Shown: positions 1 to 64,000 of the stretch, one piece after another
Position numbering within the stretch: position 1 is the first letter of the stretch
How the letters are laid out: the number at the start of each line of letters is the position of its first letter
Assembly (NCBI RefSeq): GCF_025264665.1
Contig: NZ_CP073697.1
Span: 2,170,001-2,234,000, forward strand
Reading direction: 5' to 3'
Length of the DNA: 64,000 nucleotides
DNA from: Edaphobacter flagellatus
GTDB lineage: Bacteria; Acidobacteriota; Terriglobia; Terriglobales; Acidobacteriaceae
The notes under the pieces: generated by a model
What the model saw: only the letters and a program-made list of their open reading frames with translations
What the model was told of the DNA's origin: nothing
Database searches by the model: none
Translations under genes and position numbers: made by a program

Positions 1-1173
1 GCGCTCAGCAAACACCTTCTGAGCCGCCACCAGCCCCTTGCCGAACTCAAACCCCGGCAGCGGAGTCTTCACCTTCGCGATCACCTGCTCCAGCGCACCC
101 AGAATCGCAATCGTATCCAGGTAGTCGAAGAAGCCGATATGCGCAATGCGGAACAGCGAGCCCTTCATATCGCCCTGCCCGTCCGTCACAATCGCCGCAA
201 ACTGCGACTTCAGCCCCTTCACCAGCGTGCCCGAATCCGTTCCCTCGGGAGCCATGATCGCCGTCGCCGCCGCCGCCTCGTAGCCTTCAGGAGCAAACAA
301 CTTGAAGCCCAGCGCCTTCGCTGCCGCGCGCGTCATCGCCGCACACGTCTCCGCATTGTCCACCAGCTTCTTGCGTCCCTCCGCCAGGTTGCCGTCCGCC
401 TGCCCGGCAATGTAGTCCAGCGAAGCGCCCAGCGCAGCAATCAACGCCACAGGAGGCGTATACGCGCTCTCGCCCTTCTGCGCATTCTTCCGCTCCTTGC
501 GCAGGTCGAAGTAGTACCGCGGATTGTACGTCGCCTCCATGCGGTCCCACGCCCGCGGACTGATCGCGATATAGCTCAGCCCCGGCGGAATCATCACCGC
601 CTTCTGCGAGCCGCCGATCAGCACGTCGATGCCCCAGCCATCCATATCCAGGTGCGTCGTGCCCAGGCCCGTAATCGCATCCACGATCAGCAGCGCCTCC
701 GACTTCTCATCCTTCAGCAGCTTCGCAATCGCCTGCACATCGTGCCGCACGCCGGTCGAAGACTCCGTCGCCTGCACAAACACCGCACGCGTCTCCAGCT
801 TCAGCGCCGCCTTGATCTCATCCAGCGTGAAGGTCTGCCCATACGGCTTCTCCACCACGTCCACATGACAACCGAATGCCTTCGTCAGCGCCGTCCAGCG
901 CTCGCCAAACTTACCGGCCGTCAGCACCAGCACGCGATCGCCGGGCGAAGTCAGGTTCGAGACCGAAGCCTCCATCGCGCCCGTGCCGCCGCTCGAAAGC
1001 ACCAGCACATCGCTCGTCGTGCCCACAAACTCCTTCAACTGCGAGAGCACACGGGTAAACAGCGCACGAAACTCCGGCGTGCGGTGATGAATATCCGCAG
1101 CCGCCATAGCAAACTGGGCGGCGGGAAGCAGGGGCGTAGGCCCAGGGGTAAACAGACGTGTCTTCCGGATCAT
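1..1173 (-). CDS. PLP-dependent aminotransferase, alanine-glyoxylate/serine-pyruvate type (3' end cut off)
   Basis: This is a class V-type aminotransferase that would transfer an amino group from alanine or serine to glyoxylate or pyruvate in the cytoplasm. The reading frame starts at an ATG at 1173 with the family N-terminus MIRKTRLFTPGPTPL, has a glycine-rich SSGGTGAMEA phosphate-binding stretch, an aspartate in LIVDAITGLG, and the PLP lysine in GGSQKAVMIPPG. It remains open to base 1, so about 391 residues are visible and only a short C-terminal tail can be missing. Downstream genes lie outside the window. The exact substrate cannot be told from sequence; phosphoserine aminotransferase-like or SPT-type activity is possible. 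Confidence 0.85.
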   Translation of the reverse strand, partial: MIRKTRLFTPGPTPLLPAAQFAMAAADIHHRTPEFRALFTRVLSQLKEFVGTTSDVLVLSSGGTGAMEASVSNLTSPGDRVLVLTAGKFGERWTALTKAFGCHVDVVEKPYGQTFTLDEIKAALKLETRAVFVQATESSTGVRHDVQAIAKLLKDEKSEALLIVDAITGLGTTHLDMDGWGIDVLIGGSQKAVMIPPGLSYIAISPRAWDRMEATYNPRYYFDLRKERKNAQKGESAYTPPVALIAALGASLDYIAGQADGNLAEGRKKLVDNAETCAAMTRAAAKALGFKLFAPEGYEAAAATAIMAPEGTDSGTLVKGLKSQFAAIVTDGQGDMKGSLFRIAHIGFFDYLDTIAILGALEQVIAKVKTPLPGFEFGKGLVAAQKVFAER

Positions 1174-1302
1174 GCCTCTATTGTAGCGACCGTGCGATCA
1201 TCGACTCCCGTTCTATGATGGAAGGTCAGGCACCTTCATTCGCACACGCCACAGCAGCATCTTCTCCAGGACATGTCCTTCCGATGAACTAACCTAAGAG
1301 GT

Positions 1303-1350
1303 GTCATTCCGGGCGAGGCGCAGCCGAGTCGAGGAACCTGCGGTCTGCCT
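1303..1350. repeat. dispersed intergenic repeat, copy A
   Basis: The stretch begins GTCATTCCGGGCGAGGCG and runs into CGAGTCGAGGAACCTGCGG. Related copies occur at 2028, 33576, 34765, 40764 and 43797, always outside genes. The rest of 1174-1473 holds no convincing gene; a short hairpin AGGGGCTTCAGCCCCT lies at about 1442-1457, just before the next gene. Confidence 0.6.
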
Positions 1351-1473
1351 AAAGCGGCAAGGATGCATCCTGTAGCAAAGTGTGCTTCGTGTCTTGTTAA
1401 GGGCATGGCTTCAGTCGTGCCGCACATCAAAATAAAGTAAGAGGGGCTTCAGCCCCTGAGGTCATCTGAACCC

Positions 1474-1944
1474 ATGAGCATCAGCAAAAAAATCGACGCC
1501 GACATCATCGCCGCCATGAAGGCCAAAGAAGAGCACCGCCTCACCACCCTCCGCATGGTCAAGTCCGCTCTCAAGAACAAGGCCATCGACAAGCGCGCCG
1601 ACCTCACCGACCAGGAAGAGTCCGCCATCCTCACCACGCTCATCAAGCAGCGCAAGGAGTCCGTCGAAAGCTTCACCAAAGGCAACCGCCCCGAGCTCGC
1701 CGAAAAAGAGCAGGTCGAAATCGCCCTCATCGAAACCTACCTCCCGCAGGCCGCCGGCGAAGACCAGTTACGCCCCCTCGTCACCGCAGCCATCGCCGAG
1801 CTCGCCGCCTCCACCGGTAACAAGCCCACCCCACGCGACATGGGCACCGTCATGAAGGCCACCCAGCAAAAAATCGCCGCCGCAGGCATCCGGGCCGACG
1901 GCAAACTCGTCAGCGAACTCGTCAAAACCGAGCTGGCCAAATAA
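1474..1944 (+). CDS. GatB/YqeY domain-containing protein
   Basis: This 156-residue protein is a YqeY family member. The whole chain matches the family layout: an N-terminal helical part (MSISKKIDADIIAAMKAKEEHRLTTLR, KSALKNKAID), then the LPQ-containing centre (ALIETYLPQ) and the C-terminal motif with D-M-G-x-V-M-K. The domain is homologous to the tail of GatB, which contacts tRNA in the amidotransferase, but stand-alone YqeY proteins have no firmly known reaction. It is monocistronic here, with 300 bases upstream containing a dispersed repeat. Family assignment is firm and function is open. Confidence 0.9.
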   Translation: MSISKKIDADIIAAMKAKEEHRLTTLRMVKSALKNKAIDKRADLTDQEESAILTTLIKQRKESVESFTKGNRPELAEKEQVEIALIETYLPQAAGEDQLRPLVTAAIAELAASTGNKPTPRDMGTVMKATQQKIAAAGIRADGKLVSELVKTELAK

Positions 1945-1958
1945 CCGTCCGCTGAATA

Positions 1959-1998
1959 ATGAGATGAATTGTGCGCTCATGAGATGAATTGACCGCTC
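1959..1998. repeat. 20-bp tandem duplication
   Basis: Two adjacent copies of ATGAGATGAATTG-NN-CGCTC lie at 1959-1978 and 1979-1998, differing at two positions. They follow the YqeY stop codon directly. Confidence 0.7.
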
Positions 1999-2027
1999 AC
2001 CCAACTCCTCGCTTCACCCACGGCTTT

Positions 2028-2090
2028 GTCGTTCCAAGCGAAGTGGCGGAGCCACGTAGCCGAGGAACCCCCGCATTTTGTATCCCGGCC
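2028..2090. repeat. dispersed intergenic repeat, copy B
   Basis: This copy reads GTCGTTCCAAGCGAAG, then a local hairpin (GTGGCGGAGCCAC), then AGCCGAGGAACCCCCGCATT. The remainder of 1945-2520 has no gene I can support; it contains small inverted repeats such as GCCAAGCCTTCAGGCTTGGC at about 2299-2318. Open frames there look like chance translations. Confidence 0.6.
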
Positions 2091-2525
2091 ACCAAAGCGT
2101 GCGCTCCATATCTGACGCCTCACGCATCTGGTGCTACCCGGGTCTGGCACCTCACCACATCGGGCGCCTCACCGCCAGATGTGGGTTTGCAGGATCTTTA
2201 CCGCAACACCAGTGAGGATTCGCGCACAAAGCGCGAACCGCTTCCATACCTTCAACGCCAAAGCGTCTCCGCATGCACCACGAACCGCCTCTAGGTACGC
2301 CAAGCCTTCAGGCTTGGCCCTCTCCATCCAGCCGCCGCGAAGCGGCCCCCGCTCTGCCGAAGGCCGGAGTGAAGCCGAAGGCGCAACGACCCCCAGCCAA
2401 CTGGAGCGGAAAACGCCTGTCAAGCCCCCCAAAACCCCAACTCTTTCATTCCAAAGCAAATAAACCCACAAAAATCTGCCGATTAGTTTCCCTCACTTCG
2501 CTACACTTAAATCAGCAAACAAAAA

Positions 2526-2549
2526 AGCCCCGGCCCAAAGGCCGGGGCT
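2526..2549 (-). terminator. intrinsic terminator-like hairpin
   Basis: Ten-base arms AGCCCCGGCC and GGCCGGGGCT enclose a four-base loop. The run of A on the left (2516-2526) becomes a U tract for transcripts on the minus strand, so this best fits termination of leftward transcription. Confidence 0.6.
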
Positions 2550-2559
2550 AACCATTTCA

Positions 2560-2655
2560 GAATCAATATTTTGACACTTAAACCCTTTTGATCCAATATT
2601 TTGCACGATAAGCACCACGCTAAGCCTTATCGAATCAATATTTTGCCAAAAACAT
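2560..2655 (+). repeat. three-unit AT-rich iterated repeat followed by GC-rich hairpin (locus 1)
   Basis: The motif AATATTTTG occurs three times, in GAATCAATATTTTG (about 2560), GATCCAATATTTTG (about 2590) and GAATCAATATTTTG (about 2632), two units being preceded by TTAA or CTTA-CC/TT. It ends against a GGGGGAGGGGGCC-N-GCCGCCTCCC hairpin at about 2658-2682, with T4 after it. The same layout occurs at 44910-45040. It lies just upstream of the lysozyme gene. Confidence 0.6.
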
Positions 2656-2703
2656 AGGGGGAGGGGGCCTAAGCCGCCTCCCTTTTCCCATGAGGAGAAA
2701 ACC

Positions 2704-3171
2704 GTGCCCAACCCGACCACCTACAGCCCAGCTGCCCTCCAGCTCGCCCGCACCTTCGAAGGCTGCCGCCTCACCGCTTATCAGGATCAGGCCAACATCT
2801 GGACCATCGGCTACGGACACACCGGCCCCCATGTCACCTCCGGCCTGACGATCACGCAGGCCCAGGCCGAAACCCTCCTCGCCGACGACCTCGCCACCGC
2901 TGCCGCCTGCGTCAGCCGTCTCGTCAAAATCCCTCTCAACCAAAACCAGTTCGACGCCCTCGTCGACTTCGTCTTCAATCTCGGCTGCCGCAGTCTCACC
3001 CAGTCCACCCTGCTCGCCCACATCCAGGCCAACAACTTCGAAGCCGCCGCAAAGGAATTCCTTCGCTGGAACAAAGCCGCCAACAAACCCGTCAAAGGAC
3101 TCACCCGCCGCCGCCAGGCCGAAGCCGGCCTCTTCACCGCCGCGACCAGCTCATCTCCGCACCAGCCATGA
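2704..3171 (+). CDS. T4-type lysozyme (glycoside hydrolase family 24)
   Basis: This 155-residue muramidase would cleave the glycan strand of peptidoglycan. The family triad is present with canonical spacing: Glu19 in FEGC, Asp28 and Thr34 (E-x8-D-x5-T), followed by GYGHT. The GTG start is chosen because GAGGAG stands 6 bases upstream and no earlier start preserves that spacing. No signal peptide or membrane segment is visible, which is common for phage-type endolysins that need a holin, yet no other phage gene is nearby. The last 38 bases overlap the convergent receptor gene. It may be a domesticated prophage relic or a cell-wall remodelling enzyme. Confidence 0.88.
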   Translation: MPNPTTYSPAALQLARTFEGCRLTAYQDQANIWTIGYGHTGPHVTSGLTITQAQAETLLADDLATAAACVSRLVKIPLNQNQFDALVDFVFNLGCRSLTQSTLLAHIQANNFEAAAKEFLRWNKAANKPVKGLTRRRQAEAGLFTAATSSSPHQP

Positions 3172-4987
3172 TCGTCCGGCCCTGCAGCGGAACCCCCGGA
3201 ATCTCCTGATACGACGTATCCGTCAGGTTCAGCGCCCGCACATACGGCCGGAAGCTCCCCTTGTTGCGCGACAGCGCAACATCCCACAACGCATACGGAG
3301 ACTGCGTCGTCTTCTGCACCACCGCCAACTGCGTCCGCGCCGCAATCTGGTAAGGAAGCTCCGCACTCCAAGCAATCAGCGCCGACTGCGCTGCATAGTT
3401 GAACGCATACTCCGAAATCAGCCCCTTCGGCGGAGACGTCGCCTGCACCGCCGTATAGCCAAGCTGAACCTGCTGCCGAGCCGGCAGGCGCACGCGAACG
3501 TTGGCCTCCGCACCGTTATAGGCAAAGTTCGCCACGTTCGTCGCCTGCCACGGCTTCGACAGATCGTACTTCGAATAATCGATGCCGTCCTTCTGCCGCA
3601 GGCTGAAACCCGTCGCCGTCACCGTCACCGGAGCGCGCCCCGGCGTCCAGTCCACGCCGCCCTCGTAGCTCCACGACGACTCCGGCTTCAGGTTTGGATT
3701 TCCGATCGTCGTCGGGTCCGAGTAATAAAGGTCCAGAAACGTCGGCAGGCGATAGCCATGACCGACCGCTGCACGCAGCCGCATCGTACTCGTCAGCGCA
3801 TACGCCACCGCCACGTTCGGTGAAAACACCGAATCACCACCCGAAAACACCTGCTCCCTCGCACCCAGCGACAACGAAAACCGCTTCAGCGACCGCAGCG
3901 AAAGATTCACATAACCAGCGCCCTGGTTCCGCGCATGAACACCCAGATTCGTGCTGTGAATGCCGTCGCCATACGCCTCCAACCCATACGACAGCGTTCC
4001 ATTCGCGCCCACCTCATCGGCCCGCCGCAGCGCACCCTGCCACGCCGTCGTCACATGATTGTTGCGATAGTAGTTCGGACGATTCAAAAGCAGCACAAAC
4101 AAATCCGTGTGCTTGCGATACGCAAACGAGGCCGAGGTCTTCTCGCCCAGCTGCTGCTGCAATGCGCCGAACCAGCCCTTCGTCCTCTCCCACGAGTTGT
4201 ACGGCCCGTAAAACTGGTTCGCACCATACGGCCTGTCGCTCCCGGCCAGCAGGATGTCCGTCGTGCCCAGCTTCGGCGCCTGCAGCCATGTCTCCGACGA
4301 AAGCGCATTGCTCGTATAGTTCCTGTCCGCGATAAAACCGTTCGAGCTGTCGCGGCTTCCCGTCAGCTGCTCGCTGATCGTCTTCGTGCTCGCATCGACG
4401 CGCAGATGGTTCTCCAGCGAGCCATAATTTCCCGCACCCGACTTCGCAATCAATGCGAACCGTCGATCCGCCGCAGGACGCTCGGTCATCAGATTCACCG
4501 CACCGCCGATCGCATCCGACCCATAAAACGTCGAGCCCGAACCATGCAGCACCTCCACCCGCGTCAGCGCATCCAGCGGAATCGAAATGTCGAGATTCAG
4601 ATGACCCGTCTCTGGATCATTCACACGCAGCCCGTTCACCAGCACCAGCGATTGCTCGAACGTCGTGCCGCGAATCGACATATCGGCCTGCACGCCTGCA
4701 GGCGAACGCGCCTGCAGATTCACCGACGTGTCCTGCCGCAGGTAATCCGTCACGTTGTTGTAGAGCAGAGGCATCTCGCGCGTGTCCAGCGTCATCACCG
4801 ACCGGTTCGACTCCGACAGCGGAATCGGCGGAATCGCCGTCGTCACCGTCACCGTCTGCTCGACAGGCTTGATTTGCGGCGGCGGAGCAGGTGGTGTCTG
4901 TTGCGCAGCGACAGACACCAAAGAACCAGCAACGAATAAAGAGATCAGAGAGAAACGTAACGTAAACACAAAACCATCATCCCTCAC
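3134..4987 (-). CDS. TonB-dependent outer-membrane receptor
   Basis: This 617-residue protein would import a chelated metal, cobamide or siderophore-like ligand across the outer membrane using TonB energy. After a signal peptide (LISLFVAGSLVSVAAQQ) come a TonB-box-like QTVTVTT stretch, a plug domain with the RGTTFEQSLVLVNGLRVND and VEVLHGSGSTFYGSDAIGGAVNL signatures, then an aromatic-rich beta barrel. The tracked start is GTG at 4987; a GTG at 4969, preceded by GAGGG, would give a cleaner signal peptide. It is divergent from a MarR regulator, with 71 bases between, suggesting regulation by that protein. The size resembles BtuB-like receptors, but the ligand is unknown. Confidence 0.88.
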   Translation of the reverse strand: MRDDGFVFTLRFSLISLFVAGSLVSVAAQQTPPAPPPQIKPVEQTVTVTTAIPPIPLSESNRSVMTLDTREMPLLYNNVTDYLRQDTSVNLQARSPAGVQADMSIRGTTFEQSLVLVNGLRVNDPETGHLNLDISIPLDALTRVEVLHGSGSTFYGSDAIGGAVNLMTERPAADRRFALIAKSGAGNYGSLENHLRVDASTKTISEQLTGSRDSSNGFIADRNYTSNALSSETWLQAPKLGTTDILLAGSDRPYGANQFYGPYNSWERTKGWFGALQQQLGEKTSASFAYRKHTDLFVLLLNRPNYYRNNHVTTAWQGALRRADEVGANGTLSYGLEAYGDGIHSTNLGVHARNQGAGYVNLSLRSLKRFSLSLGAREQVFSGGDSVFSPNVAVAYALTSTMRLRAAVGHGYRLPTFLDLYYSDPTTIGNPNLKPESSWSYEGGVDWTPGRAPVTVTATGFSLRQKDGIDYSKYDLSKPWQATNVANFAYNGAEANVRVRLPARQQVQLGYTAVQATSPPKGLISEYAFNYAAQSALIAWSAELPYQIAARTQLAVVQKTTQSPYALWDVALSRNKGSFRPYVRALNLTDTSYQEIPGVPLQGRTIMAGAEMSWSRR

Positions 4988-5026
4988 GATAAGCAGCTTG
5001 CACGGGTAGTTTTGTTCTCCTGTAAG

Positions 5027-5045
5027 TAATTGAACGCATCAACTA
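5027..5045. promoter_or_regulatory. candidate MarR operator in the divergent promoter region
   Basis: An imperfect 19-base palindrome TAATTGA-ACGCA-TCAACTA (one mismatch per arm) sits between the receptor and the MarR gene, a size and position usual for MarR operators. No binding evidence is available. Confidence 0.4.
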
Positions 5046-5058
5046 AAATGGTTGTGTC

Positions 5059-5502
5059 ATGCGCATCGAATCGTTCCTCGAACAGAGCCCGATCTTCCAG
5101 GCCAACCGCGTCGCGCGCCGCATTGAGTCTTCGCTGAACGCTCTTCTCGCCGCCGAAGAACTCACCTTCATGGAATCGCTGATGCTCACCGCCATCTTCC
5201 TCGAGAAGAAGAGCATTCGCCCCTCCGAGCTGGCGCGCACCTTCGAAACGACACGCGGCAACGTCAGCCACGCCGTCTCCTCGCTCGAAGCCAAACGCCT
5301 CGTCCGCCGCCGTATTGACCCCAACGACGCCCGCGGCTTCCGCCTCGACCTCGAACCCGCAGGCCGCCGCCGCGCCGTACGCGTCGCCGCTATCCTTGAC
5401 CGCATGCAATCGCAGATCGAGCAGGAGATCGGCCCCGCAAAACTTGAAACGATGCTCCGCCAGATGAACACCGTCGAGCAGTTCTGCTCACGCCTGGCTT
5501 AG
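5059..5502 (+). CDS. MarR family transcriptional regulator
   Basis: This 147-residue protein has the MarR fold order: N-terminal dimerisation helices, a winged helix with SELARTFETTRGNVSHAVSSLE as the recognition segment, and a wing with RRRIDPNDARGFRLDLEPAGR. The DPNDAR turn is typical of the family. It is transcribed away from the TonB receptor, from a shared 71-base control region with a palindrome. By position it is expected to repress the receptor and itself. The effector is not evident. Confidence 0.88.
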   Translation: MRIESFLEQSPIFQANRVARRIESSLNALLAAEELTFMESLMLTAIFLEKKSIRPSELARTFETTRGNVSHAVSSLEAKRLVRRRIDPNDARGFRLDLEPAGRRRAVRVAAILDRMQSQIEQEIGPAKLETMLRQMNTVEQFCSRLA

Positions 5503-5509
5503 CCGTCGA

Positions 5510-6172
5510 TTATTCAGGAATGATCTTCACAAACACACCATCCGGCAACACCTTGCCGCCGAGCACATGAATCACGCCATCGCGCGTAAACCCGCGCAGC
5601 ATCGTGCTTGAAGCCGGACGCGCGTCGGGATCGGCCGGAGCGGACGACTTCGTCGGATACGGCGTCGCCTTCAACGCCGCGGGAGCAGGCTCGCCCGCCG
5701 CATGCGGACGCTTCATACCTCGGTCCATCGCCAGATTCGCCAACCGGTCCGCGTCCTTGTTCTTGTGCCGCAACGCGTGGGAAATCTCAAAGGCGTCCAG
5801 CCGCGCAATCCGCGTCTTCGCCTCCTGCCACAGCGGTTTCAGATCAGGTGAGTTGACCTTGTACTTGCCCTGAATCTGCTTCACCATCAGCTCGGAGTCC
5901 GAGACCACCTTCAGCCGCCGGTAACCGTGCTCCAGCGCATAGGCCAGCACGCCCAGCAGGCCCGAGTATTCGGCATAGTTGTTCGTCCGGATACCCAGAA
6001 ACTCGCTCAGCTCAGCCAGCGGCTCCCCGTTCGGCCCGGTCAACACGGCCCCATAACCCGACGGCCCCGGATTCCCCCGCGCCCCACCGTCGCAGTGGGC
6101 TATCACCCACCCCGAACTGGTTGAAGGAGCATCGGCAAACAAGCTGGGCGAGGAGGTAGAACGCAAAGACAT
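5510..6172 (-). CDS. ribonuclease H-like protein (RNase HI family)
   Basis: This 220-residue protein carries a type 1 RNase H domain at about residues 20-150. The metal-binding carboxylates are visible: Asp28 in CDGGARGNPG, Glu68 in NNYAEYSGL, Asp92 in VSDSELM, and Asp142 in NKDADRLAN; His136 precedes the last as usual. It would cut RNA in RNA-DNA hybrids. A 75-residue C-terminal extension, rich in Ala and Pro and ending with a predicted beta segment, is not part of the core domain. It converges on the MarR gene with only 7 bases between them. Confidence 0.88.
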   Translation of the reverse strand: MSLRSTSSPSLFADAPSTSSGWVIAHCDGGARGNPGPSGYGAVLTGPNGEPLAELSEFLGIRTNNYAEYSGLLGVLAYALEHGYRRLKVVSDSELMVKQIQGKYKVNSPDLKPLWQEAKTRIARLDAFEISHALRHKNKDADRLANLAMDRGMKRPHAAGEPAPAALKATPYPTKSSAPADPDARPASSTMLRGFTRDGVIHVLGGKVLPDGVFVKIIPE

Positions 6173-6446
6173 GAGCCGAGTTTATAGGAAAGTCAACAGC
6201 AGCTCCCCTCCGGCTCCGTTCCCCTGCTTACCTTCCTGAGCCCAGCTCGGTCTATCAGGTAGCAGTAAGTATTCACCTGGCTCCGGAGTCAGATACATGG
6301 AAGCTGAAGTCGTTGGGATGAACCCTGGCGGGGGGCTGGCAGCCAAACTCCCCTTAGCCCATCATGGGCATAAACCCGGCACCTTTCCACTGGGGTTGCG
6401 AGACGGAGCCCTTCTGCGGGCAGGTTCTTCTGTAGAATCTTTGCCA

Positions 6447-7106
6447 ATGGCAAAGGCCGTAACCCAACCGGGCGCAAGAGGCACCAAGCTGACGCAGGCT
6501 CAACTGGAGGCTCGCGCCCAGCAGCGCATCGAGGACGATGAGCTGATCCGCGAGGCCCAGAAGGGAAACCGCGCAGCCTTCGACGCCCTCGTCCGCCGTT
6601 ATGACCAGAGCGTGCTCCGGCTCGCTCTGCACATGCTCGGCAACGAGCAGGACGCGCAGGACGTGCACCAGGAGGCCTTCATCAAGGCCTACCGGCACCT
6701 GGGCAACTTCCGCTTCGAGTGCAGCTTCTACACGTGGCTTTATCGCATCGTGACGAACCTGTGCCTCGACCAGCTTCGCCGCCGCAAGAGCCGCCGCGAA
6801 GATCCATCGACCGTGATCGATGCAAGCGGCGACGAGATGGATTTGCTGGCCAATATCTCCGACGAGCGGGCCATGTCGAACCCGGCTCGCGAGCTGGACC
6901 GCAAGGTCATGGGGGAACGTATCCGCGAGGCGCTCGACAAATTGACGCCGCGCGAGCGGATGGTCTTCGAGCTGAAGCACTATCAGGGGCTGAAGCTCCG
7001 TACGATTGGCGAGATGTTAAGTACCACTGAGGAGACAGCGAAAAACACGTTGTTTCGGGCGACGCGCAAGCTGCGGGCCAACCTGGCCGAGCTGCGCGGC
7101 ACCTAG
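6447..7106 (+). CDS. RNA polymerase sigma factor, ECF/sigma-70 family
   Basis: This 219-residue sigma factor has region 2 at about residues 43-112 (FDALVRRYDQSVLRLALHM, DVHQEAFIKAYRHL, FYTWLYRIVTNLCLDQLRRR) and region 4 at about 161-212 (LTPRERMVFELKHYQGLKLR, TAKNTLFRATRKLR). The frame is open back to 6297, but the extension is not sigma-like, so ATG 6447 is preferred; no strong ribosome site precedes it. A 90-base gap separates it from a zinc-finger anti-sigma and then a PDZ protein, so it probably directs an envelope-stress regulon and is held inactive by its neighbour. Confidence 0.88.
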   Translation: MAKAVTQPGARGTKLTQAQLEARAQQRIEDDELIREAQKGNRAAFDALVRRYDQSVLRLALHMLGNEQDAQDVHQEAFIKAYRHLGNFRFECSFYTWLYRIVTNLCLDQLRRRKSRREDPSTVIDASGDEMDLLANISDERAMSNPARELDRKVMGERIREALDKLTPRERMVFELKHYQGLKLRTIGEMLSTTEETAKNTLFRATRKLRANLAELRGT

Positions 7107-7196
7107 CAAGTCAGAAAAGAACATAAGGGCAGGCACGTACAGACCCGCAGAGCAGTAAGGCAACAAAGCATTTTGAGGTCAGTTGAGGTAAAGAAG

Positions 7197-8159
7197 ATGA
7201 AGTGCGAAATGGCAAAGGATAACGTCGTCCTCGCATACTACGGCGAGCTGCCTGACGAGTTGGCTGGTCCGCTCGAGCAGCACCTGATGGCATGCGAGGA
7301 CTGCAGGACCGAGCTTGAGACGATTCAGGCGATGGAATCGCCGCTGGCGTCTCTTCCGCTGGTCGACCCCTCGCCGAATCTGCTGGCGCAGTCGCGCATG
7401 CGGCTCGACGACGCATTGGACTCGATTCCGCCGTATGGTTTCTTCTCCCGCCTCAGGACGAACTTCTTCATCTGGATGGGTCACCTGCAGAGCGCTCCGG
7501 CTCTAGCCACGCTGCTGGTCGGCGTCGGCTTCCTCGGCGGCAACTTCATCAATCGCTACCAGGTCGCGCATGAGACGCATCCCCGCCCGGCCGGCCCCAC
7601 GCTGACCAATCAGGCGCAGAGCGTCATCGGCAACATCACCGGCATTGAGCACACGCCGGACTCCGAGCTGGTGCAGGTCCACTACAACAAGATCGTTCCT
7701 GAGACGATGGAAGGCTCGCTCGACTCTCCTGAGATTCGCGAGCTGCTGCTGAAGGGAGCCATGGCTCCCGCCGATGGCGTGCGCGTCAACTCGGTCGGCC
7801 TGCTGGCCAGCGAGTGCAAGGCCGGCCACGAGTGCGCCGCGCGCGATGACGGCAAGGGCGTACGGAATGCGCTGCTGGTGGCCCTGCGCTACGACAAAGA
7901 TCCCGGTGTGCGTTTGAAGGCACTCGAAGGCCTTGAGCCTTATGTGACTCAGGACCAGAAAGTCCGCGACGCGCTGCTCGATACACTCTCGACCGATCCC
8001 GACTCGCAGGTGCGCATCGCAACCGTCAGCCTGCTGGAGCCGGTCCATCGCGATTCGAGCGTTCGCCGCGTTCTGAGAACAGCATCCACACAGGACGACA
8101 ATCCTTACATCCGCACCGTAAGCTACAACGCACTACAGGGCTCGGACTCGATCCAGTAG
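7197..8159 (+). CDS. zinc-finger anti-sigma factor with C-terminal HEAT repeats
   Basis: This 320-residue membrane protein begins with a ZAS-type anti-sigma zinc finger (Cys3, then His29-x3-Cys33-x2-Cys36), which would bind the sigma factor encoded just upstream. A transmembrane segment lies at about residues 97-117, followed by a linker and a periplasmic region of at least three HEAT-like helical repeats at about 200-315 (VRNALLVALRYDKDPGVRLK, VRDALLDTLSTDPDSQVRI). ATG 7197 is chosen over the TTG at 7173 because GAGG stands 8 bases before it. HEAT repeats in the sensor half are unusual and may bind a periplasmic partner such as the next gene product. Confidence 0.82.
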   Translation: MKCEMAKDNVVLAYYGELPDELAGPLEQHLMACEDCRTELETIQAMESPLASLPLVDPSPNLLAQSRMRLDDALDSIPPYGFFSRLRTNFFIWMGHLQSAPALATLLVGVGFLGGNFINRYQVAHETHPRPAGPTLTNQAQSVIGNITGIEHTPDSELVQVHYNKIVPETMEGSLDSPEIRELLLKGAMAPADGVRVNSVGLLASECKAGHECAARDDGKGVRNALLVALRYDKDPGVRLKALEGLEPYVTQDQKVRDALLDTLSTDPDSQVRIATVSLLEPVHRDSSVRRVLRTASTQDDNPYIRTVSYNALQGSDSIQ

Positions 8160-8176
8160 TGAAGGAAGACCTGGCG

Positions 8177-9412
8177 ATGATGCACCGAAAGACACACTCC
8201 AGCCTGATGCCACGCACGATCGCAGTCCTGGTGCTTGCGGCGGGCGTAATTGTCTTCGAAGCGCCTGCAATGTTTGCCGCTGCGCAATCCGGCACGATCA
8301 AAAATGCTTCGCACAGCACGCAGGGATACCTCGGCATCGACCTTCGCGATGTCAGTGACGACCAGATCACGGCACTGAAGCTGAAAGAAGCGCACGGCGC
8401 CGAGATTGTCGGCATGGACCACGACGGTCCGGCCTGCAAGTCCGGCATGCTGGTGCACGACGTCGTCCTGCAGATGAACGGCCAGCAGGTCGAAGGCGAA
8501 GAGCAGCTCCGCCGCATGCTGCGCGAGACTCCCGCCGGACGCCAGGTCACCTTCACGATCAGCCGCGACGGCCAGCAACGCACCATCACCACGCAGATGG
8601 CCAACCGCGACGAGGTCGAGAAGCAGGCGTGGGAGAACCACTATTCGGTGCCGGAACCTGAAGGCTCCTCGGCGCTGTCGATCTTCCGCCTGCACGGTAA
8701 CTCCTTCTTCGGAAAGTCATCGACCAATCCGCCGAAGGAATCTCATAACTTCCTCGGCATCAATACGATCGTCAGCTCTTCGTACACCGGAGCCAAGCTG
8801 GAAGTGATGGGGCCGCAGCTGGCACAGTTCTTCGGCGTACAGGGCAGCTCCGGCCTGCTGGTACGCAGCGTCGAACCGCGCACCCCGGCTGCCAGCGCAG
8901 GACTCCGGGCAGGCGATGTCGTCGTCAAGATCAACTCCGTACAGGTCGTTAGCGGCAGCGACTGGACAAAGACCATCCATGAGAACCGCGGCAGGCCGGT
9001 CAACATTGTCGTGCTGCGCGACCGGCATGAGCAGACCATCACGATGACACCGGACGCGAAGAAGCGCTCCAGCGCCGACTCGAAGACCGGGCTTGAAGAC
9101 TTCTTTGGCTACTCAGACCAAGCCGAAGAGACGCGCGCTACGCTCGCCGAGCTGGCACCCATGTTCGACGCGCTGGCAGCCCGCATGCGCAAGCAGCTTG
9201 AAGACGTTCGCTCCACCCCGGAGATGGACCGCATGATTGCACGGATGGACGCGTGGGCCGCCAACCCGGACTTTCAGCTCCAGATGACCGAAGCCCGCAA
9301 GCAGGTCACAGCCGCAGCCAGCGCAGCACGCACGCGCCTGAATTCGCCCGAGATGCAGCAGAAGATGGCCTGCATGCGCGCCCAGATGCGCGACATGATG
9401 CGTCTGGATTGA
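8177..9412 (+). CDS. exported double-PDZ protein without protease domain
   Basis: This 411-residue protein has a signal peptide (IAVLVLAAGVIVFEAPAMFAAAQ) and two PDZ domains, at about residues 42-130 (GYLGIDLRDVS, GPACKSGMLVHDVVLQMNGQ) and 185-290 (SGLLVRSVEPRTPAASAGL, GDVVVKINSVQVV). PDZ domains bind C-terminal peptides, and in DegP/HtrA they accompany a serine protease, but no protease domain is present. The C-terminal 100 residues are helical and Met/Arg rich. It starts 17 bases after the anti-sigma stop, so it is in the same operon and may be a periplasmic misfolding sensor or adaptor. A GTG at 8159 overlapping the upstream stop is a less likely start. Confidence 0.8.
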   Translation: MMHRKTHSSLMPRTIAVLVLAAGVIVFEAPAMFAAAQSGTIKNASHSTQGYLGIDLRDVSDDQITALKLKEAHGAEIVGMDHDGPACKSGMLVHDVVLQMNGQQVEGEEQLRRMLRETPAGRQVTFTISRDGQQRTITTQMANRDEVEKQAWENHYSVPEPEGSSALSIFRLHGNSFFGKSSTNPPKESHNFLGINTIVSSSYTGAKLEVMGPQLAQFFGVQGSSGLLVRSVEPRTPAASAGLRAGDVVVKINSVQVVSGSDWTKTIHENRGRPVNIVVLRDRHEQTITMTPDAKKRSSADSKTGLEDFFGYSDQAEETRATLAELAPMFDALAARMRKQLEDVRSTPEMDRMIARMDAWAANPDFQLQMTEARKQVTAAASAARTRLNSPEMQQKMACMRAQMRDMMRLD

Positions 9413-9507
9413 GCTTGGCCCGCTACAAATCACCTTTTCATCAAGAAGGCATCGTATGCCTGCATCGATGTCCGCTCCTGGCGCGTCCGATATACTGAAT
9501 ACTGGTT

Positions 9508-10560
9508 ATGTCTTCCATCCCCACCCCTCCCGTGAAGCGCAAGATGACTCTGCGCCGCCGCTATAAGGCTGCTGCCCGTCTGGCGCGCGAGTTCGAATCG
9601 GTCGCTTCCGCCGTAGCCTCGACGGACCATCCCTACATGGCACAGATCGTGCCCATGCGCCGCTGCAACCTCTCCTGCGCTTACTGCAACGAGTACGACG
9701 ATGTCTCCGACCCCGTACCCGTTGACGAGATGCTGCGCCGCATCGACCACCTGGGCCGCCTTGGCACCAGCGTCATTACCATCTCGGGCGGTGAACCGCT
9801 GCTGCACCCGGAGCTCGACCAGATCATCGCGCGCATCCGCAGAACCGGCGCCATCGCCGGCATGATCACCAACGGCTATCTGCTGATGCCGGACCGCATC
9901 GAGCGGCTGAACCGGGCCGGACTCGATCACATGCAGATCTCGATCGACAACGTGATGCCGGACGAGGTCTCGAAGAAGAGCCTCAAGGTGCTCGACAAGA
10001 AGCTGCAGATGCTGGCCGAGCACGCAGACTTTCACGTGAACATCAATTCCGTGGTCGGCGGAGGCATCTCGAACCCCGATGATGCCCGCGTCGTCAGCGA
10101 GCGCGCTCTTTCGATGGGCTTCAGTACGACGATCGGCATCATCCACGACGGCGACGGCCAGTTGAAGCCGCTGGGTGCCGAGGAGCGCAAGGTGTGGGAC
10201 GCCGTCCGCTCCATGACGCGCCGTAGCTACAGCCGTTTCAATCACTTCCAGGAAGCGATCGCCAACGGCGAGACCAATGACTGGCGTTGCCGCGCAGGCG
10301 GCCGCTACCTCTATATCTGCGAGAACGGACTGGTGCATTACTGCAGCCAGCAGCGCGGCTTCCCTGGCGTTCCGCTGGCCGACTATACGACCGAGGATGT
10401 GAAGCGCGAGTTTTTGACGGAGAAGTCCTGTGCGCCGAGCTGCACCATCAGCTGCGTCCATCAGGTGAGCTACATCGACCACTGGCGTGCACCCCAGAAC
10501 TCCGGCACGGTGACACCGAATGCCTCACACGGCAATGGGCAGCTGGTCCAGATTCGATAA
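9508..10560 (+). CDS. radical SAM protein with C-terminal cysteine cluster
   Basis: This 350-residue enzyme carries the radical SAM iron-sulfur motif Cys53-x3-Cys57-x2-Cys60 (RRCNLSCAYC) and the GGEP SAM-binding motif (ISGGEPLLHPEL). The C-terminal third has at least eight further Cys, grouped in WRCRAGG, YICENGLVHYC and KSCAPSCTISC, resembling a SPASM/Twitch-type auxiliary cluster domain. It would cleave SAM to a 5'-deoxyadenosyl radical to modify a peptide, lipid or small molecule. No adjacent precursor peptide or partner is evident. The architecture is also reminiscent of HpnH-like proteins, so the substrate is left open. Confidence 0.85.
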   Translation: MSSIPTPPVKRKMTLRRRYKAAARLAREFESVASAVASTDHPYMAQIVPMRRCNLSCAYCNEYDDVSDPVPVDEMLRRIDHLGRLGTSVITISGGEPLLHPELDQIIARIRRTGAIAGMITNGYLLMPDRIERLNRAGLDHMQISIDNVMPDEVSKKSLKVLDKKLQMLAEHADFHVNINSVVGGGISNPDDARVVSERALSMGFSTTIGIIHDGDGQLKPLGAEERKVWDAVRSMTRRSYSRFNHFQEAIANGETNDWRCRAGGRYLYICENGLVHYCSQQRGFPGVPLADYTTEDVKREFLTEKSCAPSCTISCVHQVSYIDHWRAPQNSGTVTPNASHGNGQLVQIR

Positions 10561-10576
10561 CACCTTATTTACAAAG

Positions 10577-10596
10577 AATGTTCCACGTGGAACATT
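10577..10596. promoter_or_regulatory. parS-like chromosome partition site
   Basis: The perfect 20-base palindrome AATGTTCCACGTGGAACATT contains TGTTCCACGTGGAACA, which fits the widely conserved ParB-binding consensus TGTTNCACGTGNAACA. It lies in a 110-base intergenic space between two plus-strand genes. Such sites cluster near the replication origin in most bacteria. Confidence 0.75.
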
Positions 10597-10601
10597 TCCA
10601 C

Positions 10602-10630
10602 TTGACACAGCTCGGCATCAGGGGTATTTG
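10602..10630 (+). promoter_or_regulatory. candidate promoter for the exported methyltransferase
   Basis: A perfect TTGACA at 10602-10607 is followed after 17 bases by TATTTG at 10625-10630. The -10 match is only partial, so the call is tentative. Confidence 0.4.
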
Positions 10631-10670
10631 AACAGTTTTTGATGCAATCGGCTCTACGGAGGCAACGGTT

Positions 10671-11342
10671 GTGCTGAATTCAAAACGCTTCGCAATCCCT
10701 TTGCTTTCCGTCCTGTTGGTGGCTGCAGTGTCTTTGCAGGCGCAAGCTCCTCCCCAGACTTCGACGGAACCACGGGAGACAAGCAGGCCATACACCGGCG
10801 ATCTCTCCGTCTTCGAACGCCCGGATCGCGACCAGAAACTGCAGGTCGATCGTGTCATGGATCTGCTGGGCATCACCGCCGGGAAGAACGTCGCCGATAT
10901 CGGGGCGGGGTCAGGCTGGTTCACAGTACGGGCGTCGAAGCGCGTAGGACCGACGGGCGCGGTGCTGGCCGAGGACATCAACCCGCTGGCCATCGAGTAC
11001 ATTGGCAAACGCGTAAACAAGGAAAACCTTACAAACGTTCGCACCGTGCTGGGCCAACCGACGAATCCCATGCTGCCGCCCACAAGCGTCGATGCCGTCT
11101 TGCTTCTGAAGGTCTACCATGAGATCGCGCAACCGATTGATTTCATGAGAAAGTTGCGCCTTGCGCTCCACCCCGGAGCGAAGGTGGGCATCATCGACAA
11201 GAACGGCGAGGCCGGCAACCACGGCGTGAATCACGAGATTGTCGAGCGCGAGATGGCTGAGGCAGGTTACAAGCTAAGCGCGACGTACGACTTCACCAAA
11301 GGCGACGGCGAGGACTACTTCATGATCTTTGTGGTCAAGTAG
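10671..11342 (+). CDS. class I SAM-dependent methyltransferase with signal peptide
   Basis: This 223-residue protein has a Rossmann methyltransferase core: motif I VADIGAGSGWFT (residues 74-85), a motif II-like VLAEDINPLAIEYI, and VDAVLLLKVYHEI. Unusually it begins with a clear Sec signal peptide ending near residue 25 (LLSVLLVAAVSLQAQA). The GTG start is supported by ACGGAGG eight bases upstream. SAM is cytoplasmic, so an exported SAM methyltransferase is puzzling; the protein may bind another ligand or remain membrane-tethered facing inward. A strong terminator follows, so it is a single-gene unit. Confidence 0.82.
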   Translation: MLNSKRFAIPLLSVLLVAAVSLQAQAPPQTSTEPRETSRPYTGDLSVFERPDRDQKLQVDRVMDLLGITAGKNVADIGAGSGWFTVRASKRVGPTGAVLAEDINPLAIEYIGKRVNKENLTNVRTVLGQPTNPMLPPTSVDAVLLLKVYHEIAQPIDFMRKLRLALHPGAKVGIIDKNGEAGNHGVNHEIVEREMAEAGYKLSATYDFTKGDGEDYFMIFVVK

Positions 11343-11344
11343 TT

Positions 11345-11387
11345 AAAAAGCTGAGGCCCCGCAAGCGATGCGGGGCCTCAGCTTTTT
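11345..11387. terminator. bidirectional intrinsic terminator
   Basis: Perfect 19-base arms run from AAAAAGCTGAGGCCCCGCA to its complement, with a five-base loop. A and T tracts on both sides let it serve both the methyltransferase (plus) and the converging DsbA-like gene (minus). Confidence 0.9.
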
Positions 11388-11405
11388 CTTTTCTAATAAG
11401 TCGGT

Positions 11406-12110
11406 TTACTTCTGCGGTGTGGAAGGGCGGCGCAGCTTCGAGTTGCCGGTGGGAGCGGGCGTGTTCTGCGCGACCTGCGACTCCATGCTGTCGATGGTGG
11501 TGTAGAGCTGGCTCACGTCGGTGACCTGGACCCAGCTCTTGTTGCTGACGACCCAGATGGTGGGTGTCTGCGTGATGCCGATGCGCTCGCCCAGAGTGTA
11601 ATCGGCCTGGATTTCAGCGGCGAAAAGGCCGGAGGGGTCCATGACGAACGGCTCATTGAGCTTGTGTTGCTGGAAGAACTTGCGCGTGAAATTGGCGAGA
11701 TCGTCCTTGGAACCAATGGAGGTCTGTGCGGCAAAGACGGCTCCGCGGAACTCCTCCGCGACAGCAGGCGAAACCTTGTCCTGCAGATAGCGCGCGGTGA
11801 TGGCGGCGTCGCGGCTCCAGATGTGCATCTTCAGCGGAAAGTCGCGGCGGACGATGGGAATCTTATAGCGCTCAGCGGCCGCATGCACGATTGGATAGGC
11901 GTGGGCGCAGGCGGGGCACTCGAGGTCCTCGAACTTGTAGATGGCAACCTTGGCGCCGGCGGGAGGCTTCAGCATCGAGGTATCGCGGAAGGTCTGGCCG
12001 CTGTTGGGCGGAACCGAGTACTGCGCCATAGCAGGGATGGCGGCAGGAAGGCTGGCAACAAAAAGCGCGGACGCGGCGAGGACGAGACGGTTCATGGTCT
12101 TTGGACGCAT
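11406..12110 (-). CDS. exported DsbA-like thioredoxin-fold protein
   Basis: This 234-residue protein has a signal peptide ending near residue 29 (LPAAIPAMAQ) and a thioredoxin fold with the redox pair Cys65-Pro-Ala-Cys68 in EDLECPACAHAYP. The cis-proline loop is visible in TQTPTIWVV. A helical insertion lies between the two, as in DsbA. It would form or isomerise disulfides in the periplasm. The ATG at 12095 (MNRLV) is an alternative start that shortens the pre-peptide by five residues. It is divergent from a TolC-type gene across 150 bases. No DsbB partner is in the window. Confidence 0.85.
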   Translation of the reverse strand: MRPKTMNRLVLAASALFVASLPAAIPAMAQYSVPPNSGQTFRDTSMLKPPAGAKVAIYKFEDLECPACAHAYPIVHAAAERYKIPIVRRDFPLKMHIWSRDAAITARYLQDKVSPAVAEEFRGAVFAAQTSIGSKDDLANFTRKFFQQHKLNEPFVMDPSGLFAAEIQADYTLGERIGITQTPTIWVVSNKSWVQVTDVSQLYTTIDSMESQVAQNTPAPTGNSKLRRPSTPQK

Positions 12111-12260
12111 AACGTTGATGGAAGTATTTTAGACGACGATGCCTGTGGCCGATGTTCGACAATGGTTAACAGGCCGGATTTAAGGCTCAGTTTTCGCAAC
12201 CCGCACCCCGGGCCGGTAATCTAATTTCAAGGTAATGAGACTGCCTAACAGATTCTCAGC

Positions 12261-13733
12261 ATGAAAGTTGAGCCTCGTTTTTCCATGAAATGGACGTCTT
12301 TTCCGGCTGCATTGCTGTGTTTCGCGCTCGCCGGGTCAATACAGGCACAACAGCAGCAGCCGAAGCAGGAAGACCTGCCGCAGGCCCCGACACCGAATCC
12401 CGCCGTGCTGATGACGCTGGCCGAGGGAGTAACGGTGGAGCGGGCGACACCGGGCGCATTGCCGCTGAGCATCGACGATGCCATTGAGCGTGGCCTGAAG
12501 CGCAATGTCGACATCATTGTCGCCACCGAGAATCAGAAGCTGGTGCACGGCCAGGTGCTGACCGTGAAGAACAACCTGCTGCCCAGTGTGTCGGCGACGG
12601 CACGTACCTCGACGCAGGAGACAAACCTGGCCGCGCTGGGCTTCAAGCCGCAGAGCATCAAGATTCCTGGTTTCACCGGAACGTTCCCTTCGATCGTGAA
12701 GGTGGATGTAACTTCGGCGCAGTTGAATCTTGACCAGCAGCTTTTCAACGTTCCGGCGTATTACATGTACCGCGCAGCGCAGAAGGCCGACGAAGTGGCC
12801 TCGTGGTCGATGCTGAATCAGCGCGGCACAGTGGCGCTGAATGTAGGAACGCAGTATCTGCGCGCAGTGGCCGATGCTTCGGAGATTGAAAATGCGCAGG
12901 CTCTCGTAAAAGCCGACGAGGTGGCGCTGCATCAGGCGCAGGCCTCACACGATGCGGGCGTGGGCACGCATCTCGACGTACTGCGCGCGCGGGTGCAGTT
13001 GCAAACACAGCAGCAGGCACTGATCAACGCAGAAAACACGTTTGCAAAAGACAAGATCGCGCTGAATCGCCTGATTGGCCTGCCTGCAGAGCAGGAGCTG
13101 CAGCTGACCGATAAAGCTCCATTTGCCGAATTTGCCGCGATGCCGATCGATCAGGCAATGACGCTCGCGTTCGAGCGACGCAAGGACCTGCGCAGTCTGC
13201 AGGCGCAGGAAGAACTTGCCGGACGCACGCTGAAGGCGGTCAAGTATGAGCGGTTACCGTCGCTTTCGTTCAGCGGCAACTATGGCGTGGTTGGCGAAAC
13301 ACAGGGCCTGTATCACGGCGTCTTCGGCGCTTTGGGCAAATTGAGCTTCCCCATCTTTGAAGAAGGCCAGTTGCGCGGTGAGCGCGAGGTGGCCGAGTCG
13401 CAGATCACTGGCCTGCATCAGCAGATCGCAAGTCTGAAGGTGAGCATCGAACAGCAGATTCGTGCCTCGATGATGGACGTGGCGACGGCAAACGCGCTGG
13501 TGCTGGTGGCGCAGTCGAATGTTGCGCTGGCAACGCAGGCGCTGCAGGATACGACAGACCGCTACGCCGCTGGTGTCGACGACAATCTTCCTGTGGTGCA
13601 GGCGCAGGCAACGCTCGCTGCCGCTCAGTCGCAGCTGGTGCAGACGCTGTATCAGTACAACCAGGCTAAGCTTCAACTGGCTCGCAACACCGGCGTGGTC
13701 GAGACGCAGTACAAGGTGTATCTGGGACGCTGA
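12261..13733 (+). CDS. TolC-family outer-membrane efflux channel
   Basis: This 490-residue protein has a signal peptide (FPAALLCFALAGSIQAQ) and two outer-membrane efflux repeats of long coiled helices with beta segments, e.g. IDDAIERGLKRNVDIIVATENQ and VGTHLDVLRARVQLQTQQQALINAENTF in the first half and AGVDDNLPVVQAQATLAAAQSQL in the second. Such channels form trimers that link an inner-membrane pump to the outside. No adaptor (MFP) or pump gene is next to it, so its partner is elsewhere. A terminator hairpin follows immediately. Confidence 0.9.
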   Translation: MKVEPRFSMKWTSFPAALLCFALAGSIQAQQQQPKQEDLPQAPTPNPAVLMTLAEGVTVERATPGALPLSIDDAIERGLKRNVDIIVATENQKLVHGQVLTVKNNLLPSVSATARTSTQETNLAALGFKPQSIKIPGFTGTFPSIVKVDVTSAQLNLDQQLFNVPAYYMYRAAQKADEVASWSMLNQRGTVALNVGTQYLRAVADASEIENAQALVKADEVALHQAQASHDAGVGTHLDVLRARVQLQTQQQALINAENTFAKDKIALNRLIGLPAEQELQLTDKAPFAEFAAMPIDQAMTLAFERRKDLRSLQAQEELAGRTLKAVKYERLPSLSFSGNYGVVGETQGLYHGVFGALGKLSFPIFEEGQLRGEREVAESQITGLHQQIASLKVSIEQQIRASMMDVATANALVLVAQSNVALATQALQDTTDRYAAGVDDNLPVVQAQATLAAAQSQLVQTLYQYNQAKLQLARNTGVVETQYKVYLGR

Positions 13734-13753
13734 TCGATCTCCGTCAGTGATAG

Positions 13754-13778
13754 AAGGGCCGCAATCCATGCGGCCCTT
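13754..13778 (+). terminator. intrinsic terminator after the TolC-type gene
   Basis: A hairpin of AAGGGCCGCA and TGCGGCCCTT with a five-base loop is followed by TCTGCTTTT. It lies 20 bases after the stop codon. Confidence 0.8.
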
Positions 13779-13869
13779 TCTGCTTTTACCTTCAAAATCG
13801 TCTTCGACTCGCTCAAGATGGCAGGCCATCGAGTCAAACGACATTCGTCACAAAGGTTTCATTCCCGCC

Positions 13870-13921
13870 TTGACATAGATTATCTATGCCAGATACGTTT
13901 TGACATAGACAATCTATGTCA
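13870..13921 (+). promoter_or_regulatory. paired PadR-type operators and promoter overlapping the padR start codon
   Basis: Two palindromes of the form TGACATAGA-N3-TCTATGTCA occur at 13871-13891 (one mismatch) and 13901-13921 (perfect), centres 30 bases apart. Each begins within a TTGACA hexamer (13870 and 13900), so bound regulator would cover promoter elements. The second operator contains the ATG of padR at 13916. Autorepression is the natural reading. Confidence 0.75.
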
Positions 13922-14275
13922 ACGAGATCCGATCGAGAAACACAGGGAAAACGCGACGAGCTACTGCCGGGGACGCTGCATCTGCTGATCCTCAAGACGC
14001 TGGCGCTGCACGGCTCGCTGCATGGGTACGAGATGGTCAACTCCATCCGCCATAGCTCGGACGATGTGCTGCAGGTGGAAGAGGGCTCGCTGTATCCGGC
14101 GCTGCAACGCATGCTGATCAAGGGCTGGGTGACGGCGGAGTGGGGCGTGACTGCCGGCAATCGCCGCGCACGCTATTACAAGCTGACGCCAGATGGCCGC
14201 AAGCAGCTTGCGGTGGAGCTTGCCGACTACCAACGTGTCATCGGAGCGATTAATCGCGTCATTCAGATTGCCTAA
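13916..14275 (+). CDS. PadR family transcriptional regulator
   Basis: This 119-residue winged-helix regulator shows the PadR signature from DELLPGTLHLLILKTLALHG through GYEMVNSIRH, EEGSLYPALQRMLIKGWVTAEW and the wing RRARYYKLTPDGRKQL. It lacks the long C-terminal helical domain, so it belongs to the short PadR class. No Shine-Dalgarno precedes the ATG, and the start codon lies inside a palindromic operator, so the transcript may be nearly leaderless. The next gene begins 9 bases later and is probably co-transcribed and co-regulated. Confidence 0.9.
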   Translation: MSTRSDRETQGKRDELLPGTLHLLILKTLALHGSLHGYEMVNSIRHSSDDVLQVEEGSLYPALQRMLIKGWVTAEWGVTAGNRRARYYKLTPDGRKQLAVELADYQRVIGAINRVIQIA

Positions 14276-14284
14276 GGAGCCGTT

Positions 14285-17002
14285 ATGTTCAACGAAGCCC
14301 TGCGCCGCCTGCGCATGCTCTTTCAGAGAAAAATTTTTCAGAACGAGCTGGATGAGGAGATGCGTCTCCACGTGGACCTGCGCCAGCAGGAGTACATCGA
14401 TGCGGGCTACTCGGCTGAGGCCGCGCGAACCGCGGCGAGACGCAGCTTCGGGAATGCGGCTTCGCTCCGCGAGAGCAGCTACAGGAGCTGGGGCTGGAGC
14501 TGGCTGGAGAGCCTGATGAGCGACCTGCGCTATGGCGCGCGGTCGATGTTTCGCAGTCCTGCGCTGACGCTGGTGGCGCTGCTGTCGCTGGCATTGGGCA
14601 TCGGCGCGAATACGGCGATCTTCAGCTTTCTGGATGCGGTGATGCTGCGCTCGTTGCCGATTCGGGAGCCAAAGCAGCTCGTCATCCTGGGAGAGGGGCA
14701 AGAGAATGGCCAGACGGACCGCTATGGCTCAACCGATCTCTACTCGTATCCCTTCTTTCGTCAGTTGCAGCAGAGGAATGAGGTCTTCTCCGATGTTGCT
14801 GCCATTCTGAGCATGAGCAACGAAGCCCACGGCATGGTCGACGGACGCGATGAGATGGACCTGATCCACATGCAGACCGTCTCAGGTAGCTACTTTCCGA
14901 CGCTTGGCGTACGAGCGGAGATGGGGAGAATGCTGAACGAAAGCGACGACAGCAGCGAGGGCGATCACCCTGTTGTCGTGATCAGCGATGCGTGGTGGAA
15001 ACGCGGGCTGGCGAGCGATCCGAATGTGCTACACCGCACAATCAAATTTGGTACGACTACCTTCAACATCGTCGGCGTGGCACCGCCGGAGTTCTTTGGC
15101 ACAAAGGTCGGCGAGCGGCCCGATCTATGGTTCCCGGCATCGATGTTGAAATTCGTGCCGCCAGGCTGGGGCTACTACAAGCAGAATTTTTCGCAGTCCT
15201 TCTACATCATCGGGCGGTTAAAGCCGGGGGTTTCGATGAAGCAGGCGACTTCGAATGTGGATGTGCTGTATCACCAGATCATTCGCGGATTTCCGGATGT
15301 GGATACCAGCAAGAGGAACATGGAGCATCTGGATGAGGCGCACGTCGAGTTGACGTCGATGGCGACCGGCATCTCCACGCTGCGTGCTACGTTCTCTGAG
15401 CCGTTGAAGATTCTGATGACGATTACGGCACTGGTGCTGCTGATTGCCTGCGCGAACATTGCAAACCTGCTTCTGGCGCGTTCGACGGTGCGTGTGCGTG
15501 AGTTTGCGGTGAGGCAGGCGCTGGGTGCGCAGCGCAGTAGGCTGGTGCGTCAACTGCTGACAGAGAGTCTGCTGCTGGCGCTGATCGGCGGTGTGCTGGG
15601 CGTTGCGTTGGCCGCGTTTGCCAATCGTCTGCTGCTGCGCATGATCTCTTCCGGGCCAGATGTGATTCCGCTGGATGTCTCCCTCAATATACGTCTGCTG
15701 TGGTTCAGCATGGCAGTCACGGTTGCCACGGCGCTGCTCTTCGGCTGCATCCCGGCACTGCGCGGCACGCGCATTGCCGTGACAGAGACGCTGAAGGATG
15801 GCCGCAGCACATCGAATACGAGCGCGCGTAGTCCGCTGGGCAAATCGCTGATTGTGGTGCAGGTAGCGATCTCGTTGGTACTGATGGTAGGAGCGATTCT
15901 GTTCACCCGTAGTTTGGCGAACCTGAACAAGGTGAATACGGGCTTCAACCGCGAGGGCGTGCTGCGCATGAACATCGACACAACGGTGACTGGCCTCAAG
16001 TACGACGATCCGCGGATGGTCGCCATGTACAAGGAGATCGAAGACCGCGTGAGTGTATTGCCCGGCGTGAAGGCCGCGAGCTTCGCTTCGTTCTTCTTCC
16101 ACAAGGGAAGCTGGAACACCGGTATCCATGTGCCGGGCGTTCCGTATGACGAGAACGTCAACATCAAGCACAATACGATCGGCAGTGGCTACTTCAGCAC
16201 GATGCAGATTCCCCTCGTGGCGGGACGCAACTTCGGCCCTCAGGATACAGCGACCTCGCAGCGCGTCGCCATCATCAGCGAAAGCATGGCGAAGAATCTC
16301 TTCCCGGTTGGAGTGAATCCGCTGGGCCGTCACTACTATGCGCCTAAGGAGAAGCCGGAGAACGACCGCCTCGTCATCGGTATTGCGAAGGACGTCAAGT
16401 TCAGAGATCTGAATGAAGAGACGCAGTACATCGACTACTTTCCGAATGCGCAGAACCCGTCGGGTTTCTACTATTTTGCGGCGCGCTATGAGGGTGACCT
16501 GAACGCGGTGACGAATGAGGTGCGGCAGGCGATCCGTGATGTGAATCGCTCGCTCGCGATCAGCAAGGTCACGACGCTCGAGGCGGAGATTGACAGCTCG
16601 ATCACGAACCAGCGGCTAGTGGCGGAGCTTTCGGCGTTCTTTGCGTTGCTGGCGGTCTTTCTTTCGTCGATTGGGATTTACGGGCTGATGTCGTACATGG
16701 TCAGCAGGAGAACGAACGAGATCGGCATCCGTATCGCAATCGGCGCCTCGCGCTCAAATGTGCGGTGGCTGGTACTGCGTGAGATTGTGCTGCTGGTCGT
16801 AGTCGGCATCCTGATCGGCGTGCCAGTGACGATTGCCGGAGGACGCATCGTCACCAGCCTGCTCTTTGGGATGAGTGGGGCGGATGTTGCCAGCCTGGCA
16901 GCATCGATTGTGGCGCTGCTTATGGTTGCCGTGCTGGCGGGCTATCTGCCGGCGCGGCGCGCAGCGCGTGTCGATCCGATGGAGGCGCTTCGGTACGAAT
17001 AG
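14285..17002 (+). CDS. ABC transporter permease, acidobacterial duplicated orphan permease (ADOP) family
   Basis: This 905-residue membrane protein contains an N-terminal ADOP-type prefix (LDEEMRLHVDLRQQEYIDAGYS), then two copies of the MacB/FtsX unit: a membrane helix (LVALLSLALGIGANTAIFSFL), a large extracytoplasmic domain, and three helices, repeated from about residue 500 onward (SLIVVQVAISLVLMVGAILF ... VLLMVAVLAGYLPARRA). It has no ATPase domain and no ATPase gene alongside, as is usual in this family, which is greatly expanded in Acidobacteriota. AAGGAG stands just before the ATG. The paired PadR suggests drug or stress-inducible expression. The transported substrate is unknown. Confidence 0.92.
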   Translation: MFNEALRRLRMLFQRKIFQNELDEEMRLHVDLRQQEYIDAGYSAEAARTAARRSFGNAASLRESSYRSWGWSWLESLMSDLRYGARSMFRSPALTLVALLSLALGIGANTAIFSFLDAVMLRSLPIREPKQLVILGEGQENGQTDRYGSTDLYSYPFFRQLQQRNEVFSDVAAILSMSNEAHGMVDGRDEMDLIHMQTVSGSYFPTLGVRAEMGRMLNESDDSSEGDHPVVVISDAWWKRGLASDPNVLHRTIKFGTTTFNIVGVAPPEFFGTKVGERPDLWFPASMLKFVPPGWGYYKQNFSQSFYIIGRLKPGVSMKQATSNVDVLYHQIIRGFPDVDTSKRNMEHLDEAHVELTSMATGISTLRATFSEPLKILMTITALVLLIACANIANLLLARSTVRVREFAVRQALGAQRSRLVRQLLTESLLLALIGGVLGVALAAFANRLLLRMISSGPDVIPLDVSLNIRLLWFSMAVTVATALLFGCIPALRGTRIAVTETLKDGRSTSNTSARSPLGKSLIVVQVAISLVLMVGAILFTRSLANLNKVNTGFNREGVLRMNIDTTVTGLKYDDPRMVAMYKEIEDRVSVLPGVKAASFASFFFHKGSWNTGIHVPGVPYDENVNIKHNTIGSGYFSTMQIPLVAGRNFGPQDTATSQRVAIISESMAKNLFPVGVNPLGRHYYAPKEKPENDRLVIGIAKDVKFRDLNEETQYIDYFPNAQNPSGFYYFAARYEGDLNAVTNEVRQAIRDVNRSLAISKVTTLEAEIDSSITNQRLVAELSAFFALLAVFLSSIGIYGLMSYMVSRRTNEIGIRIAIGASRSNVRWLVLREIVLLVVVGILIGVPVTIAGGRIVTSLLFGMSGADVASLAASIVALLMVAVLAGYLPARRAARVDPMEALRYE

Positions 17003-17056
17003 TTTTCATGCAGAGAGCGTTGCAAATGCGGCGCGTCTGCGTGCAAGCTGGTACGC

Positions 17057-17956
17057 ATGCCGGAGCTTCCTGATATTGCCGCTTACATCACGGCGCTCGA
17101 AGCGCGCGTACTGGGCCAGCCGCTAGAGCAGGTGCGTATCGCCAGCGCGTTTCTGCTGCGCACCGTACAGCCTCCGATTGCAGCAGTTGAAGGGCACACG
17201 GTTCGTGGACTGCGCCGCGTGGGCAAGCGCATCGCCTTCGGTTTCGACAATGGGATGTGGCTGGTGCTTCACCTGATGATTGCAGGACGCCTGCACTGGA
17301 AGCCTGTAGGCGCGAAGCTCGGCGGACGCAATCAGCTTGCCGCGTTCGACTTTCCGTCAGGCTCGCTGGTACTGACCGAAGCGGGCAGCAAGCGCCGAGC
17401 CGCGTTATATGTCTTTGCCGACGAGGCTGCGATGCAGACAATCGACGCGGGCGGCATCGATGTGTTTTCAGCGACTCTCGATGATTTTCGTGCTGCGCTG
17501 ATGGCGGAAAATCGCACGCTCAAACGGGCGCTGACCGATCCACGCATTCTGAGCGGTATCGGCAATGCTTACTCGGACGAGATTCTGCATGCAGCAAAGC
17601 TCTCGCCGATTGCTCAAACGCATAAGCTGGCGGCGGAGCAGTGGCAGCGCCTGTACGATGCAACACGCTCAACCCTGCAGATGTGGATCGACCGGCTGCA
17701 AGTCGAGGCCGCAACGGCGTTTCCAGAGAAGGTCACAGCATTTCGAAAGGACATGGCTGTACATGGACGCTTCGGAGAGCCGTGCCCCGTGTGCGGCGAG
17801 AAGGTGCAGCGCATACGTTATGCCGACAATGAGACGAACTATTGCGCCGAGTGCCAGACCGAGGGCAAGGTGCTGGCCGACCGTAGTTTGTCGCGTCTGC
17901 TCGGCAAGGACTGGCCGCGCACGCTCGACGAGCTTGAGGCACTGAAGCGCCGGTAG
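17057..17956 (+). CDS. Fpg/Nei-family DNA glycosylase
   Basis: This 299-residue protein belongs to the formamidopyrimidine/endonuclease VIII family that excises oxidised bases and nicks the backbone. It starts with MPELPDI, keeping the catalytic Pro2 and Glu3, has the helix-two-turn-helix region ([20 protein letters not shown]), and a four-cysteine zinc finger at about 243-266 ([21 protein letters not shown]). The chain continues 33 residues past the finger, longer than classical MutM. Because several N-terminal MutM residues differ (PDI rather than PEV), specificity for 8-oxoguanine is not certain. Confidence 0.85.
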
Positions 17957-18050
17957 GCATTCATCGCACTGAAACATAAGTATGTAGCGCTGTTGCTGAA
18001 ATTGGAGCTTATCCCGTTTGGATGAGCCGCACCTCAAGTACAGTAATCGC

Positions 18051-19262
18051 ATGCGTATCCCACGCGTCGCGTATCTCCCGGACTCCTTCCACGAGGTCAA
18101 CGGCGTCGCGCATACATCCCGCAACTTTGTCGCTTTCGCCCAGCGCCACGCGCTGCCGTTTCTGTGCATCCGTGCCGGTACGCGCGCCGACGCCTTTGAG
18201 CAGGCAGGCGAGCTGCGCACGCTGGAGCTGCGCCGTTCACGCACCTCGATTCGCATGGAAAAGGACCTCGACTTCGATCCGCTCTTCTGGCGATATGCCA
18301 ACGCCATCCGCCGCGAGTTGAAGCGCTTCCAGCCGGACATCATCCACATCACCGGGCCCAGTGAGCTGGGCATCGCAGGCGCGTACTTCGCGTGGGAGCA
18401 GCGCATCCCGCTTGCCGCATCGTGGCATACCAATGTGCATGAGTACGCGGCTCGGCGCATGGGCTGGATTACGAACAAGCTCGCGGCGCGTTACGGTGAC
18501 GTCATCTCGCAACGCGTCGAAGATGGTTCACTGTGGGCGACATCGCGCTTCTACTCCCTGGCCAAGGTTCTCTATGCGCCAAACGATGAGCTGTGCCGCA
18601 TGCTGGAGCGCACAACACACAGGCCGTGCTACCTGATGCAGCGCGGTGTCGATACGGAGCTGTTTTCGCCGGCACATCGCACGCGTCCCATCGATGACCA
18701 GACATTGATTCTCGGCTATGTGGGCCGTCTGTCTGTCGAGAAAAACGTTGCTTTGCTAGCGCAGATTGAACGTCAGCTACTGGCCATGGGCATTACGAAC
18801 TTCCGCTTCCTGATCGTCGGTCACGGCGGCGAGGAAGCATCGCTTCGTGCAACGTTGACGCAGGCAGACTTCCCTGGCGTGCTGCGCGGCGCAGATCTCT
18901 CACGCGCTTATGCAGATATGGATATCCTCGTCTTCCCGTCGCATACCGACACTTTTGGCAACGTGGTGCTGGAAGCGCTGGCAAGCGGCGTGCCTGCTGT
19001 CGTAACGACAGGCGGCGGCCCGAAGTACATCGTGCGCGATCAACAGACAGGCTTCGTCGCGCAGGATGCAGAATTTGCAGCGGCTATTGCGACACTGGCC
19101 AACGACCGCGTGCGGCTAGCGCAGATGCGGGTGGATGCGCGTCAGTACGCGCTCAGCTGCTCTTGGGACGCGGTATTCAATCGCGTCTATCAAGGCTACC
19201 TGGACGCGCTGCCCTCGCAGGAGTTTGCAGCTCCGCTCGCAGCGGGCGCACTCAGCTCCTAA
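18051..19262 (+). CDS. glycosyltransferase family 4-type protein
   Basis: This 403-residue enzyme has a two-domain GT-B fold. The N-terminal half begins RIPRVAYLPDSFHEVNGVA, matching the glycosyl acceptor side of GT4 proteins, and the C-terminal half has LGYVGRLSVEKNV, FLIVGHGGEEASL and the donor-binding E-x7-E segment in FGNVVLEALASGVPAV. It would add a sugar from a nucleotide donor to a lipid or polysaccharide. ATG 18051 is preferred over the TTG at 18018 because the extension lacks family residues. It is a lone gene, so the glycan is unknown. Confidence 0.88.
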   Translation: MRIPRVAYLPDSFHEVNGVAHTSRNFVAFAQRHALPFLCIRAGTRADAFEQAGELRTLELRRSRTSIRMEKDLDFDPLFWRYANAIRRELKRFQPDIIHITGPSELGIAGAYFAWEQRIPLAASWHTNVHEYAARRMGWITNKLAARYGDVISQRVEDGSLWATSRFYSLAKVLYAPNDELCRMLERTTHRPCYLMQRGVDTELFSPAHRTRPIDDQTLILGYVGRLSVEKNVALLAQIERQLLAMGITNFRFLIVGHGGEEASLRATLTQADFPGVLRGADLSRAYADMDILVFPSHTDTFGNVVLEALASGVPAVVTTGGGPKYIVRDQQTGFVAQDAEFAAAIATLANDRVRLAQMRVDARQYALSCSWDAVFNRVYQGYLDALPSQEFAAPLAAGALSS

Positions 19263-19299
19263 ATTCCTCTTTCGCAGAAACTGGTCTCTGGCGGTGTAT

Positions 19300-19341
19300 C
19301 GAGGGGTATCCTCGGGGGTTCGAATCCCCCAATCTCCACCA
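19300..19341 (+). other. tRNA 3'-end fragment (class II-like), possible attachment-site scar
   Basis: The sequence shows a variable-arm-like hairpin GAGG-GGTAT-CCTC, a perfect T arm GGGGG-TTCGAAT-CCCCC (19314-19330), an acceptor 3' strand AATCTCC, a discriminator A and an encoded CCA. No matching GGAGATT acceptor 5' strand or anticodon arm exists upstream, where a glycosyltransferase gene ends at 19262. It is therefore not a complete tRNA. Such 3' fragments are left by integrase-mediated insertion at tRNA or tmRNA genes. A tmRNA origin is also possible. Confidence 0.5.
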
Positions 19342-19378
19342 AAATCCGCAGGCTTGTGCATCACACTGGAGATAGACC

Positions 19379-20584
19379 ATGAAGAAGAACAAACTCCGCG
19401 TTGGAATCCTCTTTGGCGGCCGTTCGGGCGAGCATGAGGTCTCGCTGCTCTCCGCTGCCTCCATCCTCAAGGCCATCGACCGCACGAAGTATGACGTCGT
19501 TCCCATCGGCATCACGCGCGAAGGACGCTGGGTGACGGCGAACGATGCGCAGGCGCTGCTGACCGGAAAGGCTGCGAAGGAGAACCCGCGGCTGGCCGGT
19601 GATCCTGAGGCAACAGCGACGGCAGCCGTCATCCGCCGCGGCGAGGCGATCATTGTGCCGCCGGTACCTGCAGATTCACTGCAGCCGCTGGAGCTTTCGG
19701 CTGCTGCCGAGCTTGCCCCGCAACAGCCTGCGCTGCATATCGACGTTGTCTTCCCCGTCCTGCACGGCACCTTCGGTGAGGACGGCACGATCCAGGGACT
19801 ATTTGAGTTGGCCGACATTGCCTACGTTGGCTCGGGCGTGCTGGGTTCAGCCGCAGGCATGGATAAAGACGCGATGAAGAAGCTCTTCAAGGCAGCCAGT
19901 CTGCCGCAGACGCCGTATCTCGCCATGCTGCGCTCGGAGTGGCGCGCCGATGCGAAGAAAGCGACGAAGAAGATTGAAGCTGCGCTCAAGTATCCGCTGT
20001 TTGTGAAACCCGCGAACCTGGGTTCCTCCGTCGGCATCAGTAAGGTGCACGACCGCTCGGAACTCGCTGCCGCGATGGACCTTGCCGCGAGCTTCGACCG
20101 CAAGTTGGTAATTGAGCAGGGTGTGGGCGGACCGGGAGCCAAGCCGCGCGAGCTTGAGGTCTCGGTGCTGGGCAACGATACTCCCGAAGCAAGCGTCGTC
20201 GGCGAGATCGTCCCCGGGGCTGAGTTCTACGACTACGAAGCAAAGTACCTCTCCGACTCCAGCGTGCCCATCATCCCCGCGAAACTATCCGCTGCAGAGT
20301 CAAAGCAGATTCGCCAGATGGCCATCGAGGCCTTCAAAGCCTGCGATTGCGCCGGGCTTGCTCGCGTGGACTTCCTGATGGAGCCTGCAAAGAAGGGGAG
20401 CAAGCGGAAGCCGCGCATCTACCTGAATGAGATCAATACTTTGCCCGGCTTCACGTCGATCAGCATGTATCCCAAGCTGTGGGCCGCTACAGGCCTGCCG
20501 TATAAAAAGCTGATCGACCGGCTGATCCAGTTGGCCGTCGAACGACATCAGGAGAAGCAGCAAACGCAGTTCAGCCGCGTCTAA
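19379..20584 (+). CDS. ddl: D-alanine--D-alanine ligase
   Basis: This 401-residue ATP-grasp enzyme joins two D-alanines for the peptidoglycan stem. It starts with LRVGILFGGRSGEHEVSLLSA, has the HGTFGEDGTIQGLFE motif, the ATP-binding lysine in FVKPANLGSSVGISK, and metal ligands in YLNEINTLPGFT. The omega-loop reads EFYDYEAKY, with the Tyr typical of dipeptide (not depsipeptide) ligases, so vancomycin-type D-Ala-D-Lac is not expected. An insertion of about 40 residues in the N-terminal domain (from ALLTGKAAKENPR to LAPQQPALH) is longer than in E. coli. It is followed by a tonB-like gene after 27 bases. Confidence 0.94.
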   Translation: MKKNKLRVGILFGGRSGEHEVSLLSAASILKAIDRTKYDVVPIGITREGRWVTANDAQALLTGKAAKENPRLAGDPEATATAAVIRRGEAIIVPPVPADSLQPLELSAAAELAPQQPALHIDVVFPVLHGTFGEDGTIQGLFELADIAYVGSGVLGSAAGMDKDAMKKLFKAASLPQTPYLAMLRSEWRADAKKATKKIEAALKYPLFVKPANLGSSVGISKVHDRSELAAAMDLAASFDRKLVIEQGVGGPGAKPRELEVSVLGNDTPEASVVGEIVPGAEFYDYEAKYLSDSSVPIIPAKLSAAESKQIRQMAIEAFKACDCAGLARVDFLMEPAKKGSKRKPRIYLNEINTLPGFTSISMYPKLWAATGLPYKKLIDRLIQLAVERHQEKQQTQFSRV

Positions 20585-20611
20585 AATAGAAACCGCAAAT
20601 CGGGAGAGCCG

Positions 20612-21268
20612 ATGGAGACCCCTGGTCTGTTCGTCATACCAGTCAAACCCGTCAAGCCAGCCGCAGCACCCGTTCGCACCTATGCGCCCGCCGTCTGCTC
20701 GGCGCTGCTGCATGTTGCGGTGCTTGTCGTGCTGCTGCATCACAGCAGGCATTGGGTGGCTCCGCTCCGTTACCCCGGTACGGAGCGCGGCCACAACATC
20801 GTCCTCAGCTACCTGCCGGGACGCGCACCGATGCCCTCCATCACGCCCCCACCGGCGACTCCTCCGATCAGCGCTAAAGTGCAGTTACAACTTCCTGATC
20901 CGGCGAAGATTCAGTCGCAAGCTGCATCGCCGAACAAGAACTCGCCCGCATCGGAGCATCCCGATTCCTCAAGCGGAGCCGACGCGCTGGGCTCGGGCAA
21001 TATCAGTATTGCGTTAGCAAAGTTCTTCCCGCGACCGAAACCGGATCTTTCCGCCATGCCGAGCGGGTCGAAGGGCGACGTCGTGCTTGACATCACCATC
21101 GATGAGACAGGAAAGATCTCTGACCTGAAGCTGGTCAAAGGCATCGAACACTCGATCGACGAAACTGTGATCGCCACCGTACGCCAATGGACCTTCAACC
21201 CCGCAAACCGGGACGGCCAACCCATCGCGAGCGAGCAGGAAGTCCACTTTCACTACGAGAAAGGTTGA
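20612..21268 (+). CDS. TonB-like energy transducer
   Basis: This 218-residue protein has one N-terminal membrane segment (CSALLHVAVLVVLLHHS), a Pro-rich periplasmic spacer (PSITPPPATPPI), and a C-terminal TonB domain (KGDVVLDITIDETGKISDLKLVKGIEHSIDETVIATVRQWTFNPANRDG). It would carry energy from ExbBD to TonB-dependent receptors such as those at 3134-4987 and 57007-60462. ExbB and ExbD are not in the window. It starts 27 bases after ddl and converges on ilvA with two bases between them. Confidence 0.88.
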   Translation: METPGLFVIPVKPVKPAAAPVRTYAPAVCSALLHVAVLVVLLHHSRHWVAPLRYPGTERGHNIVLSYLPGRAPMPSITPPPATPPISAKVQLQLPDPAKIQSQAASPNKNSPASEHPDSSSGADALGSGNISIALAKFFPRPKPDLSAMPSGSKGDVVLDITIDETGKISDLKLVKGIEHSIDETVIATVRQWTFNPANRDGQPIASEQEVHFHYEKG

Positions 21269-21270
21269 CG

Positions 21271-22545
21271 CTATACGATACGCGTGTGCTCGAATCCGCC
21301 AGCCGTCAGCGCGGCGAGCAGCTCCTGGACCTGTTCACGTCCGCGTGTTTCGAGCGTAATGTCGATTGTCGTGTTGCCGAGGTTCACGCCGTAGTAGGCG
21401 CGATTATAGAGCGTATCGACGATATTGGCGCGGTGCGCGGCGATCAGCTTTGTCAGTTCGGCCAGCGCGCCCGGCTTGTCGAGCAGTGTGATGCGCAGGC
21501 GAATCATACGTCCGTCCTGCACCAGGCCGCGCTCGATGATGCGGCTCAGCAGGGTGACGTCGATGTTGCCTCCGCATACGAGCACGCCAGTCTTCACGTT
21601 GTGGAGCGAGGTCTTCTTCTGTAGAAGAGCAGCAAGCGCGGTTGCGCCCGCGCCCTCGGCCAGCGTCTTCTCACGTTCGAGCAGCATGAGGATGGAGGAG
21701 GCGATCTCGTCCTCATCGACAGTGACGATCTCATCGACGTAACGGTTGACGACGGGGAAGGTCACTTCGCCTGCACGGCGGACGGCAATACCATCGGCGA
21801 TCGTCGTTGCCGGATCAATCGTCACCGGGCCGTGCTGTTCGACGGCAATGGCCATCGAGGGCAGCCGCGACGTCTGCACACCAACAACCTTGATCTTCGG
21901 ATTCGATTCTTTGATCGCGCAGGCAATGCCGCCGATCAGACCGCCGCCGCCGATGGGAACAACGACGGCTTCAAGCCCCGGCACCTGCTCAAGCATCTCC
22001 AGCGCAATCGTTCCCTGACCTGCCATGACGGCGGGGTCATCGAAGGGATGGATGAAGGTCATCTCCTCGGCAGCACAGATGCGGCGCGCCTCTTCGTATG
22101 CCTCGTCGTAGTTGGCGCCGTGCAGCACAACCTCGGCACCAAACCCGCGCGTCGCCGTCACCTTCACCAGCGGCGTCGCCAGCGGCATCACAATCAACGC
22201 GCGGATGCCGCGCTTCGTTGCGTGATATGCAACGCCCTGCGCATGGTTACCAGCGCTCGCAGCAACGACACCGCGTGCTGCCTGCTCCGGCGTCAGCAGG
22301 GCGATGCGGTTCAGCGCGCCACGCTCTTTAAAAGAGCCCGTCATCTGCAGATTTTCAAGTTTCAGGTAAATCTGCTGGCCCGTAATCGAGGAGAGCATCT
22401 GCGAGTGCGCGCATGGTGAATAATAAATCGAACCGCGCAGCCTTTCGCGTGCGGCAACCACGTCGGCCAGGCTGATGCTCACTTCGCTCTTCAACTCTTC
22501 CGTTGCGGGCACTGAAACGTCCTCTCTCCAAAAGCTAAATTTCAA
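21271..22545 (-). CDS. ilvA: threonine ammonia-lyase (threonine dehydratase) with ACT domain
   Basis: This 424-residue PLP enzyme deaminates threonine to 2-oxobutyrate, the entry to isoleucine. The PLP lysine is in MTGSFKERGALNR, the phosphate-binding loop in VVPIGGGGLIGG, and a single C-terminal ACT domain (RLRITLLDKPGALAELTKLIA) fills the last 75 residues, the layout of the shorter TdcB/IlvA class. Its start abuts the tyrA stop with no gap, so it is the last gene of the trpB-trpA-aroQ-aroF-tyrA-ilvA run. Its place in an aromatic operon is unusual and suggests cross-pathway co-expression. Confidence 0.9.
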   Translation of the reverse strand: MKFSFWREDVSVPATEELKSEVSISLADVVAARERLRGSIYYSPCAHSQMLSSITGQQIYLKLENLQMTGSFKERGALNRIALLTPEQAARGVVAASAGNHAQGVAYHATKRGIRALIVMPLATPLVKVTATRGFGAEVVLHGANYDEAYEEARRICAAEEMTFIHPFDDPAVMAGQGTIALEMLEQVPGLEAVVVPIGGGGLIGGIACAIKESNPKIKVVGVQTSRLPSMAIAVEQHGPVTIDPATTIADGIAVRRAGEVTFPVVNRYVDEIVTVDEDEIASSILMLLEREKTLAEGAGATALAALLQKKTSLHNVKTGVLVCGGNIDVTLLSRIIERGLVQDGRMIRLRITLLDKPGALAELTKLIAAHRANIVDTLYNRAYYGVNLGNTTIDITLETRGREQVQELLAALTAGGFEHTRIV

Positions 22546-23409
22546 TCACGAACGACGAACGCGGAACTTGTTCGCCAGATCAAACTCTTCACGCAGGCCC
22601 GGCGTGCGCAGATTCTCACGCACATGCGTCAATCGCTGCTCCAGCGCAAGCAGGGTTTCGGTAATCGGCGTAGTGTTGGTCATCGCAACATCGCGCCACA
22701 TGCTGTAGGGACTTGCGCCCAGACGAGTCGTCTCGCGCAGCGCGCGTCCGCCGATAGCGCCAATCTCCGGTGCATCACCGAACTTCTCTTCAAGCAGCGC
22801 CGCCAGCGCCGTCGAAAGCATCTGCGGCAGATGGCTGACCCATGCGCACATCTCGTCGTGCCGCCTGGGGTCCATATCAAGTGAGCGTGTCCCGAAAAGG
22901 CCGACCCACATGCGCCAGTCCTTTTCGATAGGAGCCATCTCTTCGCTGCACGGCGTGAACAACCACATCGCATTGTTGAAGAGCGTTCCCTCTGCCAGCA
23001 TCGCGCCGCCGGACTCCTTGCCTGCCATCGGATGGCCGGGGAGGAAGATGGCCTTCTGCTGTGGGTCGTCGAAGAGCTTCGCAGCCAGCTCTACAATCTC
23101 AAGCTTCGTACTGCCGACATCTGTAATCAACTGACCTGCGCCGGTGACCGGAGCCAGCTTCTCCATCCAGTCCTTGATAGCAAGTACAGGCACGGCGAGC
23201 ACAATCGCGTCGGCCTGCCGCGCAAGCTCCAGCGCACCCCACTCGTTGCCTGCGGCTCCATCCAGCGCGCCCATCGCCGTTGCTGCACTCAGCTCCAGCG
23301 CGTTCACGTCCCAGCCGTCGATGCGTCCGGCAAATCCTGCTGCACGCAGAGCGAGACCGACCGATGCCCCGATCAGTCCCGTTCCGATGATGAGTACTCG
23401 CTCGATCAC
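22546..23409 (-). CDS. tyrA: prephenate/arogenate dehydrogenase
   Basis: This 287-residue enzyme oxidatively decarboxylates prephenate (or arogenate) in tyrosine synthesis. An NAD(P)-binding GTGLIGASVG motif sits at residues 9-18, followed by ITDVGSTK, the catalytic His region in FLPGHPMAGKESGG and the helical dimerisation domain. It has no fused chorismate mutase or ACT domain, in line with a separate aroQ gene two positions upstream. It starts 11 bases after aroF stops and abuts ilvA. Confidence 0.92.
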   Translation of the reverse strand: MIERVLIIGTGLIGASVGLALRAAGFAGRIDGWDVNALELSAATAMGALDGAAGNEWGALELARQADAIVLAVPVLAIKDWMEKLAPVTGAGQLITDVGSTKLEIVELAAKLFDDPQQKAIFLPGHPMAGKESGGAMLAEGTLFNNAMWLFTPCSEEMAPIEKDWRMWVGLFGTRSLDMDPRRHDEMCAWVSHLPQMLSTALAALLEEKFGDAPEIGAIGGRALRETTRLGASPYSMWRDVAMTNTTPITETLLALEQRLTHVRENLRTPGLREEFDLANKFRVRRS

Positions 23410-23420
23410 GCGTCCCGTCC

Positions 23421-24455
23421 TTACGCTACAACCGGCTCTGCTACCGAACGACCGACCACAGGAGCCAGCTGTCCAAGTTGCTTGACCAGCTTCTCCAATT
23501 GCTCCGGATACATGCTCTGTGCGCCGTCGCTCATCGCCTTCTCCGGATTTGGATGCATCTCCATCAGCAGGCCGTCAGCACCCGCAGCTACAGCAGCCAG
23601 CGCCAGAGCCGGCACGAAGTCGCGAATACCTACGCCATGTGACGGATCGCCCAGCACCGGAAGATGTGTCAGCTTTTTGAGCACCGGAATCGCCGAGATG
23701 TCCATCGTGTTCCGCGTTGCTGTCTCGTACGTGCGGATGCCACGCTCGCATAGCATCAGATCGTAGTTGCCGCCGGAGAGGATGTACTCCGCCGAGAGCA
23801 GAACCTCTTCAATCGTCGCCGAGATACCGCGCTTCAGCAGGCAGGGCTTGCGCACATGGCCAAGCTCACGCAGCAGGTTGAAGTTCTGCATGTTGCGCGC
23901 GCCGATCTGAAAGACATCGATGTAGGGCAGCATCACCTCAATCTGCGAGATCTCCATCACTTCAGTAATGACGAGCAGGCCGGTCTGATCGGCAACCTCG
24001 CGCAGCAGCTTCAGCCCCTCAACACCCATGCCCTGGAAGCTATACGGCGAGCTGCGCGGCTTGTACGCGCCTCCGCGCAAAAACTGGCAACCAGCGGCAG
24101 CGACCTTCTTCGCGCTGTCCAGAATCTGTTCGCGCGATTCCACCGAGCATGGCCCTGCCATAATCACGATCTCGTCACCGCCCACCACAACGCCGTTCGA
24201 GAACTTAATCTTTGTGCCCTCGGGCCGGAAGTTGCGCCCCGCCAGCTTGTACGGCGACGAGATACGATACGCATCGTGCACACCCGGCAGCACCTTGAAC
24301 TCGGCCACATCAAAGTGGTCTGGCGTACCGACGCCCGCCAGGATCGTCTGCGCAGCTCCCGTGGTGCGGTGCACGTTGAATCCGAGCTCCACCATGCGCT
24401 CAATCACGTGTTGAATATTCTCTTCTGTTGCTGTGTCCTGCATCGCTACGATCAT
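23421..24455 (-). CDS. aroF: 3-deoxy-7-phosphoheptulonate synthase (DAHP synthase)
   Basis: This 344-residue enzyme condenses phosphoenolpyruvate and erythrose 4-phosphate, the first step to all aromatic amino acids. It is of the type I-beta class: an N-terminal ferredoxin-like domain of about 75 residues (MIVAMQDTATEENIQHVIERMVELG), then a barrel with MAGPCSVESREQI, FLRGGAYKPRSSPYSFQG, KRGISATIEE and LGDPSHGVG. The N-terminal domain is the known site of allosteric feedback in Thermotoga-type enzymes. It lies between chorismate mutase and tyrA. Confidence 0.93.
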   Translation of the reverse strand: MIVAMQDTATEENIQHVIERMVELGFNVHRTTGAAQTILAGVGTPDHFDVAEFKVLPGVHDAYRISSPYKLAGRNFRPEGTKIKFSNGVVVGGDEIVIMAGPCSVESREQILDSAKKVAAAGCQFLRGGAYKPRSSPYSFQGMGVEGLKLLREVADQTGLLVITEVMEISQIEVMLPYIDVFQIGARNMQNFNLLRELGHVRKPCLLKRGISATIEEVLLSAEYILSGGNYDLMLCERGIRTYETATRNTMDISAIPVLKKLTHLPVLGDPSHGVGIRDFVPALALAAVAAGADGLLMEMHPNPEKAMSDGAQSMYPEQLEKLVKQLGQLAPVVGRSVAEPVVA

Positions 24456-24519
24456 TGTCTTCGCTTCGCTTTCTCTCGTGCCAATCTCAATTCGAGTACT
24501 GAATGCCTATCTTTCCGCA

Positions 24520-24783
24520 TTACTTATCGCGCTTTTGCAAAGCACGCATCACGTCGATAATGCGCTGGTAGATATCGACAATCTCCACGTCGGAGAGCGG
24601 CCCCGGGTTCGAGCGCTGCACATGGTCGAAGACGTTCTTCTCGCGCTGCGGCTCATAGACCGGCAGGTTGGACTGCTGCTTAAGTTCGCCAATGGCGCGT
24701 GCTGCCTCGGCCCGCTGATTGATGAGGCGAACGATCTGCTCATCGAGCTCATCGATCTTGCGTCGCCAGTCAGAGATCTCCAT
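24520..24783 (-). CDS. aroQ: chorismate mutase, AroQ type
   Basis: This 87-residue all-helical enzyme converts chorismate to prephenate. The AroQ pattern is visible: ISDWRRKIDELDEQIVRLINQRAEAARAIGELKQ, with the catalytic Arg and Lys positions, and VYEPQREKNVFDHV in the second helix. ATG 24783 is chosen because GAGG stands nine bases upstream; the ATG at 24798 lies before that ribosome site. It is separate from TyrA and DAHP synthase but directly next to the latter, so a mutase-synthase complex is conceivable. Confidence 0.9.
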   Translation of the reverse strand: MEISDWRRKIDELDEQIVRLINQRAEAARAIGELKQQSNLPVYEPQREKNVFDHVQRSNPGPLSDVEIVDIYQRIIDVMRALQKRDK

Positions 24784-24857
24784 CGGGTGTCCTCGCATTG
24801 CAACAGGGCTTCTCGAAAGCCTATCTGCTGCGGGTTTTGGGTGTACGACTCATGATA

Positions 24858-24884
24858 AATGCCGGCCTTGCCTCGTCCGGCATT
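24858..24884 (-). terminator. hairpin between trpA and aroQ
   Basis: Arms AATGCCGG and CCGGCATT enclose an 11-base loop, and on the minus strand TTTAT follows. It lies in the 217-base trpA-aroQ gap and may end part of the trpBA transcript or precede a second promoter. Confidence 0.45.
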
Positions 24885-25000
24885 CAGGACGCTGGATGAC
24901 TCTTCCAACGGTCTCGCAAGGGTTTCACATGCAAGGATTCCCGCTACCTGACGCAGTCTTATCGCCTCAGACAGGGGCTTCGCAGGATACTCCGCAGGCC

Positions 25001-25762
25001 TCATCCTCTTAGCCCCGCGACAAATTTGCCCGCCGCCGCTGCCGCGTCCTGCGGAGCGGTCTTTTCAATCAGCTGCACGATGGCACTGCCGACAACGGCC
25101 GCATCCGCAAACTCGCCCACGGCCCTTACGTGTTCCGCATTCGAAATGCCGAAGCCCACCGCAATCGGCAGCTTCGTGAACTTCTTCAGGCGCGTCACCA
25201 CGTCCCCCGCATCGCCTGTCAGGTGCGACTGCGTGCCGGTGATGCCGGTGCGCGAGATGGCGTAGACGAACCCCTGCGAGTTTTCCGCAATCGCCTTCAA
25301 CCGCTCATCGGGTGACGTGGGTGCAGCGAGAAACACGGGGGCCAGCTTGTTCGCATGCATTGCGTCAAGATATTCGCCCGCCTCTTCGACAATCATGTCG
25401 GTCAGCAGCACACCATCGGCACCAGCCTCAGCCGCCTTCGCGCTGAACGCTTTCATCCCCATCCGCACCACAGGATTCAGATAGCTGAAGAGGATCAACC
25501 CCGCTTGCGGACGCGCCTTGCGAAGCTCCTTTGCAACCCCAAGCACATCTGCCAGCCGCGTGCCCTTCGCCACCGCCCGTTCACTCGCACGTTGAATCAC
25601 CGGGCCATCGGCCAGCGGATCGCTGAACGGCACGCCCAGTTCGATGACGTCGGCTCCGTTGTCGATAGCCGCCAGCGCAATATCGCGCGTCGTCGCAAGA
25701 TTGGGATCACCTGCGGTGAGGTAGATAACGAGGCCGGGCTTCTTTGGAAAATTTATCGGCAT
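25001..25762 (-). CDS. trpA: tryptophan synthase alpha chain
   Basis: This 253-residue barrel enzyme splits indole-3-glycerol phosphate, passing indole to TrpB. The catalytic acids are in IELGVPFSDPLADGPVIQRA (Glu and Asp), with VLLTDMIVEEA and the phosphate-binding VGFGISNAEHV and VVGSAIVQ. It starts two bases after trpB stops, a translationally coupled arrangement. A 217-base gap with a hairpin separates it from aroQ. Confidence 0.95.
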   Translation of the reverse strand: MPINFPKKPGLVIYLTAGDPNLATTRDIALAAIDNGADVIELGVPFSDPLADGPVIQRASERAVAKGTRLADVLGVAKELRKARPQAGLILFSYLNPVVRMGMKAFSAKAAEAGADGVLLTDMIVEEAGEYLDAMHANKLAPVFLAAPTSPDERLKAIAENSQGFVYAISRTGITGTQSHLTGDAGDVVTRLKKFTKLPIAVGFGISNAEHVRAVGEFADAAVVGSAIVQLIEKTAPQDAAAAAGKFVAGLRG

Positions 25763-25764
25763 GA

Positions 25765-27033
25765 CTAGCCCTTCGCCTCCACAGATGCACCACTAACATG
25801 CAACTCTTTCGAAAGAATCCTCATATCCTTATCGCCACGCCCCGACAGATTCACCATCAGCACATCCGTCTTGCGCATCGTGGGAGCCAGCTTGATCGCC
25901 TCTGCCACTGCGTGCGCGCTTTCGAGTGCAGGAAGTATCCCCTCTGTCCGCGCCAGCGTCACGACAGCTTTCAACGCTTCATCGTCCGTCGCCGAGGTGT
26001 ATGTTGCGCGGCCCGAGTCATGCAGCATCGCGTGCTCCGGTCCGACGCTCGCGTAATCGAGCCCCGCGCTTACCGAATGCGTCAGCGCAATCTGCCCCGC
26101 ATCGTCCTGCAACACATAGCTGTACGTTCCCTGCAGTACACCGGGGATGCCGCCACCATCCTTCGCGAAGCGCGCCGCGTGATCGCCCAGCTTCGGCCCG
26201 CGGCCGCCTGCTTCGACACCGATTAATTGCACGTTCGTGTCGTTCAGGAACTCGTAAAACGCGCCGATGGCATTCGAGCCACCGCCGACGCACGCAACGA
26301 TGGCCGTCGGCAGCTTGCCCTCCTGCTCCATGAGCTGCTGCTTCGCCTCTTTGCTGATCACGCGATGGAAGTCGCGCACCATCGTCGGATAAGGATGCGC
26401 ACCCAGCGCCGAGCCCAGGATGTAGAACGTCGTGCGCACATTCGTCACCCAGTCGCGCATCGCCTCAGAAATTGCGTCCTTCAGCGTCGCTGAACCCGCA
26501 CTCACACCGCGCACCTCAGCGCCCAGCAAACGCATGCGGTAAACGTTCAGCTCCTGCCGGCGCATGTCTTCTTCGCCCATGTAGACGACGCATTCCATGC
26601 CCAGCAGCGCGCACACGGTCGCGGTCGCCACACCGTGCTGCCCCGCACCTGTCTCCGCAATAATGCGCTGCTTGCCCATGCGTCGCGCCAGCAAGCCCTG
26701 CCCCAGCGCGTTATTGATCTTGTGTGCTCCGGTGTGCAGCAGGTCTTCGCGCTTCAGATAAATCTTCGCTCCACCCAACTGCTCGCTCAGCCTCTTGGCG
26801 AAGTACAGCGGCGTAGGCCGCCCGCAGTAGTTGTGCAGCAGGTCGGCCAGCTCCGCCTGAAACGCCGCATCGTCTTTGGCCTGGTTGTACGCCGCTTCCA
26901 GCTCTTCGAGCGCGGCCATCAGCGTCTCCGGCACGTACCGCCCGCCATAGACGCCGAACCGCCCCACCGCCGACCGTACAGGTCCAGCCGGACTCACCAT
27001 TGCTGCTACAGTTCCACCAGTCGCTCCGCCCAT
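25765..27033 (-). CDS. trpB: tryptophan synthase beta chain
   Basis: This 422-residue PLP enzyme joins indole with serine to make tryptophan. The PLP lysine is in [18 protein letters not shown], with [11 protein letters not shown] and the phosphate loop [16 protein letters not shown] 27033 is chosen because AGGGAG lies seven bases upstream and because the earlier TTG at 27072 lies inside the stem and U tract of a terminator hairpin. It heads the aromatic operon. The 260 bases upstream hold a leader peptide and terminator, so expression is likely attenuated. Confidence 0.95.
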
Positions 27034-27053
27034 ACGTCGCTCCCTTTTCCCAG

Positions 27054-27090
27054 CAAAAAACAAAAGCCGCAACCTGTATCGGTCGCGGCT
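27054..27090 (-). terminator. intrinsic terminator (attenuator) ahead of trpB
   Basis: On the minus strand a ten-base stem AGCCGCGACC / GGTTGCGGCT (one G-U pair) with a six-base loop is followed by TTTTGTTTTTT, and the trpB ribosome site begins only about ten bases later. A terminator placed before the first gene and after a leader peptide is the hallmark of attenuation. Confidence 0.85.
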
Positions 27091-27149
27091 CGTGTGGATT
27101 TCGAATCTTGTCTGAACTTCAGCTTACTGAGCTAATCCGTCAGAAGACC

Positions 27150-27224
27150 CTACTCCGCCGATGCCGCTACCGGATACCAGTAGCGGTAAATAAAGCTAAT
27201 AAAGCGGCTGGAGTTCAAGATCAT
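27150..27224 (-). CDS. aromatic leader peptide of the trpB operon (24 residues)
   Basis: The short frame ATG...TAG encodes a peptide whose core reads RFISFIYRYWYP, containing two Phe, three Tyr and one Trp in ten residues, then VAASAE. The codons for Tyr-Trp-Tyr lie in a hairpin CCGCTAC-N-GTAGCGG (about 27165-27187). The intrinsic terminator at 27054-27090 follows 60 bases later. Ribosome stalling at scarce charged aromatic tRNAs would be expected to change folding and let transcription reach trpB. The ribosome site before ATG is weak (GGACAAG). The peptide is too short for gene finders; its composition and position are the evidence. Confidence 0.75.
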   Translation of the reverse strand: MILNSSRFISFIYRYWYPVAASAE

Positions 27225-27296
27225 CTTGTCCACAAGCATACATGCCACCACCACTGGCCGCAACCTGTTTACCCATTTGTTAACGAGCAACGTCAT

Positions 27297-28769
27297 TTAC
27301 GGCTCCAGCACAAACTTCTTGATCGCCACCTTCGCGCCTGCCTTGGCGCGCTCCGGAGCCGTCCTGACCACTACCGTAATCTCGTTGAAATTGATGCCGT
27401 CCATCGCCGCCGGAATGGGGAACTGCAGCTTCTCCTCTGGTTGCTTACCTGAGGCGTTCGGGCGGGATGCAATGGGTAACATGCTCGATGGAATCGTTAC
27501 CGTGCCCAGATAGTGCGGCGCCTGTTCAGGAGCTACGGAGTTCACCCTCTGCTTCGCGGTCGCCTTCGCGTCGGGCAGCTTCTTCACCCATAGCTCCAGC
27601 GCGATCGCTCCTTCCAGCTGGTCGGCGTTCTCCACCACCAGGTCCATTGAGGAGCAGCAGCCGAGGTCCAGCGGATCGGCCAGTTTTTGATGAGCCTCCA
27701 TCAACAGCGGATAACGATCGCTCGAGCGCACTTGCGTCTTCGTCGAGCTGCCCCGCACCACACGCGCCGACGGTCGTGGCTGCTTGTCCGGCGACTTGAA
27801 GTACCAGTACTGCCCGTCGAAGGGAATCTCCATCGGCTCGGAGATCTTCACACCGAAGTGCGGCACCAGCTCGCGCTTTACCGGCGCGACGATCTTCTTC
27901 TGCGACTCGGTAAGCGGCAACAGGATGATGCCAACGTAGCCGTCACTCGACGCGGCATCGCTCTTCGGTGCAGCTGCATCCTTCGCCATCGTCTTCGGCG
28001 TATTCAGGCCAAAGCCGCCAAACGGTGACGCACGCAGAAACGGCAGCAGTGCCATCACCGTAAATACAAACGCGGCGGCGGCGATCCCCGCCTGCTTGCC
28101 GCTCGAAATAAACGCGCGTGGCCCCTCCGCTGGAACCGCTTCCACTACCCTGCGCGCAGCCGCACGCCATGCAATCGCTCCCGCAAAGACTCCCGCAAAA
28201 AGCGACGAGGCGATGAACCACCGGTTCGCCGCCAGCGCAATCGCCCCGTCAAATAGCAGCACCAGCAACAGCGACGGCAGCAGCACACGCACAAGCGGAG
28301 CGCTCTCAAACATAAACGGCGTGCCGGGCTCGCGCCGCACAGCGGCATCCGTTTGAGGAGCGGATTCAAGATCGCACCGCTTCAGGAAGTAGCCGAGGCT
28401 CACCAGGCACAGCACGCTCGCCGCAATCATCAGCAGCGACCACGTCTCCACAAACAACGCCCATGCGGGAACCCACAGTGCCGTCAGACACGCCGCGCGT
28501 ATCGCCGGTGTTGCAAGCTTTGGAGTGCCGGGAAGCAGTCGTACATAAATCGTCCGCACCACGAAGCCGCACACCATGACCGCGGCAAACAGCAGTATGG
28601 TTGCCAGCACCAGCAGACCAAATCGCGGAAGCGTTCCGCGAGGTAACCATGAGACCAGAAAGTCGAGCACCCACGCCGACATCACCACGCCGACAACCAT
28701 TGGCCACAAAGGCATACGCCGTGTGCCGGGTTCGAGATCGAAGCTGCCTTGCAACTCCCCTGCCTGCAT
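27297..28769 (-). CDS. multi-pass membrane protein of unknown function
   Basis: I do not recognise a named family. The 490-residue protein has about seven predicted membrane helices in its first half (MPLWPMVVGVVMSAWVLDFL, FGLLVLATILLFAAVMVCGF, VLLPSLLLVLLFDGAIALA, AGIAAAAFVFTVMALLPFL), then a soluble domain of about 220 residues with predicted beta strands (YVGIILLPLTESQKKIVAPV, GQYWYFKSPDKQP) that may be extracytoplasmic. ATG 28769 follows GAGGAGAG by six bases, so it is preferred to the ATG at 28793. It ends just downstream of the trpB leader region on the same strand, so some read-through into that operon is possible. Confidence 0.65.
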   Translation of the reverse strand: MQAGELQGSFDLEPGTRRMPLWPMVVGVVMSAWVLDFLVSWLPRGTLPRFGLLVLATILLFAAVMVCGFVVRTIYVRLLPGTPKLATPAIRAACLTALWVPAWALFVETWSLLMIAASVLCLVSLGYFLKRCDLESAPQTDAAVRREPGTPFMFESAPLVRVLLPSLLLVLLFDGAIALAANRWFIASSLFAGVFAGAIAWRAAARRVVEAVPAEGPRAFISSGKQAGIAAAAFVFTVMALLPFLRASPFGGFGLNTPKTMAKDAAAPKSDAASSDGYVGIILLPLTESQKKIVAPVKRELVPHFGVKISEPMEIPFDGQYWYFKSPDKQPRPSARVVRGSSTKTQVRSSDRYPLLMEAHQKLADPLDLGCCSSMDLVVENADQLEGAIALELWVKKLPDAKATAKQRVNSVAPEQAPHYLGTVTIPSSMLPIASRPNASGKQPEEKLQFPIPAAMDGINFNEITVVVRTAPERAKAGAKVAIKKFVLEP

Positions 28770-28853
28770 ACGAGGCTCTCCTCGATGATGCAAGCCAGCA
28801 TCGCACGAAACGCGTGCGTTGTGCAGCTTTTCCTGCTGATTATTTTGGTGTGG

Positions 28854-29669
28854 CTAATCCGTAGGAGAGCGCTTGCCCCAGCTGAACCGCCGCCCCACAA
28901 TGGCCTTCACGATCAGGTGATCGGTCGACGCCGTCCCACCCATCCCGACGCCGAAATTCAGCTCCCACTTCGGCGATACATTCAGGTCCGTCACTGCGAA
29001 AAGCTGTTGTTGCTGATCATGCAACGCGCTGAACGACCACACGCGGCCAAAATTTCCGTAGTACTCCACCCCGCCCGAAATCTTTCGCGTAAAGTCGTAA
29101 CCCACCTTTGCAGCCGGCGCAAAGCCCACACCCTGATTCACATCCGGCCCATGCCACGTTCTTTCCAACGCAGGATTCACCGCCAGATACCAGCGCCCAA
29201 TCGACTTATCCACGATCGGCCTGATCTCCCACGTCCACGTATCCGGCGAATACTCCGACCGCTGATAGCCGATCTCCGTCGACACGCTCACACCCACCGG
29301 CCAGTGCCACGAATCCGGCACACGCACACGAGGACGTATGTGATCGCCCACCCACTGCACCCCGTGGCCGTTCTGCCAGCTCGTGAACAGATAAAACCCG
29401 ATCTCCGACCAGTTGTTGATGCCCTGCGTGTACTCCAGCGACTCATGCAGCTGATGGTTCGTCGGATACGTTCCATCATTGGTTGTCGTCGAACCCTTCG
29501 GCGTGAAGTTCGAGTGCAACTCCAGCATCGCCGTGCCCGGAGCGACCGTATCCGAGCCATACACCTGGATCTCGTAATTGCCCTGCGCCCGCGCCCCCGC
29601 CGCACCCATCGCCAGCACAGCCATCATGACCAACAGAGCTCTCAGCATCCCATCTCGCAAAACAGCCAT
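28854..29669 (-). CDS. exported, probably outer-membrane beta-barrel protein
   Basis: This protein of about 271 residues has a signal peptide (ALLVMMAVLAMGAAGARAQ) followed by alternating aromatic and polar residues with turns, ending in a barrel-like strand pattern (LIVKAIVGRRFSW). No family name can be given with confidence. A GTG at 29702 overlaps the end of the multicopper oxidase gene and would add 11 residues. Tight coupling to the oxidase suggests a shared role, perhaps in copper handling at the cell surface, but that is only positional inference. Confidence 0.6.
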   Translation of the reverse strand: MAVLRDGMLRALLVMMAVLAMGAAGARAQGNYEIQVYGSDTVAPGTAMLELHSNFTPKGSTTTNDGTYPTNHQLHESLEYTQGINNWSEIGFYLFTSWQNGHGVQWVGDHIRPRVRVPDSWHWPVGVSVSTEIGYQRSEYSPDTWTWEIRPIVDKSIGRWYLAVNPALERTWHGPDVNQGVGFAPAAKVGYDFTRKISGGVEYYGNFGRVWSFSALHDQQQQLFAVTDLNVSPKWELNFGVGMGGTASTDHLIVKAIVGRRFSWGKRSPTD

Positions 29670-29692
29670 CCCATTCGTTGCACTTCTTCTTC

Positions 29693-31045
29693 TCAGGAGC
29701 ACCGGAACAGCATCATGAATCCCATGTCCATGTGGTCCTGCTGGTGACAGTGAAAGAGCGACAGTCCCAGGCGATCGGCAGTAAACTCCACCTCCGCTTC
29801 TGTCCCCGCGCTCACTAAGATTGTGTCTTTCAAAATACCCTGCGTCTGGCGGCCGTTTAGTTTTTTTACTTCAAACGTATGCCGGTGGAGATGAACTGGA
29901 TGATCGTCCATACTCTTGTTCTTCATCACCAGCCTGTAGCGCTGCCCATGCTTCAGCGCCACCGTCTCCGTATCCGGGAACGAACGGCCATTGATCATCC
30001 AGCGATCCATCGCGCCGTGCCCTGCGAACTTCGACTCAAAAACTAATGAGACCTCAGTGACATTAACCTGCGCTGAAGGAGTCGCGCCCGATGTACCAGC
30101 CGCAAAAGCTAAGTAGTCCCAATCAAGTGTCTGTGGCTGCTGCCATACAGGCTTGCCTGTGCGATCGGCGTATTCGACGACCACGCCCATGCCCAGCGCC
30201 TGTGCGCTCTTGCGTACCTCACCCAGCACCCATACGCCGGGGTTATCCATTACCACTTCCGCAGAGACACGCTCCGCCGGCGACAACCGCAGCATCGCCA
30301 CCGCCTGCGGCGAAGGCACCGGATTCCCGTCCAGTGCCACCACGCGAAACGTATGCCCCGCCAGCGCAAGCCAGTGTGGCTCCGTCGCGCTAGTGTTCAC
30401 CACATGAATCATTACGCGCTGCCCCTGCTTCACGCGCAGCGGCTCACCAAAGCCCAGCACCCTGCCATTAATCGTCGACACGTTATAGACCGGACTCATC
30501 GAGCCATCGTCCGAGCCAATCAACGTCCCGTCCCAGTCATGCAGCGCGAGAAAAAACTCTGCGTTGTAGCGCCCGGGATTCTCCTTCGGCTCCACCCACA
30601 ACACGCCGTGCTGGCCGCCATACAACGCCCTCTTCAGGTCCTTCCCCGCCGAAGTATGCGTGTGATACCAACGCATCCCCGCAGGCTCCGGCGTGTAGGT
30701 GTAGCTCGCGCTCGCTCCCGGAGCGATGTGCGGCGTACCCTCTTCCATCGCACCATCCACCTCCGGCGCAAGAAACAACCCATGCCAATGCACGATCTCC
30801 TCGTTCGCGCTCTTGTTGGTCACGTTGATCGTGACCGGGACGCCTTCGCGCATCCGCAGCATCGGCCCCGGAGCTTGCCCGTTATAGGCTGTCGTCTTGA
30901 TAAACTTTTTCGGCGCTACCTCAATCGAGCACGGCGCAATCGTCAGCGAATAATCCGCGTCCGCCCACGCCGCAGGACTCCGCGGCATCGCAGCAACCAC
31001 AGCAGCCGCCCCACCAAGCTTTAGAACATCGCGTCGCGTCGCCAC
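29693..31045 (-). CDS. multicopper oxidase with Tat signal
   Basis: This 450-residue enzyme begins with a twin-arginine-like signal (MATRRDVLKLGGAAAVVAA) and carries all four copper motifs: HWHG at residues 86-89, HTH at 128-130, HPVHLHRH and HCHQQDHMDMGFM near the C-terminus. Such enzymes oxidise phenols or Cu(I)/metal ions and reduce oxygen to water. The size fits three-domain laccase/CueO-like proteins, though no Met-rich helix typical of CueO is visible. The following barrel-like gene is translationally close. Substrate unknown. Confidence 0.9.
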   Translation of the reverse strand: MATRRDVLKLGGAAAVVAAMPRSPAAWADADYSLTIAPCSIEVAPKKFIKTTAYNGQAPGPMLRMREGVPVTINVTNKSANEEIVHWHGLFLAPEVDGAMEEGTPHIAPGASASYTYTPEPAGMRWYHTHTSAGKDLKRALYGGQHGVLWVEPKENPGRYNAEFFLALHDWDGTLIGSDDGSMSPVYNVSTINGRVLGFGEPLRVKQGQRVMIHVVNTSATEPHWLALAGHTFRVVALDGNPVPSPQAVAMLRLSPAERVSAEVVMDNPGVWVLGEVRKSAQALGMGVVVEYADRTGKPVWQQPQTLDWDYLAFAAGTSGATPSAQVNVTEVSLVFESKFAGHGAMDRWMINGRSFPDTETVALKHGQRYRLVMKNKSMDDHPVHLHRHTFEVKKLNGRQTQGILKDTILVSAGTEAEVEFTADRLGLSLFHCHQQDHMDMGFMMLFRCS

Positions 31046-31091
31046 ACCTTCATCCTAACCGCTCTGAAAAAGGGCGGATCGATCTGTGTGC

Positions 31092-33524
31092 CTAAATCTT
31101 CTGTACGCGATGAACCTCGCGCACACCCGGCACGCGCCGCAGCCGCTCCACCAAACGGTTCAGGTGCCGCACATCCACCGTCTCAATCACAAAATCCACC
31201 ACCGCCGAGCCATCGGGGCCGATCTTCGTATCGATGCTCCGTATATTCGTCCCATCGTCCGAGATGATCGCCGTAAACTCCTTCAGCATACCGGCACGGT
31301 CTTCGCACAGAATCGTCAGCTTCACCGGATACGTCTGCTGCTTCGCCACACCCGGCTCCGTCGGCGTCGGAGCCCACTCCACCTGTATCCTGCGGTCTGA
31401 TTCATACAACAGGTTCTGCACATTCGGACAGCTACGTGCATGCACCGCCACGCCCTTGCCACGCGTCACGTAGCCGATGATCTCTTCGCCGCGAATCGGA
31501 TTACAACATCGCGCGCGATACACCAGCAGGTCGTCCTGTCCTTCCACCTGCAGCGACTCCGAGCCCTTTCCGAAAAAGACGCGCTTCACCGCATCCGACA
31601 TCTGCCCGATCGCATTGCCGACCGTTCCCGGCTCCGGCTGCGCGGGCTCCGGCGTCATCGTCGAACCCGGCTCCAGCTTGTTCAGCGCCTGCCGCGACGA
31701 AAACTTGCCGAATCCGATTCCCGCCAGCAGCTCTGCCTCGCTCGTCAGCCCGTACTCATGCGCCAGCTTGTCGTAATCCGCCGTCGTGTACTTGTTCAAC
31801 GAGAGCTTATATTTGCGTGCCTCGCGGTCCAGCAGCTTCTTGCCGATTTCCATTGCGCGCTGCCGCTGATGCTCATTCAGCCAGTGCTTAATCTTGTTGC
31901 GCGCCTTGCTGCTCTTCGTAAAGCTCAACCAGTCGCGGCTCGGCGTGTGCCCCGTCTGCGTCGTAATCTCGACGATGTCGCCGTTCTTCAGCTTCGTGCG
32001 CAGCGGAACGATCCGGCCGTTCACCTTCGCACCCACCGTCGTGTTGCCCACCTCGGTATGAATCGCATAGGCGAAATCCACCGGGCTCGCATCCTTCGGT
32101 AGCACGACGACCTTTCCCTTCGGCGTGAAGGTGTAGACCTCCTCCGGGTACAGGTCGATCTTCAGCGTCGACATGAACTCGTTGGGATCGGTCATCTCGC
32201 GCTGCCACTCCATCAGCTGCCGCACCCACGCGAGACGTTGTTCATCCTTCGCGCTGACGCTGTCGTCGGCCTTGTACTTCCAGTGCGCCGCGATTCCTTC
32301 TTCGGCGACGCGGTGCATGTCTTCCGTACGAATCTGCACCTCGAACTGATGTCCGCCCTCGCCGATCAGCGTCGTATGCAGCGACTGATACAGATTCGGA
32401 CGCGGCATCGCGATAAAGTCCTTGATCCTGCCCGGCACCGGCCGCCATATCGAGTGCAGCAGACCCAGCAGCGCATAGCAATCCTGCACCGTGTGCGTAA
32501 TCACACGAATCGCCAGCAGGTCATACACCTGGTCCACAGGAATCTTCTGCGACTGCAGCTTCTGCTGAATCGAATACAGCCGCTTGATGCGCGACTCCAC
32601 GCGGCCCTGAATCTTGAACTCCTTCAACTTCTCATCGAGCCGCGTAACGATCTTCTTCAGGAACTCCTCGCCCGCGCCGCGCAGCGAGTCCACCTCATGC
32701 GATACCTGCTCATACGCAAACGGGTCGGTGTAGCGAAACGCCAGGTCTTCGAGCTCGCCACGCAGCTTACCCATGCCCAGCCGATGCGCCAGCGGAGCAT
32801 AGATCTCCAGCGTCTCCCGCGCAATCTTCTGCTGCTTCTCCGGCTTCAGATGCTCCAGCGTGCGCATGTTATGCAGCCGGTCCGCCAGCTTGATGATCAC
32901 GACACGAACATCCGTCACCATAGCCAGCAGCATCTTGCGGATGTTCTCCGCCTGATGATCTTCGCGGTTCGCGAACTTGATCTTGTCCAGCTTCGTCACG
33001 CCCTCGACAATGTGGGCCACCTGCTCGCCGAACTTCTTCGCAATCTCATCGCTTGTGACATCGGTGTCTTCCACCGCATCATGCAGCAGCCCCGCTGCGA
33101 TGGCGGTCGAATCCATCTTCAGCTCCGCCAGTACCTGCCCCACTTCCAACGGATGGATCACATACGGCTCGCCGCTCGCGCGCTTCTGCCCCTCATGCTG
33201 TTGCAGACAGAACGCCCACGCCTTGCGAATGATCTCCAGATCATCCGCAGGACGGTTCTCATGCACCGTCTCCAGCAGCTTCTGAAATTTTTCGTCGATG
33301 ACAGCAACATCGCTCGGCGCTAACCCGGAAAGATGCGCCGCCGAGGATTCTTCGGCAGGTGGGCGCACAGCAGAGCGAAGCTCTGTCGACTTCACCGGAG
33401 CCGACAACGGAGCCGTAGGCTCCGCACCTGCTTTGACCTCTGGAATCTCCGGTTGACCTTCAGGCTGGTTCTGCTTCCCTGGCTGCGGACCGGCTTGCGA
33501 AGAGGCCGGAGGAGCGATTGCCAT
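31092..33524 (-). CDS. bifunctional (p)ppGpp synthetase/hydrolase (RelA/SpoT)
   Basis: This 810-residue protein controls the stringent response. Domain order after a 75-residue low-complexity N-terminus is: HD hydrolase (IHPLEVGQVLAELKMDSTAIAAGLLHDAVEDT), synthetase (RIKRLYSIQQKLQ ... YQSLHTTL ... FEVQIRT ... AAHWKYK), TGS (VYTFTPKGKVVVLPKDASPVDFAYAIHTE), a helical/zinc-finger region (YRARCCNPIRGEEIIGYVTRGKGVAVHARSC) and C-terminal ACT (ILCEDRAGMLKEFTAIISD). The intact HD and synthetase motifs indicate both activities. It stands alone on the minus strand, 46 bases from the oxidase gene. Confidence 0.94.
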   Translation of the reverse strand: MAIAPPASSQAGPQPGKQNQPEGQPEIPEVKAGAEPTAPLSAPVKSTELRSAVRPPAEESSAAHLSGLAPSDVAVIDEKFQKLLETVHENRPADDLEIIRKAWAFCLQQHEGQKRASGEPYVIHPLEVGQVLAELKMDSTAIAAGLLHDAVEDTDVTSDEIAKKFGEQVAHIVEGVTKLDKIKFANREDHQAENIRKMLLAMVTDVRVVIIKLADRLHNMRTLEHLKPEKQQKIARETLEIYAPLAHRLGMGKLRGELEDLAFRYTDPFAYEQVSHEVDSLRGAGEEFLKKIVTRLDEKLKEFKIQGRVESRIKRLYSIQQKLQSQKIPVDQVYDLLAIRVITHTVQDCYALLGLLHSIWRPVPGRIKDFIAMPRPNLYQSLHTTLIGEGGHQFEVQIRTEDMHRVAEEGIAAHWKYKADDSVSAKDEQRLAWVRQLMEWQREMTDPNEFMSTLKIDLYPEEVYTFTPKGKVVVLPKDASPVDFAYAIHTEVGNTTVGAKVNGRIVPLRTKLKNGDIVEITTQTGHTPSRDWLSFTKSSKARNKIKHWLNEHQRQRAMEIGKKLLDREARKYKLSLNKYTTADYDKLAHEYGLTSEAELLAGIGFGKFSSRQALNKLEPGSTMTPEPAQPEPGTVGNAIGQMSDAVKRVFFGKGSESLQVEGQDDLLVYRARCCNPIRGEEIIGYVTRGKGVAVHARSCPNVQNLLYESDRRIQVEWAPTPTEPGVAKQQTYPVKLTILCEDRAGMLKEFTAIISDDGTNIRSIDTKIGPDGSAVVDFVIETVDVRHLNRLVERLRRVPGVREVHRVQKI

Positions 33525-33575
33525 AGTTCATTATAGGCCGCACTTTCGGCCAGGGCAGCGTTCCAGTTCTACTGT

Positions 33576-33660
33576 GTCATTCCGAGCGAGGCGAAGCCGA
33601 GCCGAGGAACTGGGGTCCCCAGCGAGCTTGCTCGTTGGGGTGGAAGAAACCCCCGGCATT
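33576..33660. repeat. dispersed intergenic repeat, copy C
   Basis: GTCATTCCGAGCGAGGCGAA is followed by GCCGAGCCGAGGAACTGGGG and then a strong hairpin CCCCAGCGAG-CTTG-CTCGTTGGGG at about 33617-33640. It lies in the 367-base gap between the divergent rel and rpsD-like genes. Confidence 0.65.
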
Positions 33661-33802
33661 CTGCCTGTACTGCGCCAAATGCGTACCGAGCCATAGCCGC
33701 TCATACCTCGACCGTACCCCTGTCACTCAGGCTACTTCCCCGCAAAATCCCTCTTGCGCTCAATATAGGACTAAGTTAGTCTTAGTTCCATCAGGGCCTA
33801 TC

Positions 33803-33890
33803 CACGGCTGTCTTTTGGCGAAGCGTCGTGGTTCGGGTCGAGATCGGCAGCCGCGCCATCCACCTGCGCGCGGCCTCAAGGGGATGACGT
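33803..33890 (+). ncRNA. structured leader element upstream of the S4-like gene (copy L1)
   Basis: A hairpin with stem CCACG / CGTGG and loop containing GTCTTTTGGCGAAGC is followed by CGAGATCGGCAGCC and GGATGACG just before the ATG at 33892. A second copy with the same loop and following sequence but a different, compensated stem lies at 34859. This suggests conserved structure. I cannot match it to a known riboswitch; it may also be a module of the dispersed repeat. Confidence 0.45.
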
Positions 33891-33891
33891 G

Positions 33892-34518
33892 ATGAGCAAT
33901 ACGAAGAAGTTCAAGATGCAGCGCGCTCTCGGGCTCGAGCTGCCCGGCCTGGGCAAGCCCGGAGCGCTCGAAAAGCGTAACTACCCACCCGGCCAGCACG
34001 GTCGCGACAACGCCAAACGCAAGCTCTCCGAGTACGGCGCGCAGCTCAAAGAAAAACAGAAGCTCCTCTTCCACTACGGCCTGCGCGAGGAGCAGCTCCG
34101 CCGCTTCGTCCGCGATGCACGCCGCATTCAGGCCTCCAACTGGGTCGAAAGCCTCATCGGCCTGCTCGAGCGCCGGCTCGACAACGTCGTCTTTCGCCTC
34201 GGCTTCGCGCGCTCGATGGCCGCCGCCCGCCAGCTCGTCTCGCACGGCCACGTCATGGTCAACGGACGCATCCTTACCATCGGCTCCGCCGTCCTCCGCG
34301 TCGGCGACTTCGTCAAGCTCACCGAGTACGCCGCCAGCATGAAGGCCACCGTCGAATCGCGCCTCGCACCGCGCCTGCCCTTGCCCGGATTCCTGCAGTT
34401 CGCCCATGAGGGCGTCGACGACCACGGCGTCGTGCGCATGCAGCCCGGAGCCGCCCACGTCCCCTTCACCTTCGATCCGCAACAGATCGCCGAGTACTAC
34501 GCCAAGCTTGGAGTCTAA
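33892..34518 (+). CDS. rpsD: ribosomal protein S4, cysteine-less paralogue
   Basis: This 208-residue protein is an S4: it has the N-terminal segment ending KRNYPPGQHGR, the helical core (LKEKQKLLFHYGLREEQLRRFV), and the S4 RNA-binding domain (RRLDNVVFRLGFARSMAAARQLVSHGHVMVNGR). The four N-terminal zinc cysteines of the usual bacterial S4 are absent. It is not in the alpha ribosomal operon, so it may be a second, zinc-independent copy, or the sole copy if the operon lacks one. ATG 33892 is preferred to the GTG at 33889. A small gene starts two bases after its stop. Confidence 0.85.
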   Translation: MSNTKKFKMQRALGLELPGLGKPGALEKRNYPPGQHGRDNAKRKLSEYGAQLKEKQKLLFHYGLREEQLRRFVRDARRIQASNWVESLIGLLERRLDNVVFRLGFARSMAAARQLVSHGHVMVNGRILTIGSAVLRVGDFVKLTEYAASMKATVESRLAPRLPLPGFLQFAHEGVDDHGVVRMQPGAAHVPFTFDPQQIAEYYAKLGV

Positions 34519-34520
34519 CC

Positions 34521-34748
34521 ATGTGCGACGAAAACGCCGTAGCCGAAACCCTCGCCTCCTGCCCCGGCCTGGGAGGCATCACCCTCTGCCCCTGCGGAAC
34601 CATCAGCCTGCACGTCGGCGGAGTCTCCGTCCGCATGGAACCCGCCGCCTTCATGCAGATGTCGCGCATGTGCCACGAAGCCATGCTGCTGCTCAACGGC
34701 CAGCTGCGCGACCGGGCATCCACAAACGCAAACGCCATCACACACTAA
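34521..34748 (+). CDS. small Cys-containing protein, unknown function
   Basis: This 75-residue protein has no recognised name. It carries CPGLGGITLCPCGTISLHVGG, in which a CxC-G motif sits in a predicted beta hairpin, followed by a helix (PAAFMQMSRMCHEAML). The pattern C-x-C-G-[TI]-[IS]-H/L-L-x-V-G resembles small uncharacterised bacterial proteins that may bind a metal. It starts two bases after the S4-like stop, so translation is probably coupled. Confidence 0.6.
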   Translation: MCDENAVAETLASCPGLGGITLCPCGTISLHVGGVSVRMEPAAFMQMSRMCHEAMLLLNGQLRDRASTNANAITH

Positions 34749-34764
34749 AAATTTAAGCACGAAG

Positions 34765-34820
34765 TGTCATTCCGAGCGAAGTGCGAAGCACGCAGCCGAG
34801 GAACCCCCGCATTTCGCTCG
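34765..34820. repeat. dispersed intergenic repeat, copy D
   Basis: This is the best-preserved copy: GTCATTCCGAGCGAAG, a local hairpin GTGCGAAGCAC, then GCAGCCGAGGAACCCCCGCA. It is followed at 34859 by the structured element L2. Confidence 0.7.
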
Positions 34821-34858
34821 AAGCGTCACAAACGGTAAAAGGAGTGACGCAAACAGAA

Positions 34859-34927
34859 GGTCCCCCGCAGCCGTCTTTTTGGCGAAGCGCTGCGAGGGAC
34901 CCGAGATCGGCAACCTGAAAGGCTGAC
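34859..34927 (+). ncRNA. structured element, copy L2
   Basis: GGTCCC-C-CGCAGC pairs with GCTGCG-A-GGGACC around a loop with GTCTTTTTGGCGAAGC; then comes CGAGATCGGCAACC and GGCTGACG, paralleling L1 at 33803. The stem differs from L1 but still pairs. Downstream on the plus strand only a 14-codon frame (ATG at 34947 to TGA at 34991) remains before the converging monooxygenase gene. Confidence 0.45.
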
Positions 34928-34991
34928 GACGTATCTTCAGTATAGATGTCTGAAATCCGCGTCTCGACGATCTCAATGGCAATGGGTTGAG

Positions 34992-36164
34992 TCAAACCTC
35001 AGCCGACAGCGTCGCGTCCGCTCCAGCAAAGCTTCGAAACAAAGCAACGACGCGATCGGAAGCATCCGGTGCGTAGAACATCTCGGTGTTCACCATCGTG
35101 TCCGCTATCATGCGCTGCATTCGAGCAAACATCTCCGACTCATAGGCCGCGATTGCCTCAAAGGTCGTGTTTTTGCCAAGGAGCAGTTTCGACAGCACCA
35201 ACGCATCGAGCATCGCCATGTTGACGCCTTCGCCAGCATAGGGAGGCATCACATGCGCTGCATCACCAATGAGCGTAACGTTTGCTTTCGGCTCCCAATA
35301 TTGATTCGTCGGGCAAACAAGCAGTGGACGCCAGGTCATGGACACAGCCTCCCGAAAGAGCGGGTCCCAAAGCTCGCTCCAGCCCGCAAAGTTCGCGTGA
35401 AACCACGCTACGCGCTGATCCGGACCATTCGCGTCTTCCATCGTCTGTCGAGCCGTGACGTCATCGGTCTTCAAACCCGCGTAAAACAGTACGCTGCCGT
35501 CCGGTTTGGTTCCCATACCGATCGTTCTTTCGCCTCCCAAAGCGATCAAAGCTGCTCCGCCCAATAGGTTCCACAACTCAGGTATCGCCTGTCTTGCCTC
35601 AGGCACAAGGCCCTCCACAAGCGATACACCGACATACTCCGGCCGGATGGGGGTGACCAGTTCACGCAGGCGCGAGTTCGCGCCGTCGCTGCCGATGGCA
35701 ATATCCGCGAGGACGGTCCTGCCGCCCGCGAAACGCAACAACACCTGCTCACCCTGCATCTCCGCAGATGTAAGCTGGCAGTCCCACTGCACCGTGCCTG
35801 GCTGAAGTGAGTCCAGCAGAATTTCCCGCAACGGTCCCCGTTCGATCTCAGGACGTTTCCCGGCACCGGTCATGCGCCGTGCGTGATCGTGAAGAACCGT
35901 TCCCTTTGCATCGACGAGACGAAGGCGATCAAGATCCGGACGGTAATTGGACCAGAACGCATCGAGCAGGCCTGCAGCTTCCAGTGCAGCGAGCCCGGAG
36001 TCTTCATGCAGGTCCAATGCGCTGCCTTGGACGCGTGCGCTGCGACTCTTATCTCGCTCATACACGGAAACCTGCGCACCGCCCAGCTGCAGCAAGCGTG
36101 CCAACGTGAGGCCGCCCGGCCCACCACCGATAACAGCGATCTTCTTTTCACCAAGGGCACTCAT
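34992..36164 (-). CDS. TetX-like FAD-dependent monooxygenase
   Basis: This protein of about 390 residues has the Rossmann motif VIGGGPGGLTLARLL, the YERD...GSALDLHEDSGLAALEAAGLL block, RGPLREILLDSL, and the second FAD motif TLIGDAAHVMPPYAGEGVNMAMLDALVLS. These segments closely follow the order and wording of the tetracycline-inactivating TetX family, although similar monooxygenases with other substrates exist. ATG 36164 or 36170 is preferred to the tracked TTG at 36176. It is divergent from a TetR regulator across two palindromic operators, so it is probably inducible by a small aromatic compound. Confidence 0.82.
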   Translation of the reverse strand: MSALGEKKIAVIGGGPGGLTLARLLQLGGAQVSVYERDKSRSARVQGSALDLHEDSGLAALEAAGLLDAFWSNYRPDLDRLRLVDAKGTVLHDHARRMTGAGKRPEIERGPLREILLDSLQPGTVQWDCQLTSAEMQGEQVLLRFAGGRTVLADIAIGSDGANSRLRELVTPIRPEYVGVSLVEGLVPEARQAIPELWNLLGGAALIALGGERTIGMGTKPDGSVLFYAGLKTDDVTARQTMEDANGPDQRVAWFHANFAGWSELWDPLFREAVSMTWRPLLVCPTNQYWEPKANVTLIGDAAHVMPPYAGEGVNMAMLDALVLSKLLLGKNTTFEAIAAYESEMFARMQRMIADTMVNTEMFYAPDASDRVVALFRSFAGADATLSAEV

Positions 36165-36196
36165 ACACATTCTCAAACGGGCAGCGCCATCGAATT

Positions 36197-36241
36197 AAAC
36201 TACATGGAACGCCGTTCCATGTAGTTTGGAACAATGTTCCA
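36197..36241. promoter_or_regulatory. two TetR-type operators in the divergent promoter region
   Basis: A 31-base palindrome with perfect 14-base arms AAACTACATGGAAC-GCC- and its complement lies at 36197-36227, and a second palindrome TGGAACAATGTTCCA at 36227-36241. Both contain TGGAAC-N3-GTTCCA, centres 22 bases apart, about two helical turns. Confidence 0.8.
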
Positions 36242-36262
36242 TTTATGTCAACATAGAGCACG

Positions 36263-36967
36263 ATGAAGGAACGACGTGGCACGCAACGACGTGAAGCATC
36301 TCTTTCGCGCGAAAACATTATTCAGACAGCGATTGCACTGCTGGATAGCGGTGGCGAAGACGGGCTCACGTTCCGCGCACTCTCCGAGCGGCTTGCGACG
36401 GGGCCAGGTGCGATTTACGGGCATATCGCCAACAAAAGCGATCTGCTGACGGCAGCCTGCGATGCCCTGGTGGCGCGCACGATGAACAAAATACCGATCA
36501 CAACCCCCGAAGAGACGATTCGTGCTGTCGCACTTGGCTTGTTCGACTTGATAGATGTGCATCCGTGGATCGGCTCAACACTCACAAGCTCTCCTGGAGC
36601 TCTGCCCGTCGTGCGCATTCTTGAGCGCATCGGCCATCAGATTCGCACGCTCTCTGTGCCAGAGGAGCAACAGTGGGACGCCGTCGGCACTTTGATGGCC
36701 TTCATTCTTGGCGTCAGTCGGCAGAATGCCGCAAACCGGCAACTCGCCAGAGCGCGAAACCTGGATCGCGACGACTTCCTGGATGCGGTGGCGACTGCAT
36801 GGTCACAGCTCGATGCGAGAGAGCATCCGTTTGCGAGAAGCGTAGCCGGACGGATACGAAATCACGATGACCGGGTCGACTTTCTTGCCGGGATCGATCT
36901 GATCCTTGCGGGCATCGGATCACTCAAACGCCCTTCGCGTCCTCGAATCAAACCTTCACCCCGTTAG
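36263..36967 (+). CDS. TetR family transcriptional regulator
   Basis: This 234-residue protein has an N-terminal TetR helix-turn-helix at about residues 15-63 (SRENIIQTAIALLDSGGEDGLTFRALSERLATGPGAIYGHIANKSDLL) and a helical ligand-binding C-terminal domain. The GxGAIYGHIANKxDL wording is that of TetR/TetR_C-type repressors. It is divergent from the TetX-like monooxygenase and likely represses both genes through the operators at 36197-36241. The inducer is unknown. Confidence 0.9.
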   Translation: MKERRGTQRREASLSRENIIQTAIALLDSGGEDGLTFRALSERLATGPGAIYGHIANKSDLLTAACDALVARTMNKIPITTPEETIRAVALGLFDLIDVHPWIGSTLTSSPGALPVVRILERIGHQIRTLSVPEEQQWDAVGTLMAFILGVSRQNAANRQLARARNLDRDDFLDAVATAWSQLDAREHPFARSVAGRIRNHDDRVDFLAGIDLILAGIGSLKRPSRPRIKPSPR

Positions 36968-37033
36968 ACAGTTGACTACCGATAAACGCCGTTCTCATCA
37001 TCAACGCGCATTCGAACCAATATTTGCTGACCA

Positions 37034-37516
37034 TTACGGCCAGGGCCTGTGCGGTAGCCTCACGACGTCGCGGAATACCTTGCAGTTCGCGAGATCAGGC
37101 TCTCCCTGTGTCGCCACAATCACCACACTGGAATACTGCGCCATCCGCTCGAGCAGGTAGCTCACCTCGATATTCGCATACTTGTCATGCGCATCCTGCA
37201 CCTCCGTCCGCTTGCCGAACAGCGCATCCGCCTCATCGAAGAACAGGATCGCTCCCTGTGCCTGCGCCGCGGCAAAGGCCCGGTCGAGATTCTTCTCCGT
37301 CTCGCCGATAGACTGCGACACCACCGCGCTCAGATCCACGCGATAGAGCGGCTGCCCGGCTTCCTGCGCCAGACTCGCCGCGGCCACCGGAGCTCCAACT
37401 CCGGTAAACAGCAGCGGCGCCGCCGAGGCCGTAGACACCGCCGTCTTCACCATCTGCACCACGCCGCTCAACTGCGCATGAACATCAGGAGAGAGTTTCA
37501 GATCCGCCAGATTCAT
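37034..37516 (-). CDS. AAA+ ATPase-like protein with degenerate P-loop
   Basis: This 160-residue protein resembles the AAA+ core of contractile-injection-type or CbbX/VCP-like ATPases: LYRVDLSAVVSQSIGETEKNLDRAFAAA, Walker B ILFFDEADALFGKR (Asp94-Glu95) and YANIEVSYLLERM. The Walker A loop reads FTGVGAPVAAAS instead of G-x4-GK-T, so the phosphate-binding Lys and Thr are missing, and the sensor-1 Asn and arginine-finger region are also altered. It is short but has its own start, so it may be a non-hydrolysing paralogue rather than a fragment. A terminator hairpin separates it from aconitase. Confidence 0.75.
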   Translation of the reverse strand: MNLADLKLSPDVHAQLSGVVQMVKTAVSTASAAPLLFTGVGAPVAAASLAQEAGQPLYRVDLSAVVSQSIGETEKNLDRAFAAAQAQGAILFFDEADALFGKRTEVQDAHDKYANIEVSYLLERMAQYSSVVIVATQGEPDLANCKVFRDVVRLPHRPWP

Positions 37517-37539
37517 CGCATCACCTCACCAGACCAGAA

Positions 37540-37562
37540 AGGCTCCGCACAAAGCGGAGCCT
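37540..37562 (-). terminator. intrinsic terminator after aconitase
   Basis: AGGCTCCGC and GCGGAGCCT enclose a five-base loop, and the minus strand continues TTTC. It lies 28 bases after the aconitase stop. Confidence 0.75.
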
Positions 37563-37589
37563 CCTGAAGCAACGTTATACAGCGACAAG

Positions 37590-40520
37590 CTATCCCTTCG
37601 CCACCAGCTGACGCAGCACATACTGCAGAATGCCGCCGTTCTGGTAGTACAGAATCTCCTGCGGCGTATCGATGCGCACGGTCGCGGTGAACTCCGTCGT
37701 CTTGCCCGAGTCCGACTCCGCGAACACCGCAATCGTCCTGCCGTTAGCAAACTTCGAATCGAGCATCGCCTTCAGCTCGCCCGGCTCGCCCACGCGGAAG
37801 ATCTCCTCGCCCGTCAGCCCCAGCGACTCCACATTCTGCCCGTCCACAAACTGCAACGGCAGAATGCCCATGCCCACCAGGTTCGAGCGATGGATACGCT
37901 CATAGCTCTCCGCAATCACAAAGCGAATGCCCAGCAACCGCGGTCCCTTCGCCGCCCAGTCACGCGACGAGCCCGAGCCATACTCCTTGCCCGCGAGAAT
38001 CGCCAGCGGAGTGCCCCGCTTCGCATACTCGACGCTCGCGTCGTAGATCGACATGCCCGTGCCCTCCGGCAGCAGGCGCGTCACGCCGCCCTCCGTTCCC
38101 GGAGCCAGCTTGTTGCGCAGCCGCACATTCGCAAACGTGCCGCGCACCATCACCTCGTGGTTGCCGCGACGGCTTCCATACGAGTTGAAGTCCGCAGGCT
38201 TCACGCCGTGGTCCGTCAGGTACTTGCCTGCCGGGCCGTTCAGCTTGATCGAGCCTGCAGGCGAGATGTGGTCCGTCGTCACCGAATCGCCCAGCACCGC
38301 CAACACGCGCGCGCCGTTGATATCCTCCACCGCCTCCGGCTCGCGCTTCATGCCGTCGAAGTACGGTGCCTTGCGGATGTAGGTCGAGTCACCCTCCCAC
38401 CCGTACGTGTCGCCCTCGGGGAACTTCAGGTGCTGCCAGTTCTGGTCGCCCTGCGAAACCGTCGAGTACTCCTTGTGGAACATCTCGGAATCAATCGAAC
38501 TGGCCACCGTCGCGGCTACCTCCTCCTGCGTCGGCCAGATGTCGCGCAGATACACCGGCTGGCCGTCCTTGCCCTTGCCCAGTGGGTCCTTATCGAAGTC
38601 ATGACCGATGTGTCCTGCCAGTGCATACGCCACCACCAGCGGAGGCGACATCAGGTAGTTCGCACGGACCTCCGGCGATATGCGCCCTTCAAAGTTACGA
38701 TTTCCCGAGAGCACCGAAACCGCCACCAGCCCGTGGTCTTCAATCGCCTTCGACACATCCGTCGGCAGCGGCCCCGAGTTGCCGATGCACGTCGTGCAGC
38801 CGTAGCCCACGATCTGGAAACGCAGCGCATCGAGATACGGCATCAGCCCGGCCTTCTCGTAGTAGTCCGTCACCACGCGCGAGCCAGGAGCCAGCGACGT
38901 CTTCACCCACGGCGGCGTCGACAGTCCCTTCTCCACCGCCTTCTTCGCCAGCAGACCCGCAGCCAGCATCACGTACGGATTCGACGTGTTCGTGCAGCTC
39001 GTGATCGCTGCGATCACAATCGATCCGTGATCCAGATACTTGTCCGGATCGACACCGAACCGGCTCTTGATCGACACCGCCGGAGCATCCAGATGGCCGT
39101 TCTCCAGCGTCGCCACCGGCACGCTCGGCGCAACCACAACCGGCGAAGGAGCACCCGTGCTCGACGCCAGATCGCCGCCCAGCGAAGCATGTCCGCCCTC
39201 ACCCTCCCAGCGCACCAGCTGGCGCACCGAGTTCGCATTCGCATTCGGCCCCAGCAGCCCAGGCAGCTGCTGCTTGAAGCTCGCACCCACCTCCGGCAGC
39301 AGCACCTTGTCCTGCGGCCTCTTCGGTCCCGCAACGCTCGGCTGCACCGTGCTCAAATCCAGCGCAATCGTCGTCGAGTACTCCGCCTCGGCCGCATCCG
39401 CCGTGTGGAACATCCCCTGTTCCTTGTAGTACGCCTCCACCAGCGCAATCTGCTCTTCGCTGCGACCCGTCAGGCGTAAATAGTTCAGCGTCTCCTTGTC
39501 CACCGGGAAGATGCCGCACGTCGCGCCGTACTCCGGAGCCATGTTCGCAATCGTCGCGCGATCCGCCAGCGGCAGCTCACTCACGCCCGAGCCGTAGAAC
39601 TCCACGAACTTGCCGACAACCCCGAGCTTGCGCAGCATCTGCGTCACCGTCAGCACCAGGTCGGTCGCTGTCGTGCCCTGCTTCAGCTTGCCCGTCAGCT
39701 TGAAGCCGACGACCTGCGGCACCAGCATGCTCACCGGCTGGCCCAGCATCGCCGCCTCTGCCTCAATGCCGCCAACGCCCCAGCCCAGCACGCCCAGACC
39801 GTTGATCATCGTCGTGTGCGAGTCCGTGCCGACCAGCGTGTCCGGATACGCCAGCGCATGGCTCTGCTCCACCGTCGCCTTGCTGCCATCCGTCGCCACC
39901 GCATCGAGACTCGTCTCCGGCTTCGTCGTAAACACCACGCGCGCCAGATGCTCCAGGTTCACCTGATGACAGATACCCATCCCCGGAGGCACAGCCGAAA
40001 AATTGCGGAACGCCGTCTGTCCCCACTTCAAAAATGCATAGCGCTCGCGGTTGCGCTGAAACTCCAGCGCCGCATTCAGGTCATAGGCGCGCTTCGTGCC
40101 GAACTCGTCCACCTGCACCGAGTGGTCGATCACCAGCTCCGCCGGCTGCAGCGGATTGATCCGCTGCGGATCGCCGCCCAGCTGCTTCATCGCATCGCGC
40201 ATCGCAGCAAGATCGACGACAGCAGGCACACCGGTGAAGTCCTGCATCAGCACGCGAGCCGGCATGTATGCGATCTCGCGCGAAGGCTCGGCCTTGGGGT
40301 CCCACTTCGCCAGAAACTTGATGTCGTCTGCGGTCACGCTGGTGCCGTCTTCGTGACGCAGCAGGTTCTCCAGCAAAATGCGCAGCGAAAACGGCAGCCG
40401 CGCCAGCTCTACACCGCTCGACTTCAGCGCATCCAGACGGAAGATCGTATAGCTCTTCGAACCTGACTTCAGGGTCGCTTTGCTCTTAAAGGAATCAGGA
40501 TTATTCAATGACATCGACAT
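37590..40520 (-). CDS. acnA: aconitate hydratase
   Basis: This 976-residue iron-sulfur enzyme interconverts citrate and isocitrate in the TCA cycle. Cluster cysteines lie in [12 protein letters not shown] and [13 protein letters not shown]; substrate-binding motifs include [26 protein letters not shown] and the C-terminal swivel domain [16 protein letters not shown]. It is about 80 residues longer than typical AcnA, with an Ala/Pro/Val-rich insertion ([20 protein letters not shown] onward) between the first barrel and the second cluster cysteine region. Transcribed alone; the upstream 480 bases carry only a degraded dispersed repeat. Confidence 0.95.
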
Positions 40521-40763
40521 CGTTCATTCTCCAGAAGAATCGCGCGCTCACCGGCGCAGGTAGAGGGGCCACAACTGCAATGCAGTCCAGGCCGAGAGAA
40601 TCCTAACAAAATCACAAGAGAGTTTTTGCGAAGGGACCGATTAGCGTCCGCGATCGGGACGCCCGTGGCGATAGCGCTTCAGAAGTGGGCCTCGTGCTGC
40701 CATCGCCCACCATTCTACGTCCACGCTTCCACAAGCCTCAAGCCCATCCAACGTTTTGCGGAG

Positions 40764-40830
40764 CATCAATCCCGAACGAAGCCGAGGAACCTCCGCATCT
40801 CGCATCCCGCCACAAATGCGGTGTGTCAGC
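40764..40830. repeat. dispersed intergenic repeat, copy E (degenerate)
   Basis: ATCAATCCCGAACGAAGCCG and AGGAACCTCCGCATCTCGCA resemble the family core with losses. The rest of 40521-41002 has no gene or hairpin I would call. Confidence 0.5.
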
Positions 40831-41002
40831 AGGACACGAAGAACCGCTTAACTGAAGCCCAAAGGGCGGAATAACCACCAGCGAAAACACAGACCCCGAG
40901 AACCACAACCTCCTGATTCCAAAAACAAAAGCTGCCGTCCCACGAATAATCCGCATCTCATCTTCTAGAACGGGGTTCAACCGTACAGGAGCAAAACGCC
41001 CG

Positions 41003-42613
41003 ATGAACACGCGCACCAGACTTCTCTCCCCGGCTCTACTGTTAGGCATCGCATTCTGCGCTTCACCCTTCATGACTAGTTGCCACTCCAGCGTCAACGC
41101 GCAACAGCAGGCCGACAACTCCGGCCCCGACCCCGCCGACGCCAACATGGCCCCCGTCACCGGTGATCCCAACGCACAAGCCGCGCAGACATCCGATCCA
41201 TACGCCCAGGCCGCCCGCCAGCCCGGTGCCACCGCACCGCCGCCCTCCTCCGGCGCGCAGAACGAGAGCATCCAGCGCGCACAGGAGTATTCCCAAACCG
41301 GCCGGCAGGCAGGCGCGCCACAGGATCAGTCACAAGACCAGTCCGCCCAGCCGCAGGAGCCAGCCCCCATCGAAAGACAGGCCCCCGCTGCTCAGCAGCC
41401 CTATGACGACGGCCAGGTGAACCCCAGTGACGAAGCCGCCTACGAAGACCTCGAAGCCAGCCAGCCGCCACCCACATTGCCAACCTATGACCAGCCCCCC
41501 GCCCCCGCCCCCAACTACATGTGGACGCCCGGTTACTGGTCCTACGCACCCGCCGGCTACTACTGGGTCCCCGGCGTCTGGGTAGCCGCTCCCTGGCCCG
41601 GCGCTCTCTGGACCCCCGGCTACTGGTTCTTCATCGGCGGACGCTACCGCTTCCATCGCGGTTACTGGGGACCCTACATCGGCTTCTACGGCGGAATCCC
41701 CTACGGCTATGGCTACACCGGCTACGGCTTCCACGGAGGCTACTGGCGCGGCAATAACTTCTTCTACAACCGCTCCGTCACCAACATTCGTAACGTCAAC
41801 ATCACCAATGTCTACAACCGCACCGTCGTCGTGAATAACATCACCCGCGTCTCCTACAACGGAGGCCCGCGTGGCATCCAGGCGCAGCCGCGTCCGACCG
41901 AGATCGCCGCCACTCGCCAGGCCCGCCTCGCTCCCATGCAGTCGCAGCTCGCCGTCCGCCAGCAGGCCGAAGCCAACCGCGCACAGTTCTACAACGCCAA
42001 CCGCGGACGTCCGCAGATGGCCGCCGTAGCGCGTCCCGTCCCGGCCGACCCCGGCGTCCAACGCCCCATCATGCGTCCCGCCATACAAAACAACGCCCGA
42101 CCCATGCCCGGCAATCAGGGACAATATCGCCCCGGCCAGCAGGCCCAGCCCGGCGCACAGATCAGGCCCGGCGTGCAGCAACCCGGAGCTCAGTACCGTC
42201 CCGGCCAGGGACAGCCACAGGTTCAGCCCACTCGCCCGCAGGTGCAGGCCCCCATCGAACGGCCACAGCAGGCTCGACCCATGCCGCAATATCGACCCGA
42301 ACAGCAGACACGCCCTGTCCAGCCCGAACAACAGGCCCGCCCTGAGATGCAGCGCCCCGCACCGGTCCAACGCCCGGCACCGCAGCCCCAGTACCGCCCC
42401 GAGCCACAACAGCGCTATCAGGCCCCATCACAGCCGCAGTACCGGCCTCAGCCTCAGCAGCAGTACCGCCCAACTCCCGAGCAGACGAGACCGGCACCGC
42501 AACCGCAGTACCGGCCCGCCCCGCAGGAGCGCCCCGCGCCACAACCGCAGCGTTCCTCGCCTCCGCCCCGCGCCAGCTATAGCGGAGGCGGAGAACACGG
42601 TCGAGGCCGCTAA
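41003..42613 (+). CDS. YXWGXW-repeat-type exported low-complexity protein
   Basis: This 536-residue protein has a signal sequence with a lipobox-like FMTSC at residues 23-27. A central aromatic block at about 170-245 carries repeated units (YMWTPGYWSYAPAGYYWVPGVW, ALWTPGYWFFIGGRYRFHRG), matching YXWGXW-type repeats. The flanks are Gln/Pro/Arg rich, and the last 200 residues repeat QYRP about ten times. No enzymatic motif is visible. Proteins of this style are common in Acidobacteriota and probably sit in the envelope. ATG 41003 has weak upstream ribosome support. Confidence 0.7.
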   Translation: MNTRTRLLSPALLLGIAFCASPFMTSCHSSVNAQQQADNSGPDPADANMAPVTGDPNAQAAQTSDPYAQAARQPGATAPPPSSGAQNESIQRAQEYSQTGRQAGAPQDQSQDQSAQPQEPAPIERQAPAAQQPYDDGQVNPSDEAAYEDLEASQPPPTLPTYDQPPAPAPNYMWTPGYWSYAPAGYYWVPGVWVAAPWPGALWTPGYWFFIGGRYRFHRGYWGPYIGFYGGIPYGYGYTGYGFHGGYWRGNNFFYNRSVTNIRNVNITNVYNRTVVVNNITRVSYNGGPRGIQAQPRPTEIAATRQARLAPMQSQLAVRQQAEANRAQFYNANRGRPQMAAVARPVPADPGVQRPIMRPAIQNNARPMPGNQGQYRPGQQAQPGAQIRPGVQQPGAQYRPGQGQPQVQPTRPQVQAPIERPQQARPMPQYRPEQQTRPVQPEQQARPEMQRPAPVQRPAPQPQYRPEPQQRYQAPSQPQYRPQPQQQYRPTPEQTRPAPQPQYRPAPQERPAPQPQRSSPPPRASYSGGGEHGRGR

Positions 42614-42673
42614 CGCAGGCTGGTGTGGGGTTGCAGCATAGCGAGTGCTTCGCTATCCTCACCGCACACCAGC

Positions 42674-43768
42674 ATGCGCACGATCCTCACCCTCATCACA
42701 TCCCTCGCGCTCTCTCTCACCGCACAAGCCCAGTTCGAAATACAGGACTCCCACTCCACCGCCAGCTTCCGCGGCATCCACTCCATCGGCGACGGCATCG
42801 CATGGGCCAGCGGAACCGAAGGCACCATCCTGCGCACCACCGACGACGGCAAAACATGGCAGCGCTGCACCACTCCGCCCAAAGCCGACAAGCTCGACTT
42901 CCGCGGCATCCAGGCATTCGACCAGAACACCGCCATCGTCATGTCCTCCGGCAAAGGCGATCTCTCCCGCCTCTACAAAACCACCGACGGATGCAAGACA
43001 TGGAAGCTCGTCTTCACCAATCCAGATGCCACTGGATTTTTCGACAGCCTGCGCCGAGTAACCAGCAAACAGCTTTATCTGCTGGGTGATCCTGTCTCTG
43101 GCAAGTTCTCTATGTTCCTCTCGCAGGACAGCGGGGATACATGGTTCATTGCTGATGACCCTGGCCTCGAAGCTGATAAAGGCGACGGAGCCTTCGCCGC
43201 AAGCAACTCCTCTCTGCTGTCTCAAGGTGCGTTCCTCTTTTTTGGTACCGGCGGAGCTATCTCACCACATGTTTATTTCACCTATCTGAAGTGCGAGACA
43301 CCAACGTCCTCCGCTTGCGCCATGGCATGGATGAAATCTGACGTACCAATAGCAAGTGGCTCACCAGCATCTGGAGTGTTTTCACTCGCCGCTCGGATGA
43401 CTACAGACCTCTCTGGCAAGTCCCGAACCGCGATCGTAGCTGTCGGCGGTGCCTACGACAAACCGGAAATAAGTTCAGCCACTGCAGCCTTCTCAAAAGA
43501 TGGCGGTAAGACCTGGAATGTCGCCACGACAACGCCCGCAGGCTACCGCTCCTCAGTTGCTTTCATCTCCTCCGTTGGCGTCTGGATCACCACAGGCCCC
43601 AACGGCACCGACATCTCCCGCGACGACGGCAAAAACTGGACAGCCCTCAAGCCCGGCCCCAACGACGCCCCCGACGCCGACAAAAACTGGAACGCTCTCT
43701 CACTCCCCTTCGTCGTCGGCCCCAAAGGACGCATCGGCAAGCTGCGCCCCGATGCGCTCAAGCCATAA
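42674..43768 (+). CDS. exported BNR/Ycf48-like beta-propeller protein
   Basis: This 364-residue protein has a signal peptide (ILTLITSLALSLTAQA) and repeated BNR/Asp-box-like units: GTILRTTDDGKTWQRC, RLYKTTDGCKTWKLVF, FLSQDSGDTWFIAD, FSKDGGKTWNVAT and ISRDDGKNWTALK, each S/T-x-D-x-G-x-x-W. These form beta propellers in sialidases and in the Ycf48/HCF136 photosystem II assembly proteins. No photosystem genes are present, so a general extracellular binding or oxidoreductase-support role is more likely. ATG 42674 is chosen because the signal peptide begins there. Confidence 0.78.
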   Translation: MRTILTLITSLALSLTAQAQFEIQDSHSTASFRGIHSIGDGIAWASGTEGTILRTTDDGKTWQRCTTPPKADKLDFRGIQAFDQNTAIVMSSGKGDLSRLYKTTDGCKTWKLVFTNPDATGFFDSLRRVTSKQLYLLGDPVSGKFSMFLSQDSGDTWFIADDPGLEADKGDGAFAASNSSLLSQGAFLFFGTGGAISPHVYFTYLKCETPTSSACAMAWMKSDVPIASGSPASGVFSLAARMTTDLSGKSRTAIVAVGGAYDKPEISSATAAFSKDGGKTWNVATTTPAGYRSSVAFISSVGVWITTGPNGTDISRDDGKNWTALKPGPNDAPDADKNWNALSLPFVVGPKGRIGKLRPDALKP

Positions 43769-43796
43769 CCAACACCGGGCAAAAATTAATTTAGAA

Positions 43797-43875
43797 GTAT
43801 CGTTCCGAGCGAAGCCGCATAGCCGCGCACCGAGCGAAGCCGCATAGCCGCGCAGTCGAGAAATCTGCGTTTTTT
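43797..43875. repeat. dispersed intergenic repeat, copy F, with internal 25-bp tandem duplication
   Basis: The family core (CGTTCCGAGCGAAGCCG) is present, and a 25-base unit starting CCGAGCGAAGCCGCATAG is duplicated exactly at 43805-43829 and 43830-43854. Confidence 0.7.
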
Positions 43876-43965
43876 GCAGAATGGCCGATCAAGCGATTCT
43901 GCTCGCACAAGCGAATCTTTCGATTTCAGTATTCATCCAAAGAGAACAGTCGGAGGGCAAACCGC

Positions 43966-44124
43966 ATGGCGGCTTTTTGTGCATGCTGTGGTGCAGAAAT
44001 TACCTTGAAAGCCGAAGCATGTCCCGTTTGCGGCACGCCTCGCCATGGAATGATGCCATCGGATCGACCGGCAACAACCAATAGGCCTGGAATATCTCCG
44101 AAGGCGACCGAACACGAAAAGTAG
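43966..44124 (+). CDS. 52-residue zinc-ribbon protein
   Basis: The frame starts MAAFCACCGAEITLKAEACP and continues VCGTPRHG, giving paired C-x-C-C / C-P-x-C metal ligands in the first 22 residues and a Pro/Thr-rich tail. GGAGG stands nine bases before the ATG, strongly supporting translation. It is too short for common cut-offs. The longer frame at 43881-44084 lacks these features. A role in nucleic acid or protein binding is likely but unproven. It converges on the carbonic anhydrase gene. Confidence 0.7.
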   Translation: MAAFCACCGAEITLKAEACPVCGTPRHGMMPSDRPATTNRPGISPKATEHEK

Positions 44125-44139
44125 TCTTCTAAGGAACCG

Positions 44140-44661
44140 CTACCAGTTCCCCAACTGCTCCAGATAGATCTTCGTGTAATCCAGATAATTCTGCGCGTAC
44201 TGCAAAATCATCTTGCGGTCCTCGTCCCCCAGCGTCTTCTTCACCTTGCCCGGCACGCCCGCCACCAGCGAGTTCGCCGGAATCACCGTCTGCTCCGGAA
44301 TCACTGCCCCCGCCGCAATAATCGACCCCTCACCCACGCGCGCATTATTCAGAATCGTCGCGCCGATCCCCACCAGCACCGCGTCCTCCAGCACGCATCC
44401 ATGCACCGTCGCATTGTGCCCGATCGTCACCATCTCGCCCACAATGACCGGGTATACATACCGCATCCCGTGGAGCACCGCGCAGTCCTGAACATTCGAC
44501 CGCGCCCCCACGCGGATCGAATTCACATCGCCTCGCAGCACCGCATTCATCCACACGCTCGCCTGCTCGCCCAGCTCCACGTCGCCGATCAGCTGCGCCG
44601 AAACATCCACATAACAGCTCGATGGCACCACCGGCCTCTTACCCTGATAGCTCCTGATCAT
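44140..44661 (-). CDS. gamma-carbonic anhydrase-like hexapeptide-repeat protein
   Basis: This 173-residue left-handed beta helix has hexapeptide repeats (VSAQLIGDVELGEQASVWMNAVLRGD) and the three metal-binding histidines in AVLHG, TIGHNATVHGCV. Trimers of this fold hydrate CO2 in the archetype, but many bacterial YrdA-type members have no shown activity. The C-terminal helix ends in QNYLDYTKIYLEQLGNW. It is a single-gene unit. Confidence 0.88.
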   Translation of the reverse strand: MIRSYQGKRPVVPSSCYVDVSAQLIGDVELGEQASVWMNAVLRGDVNSIRVGARSNVQDCAVLHGMRYVYPVIVGEMVTIGHNATVHGCVLEDAVLVGIGATILNNARVGEGSIIAAGAVIPEQTVIPANSLVAGVPGKVKKTLGDEDRKMILQYAQNYLDYTKIYLEQLGNW

Positions 44662-44909
44662 GCCCCGATTCTACGACCACCACCTCCTGCGGCCTTCCGA
44701 GCGGAGCGAAGCGGCCTCGACGGTTCTGCTGTTGGCCTGCGTCCCAACACCCGTCAAAAGCCGCCCAAAACCTTGTCAAGCCCCTTTGCCCCGTAACCCT
44801 TTCTTAATGAACAGCTTCCATTTGCCGATAAGTTTCCGGTTACTTGCTAACATAAGAGTAGAGACCGGGTCATAGGGCAAAGGCTTCATTTTGTTCGCCT
44901 AACTCACCT

Positions 44910-45040
44910 GTTTTGAATACTTTGCCAACTAACACCTTTATTTTGAATACTTTACATTTCTGCCATCTCGCTAAAATCAATAAATAGAATACTTTAGCAA
45001 AAATGCACGGGAGGAGGCTCCTTACCCGCTCCCCTTCAGA
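44910..45040 (+). repeat. three-unit AT-rich iterated repeat followed by GC-rich hairpin (locus 2)
   Basis: GAATACTTT appears three times at about 44915, 44945 and 44987, two units preceded by TTTT. After the last comes AGCAAAAATGCACGGGAGGAG and a hairpin-forming GGGAG...CTCCC. The same architecture is at 2560-2690. The remainder of 44662-45077 has no recognisable gene. Confidence 0.6.
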
Positions 45041-45077
45041 CCGGACCACAAGCAAGCTTAAGGCCATCCCCCGCAGG

Positions 45078-45150
45078 TGCCCAAAGAGTGGGTTGGTTAC
45101 GCCTCAAATACCAGCAAAATAGGGTATTCTGTGAGAGTCCCCTTTGGGCA
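45078..45150 (+). promoter_or_regulatory. nested-hairpin leader upstream of rpsU
   Basis: TGCCCAAAG (45078-45086) can pair with CTTTGGGCA (45142-45150), enclosing AATACC / GGTATT (45107-45112 and 45123-45128). The outer arm ends just before the GGAGG of rpsU at 45156. It may be an RNA regulatory leader. Confidence 0.4.
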
Positions 45151-45170
45151 GGTTTGGAGGTGTATCACTC

Positions 45171-45368
45171 TTGGCAGAGGTTCGAGTTCAGGAAGGCGAA
45201 CCCCTTGAAAATGCTCTGCGCCGCTTCAAGCGCAAGGTGCAAACCGAAGACATTATCAAGGAGGTCAAGCGCCACTCCTTCTACCTGAAGCCGGGTGAAA
45301 AGAAGCGCGTCAAAGAAGCGCTCGCCCGCAAACGTAATCGTAAGAAAGTCCGCAAGGAGCAGGACTAA
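45171..45368 (+). CDS. rpsU: 30S ribosomal protein S21
   Basis: This 65-residue basic protein matches S21: LAEVRVQEGEPLENALRRFKRKVQTEDII and the lysine-rich C-terminus KPGEKKRVKEALARKRNRKKVRK. It binds the small subunit near the mRNA exit site. A TTG start at 45171 is preferred because GGAGG precedes it by ten bases; the TTG at 45144 would lie before that site. A nested hairpin leader precedes it. A rare TTG start and structured leader could limit its own expression. Confidence 0.9.
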   Translation: MAEVRVQEGEPLENALRRFKRKVQTEDIIKEVKRHSFYLKPGEKKRVKEALARKRNRKKVRKEQD

Positions 45369-45385
45369 GAAACAAGCTCCAGCAA

Positions 45386-45413
45386 GGGTGGCCATCCCAA
45401 CGGGTGGCCACCC
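45386..45413 (+). terminator. hairpin after rpsU
   Basis: GGGTGGCCA and TGGCCACCC enclose a ten-base loop 18 bases after the stop codon. No T tract follows, so it may be a processing or weak termination structure. Confidence 0.5.
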
Positions 45414-45638
45414 GCAAAGCCAGGCTGTAGACTCCCGCTATCTCCTGGCAGCAGTGGCACTTGAGTCTTACGCTCACTGCCGGCCGTATGTGCTGTTCTC
45501 GCCACGCTGTTTGGTGGCGCCCGGGCCCCCTGAAATCCAAGGTTGTGAAATCAAGACGGGTTGATCGCTCGCAAAAGGGTCTGTTCGCATGTCCTTTTCC
45601 AAGCCATCCACCTGTTCCGCAATACGGGAGACGCGGTT

Positions 45639-46085
45639 ATGGAATTCGTGGATCGGATACTGACCTGCGCTGATTGTGGTGGAGAGTTTATCTTCACCGC
45701 CGGCGAACAGCTCTTCTTCTTCGACAAACAATTCAAGAACGACCCCAAACGGTGCAAGCCCTGCAAATCCAAACGCGCTGGCGCAGCAATGCGTACCGGC
45801 TCCGGACCAGCAGCCGCCGGCATCTCGCGCACCGAAACCCGCACCACCTGCTCGGAGTGTGGCGTCGAAACGACGGTTCCCTTCAAACCCACTCAGGGGC
45901 GACCGGTTCTCTGCCGTCAGTGTTTCCAGAACAAGCAGCGCAGCGTGCCAGCAGCCGCCGCGGTTGACTCCGCACTGGAACACGTACAGGCACCGATGGC
46001 TCCCGAACTGGTTAGCGCAGCAGCATCAGGCAGCGAGCGCATCGCTGCAAGCTCGGAGATGATGGTGATTGCGCGGGCCTCCTGA
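45639..46085 (+). CDS. double zinc-ribbon protein
   Basis: This 148-residue protein starts MEFVDRILTCADCGGEF and carries two four-cysteine ribbons: CADC...CKPC in the first 45 residues and CSEC...CRQC near residue 75-98. Between them is FIFTAGEQLFFFDKQFKNDPKRC, typical of the small family of uncharacterised bacterial proteins annotated as zinc-ribbon domain containing. The C-terminal 45 residues are Ala-rich and unstructured. ATG 45639 follows GGGAG by nine bases; an upstream extension to 45561 is unlikely. It may bind ribosomes or nucleic acid. Confidence 0.78.
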   Translation: MEFVDRILTCADCGGEFIFTAGEQLFFFDKQFKNDPKRCKPCKSKRAGAAMRTGSGPAAAGISRTETRTTCSECGVETTVPFKPTQGRPVLCRQCFQNKQRSVPAAAAVDSALEHVQAPMAPELVSAAASGSERIAASSEMMVIARAS

Positions 46086-46147
46086 GGCTCGCACACTCGC
46101 TCGACCGCCTTCACACAGCACCATGTGCACGCAGTACGATGTGAAGG

Positions 46148-47059
46148 ATGAGCGAATTGGAAAACCTCCCCGGCCCAGATGATCTGCTACGAGCGCGGAA
46201 GCATCTGGGCGACTTTGAGCTGACAATCTGCACGGACGGAAGCTACCGCCTTGACGGCGGAGCTATGTTTGGCGTCGTGCCCAAGACGCTCTGGCAGAAG
46301 CGCGCACCGGCCGACGACAACAACACCATCCTGCTCGGCCTGAACACTGTCGTCGTACGCACAGGCAAACACACCGTCGTCATCGAAACCGGCGTCGGCA
46401 ACAAACAGTCCGCGAAGATGCGCGAGATCCACCAGAACAAGGAGCTGCTCCCGCAGTCGCTCGCTGCAGCAGGCGTGCGGCCCGAAGAGGTCGATGTTGT
46501 CATCAACACGCACCTCCACTTCGACCACTGCGGCTGGAACACGACACTGCATCCGGACGGCTCAGTGACGCCGACCTTTCCCAACGCACGCTACTTCGCG
46601 CACAAAGGCGAGGTCGAGCACGGACACATGCAGTATGACCGCGACCGCGTCAGCTATCTCTCGCCAAACTACGACCCGCTGATCGAAAACGGCCAGATGA
46701 CGCTCGTGACCAACGACGCCATCGCCAGCAACCCAGAGGTCGTGCCCGGCATCTCGCTCGAACTCTTCCCCGGCCACACACACCAGTTGATGGCCGTGCA
46801 TATCGAATCGACATCGCACGGCGGAGCCGTCGAACACGCCTGCTACATCTCCGACCTCATCCCCACCTCAGCCCACCTCGACCCAACCTGGGTGATGGGC
46901 TACGACCTTGACCCCATGCGCTGCATCGCCGAACGCAAACGCTTCTACCAGCGCGCCATCCCGGAAAAATGGCTCGTCCTCTTTACCCACGATCATAATA
47001 CCCCGATGGCGCGAATTGAACTGAATGACAAAGGAAAGCCTGTCATAGTCGACATGTAA
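46148..47059 (+). CDS. MBL-fold metallo-hydrolase
   Basis: This 303-residue protein has the metallo-beta-lactamase fold: the metal motif NTHLHFDHCGW, FPGHTHQLMAV with the next His, CYISDLIPT with the bridging Asp, and a C-terminal FTHDHNTPMARIEL His. The pattern resembles quorum-lactonase and other broad MBL hydrolases, but no family-specific residue fixes the substrate. It has no signal peptide. A decayed copy of its C-terminal end lies immediately downstream. Confidence 0.88.
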   Translation: MSELENLPGPDDLLRARKHLGDFELTICTDGSYRLDGGAMFGVVPKTLWQKRAPADDNNTILLGLNTVVVRTGKHTVVIETGVGNKQSAKMREIHQNKELLPQSLAAAGVRPEEVDVVINTHLHFDHCGWNTTLHPDGSVTPTFPNARYFAHKGEVEHGHMQYDRDRVSYLSPNYDPLIENGQMTLVTNDAIASNPEVVPGISLELFPGHTHQLMAVHIESTSHGGAVEHACYISDLIPTSAHLDPTWVMGYDLDPMRCIAERKRFYQRAIPEKWLVLFTHDHNTPMARIELNDKGKPVIVDM

Positions 47060-47070
47060 TCTCTGCGAGT

Positions 47071-47184
47071 TACCAACGAGTCCTTTCAGAAAAGAGACCC
47101 GTCTTCTTCACCCACAACCATCACACACCGATGGAACAGCTCGGATCGAACCAGAGTAAGCCGATTATCTCCACGGGTAAATAA
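47071..47184 (+). pseudogene. 3'-end remnant of a second MBL-fold gene
   Basis: Translation of this stretch gives YQRVLSEKRPVFFTHNHHTPM, which parallels YQRAIPEKWLVLFTHDHNTPM of the intact upstream gene, and ends with KPIISTGK and a stop, matching KPVIVDM. Only about 37 codons remain, in a different frame from the intact gene, with no start or body. It is the tail of a tandem or related copy, deleted upstream. Confidence 0.8.
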
Positions 47185-47256
47185 GCGCAGACAACAAAAT
47201 GCCATGACAGCGAACAATCCAGAGGATTCTCTCACTGTCATGGCAAGTGAATAATA

Positions 47257-47727
47257 CTAAATCTTACGATTCATGCGGATATGCGTTCGGTCAAAATATT
47301 TTTCGAAAAAGCAGTCGAGAGAATGAGGTTGCGTTTCAGTGTGGGGCAATTGTTGTTGAGGATGTAGTTTTGCTAGATCACAGGTTAGATCGTAAGTTCC
47401 ATTACCCGAGTCTGCCCAACTACAAGAGACCGCAGTTCCTCCACCTGCCGACGGCAGAGAGGGTGGTGGATAACCTTCTTGTGGCACCCAATGTGTGCAT
47501 GAGTAGTAATCGCTTGCGGCCTCTGTGGCAAGATCTTTTGCCTCTTGCTCTTGTTTGCAACTGAAATAAGATTCTCCGGTCGCCGTGCAATTCATTAAAA
47601 AGGTATGAACGCTTTGCATTTCATCTTGAAAGAGCAATGGGCAATAATTTCCGGCCAATGCTGCGCGCGGTGAGAACAGTAACACAGTGACGATACCTGC
47701 TAGAACAACTAGAAACTTTGAACGCAT
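47257..47727 (-). CDS. exported Cys-containing orphan protein
   Basis: This 156-residue protein has a clear signal peptide (FLVVLAGIVTVLLFSPRAALA) and about eight cysteines in the mature part, suggesting disulfides (NYCPLLFQ, MNCTATGESYFSCKQEQ, YYSCTHW, AVSCSWADSG, LTCDLAKL, LDCFFEK). AGGAG precedes the ATG by six bases. I do not recognise the family. Base composition is visibly more AT-rich than the neighbours, which suggests recent acquisition. Monocistronic. Confidence 0.65.
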   Translation of the reverse strand: MRSKFLVVLAGIVTVLLFSPRAALAGNYCPLLFQDEMQSVHTFLMNCTATGESYFSCKQEQEAKDLATEAASDYYSCTHWVPQEGYPPPSLPSAGGGTAVSCSWADSGNGTYDLTCDLAKLHPQQQLPHTETQPHSLDCFFEKYFDRTHIRMNRKI

Positions 47728-47909
47728 GTTTTCTCCTGTGTGGCATAAAACCTTAATTTGGAGTGCGACGATCTTTTAAGACCTGTCGTCTCAATTTTGA
47801 GGATTGGGAGATAACAACACGATGCAAGTGCGAATCATAGAACGAACTGTCGCCGTCTGTCGATCTTCTAAAAAAGATTTCTATTTTTAGAGAAAGAATT
47901 CGAACTCTA

Positions 47910-47935
47910 CTTTAACCATCTAAAGATGGTTAAAG
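47910..47935. repeat. perfect 12-bp inverted repeat
   Basis: CTTTAACCATCT and AGATGGTTAAAG are separated by two bases in the AT-rich gap upstream of the secreted orphan. It could be an operator or the mark of a small element. Nothing else is supported in 47728-47987. Confidence 0.6.
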
Positions 47936-47987
47936 CCCTGGTCGTTCGCAAAGAAGCAACCTACCCAAACATAGCTTGGTTAAAGAC

Positions 47988-48013
47988 AAGAGCCCTGCCG
48001 AAGCAGGGCTCTT
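47988..48013 (-). terminator. intrinsic terminator after rpmA
   Basis: AAGAGCCCTGC and GCAGGGCTCTT enclose a four-base loop and are followed on the minus strand by GTCTTT. It lies 22 bases after the rpmA stop. Confidence 0.75.
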
Positions 48014-48034
48014 CCTATAAGAGAACTTGAAACC

Positions 48035-48298
48035 TTATGCGACAGCGATCGGGTCGATCGAGACGAAGCGACCATGCTGGCCGCGGTCCTGAAAGCGGAC
48101 CACGCCGTCGATCTTGGCAAACAAAGTGTCGTCCTTGCCGCGGCCGACGTTGATGCCGGGCTTCAGCGGAGTTCCGCGCTGGCGGACCAGGATGGAGCCA
48201 CCGGTGACCGTCTGGCCGGAGAAGCGCTTGACGCCGAGGCGCTGCGCGTTGGAGTCGCGGCCGTTTTTGGAAGAACCTAGACCTTTTTTATGTGCCAT
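48035..48298 (-). CDS. rpmA: 50S ribosomal protein L27
   Basis: This 87-residue protein begins [20 protein letters not shown], the standard L27 N-terminus reaching toward the peptidyl transferase centre, and ends with [13 protein letters not shown]. No N-terminal propeptide of the Firmicutes type is present. It is encoded 85 bases after rplU, the usual pairing, and followed by a terminator. Confidence 0.96.
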
Positions 48299-48383
48299 CT
48301 CTATTGCCTCATTCTGCGCTGCCGGTCATTGCTCTCGGCGGTGCGCTTGATCTTGTGAATCTAAATCTCTGCCGTTCGCGCGA

Positions 48384-48689
48384 TTAGCCGACGAGAATTT
48401 CGTTGATCTTGACCTCAACGAAGTTCTGGCGGTGACCCTGCATCTTCTTGTACTGCTTCTTGCGCTTCAGCTTGAAGACGAGAATCTTGTCGCCGCGCCC
48501 TTCGCCCAGAACCGACGCCGTGACCTTGGCGCCCTTCAGGTCGCTGACGAACTTGCCCTCTTCCTTCGAGACGGCGAGAACGTCGGAAAACTCGATCGTG
48601 CCCTCGGCCTGACCGGTCGTCTCAACCTTGAGGGTGTCGCCAGGAGCGACCTTATACTGCTTGCCGCCGGTGCGGATAACTGCGTACAT
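48384..48689 (-). CDS. rplU: 50S ribosomal protein L21
   Basis: This 101-residue protein has the L21 signature: MYAVIRTGGKQYKVAPGDTL at the N-terminus and KRKKQYKKMQGHRQNF near the end. It heads the rplU-rpmA operon. The 310 bases upstream contain no gene; they should hold its promoter and the terminator of the aldo/keto reductase. Confidence 0.96.
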   Translation of the reverse strand: MYAVIRTGGKQYKVAPGDTLKVETTGQAEGTIEFSDVLAVSKEEGKFVSDLKGAKVTASVLGEGRGDKILVFKLKRKKQYKKMQGHRQNFVEVKINEILVG

Positions 48690-48952
48690 GGCTCTAAAAC
48701 CTTTCGCGCGCGCTCAAGTGCGGAGCGCCGACCGCTTCCTTCATGGAGTTGTGCTGCGGGGCGCATACGATCGGCTCAAGTCAAACAGGCTGAACCCGAT
48801 AAACCTGAGCGATCGGCTCCAAGCCTGCCATCCTTACTCTGACTTAGAGCTAGAGACACACCGGCTGCTGCGCCAAACTTAATGAGTTTACCGGGGTTTG
48901 CCCGCGAGGTCAACGGGAATCCAACGCAAATGCCCCGTAATCAGTGCATTAA

Positions 48953-48981
48953 CAGTGCCATCTCGCATAAAAGATGCCACT
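48953..48981 (-). terminator. weak hairpin after the aldo/keto reductase
   Basis: AGTGCCATCT and AGATGCCACT pair with one mismatch around an eight-base loop, 19 bases after the reductase stop. The U tract is poor. Confidence 0.35.
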
Positions 48982-48999
48982 TAGCCCGTTGCTGGCCTA

Positions 49000-50031
49000 T
49001 TATGCCGTTCCCTCACGCGCTCCCTTCCAGAGATCGAGACCGCCATCGGTCGCATAACGGTCGATCTCCTTCAGTTCGGTCTCGGTGAACTTGAGATTTT
49101 TCACGGCGTCGAGCGAGTCGTCGAGCTGCGCCACATTGCGCGCTCCGATCAACGCCGAAGTCACACGCGAATCCCGCAATACCCAGGCGATGGCCATCTG
49201 TGCCAGCGTCTGGCCCCGGCCTTTCGCGATGTCGTTCAGTGCGCGGACGCGGTTGAGGTTGTCTTCGCTGAGCATCTCGCTCTTGAACGAGCCCTCGTCC
49301 TTTGCTCGCGAGTCCTCCGGAACGCCTTTGAGATATTTGCTGGTCAGCAGTCCCTGCGCCAGCGGAGAGAAGGCGATGCAACCGGTGCCAAGCTCTTCGA
49401 GCGTCGCCAGCAGCTCGTCCTCGACCCAACGGTTGAGCATCGAATACGACGGCTGATGGATGAACAGCGGAACGCCCTCGCTCTTGAGGATGGCCGCTGC
49501 CTCTCGCGTGAGCTCGGGGCTGTAGGACGAGACACCGACATACAGTGCCTTGCCCTGACGAACGATGTGCGCGAGCGCCGACATCGTCTCCTCAAGCGGC
49601 GTATTCACGTCGGGGCGATGGTGATAAAAGATGTCGACGTAGTCGAGCCCCATACGCTTCAGGCTGGAATCGAGCGATGCGATCAGGTACTTGCGCGAAC
49701 CACCGATGCCGTAGGGGCCGGGCCACATGTCCCAGCCGGCCTTGGTGGAGATGATGAGCTCGTTGCGGTAGAGCGCGAGATCCTTCCCAAGCATGGCGCC
49801 GAAGTTCTCTTCGGCTGAGCCATAAGGAGGACCGTAGTTGTTCGCAAGGTCGAAGTGCGTCACGCCACGATCGAAGGCTCGCCGCACCATCGCGCGTCCG
49901 GTCTCAAAAACATCGGCCCCACCAAAGTTCTGCCACAGCCCAAGCGAAATAGGCGGCAAAACGATTCCCGATCGTCCGCAGCGGCGGAATTCTGCATTTT
50001 GATATCGTTTCTGGTCGGCCACATAAGTCAT
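49000..50031 (-). CDS. aldo/keto reductase, YghZ/L-glyceraldehyde 3-phosphate reductase-like
   Basis: This 343-residue barrel reduces aldehydes with NADPH. The catalytic tetrad region is visible (HFDLANNYGPPYGSAEENFG with Asp and Tyr, STKAGWDMWPGPYG with Lys, YVDIFYHHRPD with His), and C-terminal cofactor residues lie in ALIGARNVAQLDDSL. The YGPPYGSAE wording is characteristic of the YghZ/Gpr and Kv-beta-like branch. It is a single-gene unit, divergent from hisS by 112 bases. Confidence 0.9.
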   Translation of the reverse strand: MTYVADQKRYQNAEFRRCGRSGIVLPPISLGLWQNFGGADVFETGRAMVRRAFDRGVTHFDLANNYGPPYGSAEENFGAMLGKDLALYRNELIISTKAGWDMWPGPYGIGGSRKYLIASLDSSLKRMGLDYVDIFYHHRPDVNTPLEETMSALAHIVRQGKALYVGVSSYSPELTREAAAILKSEGVPLFIHQPSYSMLNRWVEDELLATLEELGTGCIAFSPLAQGLLTSKYLKGVPEDSRAKDEGSFKSEMLSEDNLNRVRALNDIAKGRGQTLAQMAIAWVLRDSRVTSALIGARNVAQLDDSLDAVKNLKFTETELKEIDRYATDGGLDLWKGAREGTA

Positions 50032-50143
50032 GTTTTATTCCTTCGCACTCTCTCTACCTATCTTATGCAACGAAAGTAACCCCTCATCAGCACCAGTAGT
50101 CGATAAAGTTACCTACTGAATCTTCGCTACACTGGAACATGAC

Positions 50144-51442
50144 ATGGCGACGATAAAAGCAGTGCGGGGAACGCGGGATCTGCTTCCCCCGGAAACAGAG
50201 TTATGGAACCGCGTTGAGGCAACCGCGCGGAGTGTATTTGCAAGATACGGGTTCGGCGAGATTCGCACTCCGCTTTTTGAAGCGACCGAGTTGTTCGCTC
50301 GCGGCGTGGGAGAAGAGACCGACATCGTCTCGAAAGAGATGTACACGTGGGAAGATCGCGGACGCGCTGAAAGCGACAAGGGACAGTCGCTGACGCTGCG
50401 GCCTGAGAACACGGCCGGCGTGGTGCGCGCCTATATAGAACATCATCTCGACGAGAGCGGCGTGCTGCAGAAGCTCTTCTACATCGGCCCGCAGTTCCGC
50501 CGCGAGCGGCCGCAGCGTGGTCGTTATCGGCAGTTCTGGCAGATCGGCGCGGAGGTGCTTGGGCCTCAGTTCTCGGGTTCCGACTCTGCGCTGCGCGATG
50601 CCGAGGTGCTGGAGATGCTGGCGACTCTGTTGAACGAGCTTGGCATTCAGGGCTGGCAGCTTTCGCTGAACTCGGTTGGTTCGGCTGAGGACCGCAAGCG
50701 TTATGCTCAGGCGTTGCGCGAAGCACTGGCTCCGGTGAAGTACAAGCTGAGCGCGGACAATCAGCGACGCGCTGAGACAAATCCCTTGCGCGTGCTCGAT
50801 TCCAAAGAGCCTGGCGATCAGGAGATCATCAACGAGCTGCCGAAGATCGCTGACTTCTGGGGTGAAGACGCGCGCGCGCACTTCGAGCAGGTCAAAGCTG
50901 CGCTCGACGCCTGTAGTGTGCCGTATGTGGTGGAACCGCGTCTGGTTCGCGGGCTGGACTACTACACGCGCACCACCTTTGAGTTCACGGTGCCGGACGG
51001 CAGCGGTCTTGGTACGCAGAATGCTCTTCTGGGAGGCGGACGCTATGATGGCCTCTCCGAAATGCTGGGCGGGCCGAAGGCTCCGGGCATCGGCTTTGCC
51101 ATCGGTGAAGACCGGCTGATTCTGACGCTGCAGGCCCAGGCCGCGAAGCAGGAGCCCACCAAGCTCGATGCCTTCGTGGCTCCGATGGGTGTCCCGCAAA
51201 ATCCCGCAGCACTAGAGCTGGCGCGCGAACTGCGGGCCGCGGGGCTGAGGATCGAAGTCGGCGACGGAGCGTTCCGTCTGCGGAAGTCCTTCGAGACAGC
51301 GGACAAGCTGGCGGACAAAATGATCATCGTCGGCGAGGATGAAGTGAACTCCGGCATCTTCACGGTGAAAACGTTCTCCAAGGGCGAGCAGCAGAAAGTG
51401 CCTCGCGCGGAGCTGGCGGCGGCGCTAAAAACGCTCTCCTAG
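50144..51442 (+). CDS. hisS: histidyl-tRNA synthetase
   Basis: This 432-residue class II synthetase charges tRNA-His. It has motif 1 ([11 protein letters not shown]), motif 2 ([17 protein letters not shown] ... [21 protein letters not shown]), the HisA-type [15 protein letters not shown], motif 3 ([11 protein letters not shown]) and a C-terminal anticodon-binding domain. Size matches the standard bacterial enzyme. It is followed by aspS after 38 bases, a common pairing. Confidence 0.97.
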
Positions 51443-51480
51443 AGATCACCTCTCATCAAGTCAGTACAATAGGAAGCATC

Positions 51481-53307
<1,827 letters not shown>

Positions 53308-53325
53308 GCGACACCATGCAAGTGC

Positions 53326-53354
53326 AAACGGCCCTCTCCTGGAGAGGGCCGTTT
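53326..53354 (+). terminator. intrinsic terminator after aspS
   Basis: Fourteen-base arms AAACGGCCCTCTCC and the complement are followed by CGTTTC. The flanking A and T tracts make it usable in both directions, ending aspS and the converging molybdoenzyme gene. Confidence 0.85.
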
Positions 53355-53375
53355 CGTTTCCCATGCCTGAAAAGT

Positions 53376-54359
53376 TTAGAGGCCGCCGTGCCAGTCGTAT
53401 CCGAACTGCTCCCAGTAGTCGATGGGGCGCTGATTGGTGTAGGTGATGCGGGCGATCTGCTTGATCTGCTTGTAGCCATACTTGAGCGGCATAGAAAGGC
53501 GTAGCGGCCAGCCATGCGCGGGCAGCAGCTCTTCGCCGCTCATCTGATAGCAGAGCAGAGTCTGCGGATGGACCATCGCCGCTATCTCGTAGCCAGCGAA
53601 GTAGGCTCCATCCGCAGTGGCCATAGCCACGTATTTCGGCAGCGAGCCATCGCGATTGAGCATGGGCGGAAACGCCTTCATGAAGTCGATGAACCGCACA
53701 CCGCCGAAGTGCATAATCTGGCTCCAACCCTCGATGCATTTGAATTCGGTGGCGTACTCCGTGAAGGGAAGCTTCTTCAGATCCTCCATCGCCAACAGCA
53801 GTCCTGCTGCTGAGGGCAGACGCTCAGGAATAAATGCAAGAGGATCACGCGGGTCGAGCTTCGCAGCACTGTCGACCATCTTCGAGACGTTGATGGGCTG
53901 GTTGGCCGACTCGCCATCGAGCTCGAGATTGCGTGCTACGAACTCCTCCGAGAAGCGGAACTTCCACTCCGACAGATCGCTCATGAACCTCGGATGCAGT
54001 TCGGCCTCGTGCGAGAGACCAGCCACCTGCAGCCGCCAGCTTGCAGGATCGAGATCGCGGCGCAATCCCATACCGTTCAGACGCGCTCTCTTCGCCGCCA
54101 TGGCCAAAGGGTAGGTGGGAGCCAGAGCAGTCTCGCCAATAACGTGTTCGGCAATCGCGCGGTTCAGCTCCTCGGCTTTACGCATGGGCTCGCGCAACAT
54201 GCCGATGGGCCTGCTCTTCAGCAATGCGATAAAGCCCGCTCCCGCCGCGGCAACAGCGGCGCCCGCCACGACAAAACTTCGGCGCGTACGGCGTGAGGCT
54301 TCCGCGTGCACCTCTTTGTTGTTCGCTTCAATCGAAGCGCGCCGAGGATCAGTCGCCAT
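53376..54359 (-). CDS. sulfite oxidase-type molybdopterin oxidoreductase
   Basis: This 327-residue enzyme carries a Tat signal (RRTRRSFVVAGAAVAAAGAGF) and a single molybdopterin domain with the Mo-ligand Cys208 in EFKCIEGWS, as in YedY/MsrP and sulfite oxidases. The C-terminus has LPAHGWPLRLSMPLKYGYKQIK. ATG 54359 overlaps the end of the cytochrome gene; an upstream ATG at 54395 is less likely. The upstream cytochrome b would take or give its electrons across the membrane. Substrate unknown; methionine sulfoxide, sulfite or another oxo compound are options. Confidence 0.85.
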   Translation of the reverse strand: MATDPRRASIEANNKEVHAEASRRTRRSFVVAGAAVAAAGAGFIALLKSRPIGMLREPMRKAEELNRAIAEHVIGETALAPTYPLAMAAKRARLNGMGLRRDLDPASWRLQVAGLSHEAELHPRFMSDLSEWKFRFSEEFVARNLELDGESANQPINVSKMVDSAAKLDPRDPLAFIPERLPSAAGLLLAMEDLKKLPFTEYATEFKCIEGWSQIMHFGGVRFIDFMKAFPPMLNRDGSLPKYVAMATADGAYFAGYEIAAMVHPQTLLCYQMSGEELLPAHGWPLRLSMPLKYGYKQIKQIARITYTNQRPIDYWEQFGYDWHGGL

Positions 54360-55113
54360 GCGCGGCCTCCTGAACCTCGACCTTGTCAGAGACAACTTCG
54401 AAGCCGGTGATCATCGACTGCATCGTCGGCCAGCCTGCACGCACAACCTGCACAGCATGAACGAAGAGGAAGACACAGAACAGAATCGTCGTCCAGAAGT
54501 GAATCAGGCGGGCTGCCTGATAGCCTCCCAGCATGGCGGTCAGCCACGGCATCGAAGTAGGCTTCCAGATGGCGAATCCGCTTACGACGGCAACAGCACC
54601 GACAATCAGCACAGAGGTGTAGGCGATGCGTTGCGCGCCGTTGTACTTCCCGGCATGGTCGCTCCTGATGATCGCCAGCCAGAATGTCTGCACCAGTTCT
54701 TGCAGATCGCGACGGGTCGGCAGAATCTCTCTCCATTGACCGGAGACTGCAAGAAAAATGAGATACACCACTCCATTGACCATGAAGGGCCACATGGCAA
54801 GCGCATGAAACGCCATGCCGCGCGTGAGGTGGTTGTCGAGCCGGAAGAGTCGATAGAACCAGTCAGGGAAGAAGCGGAAGAGCGTGAAGCCGCCAAGGCC
54901 GATGCGATAGGTCTGATGGTCGAGGACACCGTTATCCGGCGACGTGACCCAATACACCATCAGGCCACTCCAGATCATGATCATCAACAGAGGGAAGTTG
55001 ATCCAGTGCATCCAGCGCACGGCAAGAGGATGCCGCTCCTCTATGCGAAGCATTGAGGGAGCATTCGATCCTGAATCAACTGCTGTACTTCCCCTGGAGT
55101 CGTGGCCCTGCAT
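54349..55113 (-). CDS. membrane cytochrome b (b561/thiosulfate-reductase type)
   Basis: This protein of about 254 residues has at least four membrane helices (WMHWINFPLLMIMIWSGLMVYW, FHALAMWPFMVNGVVYLIFLAV, VLIVGAVAVVSGFAIW, LIHFWTTILFCVFLFVHAVQVV) with heme-ligand histidines on helices one, two and four. It is translated just before and overlapping the molybdoenzyme, forming a membrane-anchored redox pair. ATG 55113, close after GAGGA, is preferred over 55188. It lacks the six-helix layout of YedZ. Confidence 0.82.
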   Translation of the reverse strand: MQGHDSRGSTAVDSGSNAPSMLRIEERHPLAVRWMHWINFPLLMIMIWSGLMVYWVTSPDNGVLDHQTYRIGLGGFTLFRFFPDWFYRLFRLDNHLTRGMAFHALAMWPFMVNGVVYLIFLAVSGQWREILPTRRDLQELVQTFWLAIIRSDHAGKYNGAQRIAYTSVLIVGAVAVVSGFAIWKPTSMPWLTAMLGGYQAARLIHFWTTILFCVFLFVHAVQVVRAGWPTMQSMITGFEVVSDKVEVQEAAHGD

Positions 55114-55250
55114 GTTCCTCTGCTGCGCAACAAAACTATCTCCACCATAGCGCGGAGAGATCGGCCATTCCAGCAGAAAAGCCTGCAACTTTCAGATCAC
55201 CCGCGCGATCTGAAGTATTTTCAATGCGATATATCGCTATCGACGTAAAA

Positions 55251-56081
55251 CTAATTCATCCAGCGCTTGTCGTTCGGGTCGCGGCGCAGCTCGTCTGGAT
55301 CGATATAACGGCCGTCCTTGTCGAAATGGACGACGCGGTTCTGCTTGCGCATGTAGACCTCAAACTTGCGCGCAGCACGGCGGCGCTTCCAACGGTAATA
55401 GCCATTGCGTACGCCGTAGAACGCCTCAGACACGCCGAAGGCAAAGCCTTGCCGCGGCGCAAAGCGCACAAAGAGAAATCCCGTCAGCGCACCGGAGAGC
55501 TGCAGCAAAGCATCGAGCGCATTGGATTCCTTGAGCAGCACAGCGATCGCAATCAGAATATAGATCGCGACCATGTACTTGGCTTTGATACGCAGCACAA
55601 ACCAGAGCAGGAACTCCTGGTCGCCAAACAGCATGGCAATGGCAACCAGCAGGCCGAAGATGCCCGCCCATGCCCCCCCCATTGCCGGGACATCGGGCCG
55701 CAGACCAAAAACATGCGTAAAGGAGACGGCCGAGGCGATAACCGCGCCCCCGACGACCGAGCTCCAGTAAAGCTCCGTCAGCCAGCGGCTGCCGAAGGTA
55801 CCTTCCAGCAGCGATCCCGTGAACCACAGCGTGAGCATGCCGAAGACGATGGACAGCAGGCCGGATTGGATGAGGGAGTAGGTAACCAGCTGCCATATCT
55901 GCCCGTGAAGAACATCCACCGGCCGCAACATGAGGTGCATCAGCAGAAAGTTCTCCACACCTGCAGAAACCCAGTGGACGATAGCCAGCCCAAAGAAGAC
56001 AGCGAGATTGAGCAGGATAATCCGCCGCACAGCGCCGCTAAAGGACGGCAGGGTCAGCGAAATGGGTCCGGTACGGCGCAT
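55251..56081 (-). CDS. rhomboid-family membrane protein lacking catalytic residues
   Basis: This 276-residue protein has the six-helix rhomboid core at about residues 20-205 (VLHGQIWQLVTYSLIQSGLLSIVFGMLTLW, WLTELYWSSVVGGAVI, WAGIFGLLVAIAMLFG) and a basic cytoplasmic tail with a predicted coiled segment. The GxSG catalytic serine position is Trp138 (GGAWAGIFG) and the helix-six histidine is Gln194 (LLQLSGAL). It is therefore expected to be proteolytically inactive, a rhomboid pseudoprotease. It is monocistronic between cytochrome b and the LysW-like gene. Confidence 0.82.
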   Translation of the reverse strand: MRRTGPISLTLPSFSGAVRRIILLNLAVFFGLAIVHWVSAGVENFLLMHLMLRPVDVLHGQIWQLVTYSLIQSGLLSIVFGMLTLWFTGSLLEGTFGSRWLTELYWSSVVGGAVIASAVSFTHVFGLRPDVPAMGGAWAGIFGLLVAIAMLFGDQEFLLWFVLRIKAKYMVAIYILIAIAVLLKESNALDALLQLSGALTGFLFVRFAPRQGFAFGVSEAFYGVRNGYYRWKRRRAARKFEVYMRKQNRVVHFDKDGRYIDPDELRRDPNDKRWMN

Positions 56082-56278
56082 CGCGTGCTTCTATTTCACC
56101 ACAGCGCAGGCGCTTCCCGCTTGTCGCATCCAACAATGAAAACAGAATGGTTAAAAGACCTGCACAATGGCTTGACGCACCGCGGCAGGTGGCCGCTAAA
56201 TTAGTAGCGGGGCTGTTGTGCCGACTGGCACATTGGCATCACATATCGAATGATAGATAGCGGCACGGAGGATTGACC

Positions 56279-56476
56279 ATGGCTGTAGTATGTCCTGAAT
56301 GCGATAGCCCGATCGATCTGGATGACGATGTCGACCAGGGCGAGACAGTGCAGTGCGAAGAGTGCGGCGCAGAGCTTGAGATCGTCGGCACCGACCCGAT
56401 CGAGCTTGCCGCAATTGACGAAGCGGGCTATGACGACGAAGAACTGGCTCCTCCCACGGGAGAAGACGATGACTAA
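56279..56476 (+). CDS. LysW-like small acidic zinc-ribbon protein
   Basis: This 65-residue acidic protein begins MAVVCPECDSPIDLDDDVDQ and has a second C-x2-C (VQCEECGAELEIVG), the form of LysW/ArgW amino-group carrier proteins of lysine or arginine biosynthesis. Those end in a Glu whose gamma-carboxyl carries the intermediate; this one ends in GEDDD, so carrier function is doubtful. GGAGG stands eight bases upstream of ATG 56279. No LysX, LysZ or LysY gene is in the window. Confidence 0.7.
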   Translation: MAVVCPECDSPIDLDDDVDQGETVQCEECGAELEIVGTDPIELAAIDEAGYDDEELAPPTGEDDD

Positions 56477-56529
56477 TCGCATGCTCGAGCGATAGCCTTG
56501 ATTTCAGCGATATCCGTATACTGGTACGC

Positions 56530-56919
56530 ATGATCGATCTATCGAAGTTTCGCTCTCTTTCCGGGAAGACTGCCTTCGTAGCATTATCGTTCCTCACCTT
56601 CACGGCTGCACCCGCCATTCTGGCGACTCCTGCCGCCGCACAGCAGCGAGGCCCGGTGCAACGTACGGTGCAGGGTAAGGTGACCGACGGCTCGAACAAT
56701 GCACTCAAGGGCGCGGTCGTCTACCTGAAGGACGACCACACACTGTCGGTCAAAAGCTTTATCGCCGACGACCAGGGCGAGTACCGCTTCGGCCAGCTGG
56801 CCCAGAACACCGACTACGAGATCTGGGCCGAGCACGACGGTAAAAAGAGCGCGATAAAAACCATCAGCTCCTTCGACAGCAAGAACCAGTTCATCATCAA
56901 TCTCAAGGTGGATAAGTAG
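56530..56919 (+). CDS. exported carboxypeptidase-regulatory-like domain protein
   Basis: This 129-residue protein has a signal peptide (TAAPAILATPAAAQQ) and one beta-sandwich carboxypeptidase regulatory-like domain (VQGKVTDGSNNALKGAVVYLKDD ... GEYRFGQLAQNTDYEIWAEHDG). The domain is the same type that opens the large receptor at 57007-60462, but here it is alone. Such stand-alone units may bind to or modify the cell surface. It converges on the receptor and shares a terminator. Confidence 0.8.
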   Translation: MIDLSKFRSLSGKTAFVALSFLTFTAAPAILATPAAAQQRGPVQRTVQGKVTDGSNNALKGAVVYLKDDHTLSVKSFIADDQGEYRFGQLAQNTDYEIWAEHDGKKSAIKTISSFDSKNQFIINLKVDK

Positions 56920-56947
56920 TCGGTGCTTCTACGGACGGATTTACGCA

Positions 56948-56991
56948 CACATGAAAGCGGGAACTGCATGAGCAGTTCCCGCTTTCATGTG
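56948..56991. terminator. bidirectional terminator between convergent genes
   Basis: Twenty-base perfect arms beginning CACATGAAAGCGGGAACTGC enclose a four-base loop. It lies 28 bases after the plus-strand gene and 15 bases before the receptor stop, so it probably serves both. Confidence 0.85.
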
Positions 56992-57006
56992 GTATGAGTT
57001 GAAAAA

Positions 57007-60000
57007 TTAGAAGGTGAAGTTAACTTTCAGACGGATAGAGCGACCAGACTGCCAACTGCTGGGAAGACCATACAAATTGCTTAGTACGAGCGGACCACGG
57101 CTCGTAGAGAGTCCATTGCCGTTATTGGCGATGGATTTCCAGTCGTACCCATTTTCGAGGATGCCGTAGTTTGGATTACCAGCTGTCGAGCCTGCTGGCA
57201 GGATATAGTTTCCGGTTGACCCAAGCGTTGCATTTACACGGGATTGATAGACAGTTGCCGCCTTCTGGTTTAGGAGGTTAGTGAACTGTGCCTCAAACCC
57301 GAGCCTCCAGGCCTCATGGGTATCGCTGACGTGGTATGAGTCTGTCAGTGAGAGATCAGATTGGGTATACCACGGGGTACGGCGAGTATAGGTATTGCCG
57401 TAGACCCAGGCTCCGGTCGTGGGGTCGCGGGTTATATCGATCCACTTGCCACGGCCAACGACATAGACTGGGTAGCTGCCCGCTGCTCCGTTAACGTCAG
57501 CGAAGGTACTGAGAGGACTGCCGGAGGACGCTTGCTGAAAGAGACCGATAGTGGGCTCGTTACGCTTCCACGTGCTAAACCGATAATAGGCAATACCCTT
57601 GAAAGAATTAGGGCGATCCGTGCTCAGAAGACCATTGGAAGGGTTGCCATTAGCATCGAACTGGAACTGCGGTTCGTCAAATGCACGGTTGTTGTTCGGA
57701 TTTGCACGGGCACCACCTGCATCAGCGATATCAGTACTGGTAAGACCGCTATAGTTTCCGCGCAACCTGCTATAGGTATAGGCAAACTGACCGAACCAGT
57801 GCCGAGTTGATGCTCTGGTCACACGGAACTCAACGGCATCGTAGTTACGTTCAGCCTTGGGCTGCAGTTTGCAGGTTGGACAGGAGGTCGTTGGTCCACC
57901 TGCGTCTGTGCCGAACCCAGGATTAGCAATGATAAATGCCTCTCCATTTGGCCCAACATAGCCTACATCCTCTATCGCCTTATCGATGCGCCTGCGGGTA
58001 TAGCGAGACTCGAAGGCCCAGTCGCGGCTGATCTGATATGAAGCTCCGACAACGCCCTCGTGCTCACGATACGGCTTGATGTTTGGGTCGACCGCGGCTC
58101 CCTGCGAAGGATCGTTCGAAGGTATACGGAAGTCCTGATTCTCGATGAAGCGAAGACCCGCCGGCGTTGAACTTCCTGTGAAGTTTGCACCAACCGAGGC
58201 GCCACCTGCCGGGCAGTAGTGTCCCGTCGCATCTTTTACCGGTTTGATTACGGAGAAGTCCGCCGTATCGAGAGCATACACACAATCGTGCCAGTAGTTG
58301 CCGCCAAAGGAACCAATGGCAAGGTTGAGCTTCATGACATCGTAGAAAGCTGCGTAGCTCGCGTTGAGTTTGAGTTTGCCATCCTGGAAGACATCCCAGG
58401 CACCACCAATACGTGGAGCAATCTTACTACCCCAACCGAAATCGATACCGGAGGGAAACTTATTGTAGGCTGGCAAATACTCGTGCTCGAAACGTACACC
58501 AACATTGGCAGTGAAACCCTTCAGGATCTGCCAGGAGTCCTGGATATAGAAAGCGTGGTTGTTGCTGCTCGCCGTTCCAGTAATCTCATTACCGTCGCGG
58601 ATGTTGGCGTAACCCCAGTTGCCCTGGCAACCGCCAGAATTTCCGCCGGCAGCCCATCCCTTAGCAACGTTTTGGGCCACAATATTTGCGCAGTTGGCCG
58701 CACCTAAAGCCGTACCAGGAGCGTAGGTCGTGCCATAGGTGAGGCGGACGAGATCGTTGGTGAAGGTCTGGTTGACGTTCTCATAAAAATGGGTCAGCTG
58801 GTACCCGCCCTTCAGATTATGAGTGCCAAAGAAACCCTTCTTGAAGAAGGCCAGATCCTCATTGAAAGACGTACGAGAGTTTGCGTTGAATTGATAACCC
58901 AGGTTCGGGCTGATGTTATAGTTACCACTCGACTTTACGGCATTTGCATTAACCGTACCGAGAGTCGGTGCCGTAGGATCAAGAGCAGTCTGAGTTGCAT
59001 TGGCGTTACCAACCCAGAGATAGCGATCACCCTGAGGAAGCCCCCGATCGGCATAGTTCTGGAAGAAGTTACCGAATCTGGTCGTGGAGACCAGGTTGGA
59101 TGTGAGCGTAATGTCCGCGCCAGCAGTGTAGATAGAATTCGGCTGAACTGAACCAATGGCACCCTGGTAGGAATCAACCGGGTTTGCCGTTGATGGATTG
59201 TATTGACCGTAAATTGAGTCGGGGGTAGGGAGATTACTGCCTGCCACTAAGTTACTGCCTGTTGTGCGGTCAAAGGCATACTGCCATCCCCCGTAGAGGC
59301 GGATCTTTTCGGTGACCTTTACGTCAACGCGAGCAGCAGTGAAGTAAGTTTGTTCGCTGTAATTGAACTGACGTACGCCAGGGCAGCCCGCAGCAGCGCA
59401 AGTCGGGTTTGTGAAATTGACTGTACGACGCGCGGTCTGAATCAATGGTGCAGAGGAGATCCAAAGCCAGACACGATCCTTCTTCAGATATCCGCCTGCG
59501 TCGAAGCCGGGCTGAAGATAGCGGAAATGGTCCTTCTTGGGCGTATAGAATTGGGCAGCGTAATCCTGCCGTTTGGGTGTGGAGTAAGTTCCCTGCGGGT
59601 CGGAGCGAAGGAAAACGCCCTGATGGGTCGCGCCCGAATCGTATTGGCTGAGCGGTGTTACGGTATAGGAGGAATCCATGGGGTCGCCCTCATAGTATGT
59701 CCAGATATTGCCATGCCAGGTGTTGCCACCGCGCTTGCCAATAACGTTAACGACACCGCCAAGTGCGCCGCCATTTTCAGCTTCAATACCGCCGGTTTTT
59801 ACCTGAACTTCCTGAACAAACTCGAATGGAGCATTTGCGGCTGACTTGCCGGTGACCATACTGCCTGTCTCCATACCGTTGACAAGGTAGGAATTCTCAG
59901 CCGTAGCACCGCCGTCAATCTGAAACCCACCCTGCAGTGGCTCGTTACGAGCACCCGGGGCAAAGGCAATCGCTGATTGGAAGGAACGGCCTCGAGGAGC

Positions 60001-60462
60001 GTAATCGATCTCGTCCTTGCTCACAGTAGTCTGTTGACGTGACGAGGTGACATCGATCACGGGTGTTTCAGCACTGACCTCGACGATGGTTTGCTCTGAG
60101 CCCACAGCCAGCGACAAGTCGATTGTAGGAATGCGGCCCGTCTGAATGACTAGTCCATCGCGCTTGAGCTCAGCGAAGCCCTGAGCGCTGACCCGGATGG
60201 AATATGTTCCCGGGGGTAGATTGTCGAAACGATAATAGCCGCTCTTGTCGGTGGAGATCGCTTTGACGCCGATCAGTTTGTCACCACTAATAGTTACATT
60301 AGCGTTTGCAATCGATGCTCCAGTTTTATCCTTGACTGTGCCCTCGACCGCGCCAGTGGTCTCCTGTGCAGATGCGGTGAATGTCGTAGCAACAAACGCT
60401 AGTAATAACAGACAAAACGCCGTCGTCAGACGACGGAAGAATGCTGATGAGGTATTGATCAT
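57007..60462 (-). CDS. Oar-like TonB-dependent receptor with carboxypeptidase-regulatory domain
   Basis: This 1151-residue outer-membrane protein has a signal peptide (FCLLLLAFVATTFTASAQ), a carboxypeptidase regulatory-like domain at about residues 36-115 (GAVEGTVKDKTGASIANANVTI), a plug (QIDGGATAENSYLVNGMETGS ... VKTGGIEAENGGALGGVVNV) and a long beta barrel ending in RSIRLKVNFTF. This architecture is the Oar type, greatly expanded in Acidobacteriota and thought to import large or complex carbohydrates or peptides. The 355-base upstream region should hold its promoter. Confidence 0.92.
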   Translation of the reverse strand: MINTSSAFFRRLTTAFCLLLLAFVATTFTASAQETTGAVEGTVKDKTGASIANANVTISGDKLIGVKAISTDKSGYYRFDNLPPGTYSIRVSAQGFAELKRDGLVIQTGRIPTIDLSLAVGSEQTIVEVSAETPVIDVTSSRQQTTVSKDEIDYAPRGRSFQSAIAFAPGARNEPLQGGFQIDGGATAENSYLVNGMETGSMVTGKSAANAPFEFVQEVQVKTGGIEAENGGALGGVVNVIGKRGGNTWHGNIWTYYEGDPMDSSYTVTPLSQYDSGATHQGVFLRSDPQGTYSTPKRQDYAAQFYTPKKDHFRYLQPGFDAGGYLKKDRVWLWISSAPLIQTARRTVNFTNPTCAAAGCPGVRQFNYSEQTYFTAARVDVKVTEKIRLYGGWQYAFDRTTGSNLVAGSNLPTPDSIYGQYNPSTANPVDSYQGAIGSVQPNSIYTAGADITLTSNLVSTTRFGNFFQNYADRGLPQGDRYLWVGNANATQTALDPTAPTLGTVNANAVKSSGNYNISPNLGYQFNANSRTSFNEDLAFFKKGFFGTHNLKGGYQLTHFYENVNQTFTNDLVRLTYGTTYAPGTALGAANCANIVAQNVAKGWAAGGNSGGCQGNWGYANIRDGNEITGTASSNNHAFYIQDSWQILKGFTANVGVRFEHEYLPAYNKFPSGIDFGWGSKIAPRIGGAWDVFQDGKLKLNASYAAFYDVMKLNLAIGSFGGNYWHDCVYALDTADFSVIKPVKDATGHYCPAGGASVGANFTGSSTPAGLRFIENQDFRIPSNDPSQGAAVDPNIKPYREHEGVVGASYQISRDWAFESRYTRRRIDKAIEDVGYVGPNGEAFIIANPGFGTDAGGPTTSCPTCKLQPKAERNYDAVEFRVTRASTRHWFGQFAYTYSRLRGNYSGLTSTDIADAGGARANPNNNRAFDEPQFQFDANGNPSNGLLSTDRPNSFKGIAYYRFSTWKRNEPTIGLFQQASSGSPLSTFADVNGAAGSYPVYVVGRGKWIDITRDPTTGAWVYGNTYTRRTPWYTQSDLSLTDSYHVSDTHEAWRLGFEAQFTNLLNQKAATVYQSRVNATLGSTGNYILPAGSTAGNPNYGILENGYDWKSIANNGNGLSTSRGPLVLSNLYGLPSSWQSGRSIRLKVNFTF

Positions 60463-60537
60463 CTCGTGTGGCCTCTCGGAAAAATCTCCGGGTTATCCGA
60501 AACCGGAGTGCGACTGGATCCCGCTGCGGTTTATTTC

Positions 60538-60602
60538 GTTTGGTTGATTCGTTGTCTCAACCAAACTGGTTTTAGGGACAGGACAGGTATGTGCGCACAT
60601 GA
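60538..60602. promoter_or_regulatory. inverted repeats upstream of the Oar-like receptor
   Basis: GTTTGGTTGA and TCAACCAAAC (60538-60566) form a nine-base-spaced inverted repeat, and ATGTGCGCACAT at about 60591-60602 is a 12-base palindrome. Either could bind a regulator of the receptor. The remainder of 60463-60817 has no gene. Confidence 0.35.
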
Positions 60603-60817
60603 GCACACCTTCCATCGTGTCCGATGAAATGGGGTCGGAGGGATACAGTCCGCTCCGGCAAGGTTTCTGTATGCAGGAGAAGTTAGCGCGCGATGAATGA
60701 ATGGTCAATAAAAAAATGTGACCAGAGCATAAGTTTTTGTGATGATCCTCATTTTCATGAGACAAATGGCTCTTGACAAAACATGCGATCTGCCAAGAAG
60801 TAGTGCATCTGGCTCAC

Positions 60818-61174
60818 TTACGCTTTCACGTCCACGCGATCGCCGTGGCTCGGCGGCTGACTTGTGACCACAATGCGAAGTGGCTTGTCACTGCTGCGAT
60901 TGCTCGCACAGTGAATCTGCCCTGGGGCAATCTCGATTCCTTCGCCTGCCTTGGCGACGAAGTCGTGGTACTCAACCGCCATCGTCAGCTCGCCTTCCAG
61001 CACGAAGAAGAACTGCCGCGCGTGGACGTGGTGGTGCGGCGTCTCGCTGGCTCCAGGGGGCATGGCCTCTTCGATGATCTGCAGCTCCGGCGTCTTGACA
61101 AGGAACCAGCCATCGCAGTTGTTGCCCCATGTGTAGTGTTCGGCGTTCGCAGTGGAGATGACCTTAGCTGGCAT
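60818..61174 (-). CDS. cupin domain protein
   Basis: This 118-residue single-domain cupin has the first cupin motif ETPHHHVHARQFFFVLEGELTM, with metal-binding histidines and Glu/Gln, and the second in IEIAPGQIHCASN. It may be a small isomerase, dioxygenase or sensor domain; substrate cannot be inferred. It lies on the same strand as the carboxylase gene and starts 41 bases after its stop, so co-transcription is possible. Confidence 0.85.
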   Translation of the reverse strand: MPAKVISTANAEHYTWGNNCDGWFLVKTPELQIIEEAMPPGASETPHHHVHARQFFFVLEGELTMAVEYHDFVAKAGEGIEIAPGQIHCASNRSSDKPLRIVVTSQPPSHGDRVDVKA

Positions 61175-61215
61175 CTCTCTAAGATGCCACAGTCGTCTTT
61201 GCGATGCAGCAATGG

Positions 61216-62868
61216 TTACAGCGGTATATTTCCGTGTTTCTTCGGTGGATTCTTCTCGCGCTTTGTGGCCAGCATGTCGAGAGCCGTATTGAGCCGTCGC
61301 CGTGTCTCGCTGGGCCGAATCACTGCATCGATATAGCCGCGCTCTGCGGCGACGTAGGGGTTCGCGAACCGCTCGCGAAACTCCTCCACCTTCTCCCTGC
61401 GCGCCTCGGCCAGCACCTCGAGCTTCTGCTCTTCGCTCAGCGAAACTCCCTGCGGCATCACCGCCTCCGCGCGGCGCACCACAGCGTCCAGCTCGCGTTT
61501 GTAGACGATGTTGACCGCGCCCTCCGGCCCCATCACGGCGATCTCCGCCGTCGGCCAGGCGAGGTTCACATCCGTGCGCAGATGCTTCGAGCTCATCACG
61601 CAGTATGCCCCGCCATAAGCCTTGCGCGTGATCACCGTCAGCTTTGGTACCGTTGCCTCGGCGAAGGCATACAGCAGTTTCGCTCCATGACGAATAATGC
61701 CGCCGTGCTCCTGCCGCGTGCCGGGCATGAAGCCGGGCACATCCTCGAACGTAATCAGCGGAATATTGAAGGCATCGCAGAAGCGCACAAACCGCGCTCC
61801 TTTCACGCTTGCATCGATGTCGAGCACGCCGGCCAGCACCGCAGGCTGATTCGCCACAATGCCCACCGGACGCCCGTTCATGCGCGCGAACCCCACAACA
61901 AGATTGCGCGCAAAATGCTCCTGTACCTGGAACAAATAGCCATCATCGACGATGCGCGCGATGACATCGACCATGTCATACGGCTGATTCGACTCATCGG
62001 GAATAATCGTCTCCAGCGCAGCATCGGCCCTCGCCGGATCGTCACTCGTAGCGCGACGCGGAGGATCGTCGAGGTTGTTCGACGGAATGAAGCTCACCAG
62101 TTCGCGGATCATCGCCAGGCACTCGCGATCATCATGCGCCATAAAGTGAGCTACGCCGGAAATCTCATTGTGCGTCGTCGCGCCGCCCAGCGCGTCCTTC
62201 GTCACATCCTCATGGAGCACCGTCTTGATCACGTCCGGCCCCGTGACGAACATGTAGCTCGTCTTCTCCGTCATCAGCGTAAAGTCCGTGATCGCAGGCG
62301 AATACACCGCGCCACCCGCGCACGGACCTAAAATAGCCGAGATCTGCGGCACCACACCGCTCGCCAGCGTGTTACGAAGAAAGATATCCGTATATCCGGC
62401 AAGTGAGAGCACGCCCTCCTGAATGCGCGCGCCTCCCGAATCGTTCAGCCCGATCACCGGCGCGCCCACCTTCATCGCCATATCCATGATTTTGACGATC
62501 TTCGCGGCATTTGACTCCGACAGCGATCCGCCAAAAACCGTAAAGTCCTGAGCAAACACAAACACCACACGGCCATCGATACGTCCATGCCCGGTAATAA
62601 AGCCATCGCCGGGAACACGCTGCTCATCCATGCCGAAGTCCGACGCGCGGTGCGTCACGAACTTGTCCGTCTCCTCGAACGTTCCCTCATCCAGCAACAG
62701 ATCAACGCGCTCCCGCGCCAAAAGCTTGCCGGCCTTTGCCTCACGCGCGCGCCGCTCCGGACCACCGCCCTCTTCGGCGATGGCATGACGCGCCGCCAGA
62801 TCGGCAATACGTGTCTGTTGAGGCGTCGGCTTGTTGTGCGAAGTCGCGGGAGGTTCAGCAGCAGCCAT
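61216..62868 (-). CDS. acyl-CoA carboxylase, carboxyltransferase (beta) subunit
   Basis: This 550-residue enzyme transfers CO2 from biotin to propionyl-CoA or a similar acyl-CoA. It has two crotonase-like halves: LIQ-type oxyanion loops in [20 protein letters not shown] ... [20 protein letters not shown] and, in the second half, [24 protein letters not shown] ... [16 protein letters not shown]. The closest familiar types are propionyl- and methylmalonyl-CoA carboxylase. ATG 62868 is preferred to the tracked TTG at 62886. The biotin/alpha subunit is not in the window. Confidence 0.9.
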
Positions 62869-62993
62869 GGTGAGCGATTTTAGCAATCGCGGCAGCTATC
62901 TGTATCCATAGAAAGAACTCCCGCCCGAAGAATGACCTTTCTGCTCTGCCGTACACAGGCAGGAGTGCTATTCTTTGGCGAAGGAAAGACGAA

Positions 62994-64000
62994 ATGTTCA
63001 ACATCCTGCTTGCGTGCCAGATCCTCACCCTTATCGCCGTCGTCGTCCTGCTGCTGCGCAGGCCACAGGCTCCTATGCAGGACCCGCGTCTGGCACAGAT
63101 TCCCGATCAGCTCACGCGGCTCGACTCCCGCAATCAGGCGCTTGACGACAACATCCGCAACGCGTTCGGCCAGATGCGGCAGGAGATCGCCGCCGAGGCA
63201 CAGCGCTCACGCGAGGCCAGCGATGCGTCCTTCGCCTCCCTGCGTACCGAGGTGACACGCAATATCGCTGAGCTGAGCCAGCTTCTGCAGACCGGCCTCA
63301 CCGGCTTCCGGTCCGACAACAAGACCTCTGACGATATGCTGCGCAAGGCCGTGCTCGACCAGATGCAAGCGCTCTCGCAGCGCGTCACCTCGTTCACCTC
63401 CGAGACGAACGCACAGCACACCAATCTGCGTGAAGCCCTAAACGGCAAGCTCAACGAGCTAATGACCAGCAACACGGTGCTGCAGAACCAGCTTCGCGAA
63501 GCCGTCGAGCAGCGACTCAATAAGCTCAATGAAGACAACTCCAGCGAGCTTGAAAAAATGCGCCAGACGGTCGACGAGAAGCTGAACTCGACGCTGCAGG
63601 AGCGCCTGACGCAGAGCTTCGGCCAGGTCACCGATCAGCTCAACAAGGTGCATACCGGCCTCGGCGAGATGACCAAGCTCTCCGATGGCGTCAACGATCT
63701 CAGCCGCATCTTCAGCAATGTGAAATCACGCGGTGGCTTTGCCGAAGTGCAGCTCGGCATGCTGCTCGAGCAGATGCTCGCACCCAACCAGTTCATCCGC
63801 AACGCACGCGTCAAAGACGGCTCGCTTGAAGTAGTAGAGTTCGCCGTGCGCTTCCCCGGCCACTCCGGCGAGACGCTGCTGCCGATCGACGCCAAATTCC
63901 CGCGCGAAGACTGGGAGCGGCTCGAGAGCGCCTACGAGACCGGCAACGCCGATCAGATCGCCGCCGCCGGCCGCGCCTTCGAGCAGGCCATCCGCACCGA
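62994..64000 (+). CDS. rmuC: RmuC-family DNA recombination protein (3' end cut off)
   Basis: The visible 335 residues start with a membrane anchor (FNILLACQILTLIAVVVLLLRR), followed by a long coiled coil (RLDSRNQALDDNIRNAFGQM ... LNKLNEDNSSELEKMRQTVDEK) and the start of the RmuC nuclease-like domain (KSRGGFAEVQLGMLLEQMLAP ... LLPIDAKFPREDWERL). RmuC limits inversions at short repeats and has a PD-(D/E)xK-like fold, of which the E-x-QL and PIDAKFP segments are visible. AAGGAAAG precedes ATG 62994 by six bases. The remaining part runs off the window. Confidence 0.9.
   Translation, partial: MFNILLACQILTLIAVVVLLLRRPQAPMQDPRLAQIPDQLTRLDSRNQALDDNIRNAFGQMRQEIAAEAQRSREASDASFASLRTEVTRNIAELSQLLQTGLTGFRSDNKTSDDMLRKAVLDQMQALSQRVTSFTSETNAQHTNLREALNGKLNELMTSNTVLQNQLREAVEQRLNKLNEDNSSELEKMRQTVDEKLNSTLQERLTQSFGQVTDQLNKVHTGLGEMTKLSDGVNDLSRIFSNVKSRGGFAEVQLGMLLEQMLAPNQFIRNARVKDGSLEVVEFAVRFPGHSGETLLPIDAKFPREDWERLESAYETGNADQIAAAGRAFEQAIRT

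Follow-up and report, generated by a model that had tools for sequence, protein, structure and literature searches.

In the trpL and pheL attenuators of Escherichia coli the leader open reading frame (ORF) follows a Shine-Dalgarno sequence, and the trpL stop codon lies before segment 2 of the leader RNA. Leaders that mix codons for several amino acids are known for the branched-chain amino acids, an example in the accessible text of PMC13236596 being Mycobacterium tuberculosis ilvB1 with its LVVI codons, and a 2010 survey of predicted attenuators associated a function with almost none of those in Acidobacteria (PMC2965389). In our search of the open-access literature, neither a mixed aromatic leader nor the element described here, which lies upstream of trpB in Edaphobacter flagellatus, was found to have been reported. 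We consider it highly probable, from sequence comparison, that this element acts as a ribosome-mediated transcription attenuator, sensing charged tRNA-Phe, tRNA-Tyr and tRNA-Trp jointly through a leaderless or nearly leaderless ORF, and that it belongs to a family regulon in which the codons suit each operon.

The locus occupies the minus strand of a 64,000-nucleotide stretch of the E. flagellatus genome, hereafter the window (Table 1). A sequence-only reading of the window had proposed a 24-residue aromatic peptide just upstream of trpB, a perfect intrinsic terminator and an operon running trpB-trpA-aroQ-aroF-tyrA-ilvA, and these features are borne out. The leader ORF is present and encodes the peptide MILNSSRFISFIYRYWYPVAASAE, and the genes have the identities proposed, aroQ being the chorismate mutase ORF (a 151-aa ORF that overlaps it in another frame is without a family match). 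The terminator stem, GCCGCGACC (27089-27081) with GGTTGCGGC (27074-27066), contains no mismatch and one G.U pair; the U tract TTTTGTTTTTT (27065-27055) directly follows it, and the trpB Shine-Dalgarno sequence GGGAG (27044-27040) and the ATG beginning at 27033 come next. Inside the leader ORF, CCGCTACTGG (27186-27177) pairs with CCGGTAGCGG (27173-27164) to form the 1:2 hairpin, and the full leader is more stable than all of 200 dinucleotide shuffles (z -4.48). The antiterminator, the promoter, the leaderless start and the second genomic copy described below were absent from the earlier reading. Directly upstream of the leader lies a 498-aa ORF (27297-28793, minus strand) with no Pfam or NCBIfam match.

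Table 1. Features of the trpB leader and of the operon that follows it, in window coordinates.
Feature	Position	Strand	Remark
Predicted promoter	27235..27263	-	-35 TTGCGG (27258-27263), 17-nt spacer, -10 TATGCT (27235-27240)
Leader ORF, 24 codons	27150..27224	-	starts about 4 nt into the predicted transcript; no space for a Shine-Dalgarno sequence
Control codons	27177..27194	-	TTT ATT TAC CGC TAC TGG (F I Y R Y W)
Segment 1	27177..27186	-	CCGCTACTGG
Segment 2	27155..27173	-	CCGGTAGCGGCATCGGCGG; partner of 1 or of 3
Segment 3	27081..27097	-	CCACACGAGCCGCGACC; partner of 2 (antiterminator, -24.0 kcal/mol) or of 4
Segment 4 and U tract	27055..27074	-	intrinsic terminator; segment 4 27066-27074, U tract 27055-27065
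trpB	25765..27033	-	TIGR00263
trpA	25001..25762	-	TIGR00262
aroQ, chorismate mutase	24520..24798	-	92-aa ORF; PF01817
aroF, DAHP synthase	23421..24455	-	
tyrA, prephenate dehydrogenase	22546..23409	-	
ilvA, threonine ammonia-lyase	21271..22545	-	final gene of the run

Within the genus 61 of 62 genomes have a match to trpB itself, and within the family 286 of 300; the region upstream of it was read in 125 family genomes (58 of the same genus and 67 others), which are the better trpB matches and not a random sample. The leader is present in 84 of these regions: in the genus in 58 of 58, our own genome counted, and elsewhere in genera g64 (11/11, one with its start masked), g32 (12/12), g67 (1/1), g52 (1/1) and g47 (1/2). 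A scan by pattern and terminator found no leader in the other 41, and a covariance model later located trpB leaders in g66 and g58, where the first samples had shown none, so that absence of the leader is not uniform within a genus. The 85 trpB leaders used in what follows come from 83 genomes (L047 and L048 duplicate G055 and G026); L152, in which hairpin and terminator are present and the start is masked, stands outside this number, and for L205 just 173 bases upstream of trpB are available. Across the 85, an intrinsic terminator lies between the leader ORF and trpB; in L030, L161 and L162 the automatic scan overlooked it and its position was assigned manually, and the U tract of the last two is weak. 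The sequence-only reading had expected peptide codons and terminator to persist together in relatives, and both are conserved. Among 20 trpB neighbourhoods, three of them without a leader, all 20 keep the order trpB-trpA-aroQ-aroF, and 18 have tyrA no more than 11 kb away.

The promoter consensus predicts a transcription start at about 27228, leaving roughly 4 nt ahead of the leader ATG. This spacing is conserved: in 84 of the 85 trpB leaders the end of a TANNNT hexamer falls 7-11 nt upstream of the ATG (exactly 10 nt in 56), and 79 have a TTGNNN a further 16-18 nt up, the background rate being 51 such TANNNT hexamers for 1955 ATGs in the window. A start 7 nt beyond the -10 hexamer would leave a 5' leader of about 0-5 nt, which is too short for a Shine-Dalgarno sequence, and the ORF is predicted on these grounds to be translated from a message with little or no 5' leader. 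Among several in-frame ATGs of one leader, the one whose -10 hexamer sits nearest 10 nt upstream was taken, a potential bias in these counts; without the rule the same start was chosen in 45 of 46 true leaders, and L026 was off by one codon. In the leaders of other genes described below, a TANNNT occurs within 12 nt of the ATG in 28 of 28 aroK leaders, in only 14 of 39 aroF leaders and in only 8 of 14 aroQ leaders. The promoter also disposes of the suggestion that an upstream copy, ACAGGTTGCGGC, competes for the terminator arm. The copy contains the -35 hexamer, the relatives show TTGCAG, TTGCCC and others at that place, and its position upstream of the predicted start means that it would be missing from that transcript.

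Segment 2, when extended through CATCGGCGG, can pair also with segment 3, which consists of the 5' arm of the terminator plus the bases preceding it. Coevolution of the segments was tested by comparing the pairing energy of native segments with that of segments swapped between genomes in 2000 permutations on three sets: 31 trpB representatives (each less than 75% identical), the 60 non-trpB leaders left from 80 after dereplication, and the pooled 91. In the trpB representatives, permutations as good as the native pairing numbered 0/2000 for 1:2, 0/2000 for 3:4 and 7/2000 for 2:3, and in the non-trpB and pooled sets 0/2000 for each of the three. Control pairs gave 925/2000 (1:3), 463/2000 (2:4) and 577/2000 (1:4) in the trpB representatives; for the 60 non-trpB leaders and for all 91, the figures were 1259/2000 and 1198/2000 with 1:3, and 1882/2000 and 1400/2000 with 2:4. 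Kinship should lift the controls as well, and these stay flat, so kinship alone does not explain the coevolution: the mutually exclusive 2:3 antiterminator is backed by covariation. This finding bears on the notion of a constitutive terminator or partial block without sensing, in which the conserved peptide would be a genuine small protein. The leader peptide is indeed conserved genus-wide beyond the control codons (VAASAE), but a plain terminator needs no 2:3 pairing, and 2:3 coevolves while 1:3 and 2:4 do not; we regard that explanation as extremely improbable. Two further structures in the middle region were considered and set aside. A hairpin TCTGA/TTCAGA seems paired within the genus, and the 31 representatives barely beat shuffles at this place (mean z -0.45); a stretch that looked tRNA-like by eye is not conserved among relatives, and ARAGORN detected no tRNA anywhere in the window.

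The strong fold, and the closeness of the terminator end to the trpB ribosome site, could also be accommodated if the element acted on trpB translation or mRNA stability, or bound a protein or ligand, with the short ORF being incidental. We think this very unlikely, since the strand that switches is segment 3 and not the Shine-Dalgarno sequence, and the aromatic codons fall at the predicted stall window defined below. Nor do the Rfam searches speak for it: the window leader gave only a chance-level snoRNA match (E 0.36), four related loci gave nothing at E <= 0.1, and no match was obtained to the leader families (Trp_leader and others) or to the T-box model.

The attenuator reading predicts that control codons should sit where a halted ribosome favours the antiterminator. 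In our stall model the 31 representatives were folded at equilibrium with a ribosome at every codon and only the RNA downstream of it available for pairing; the ribosome edge was assumed to lie 12 nt beyond the start of the A-site codon, and the Trp codon of the hairpin was numbered 0. The mean penalty of the antiterminator relative to the terminator was 8.5-9.5 kcal/mol at codons -5 to 0 and 12-18 kcal/mol elsewhere, which defines a single favourable stall window at the site of the aromatic codon cluster. The aromatic fraction among the representatives is 0.90 at -5, 0.77 at -3, 0.87 at -1 and 0.94 at 0, positions -4 and -2 are aromatic in none of the 31, and codon -7, outside the favourable window, reaches 0.55; taken position by position, the relation between aromatic frequency and energy gap is not significant (18 positions, Spearman -0.40, p 0.10). 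Since the mean penalty is never negative and the equilibrium model prefers the terminator at every stall, the antiterminator must win through the order of synthesis. When segment 4 was omitted from the model, 2:3 formed in some leaders for stalls upstream of the stall window (codons 6-8 of the window leader, and from codon 6 in L160), so that selectivity then depends on 1:2.

Aromatic residues make up 54% of codons -6 to 0 in the representatives, 28% of those before (24 points being Phe) and 6% of those after; the other two reading frames over the same codons have 4% and 14%, versus 54% in frame. The drop past the hairpin pivot, to 5%, argues further against a terminator without sensing. Among the trpB leaders Phe and Trp are present in 85/85 and Tyr in 82/85, which agrees with the mixed Phe, Tyr and Trp leader proposed from sequence alone, and the model places these residues where a stall would favour the antiterminator. 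Of the Tyr-Trp-Tyr codons that this reading placed in the hairpin, Tyr at -1 and Trp at 0 lie in the stall window; the Tyr after Trp, which is R, Y, P, H or others in relatives, sits where stalls cease to favour 2:3 and finds no support as a control codon. The three trpB leaders that do not have Tyr (L048, L144 and L145) read FRTW, or IRTW in L145, and the hairpin of L048, CCGCACC/GGTGCGG, retains its pairing. In four trpB leaders of g32 (L158, L160, L161 and L162) Trp occurs upstream of its usual place (YWRF or FWRF, then RYG or RYR) and position 0 is not Trp. A single Trp codon is all that 61 of the 85 trpB leaders have. These exceptions and the scarcity of Trp codons weigh against the attenuator reading.

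A simpler reading of the same codons would be an attenuator for Trp alone, with stalling at the Trp codon and the Phe and Tyr codons being passengers that the hairpin, or mere chance, has preserved. Trp is more constant than Tyr in the trpB leaders, the Tyr codon TAC at -1 sits within the 1:2 stem, and trp leaders of Corynebacterium and Streptomyces carry double or triple UGG, according to the accessible text of PMC1262725. The aromatic residue at -5, usually Phe, falls outside the stem, however, and Phe is encoded by TTT and TTC alike (58 and 50), and the operon also produces Tyr and shared precursors. Together with the aroQ leaders described next, these observations make a Trp-only attenuator unlikely in our estimate, and we return to joint reading of the three amino acids.

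The covariance model, built from 35 trpB leaders that mostly bear TGG, found only two matches below E 0.1 in our own genome, the window leader (E 2e-24) and a second copy at 1193261-1193397 (plus strand, E 2e-8), and none before trpE-like or pheA genes. The second copy precedes the shikimate kinase gene aroK (PF01202), and its ORF, MSKHLQSGRFSFCYWRTSAAG..., comes after a TAGGCT hexamer; upstream of this locus (L228 1471-2262, own genome 1193231-1194022, plus strand) there are, by eye, a sigma-factor-like and a small anti-sigma-like ORF. Across the order, matches at E <= 0.01 occur in 189 of 384 genomes and 33 of 77 genera; a phylum sample of 396 genomes yields 38 with a match at E <= 0.001, of which 37 belong to the family. 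The lone weak match outside the family (L351, E 6e-4) has no aromatic gene of the query set downstream and was not accepted as a leader. We fetched 90 matches, hand-picked from the match lists and including 51 from one list of 70 places; 85 of them precede trpB, aroK, aroF or aroQ, and the other five each have an E value of at least 7.9e-5.

The codon sets differ with the gene that follows. Trp is present in the control part of 88/88 trpB rows (86 genomes), 28/28 aroK leaders, 29/39 aroF leaders (38 loci, L290 duplicating L278 and L321 being uncounted without a passing ORF) and 0/14 aroQ-first leaders, in a comparison in which the choice of start was also slightly weighted by aromatic residues, a potential bias. 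Phe and Tyr are each present in the control part of all 14 aroQ-first leaders; L317, an aroQ leader, has Trp solely at its far C-terminus. Counted by genus, Trp is found in 8/8 for trpB versus 0/4 for aroQ (Fisher p 0.002), and a TGG-rich model would bias the matches toward Trp-containing leaders and would not conceal Trp. Leaders with only Phe and Tyr codons before aroQ independently support multi-aromatic sensing, and the scaffold there seems to make do with these codons, which is difficult to reconcile with stalling at Trp alone. Of the query genes, aroQ-first operons contain aroQ alone (g55), aroQ-aroF (g50, one contig ending after aroQ) or aroQ with pheA and aroF (g22 and g24, in g24 with aroQ found only at a looser cut-off), and no trpA or trpB occurs in the 0.3-8 kb read at these loci. 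The aroQ-first operons carry a different aroF isozyme, with 38-53% identity to the window aroF, compared with 66-92% for trpBA-linked aroF. In g50 (L357-L362) the DAHP synthase downstream of the aroQ-first leaders is a second isozyme that shares about 50% identity with the trpBA-linked enzyme, which hints that the isozymes are regulated separately. In g55 (L365 141-1647) aroQ with its F/Y-only leader is followed by lpxC.

Starting from what can be read directly, namely conservation, promoter spacing, the coevolution of 1:2, 2:3 and 3:4, codon clustering and the gene set, we infer the start site, leaderless loading and translation, stalling and the direction of the response as follows. Transcription would begin about 4 nt before the leader AUG, and a ribosome would load at once on the nearly leaderless message. 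With all three amino acids in ample supply it would reach the stop codon beyond segment 2 and block 2:3, the 3:4 terminator would form and transcription would end before trpB. If any of the three became scarce, the ribosome would halt in the F-x-[FY]-R-Y-W cluster, masking part or all of segment 1 and leaving most or all of segment 2 open, so that 2:3 could form before segment 4 is made; no terminator would then arise, and trpB-trpA-aroQ-aroF-tyrA would be transcribed. If there were no translation, 1:2 would form and termination would follow. In our own genome the same scaffold would also serve aroK, and in relatives aroF or aroQ, each time with codons fitting the operon. We also think it probable, with less confidence than for the attenuator itself, that a single RNA scaffold constitutes a lineage-wide aromatic regulon of the Acidobacteriaceae, in which a multivalent Phe/Tyr/Trp attenuator with a leaderless ORF stands before trpB, aroK, aroF or aroQ and has been retuned by codon substitution at fixed positions, without Trp in the aroQ-first leaders and with Trp in those of trpB.

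One attenuator of the Acidobacteria thus acquires a concrete proposed function, mechanism and gene set. That one scaffold precedes different branches, in some cases with Trp codons and in others without them, amounts to a natural codon-swap experiment, in which the evolution of control codons is directly testable. Should the leaderless start be true, attenuation would be uncoupled from Shine-Dalgarno initiation and could rely on a simple synchronisation of ribosome and polymerase, the first ribosome loading as the 5' end emerges and the two being coupled from the first nucleotides.

With the E. coli trpL and pheL attenuators the proposed element shares a leader ORF, control codons in segment 1, mutually exclusive 1:2, 2:3 and 3:4 pairings, an intrinsic terminator and an operon of the cognate pathway. 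Unlike them, the E. flagellatus leader mixes Phe, Tyr and Trp codons; its ORF begins about 4 nt into the predicted transcript, its stop codon comes after segment 2, and one scaffold precedes several operons. The actinobacterial trp attenuators are likewise classical attenuators upstream of the trp operon with conserved complementary triples, but their codons are double or triple UGG, and the accessible text describes neither a Phe/Tyr set nor copies before aroK, aroF or aroQ (PMC1262725). In Acholeplasma, the uORFC-13-1 motif upstream of aroF comprises a putative upstream ORF with Phe coding and a terminator (PMC8632094); as presented in the accessible text it belongs to another phylum, has a ribosome site and a U run that codes for one or more Phe, and the likeness is at the level of description. 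The M. tuberculosis ilvB1 leader resembles ours in serving several amino acids of the same pathway, which in that case is branched-chain and not aromatic, and a set of copies that tracks operons is not described in the accessible text (PMC13236596). Finally, mycobacteria have short polycysteine ORFs that are leaderless (Canestrari 2020, as cited by PMC9031893 and PMC13236596) and provide a precedent for a leaderless ORF of control codons before an operon; according to the accessible text of the citing papers these act on downstream translation, with cysteine as the amino acid, whereas the element proposed here would act through an intrinsic terminator and aromatic codons.
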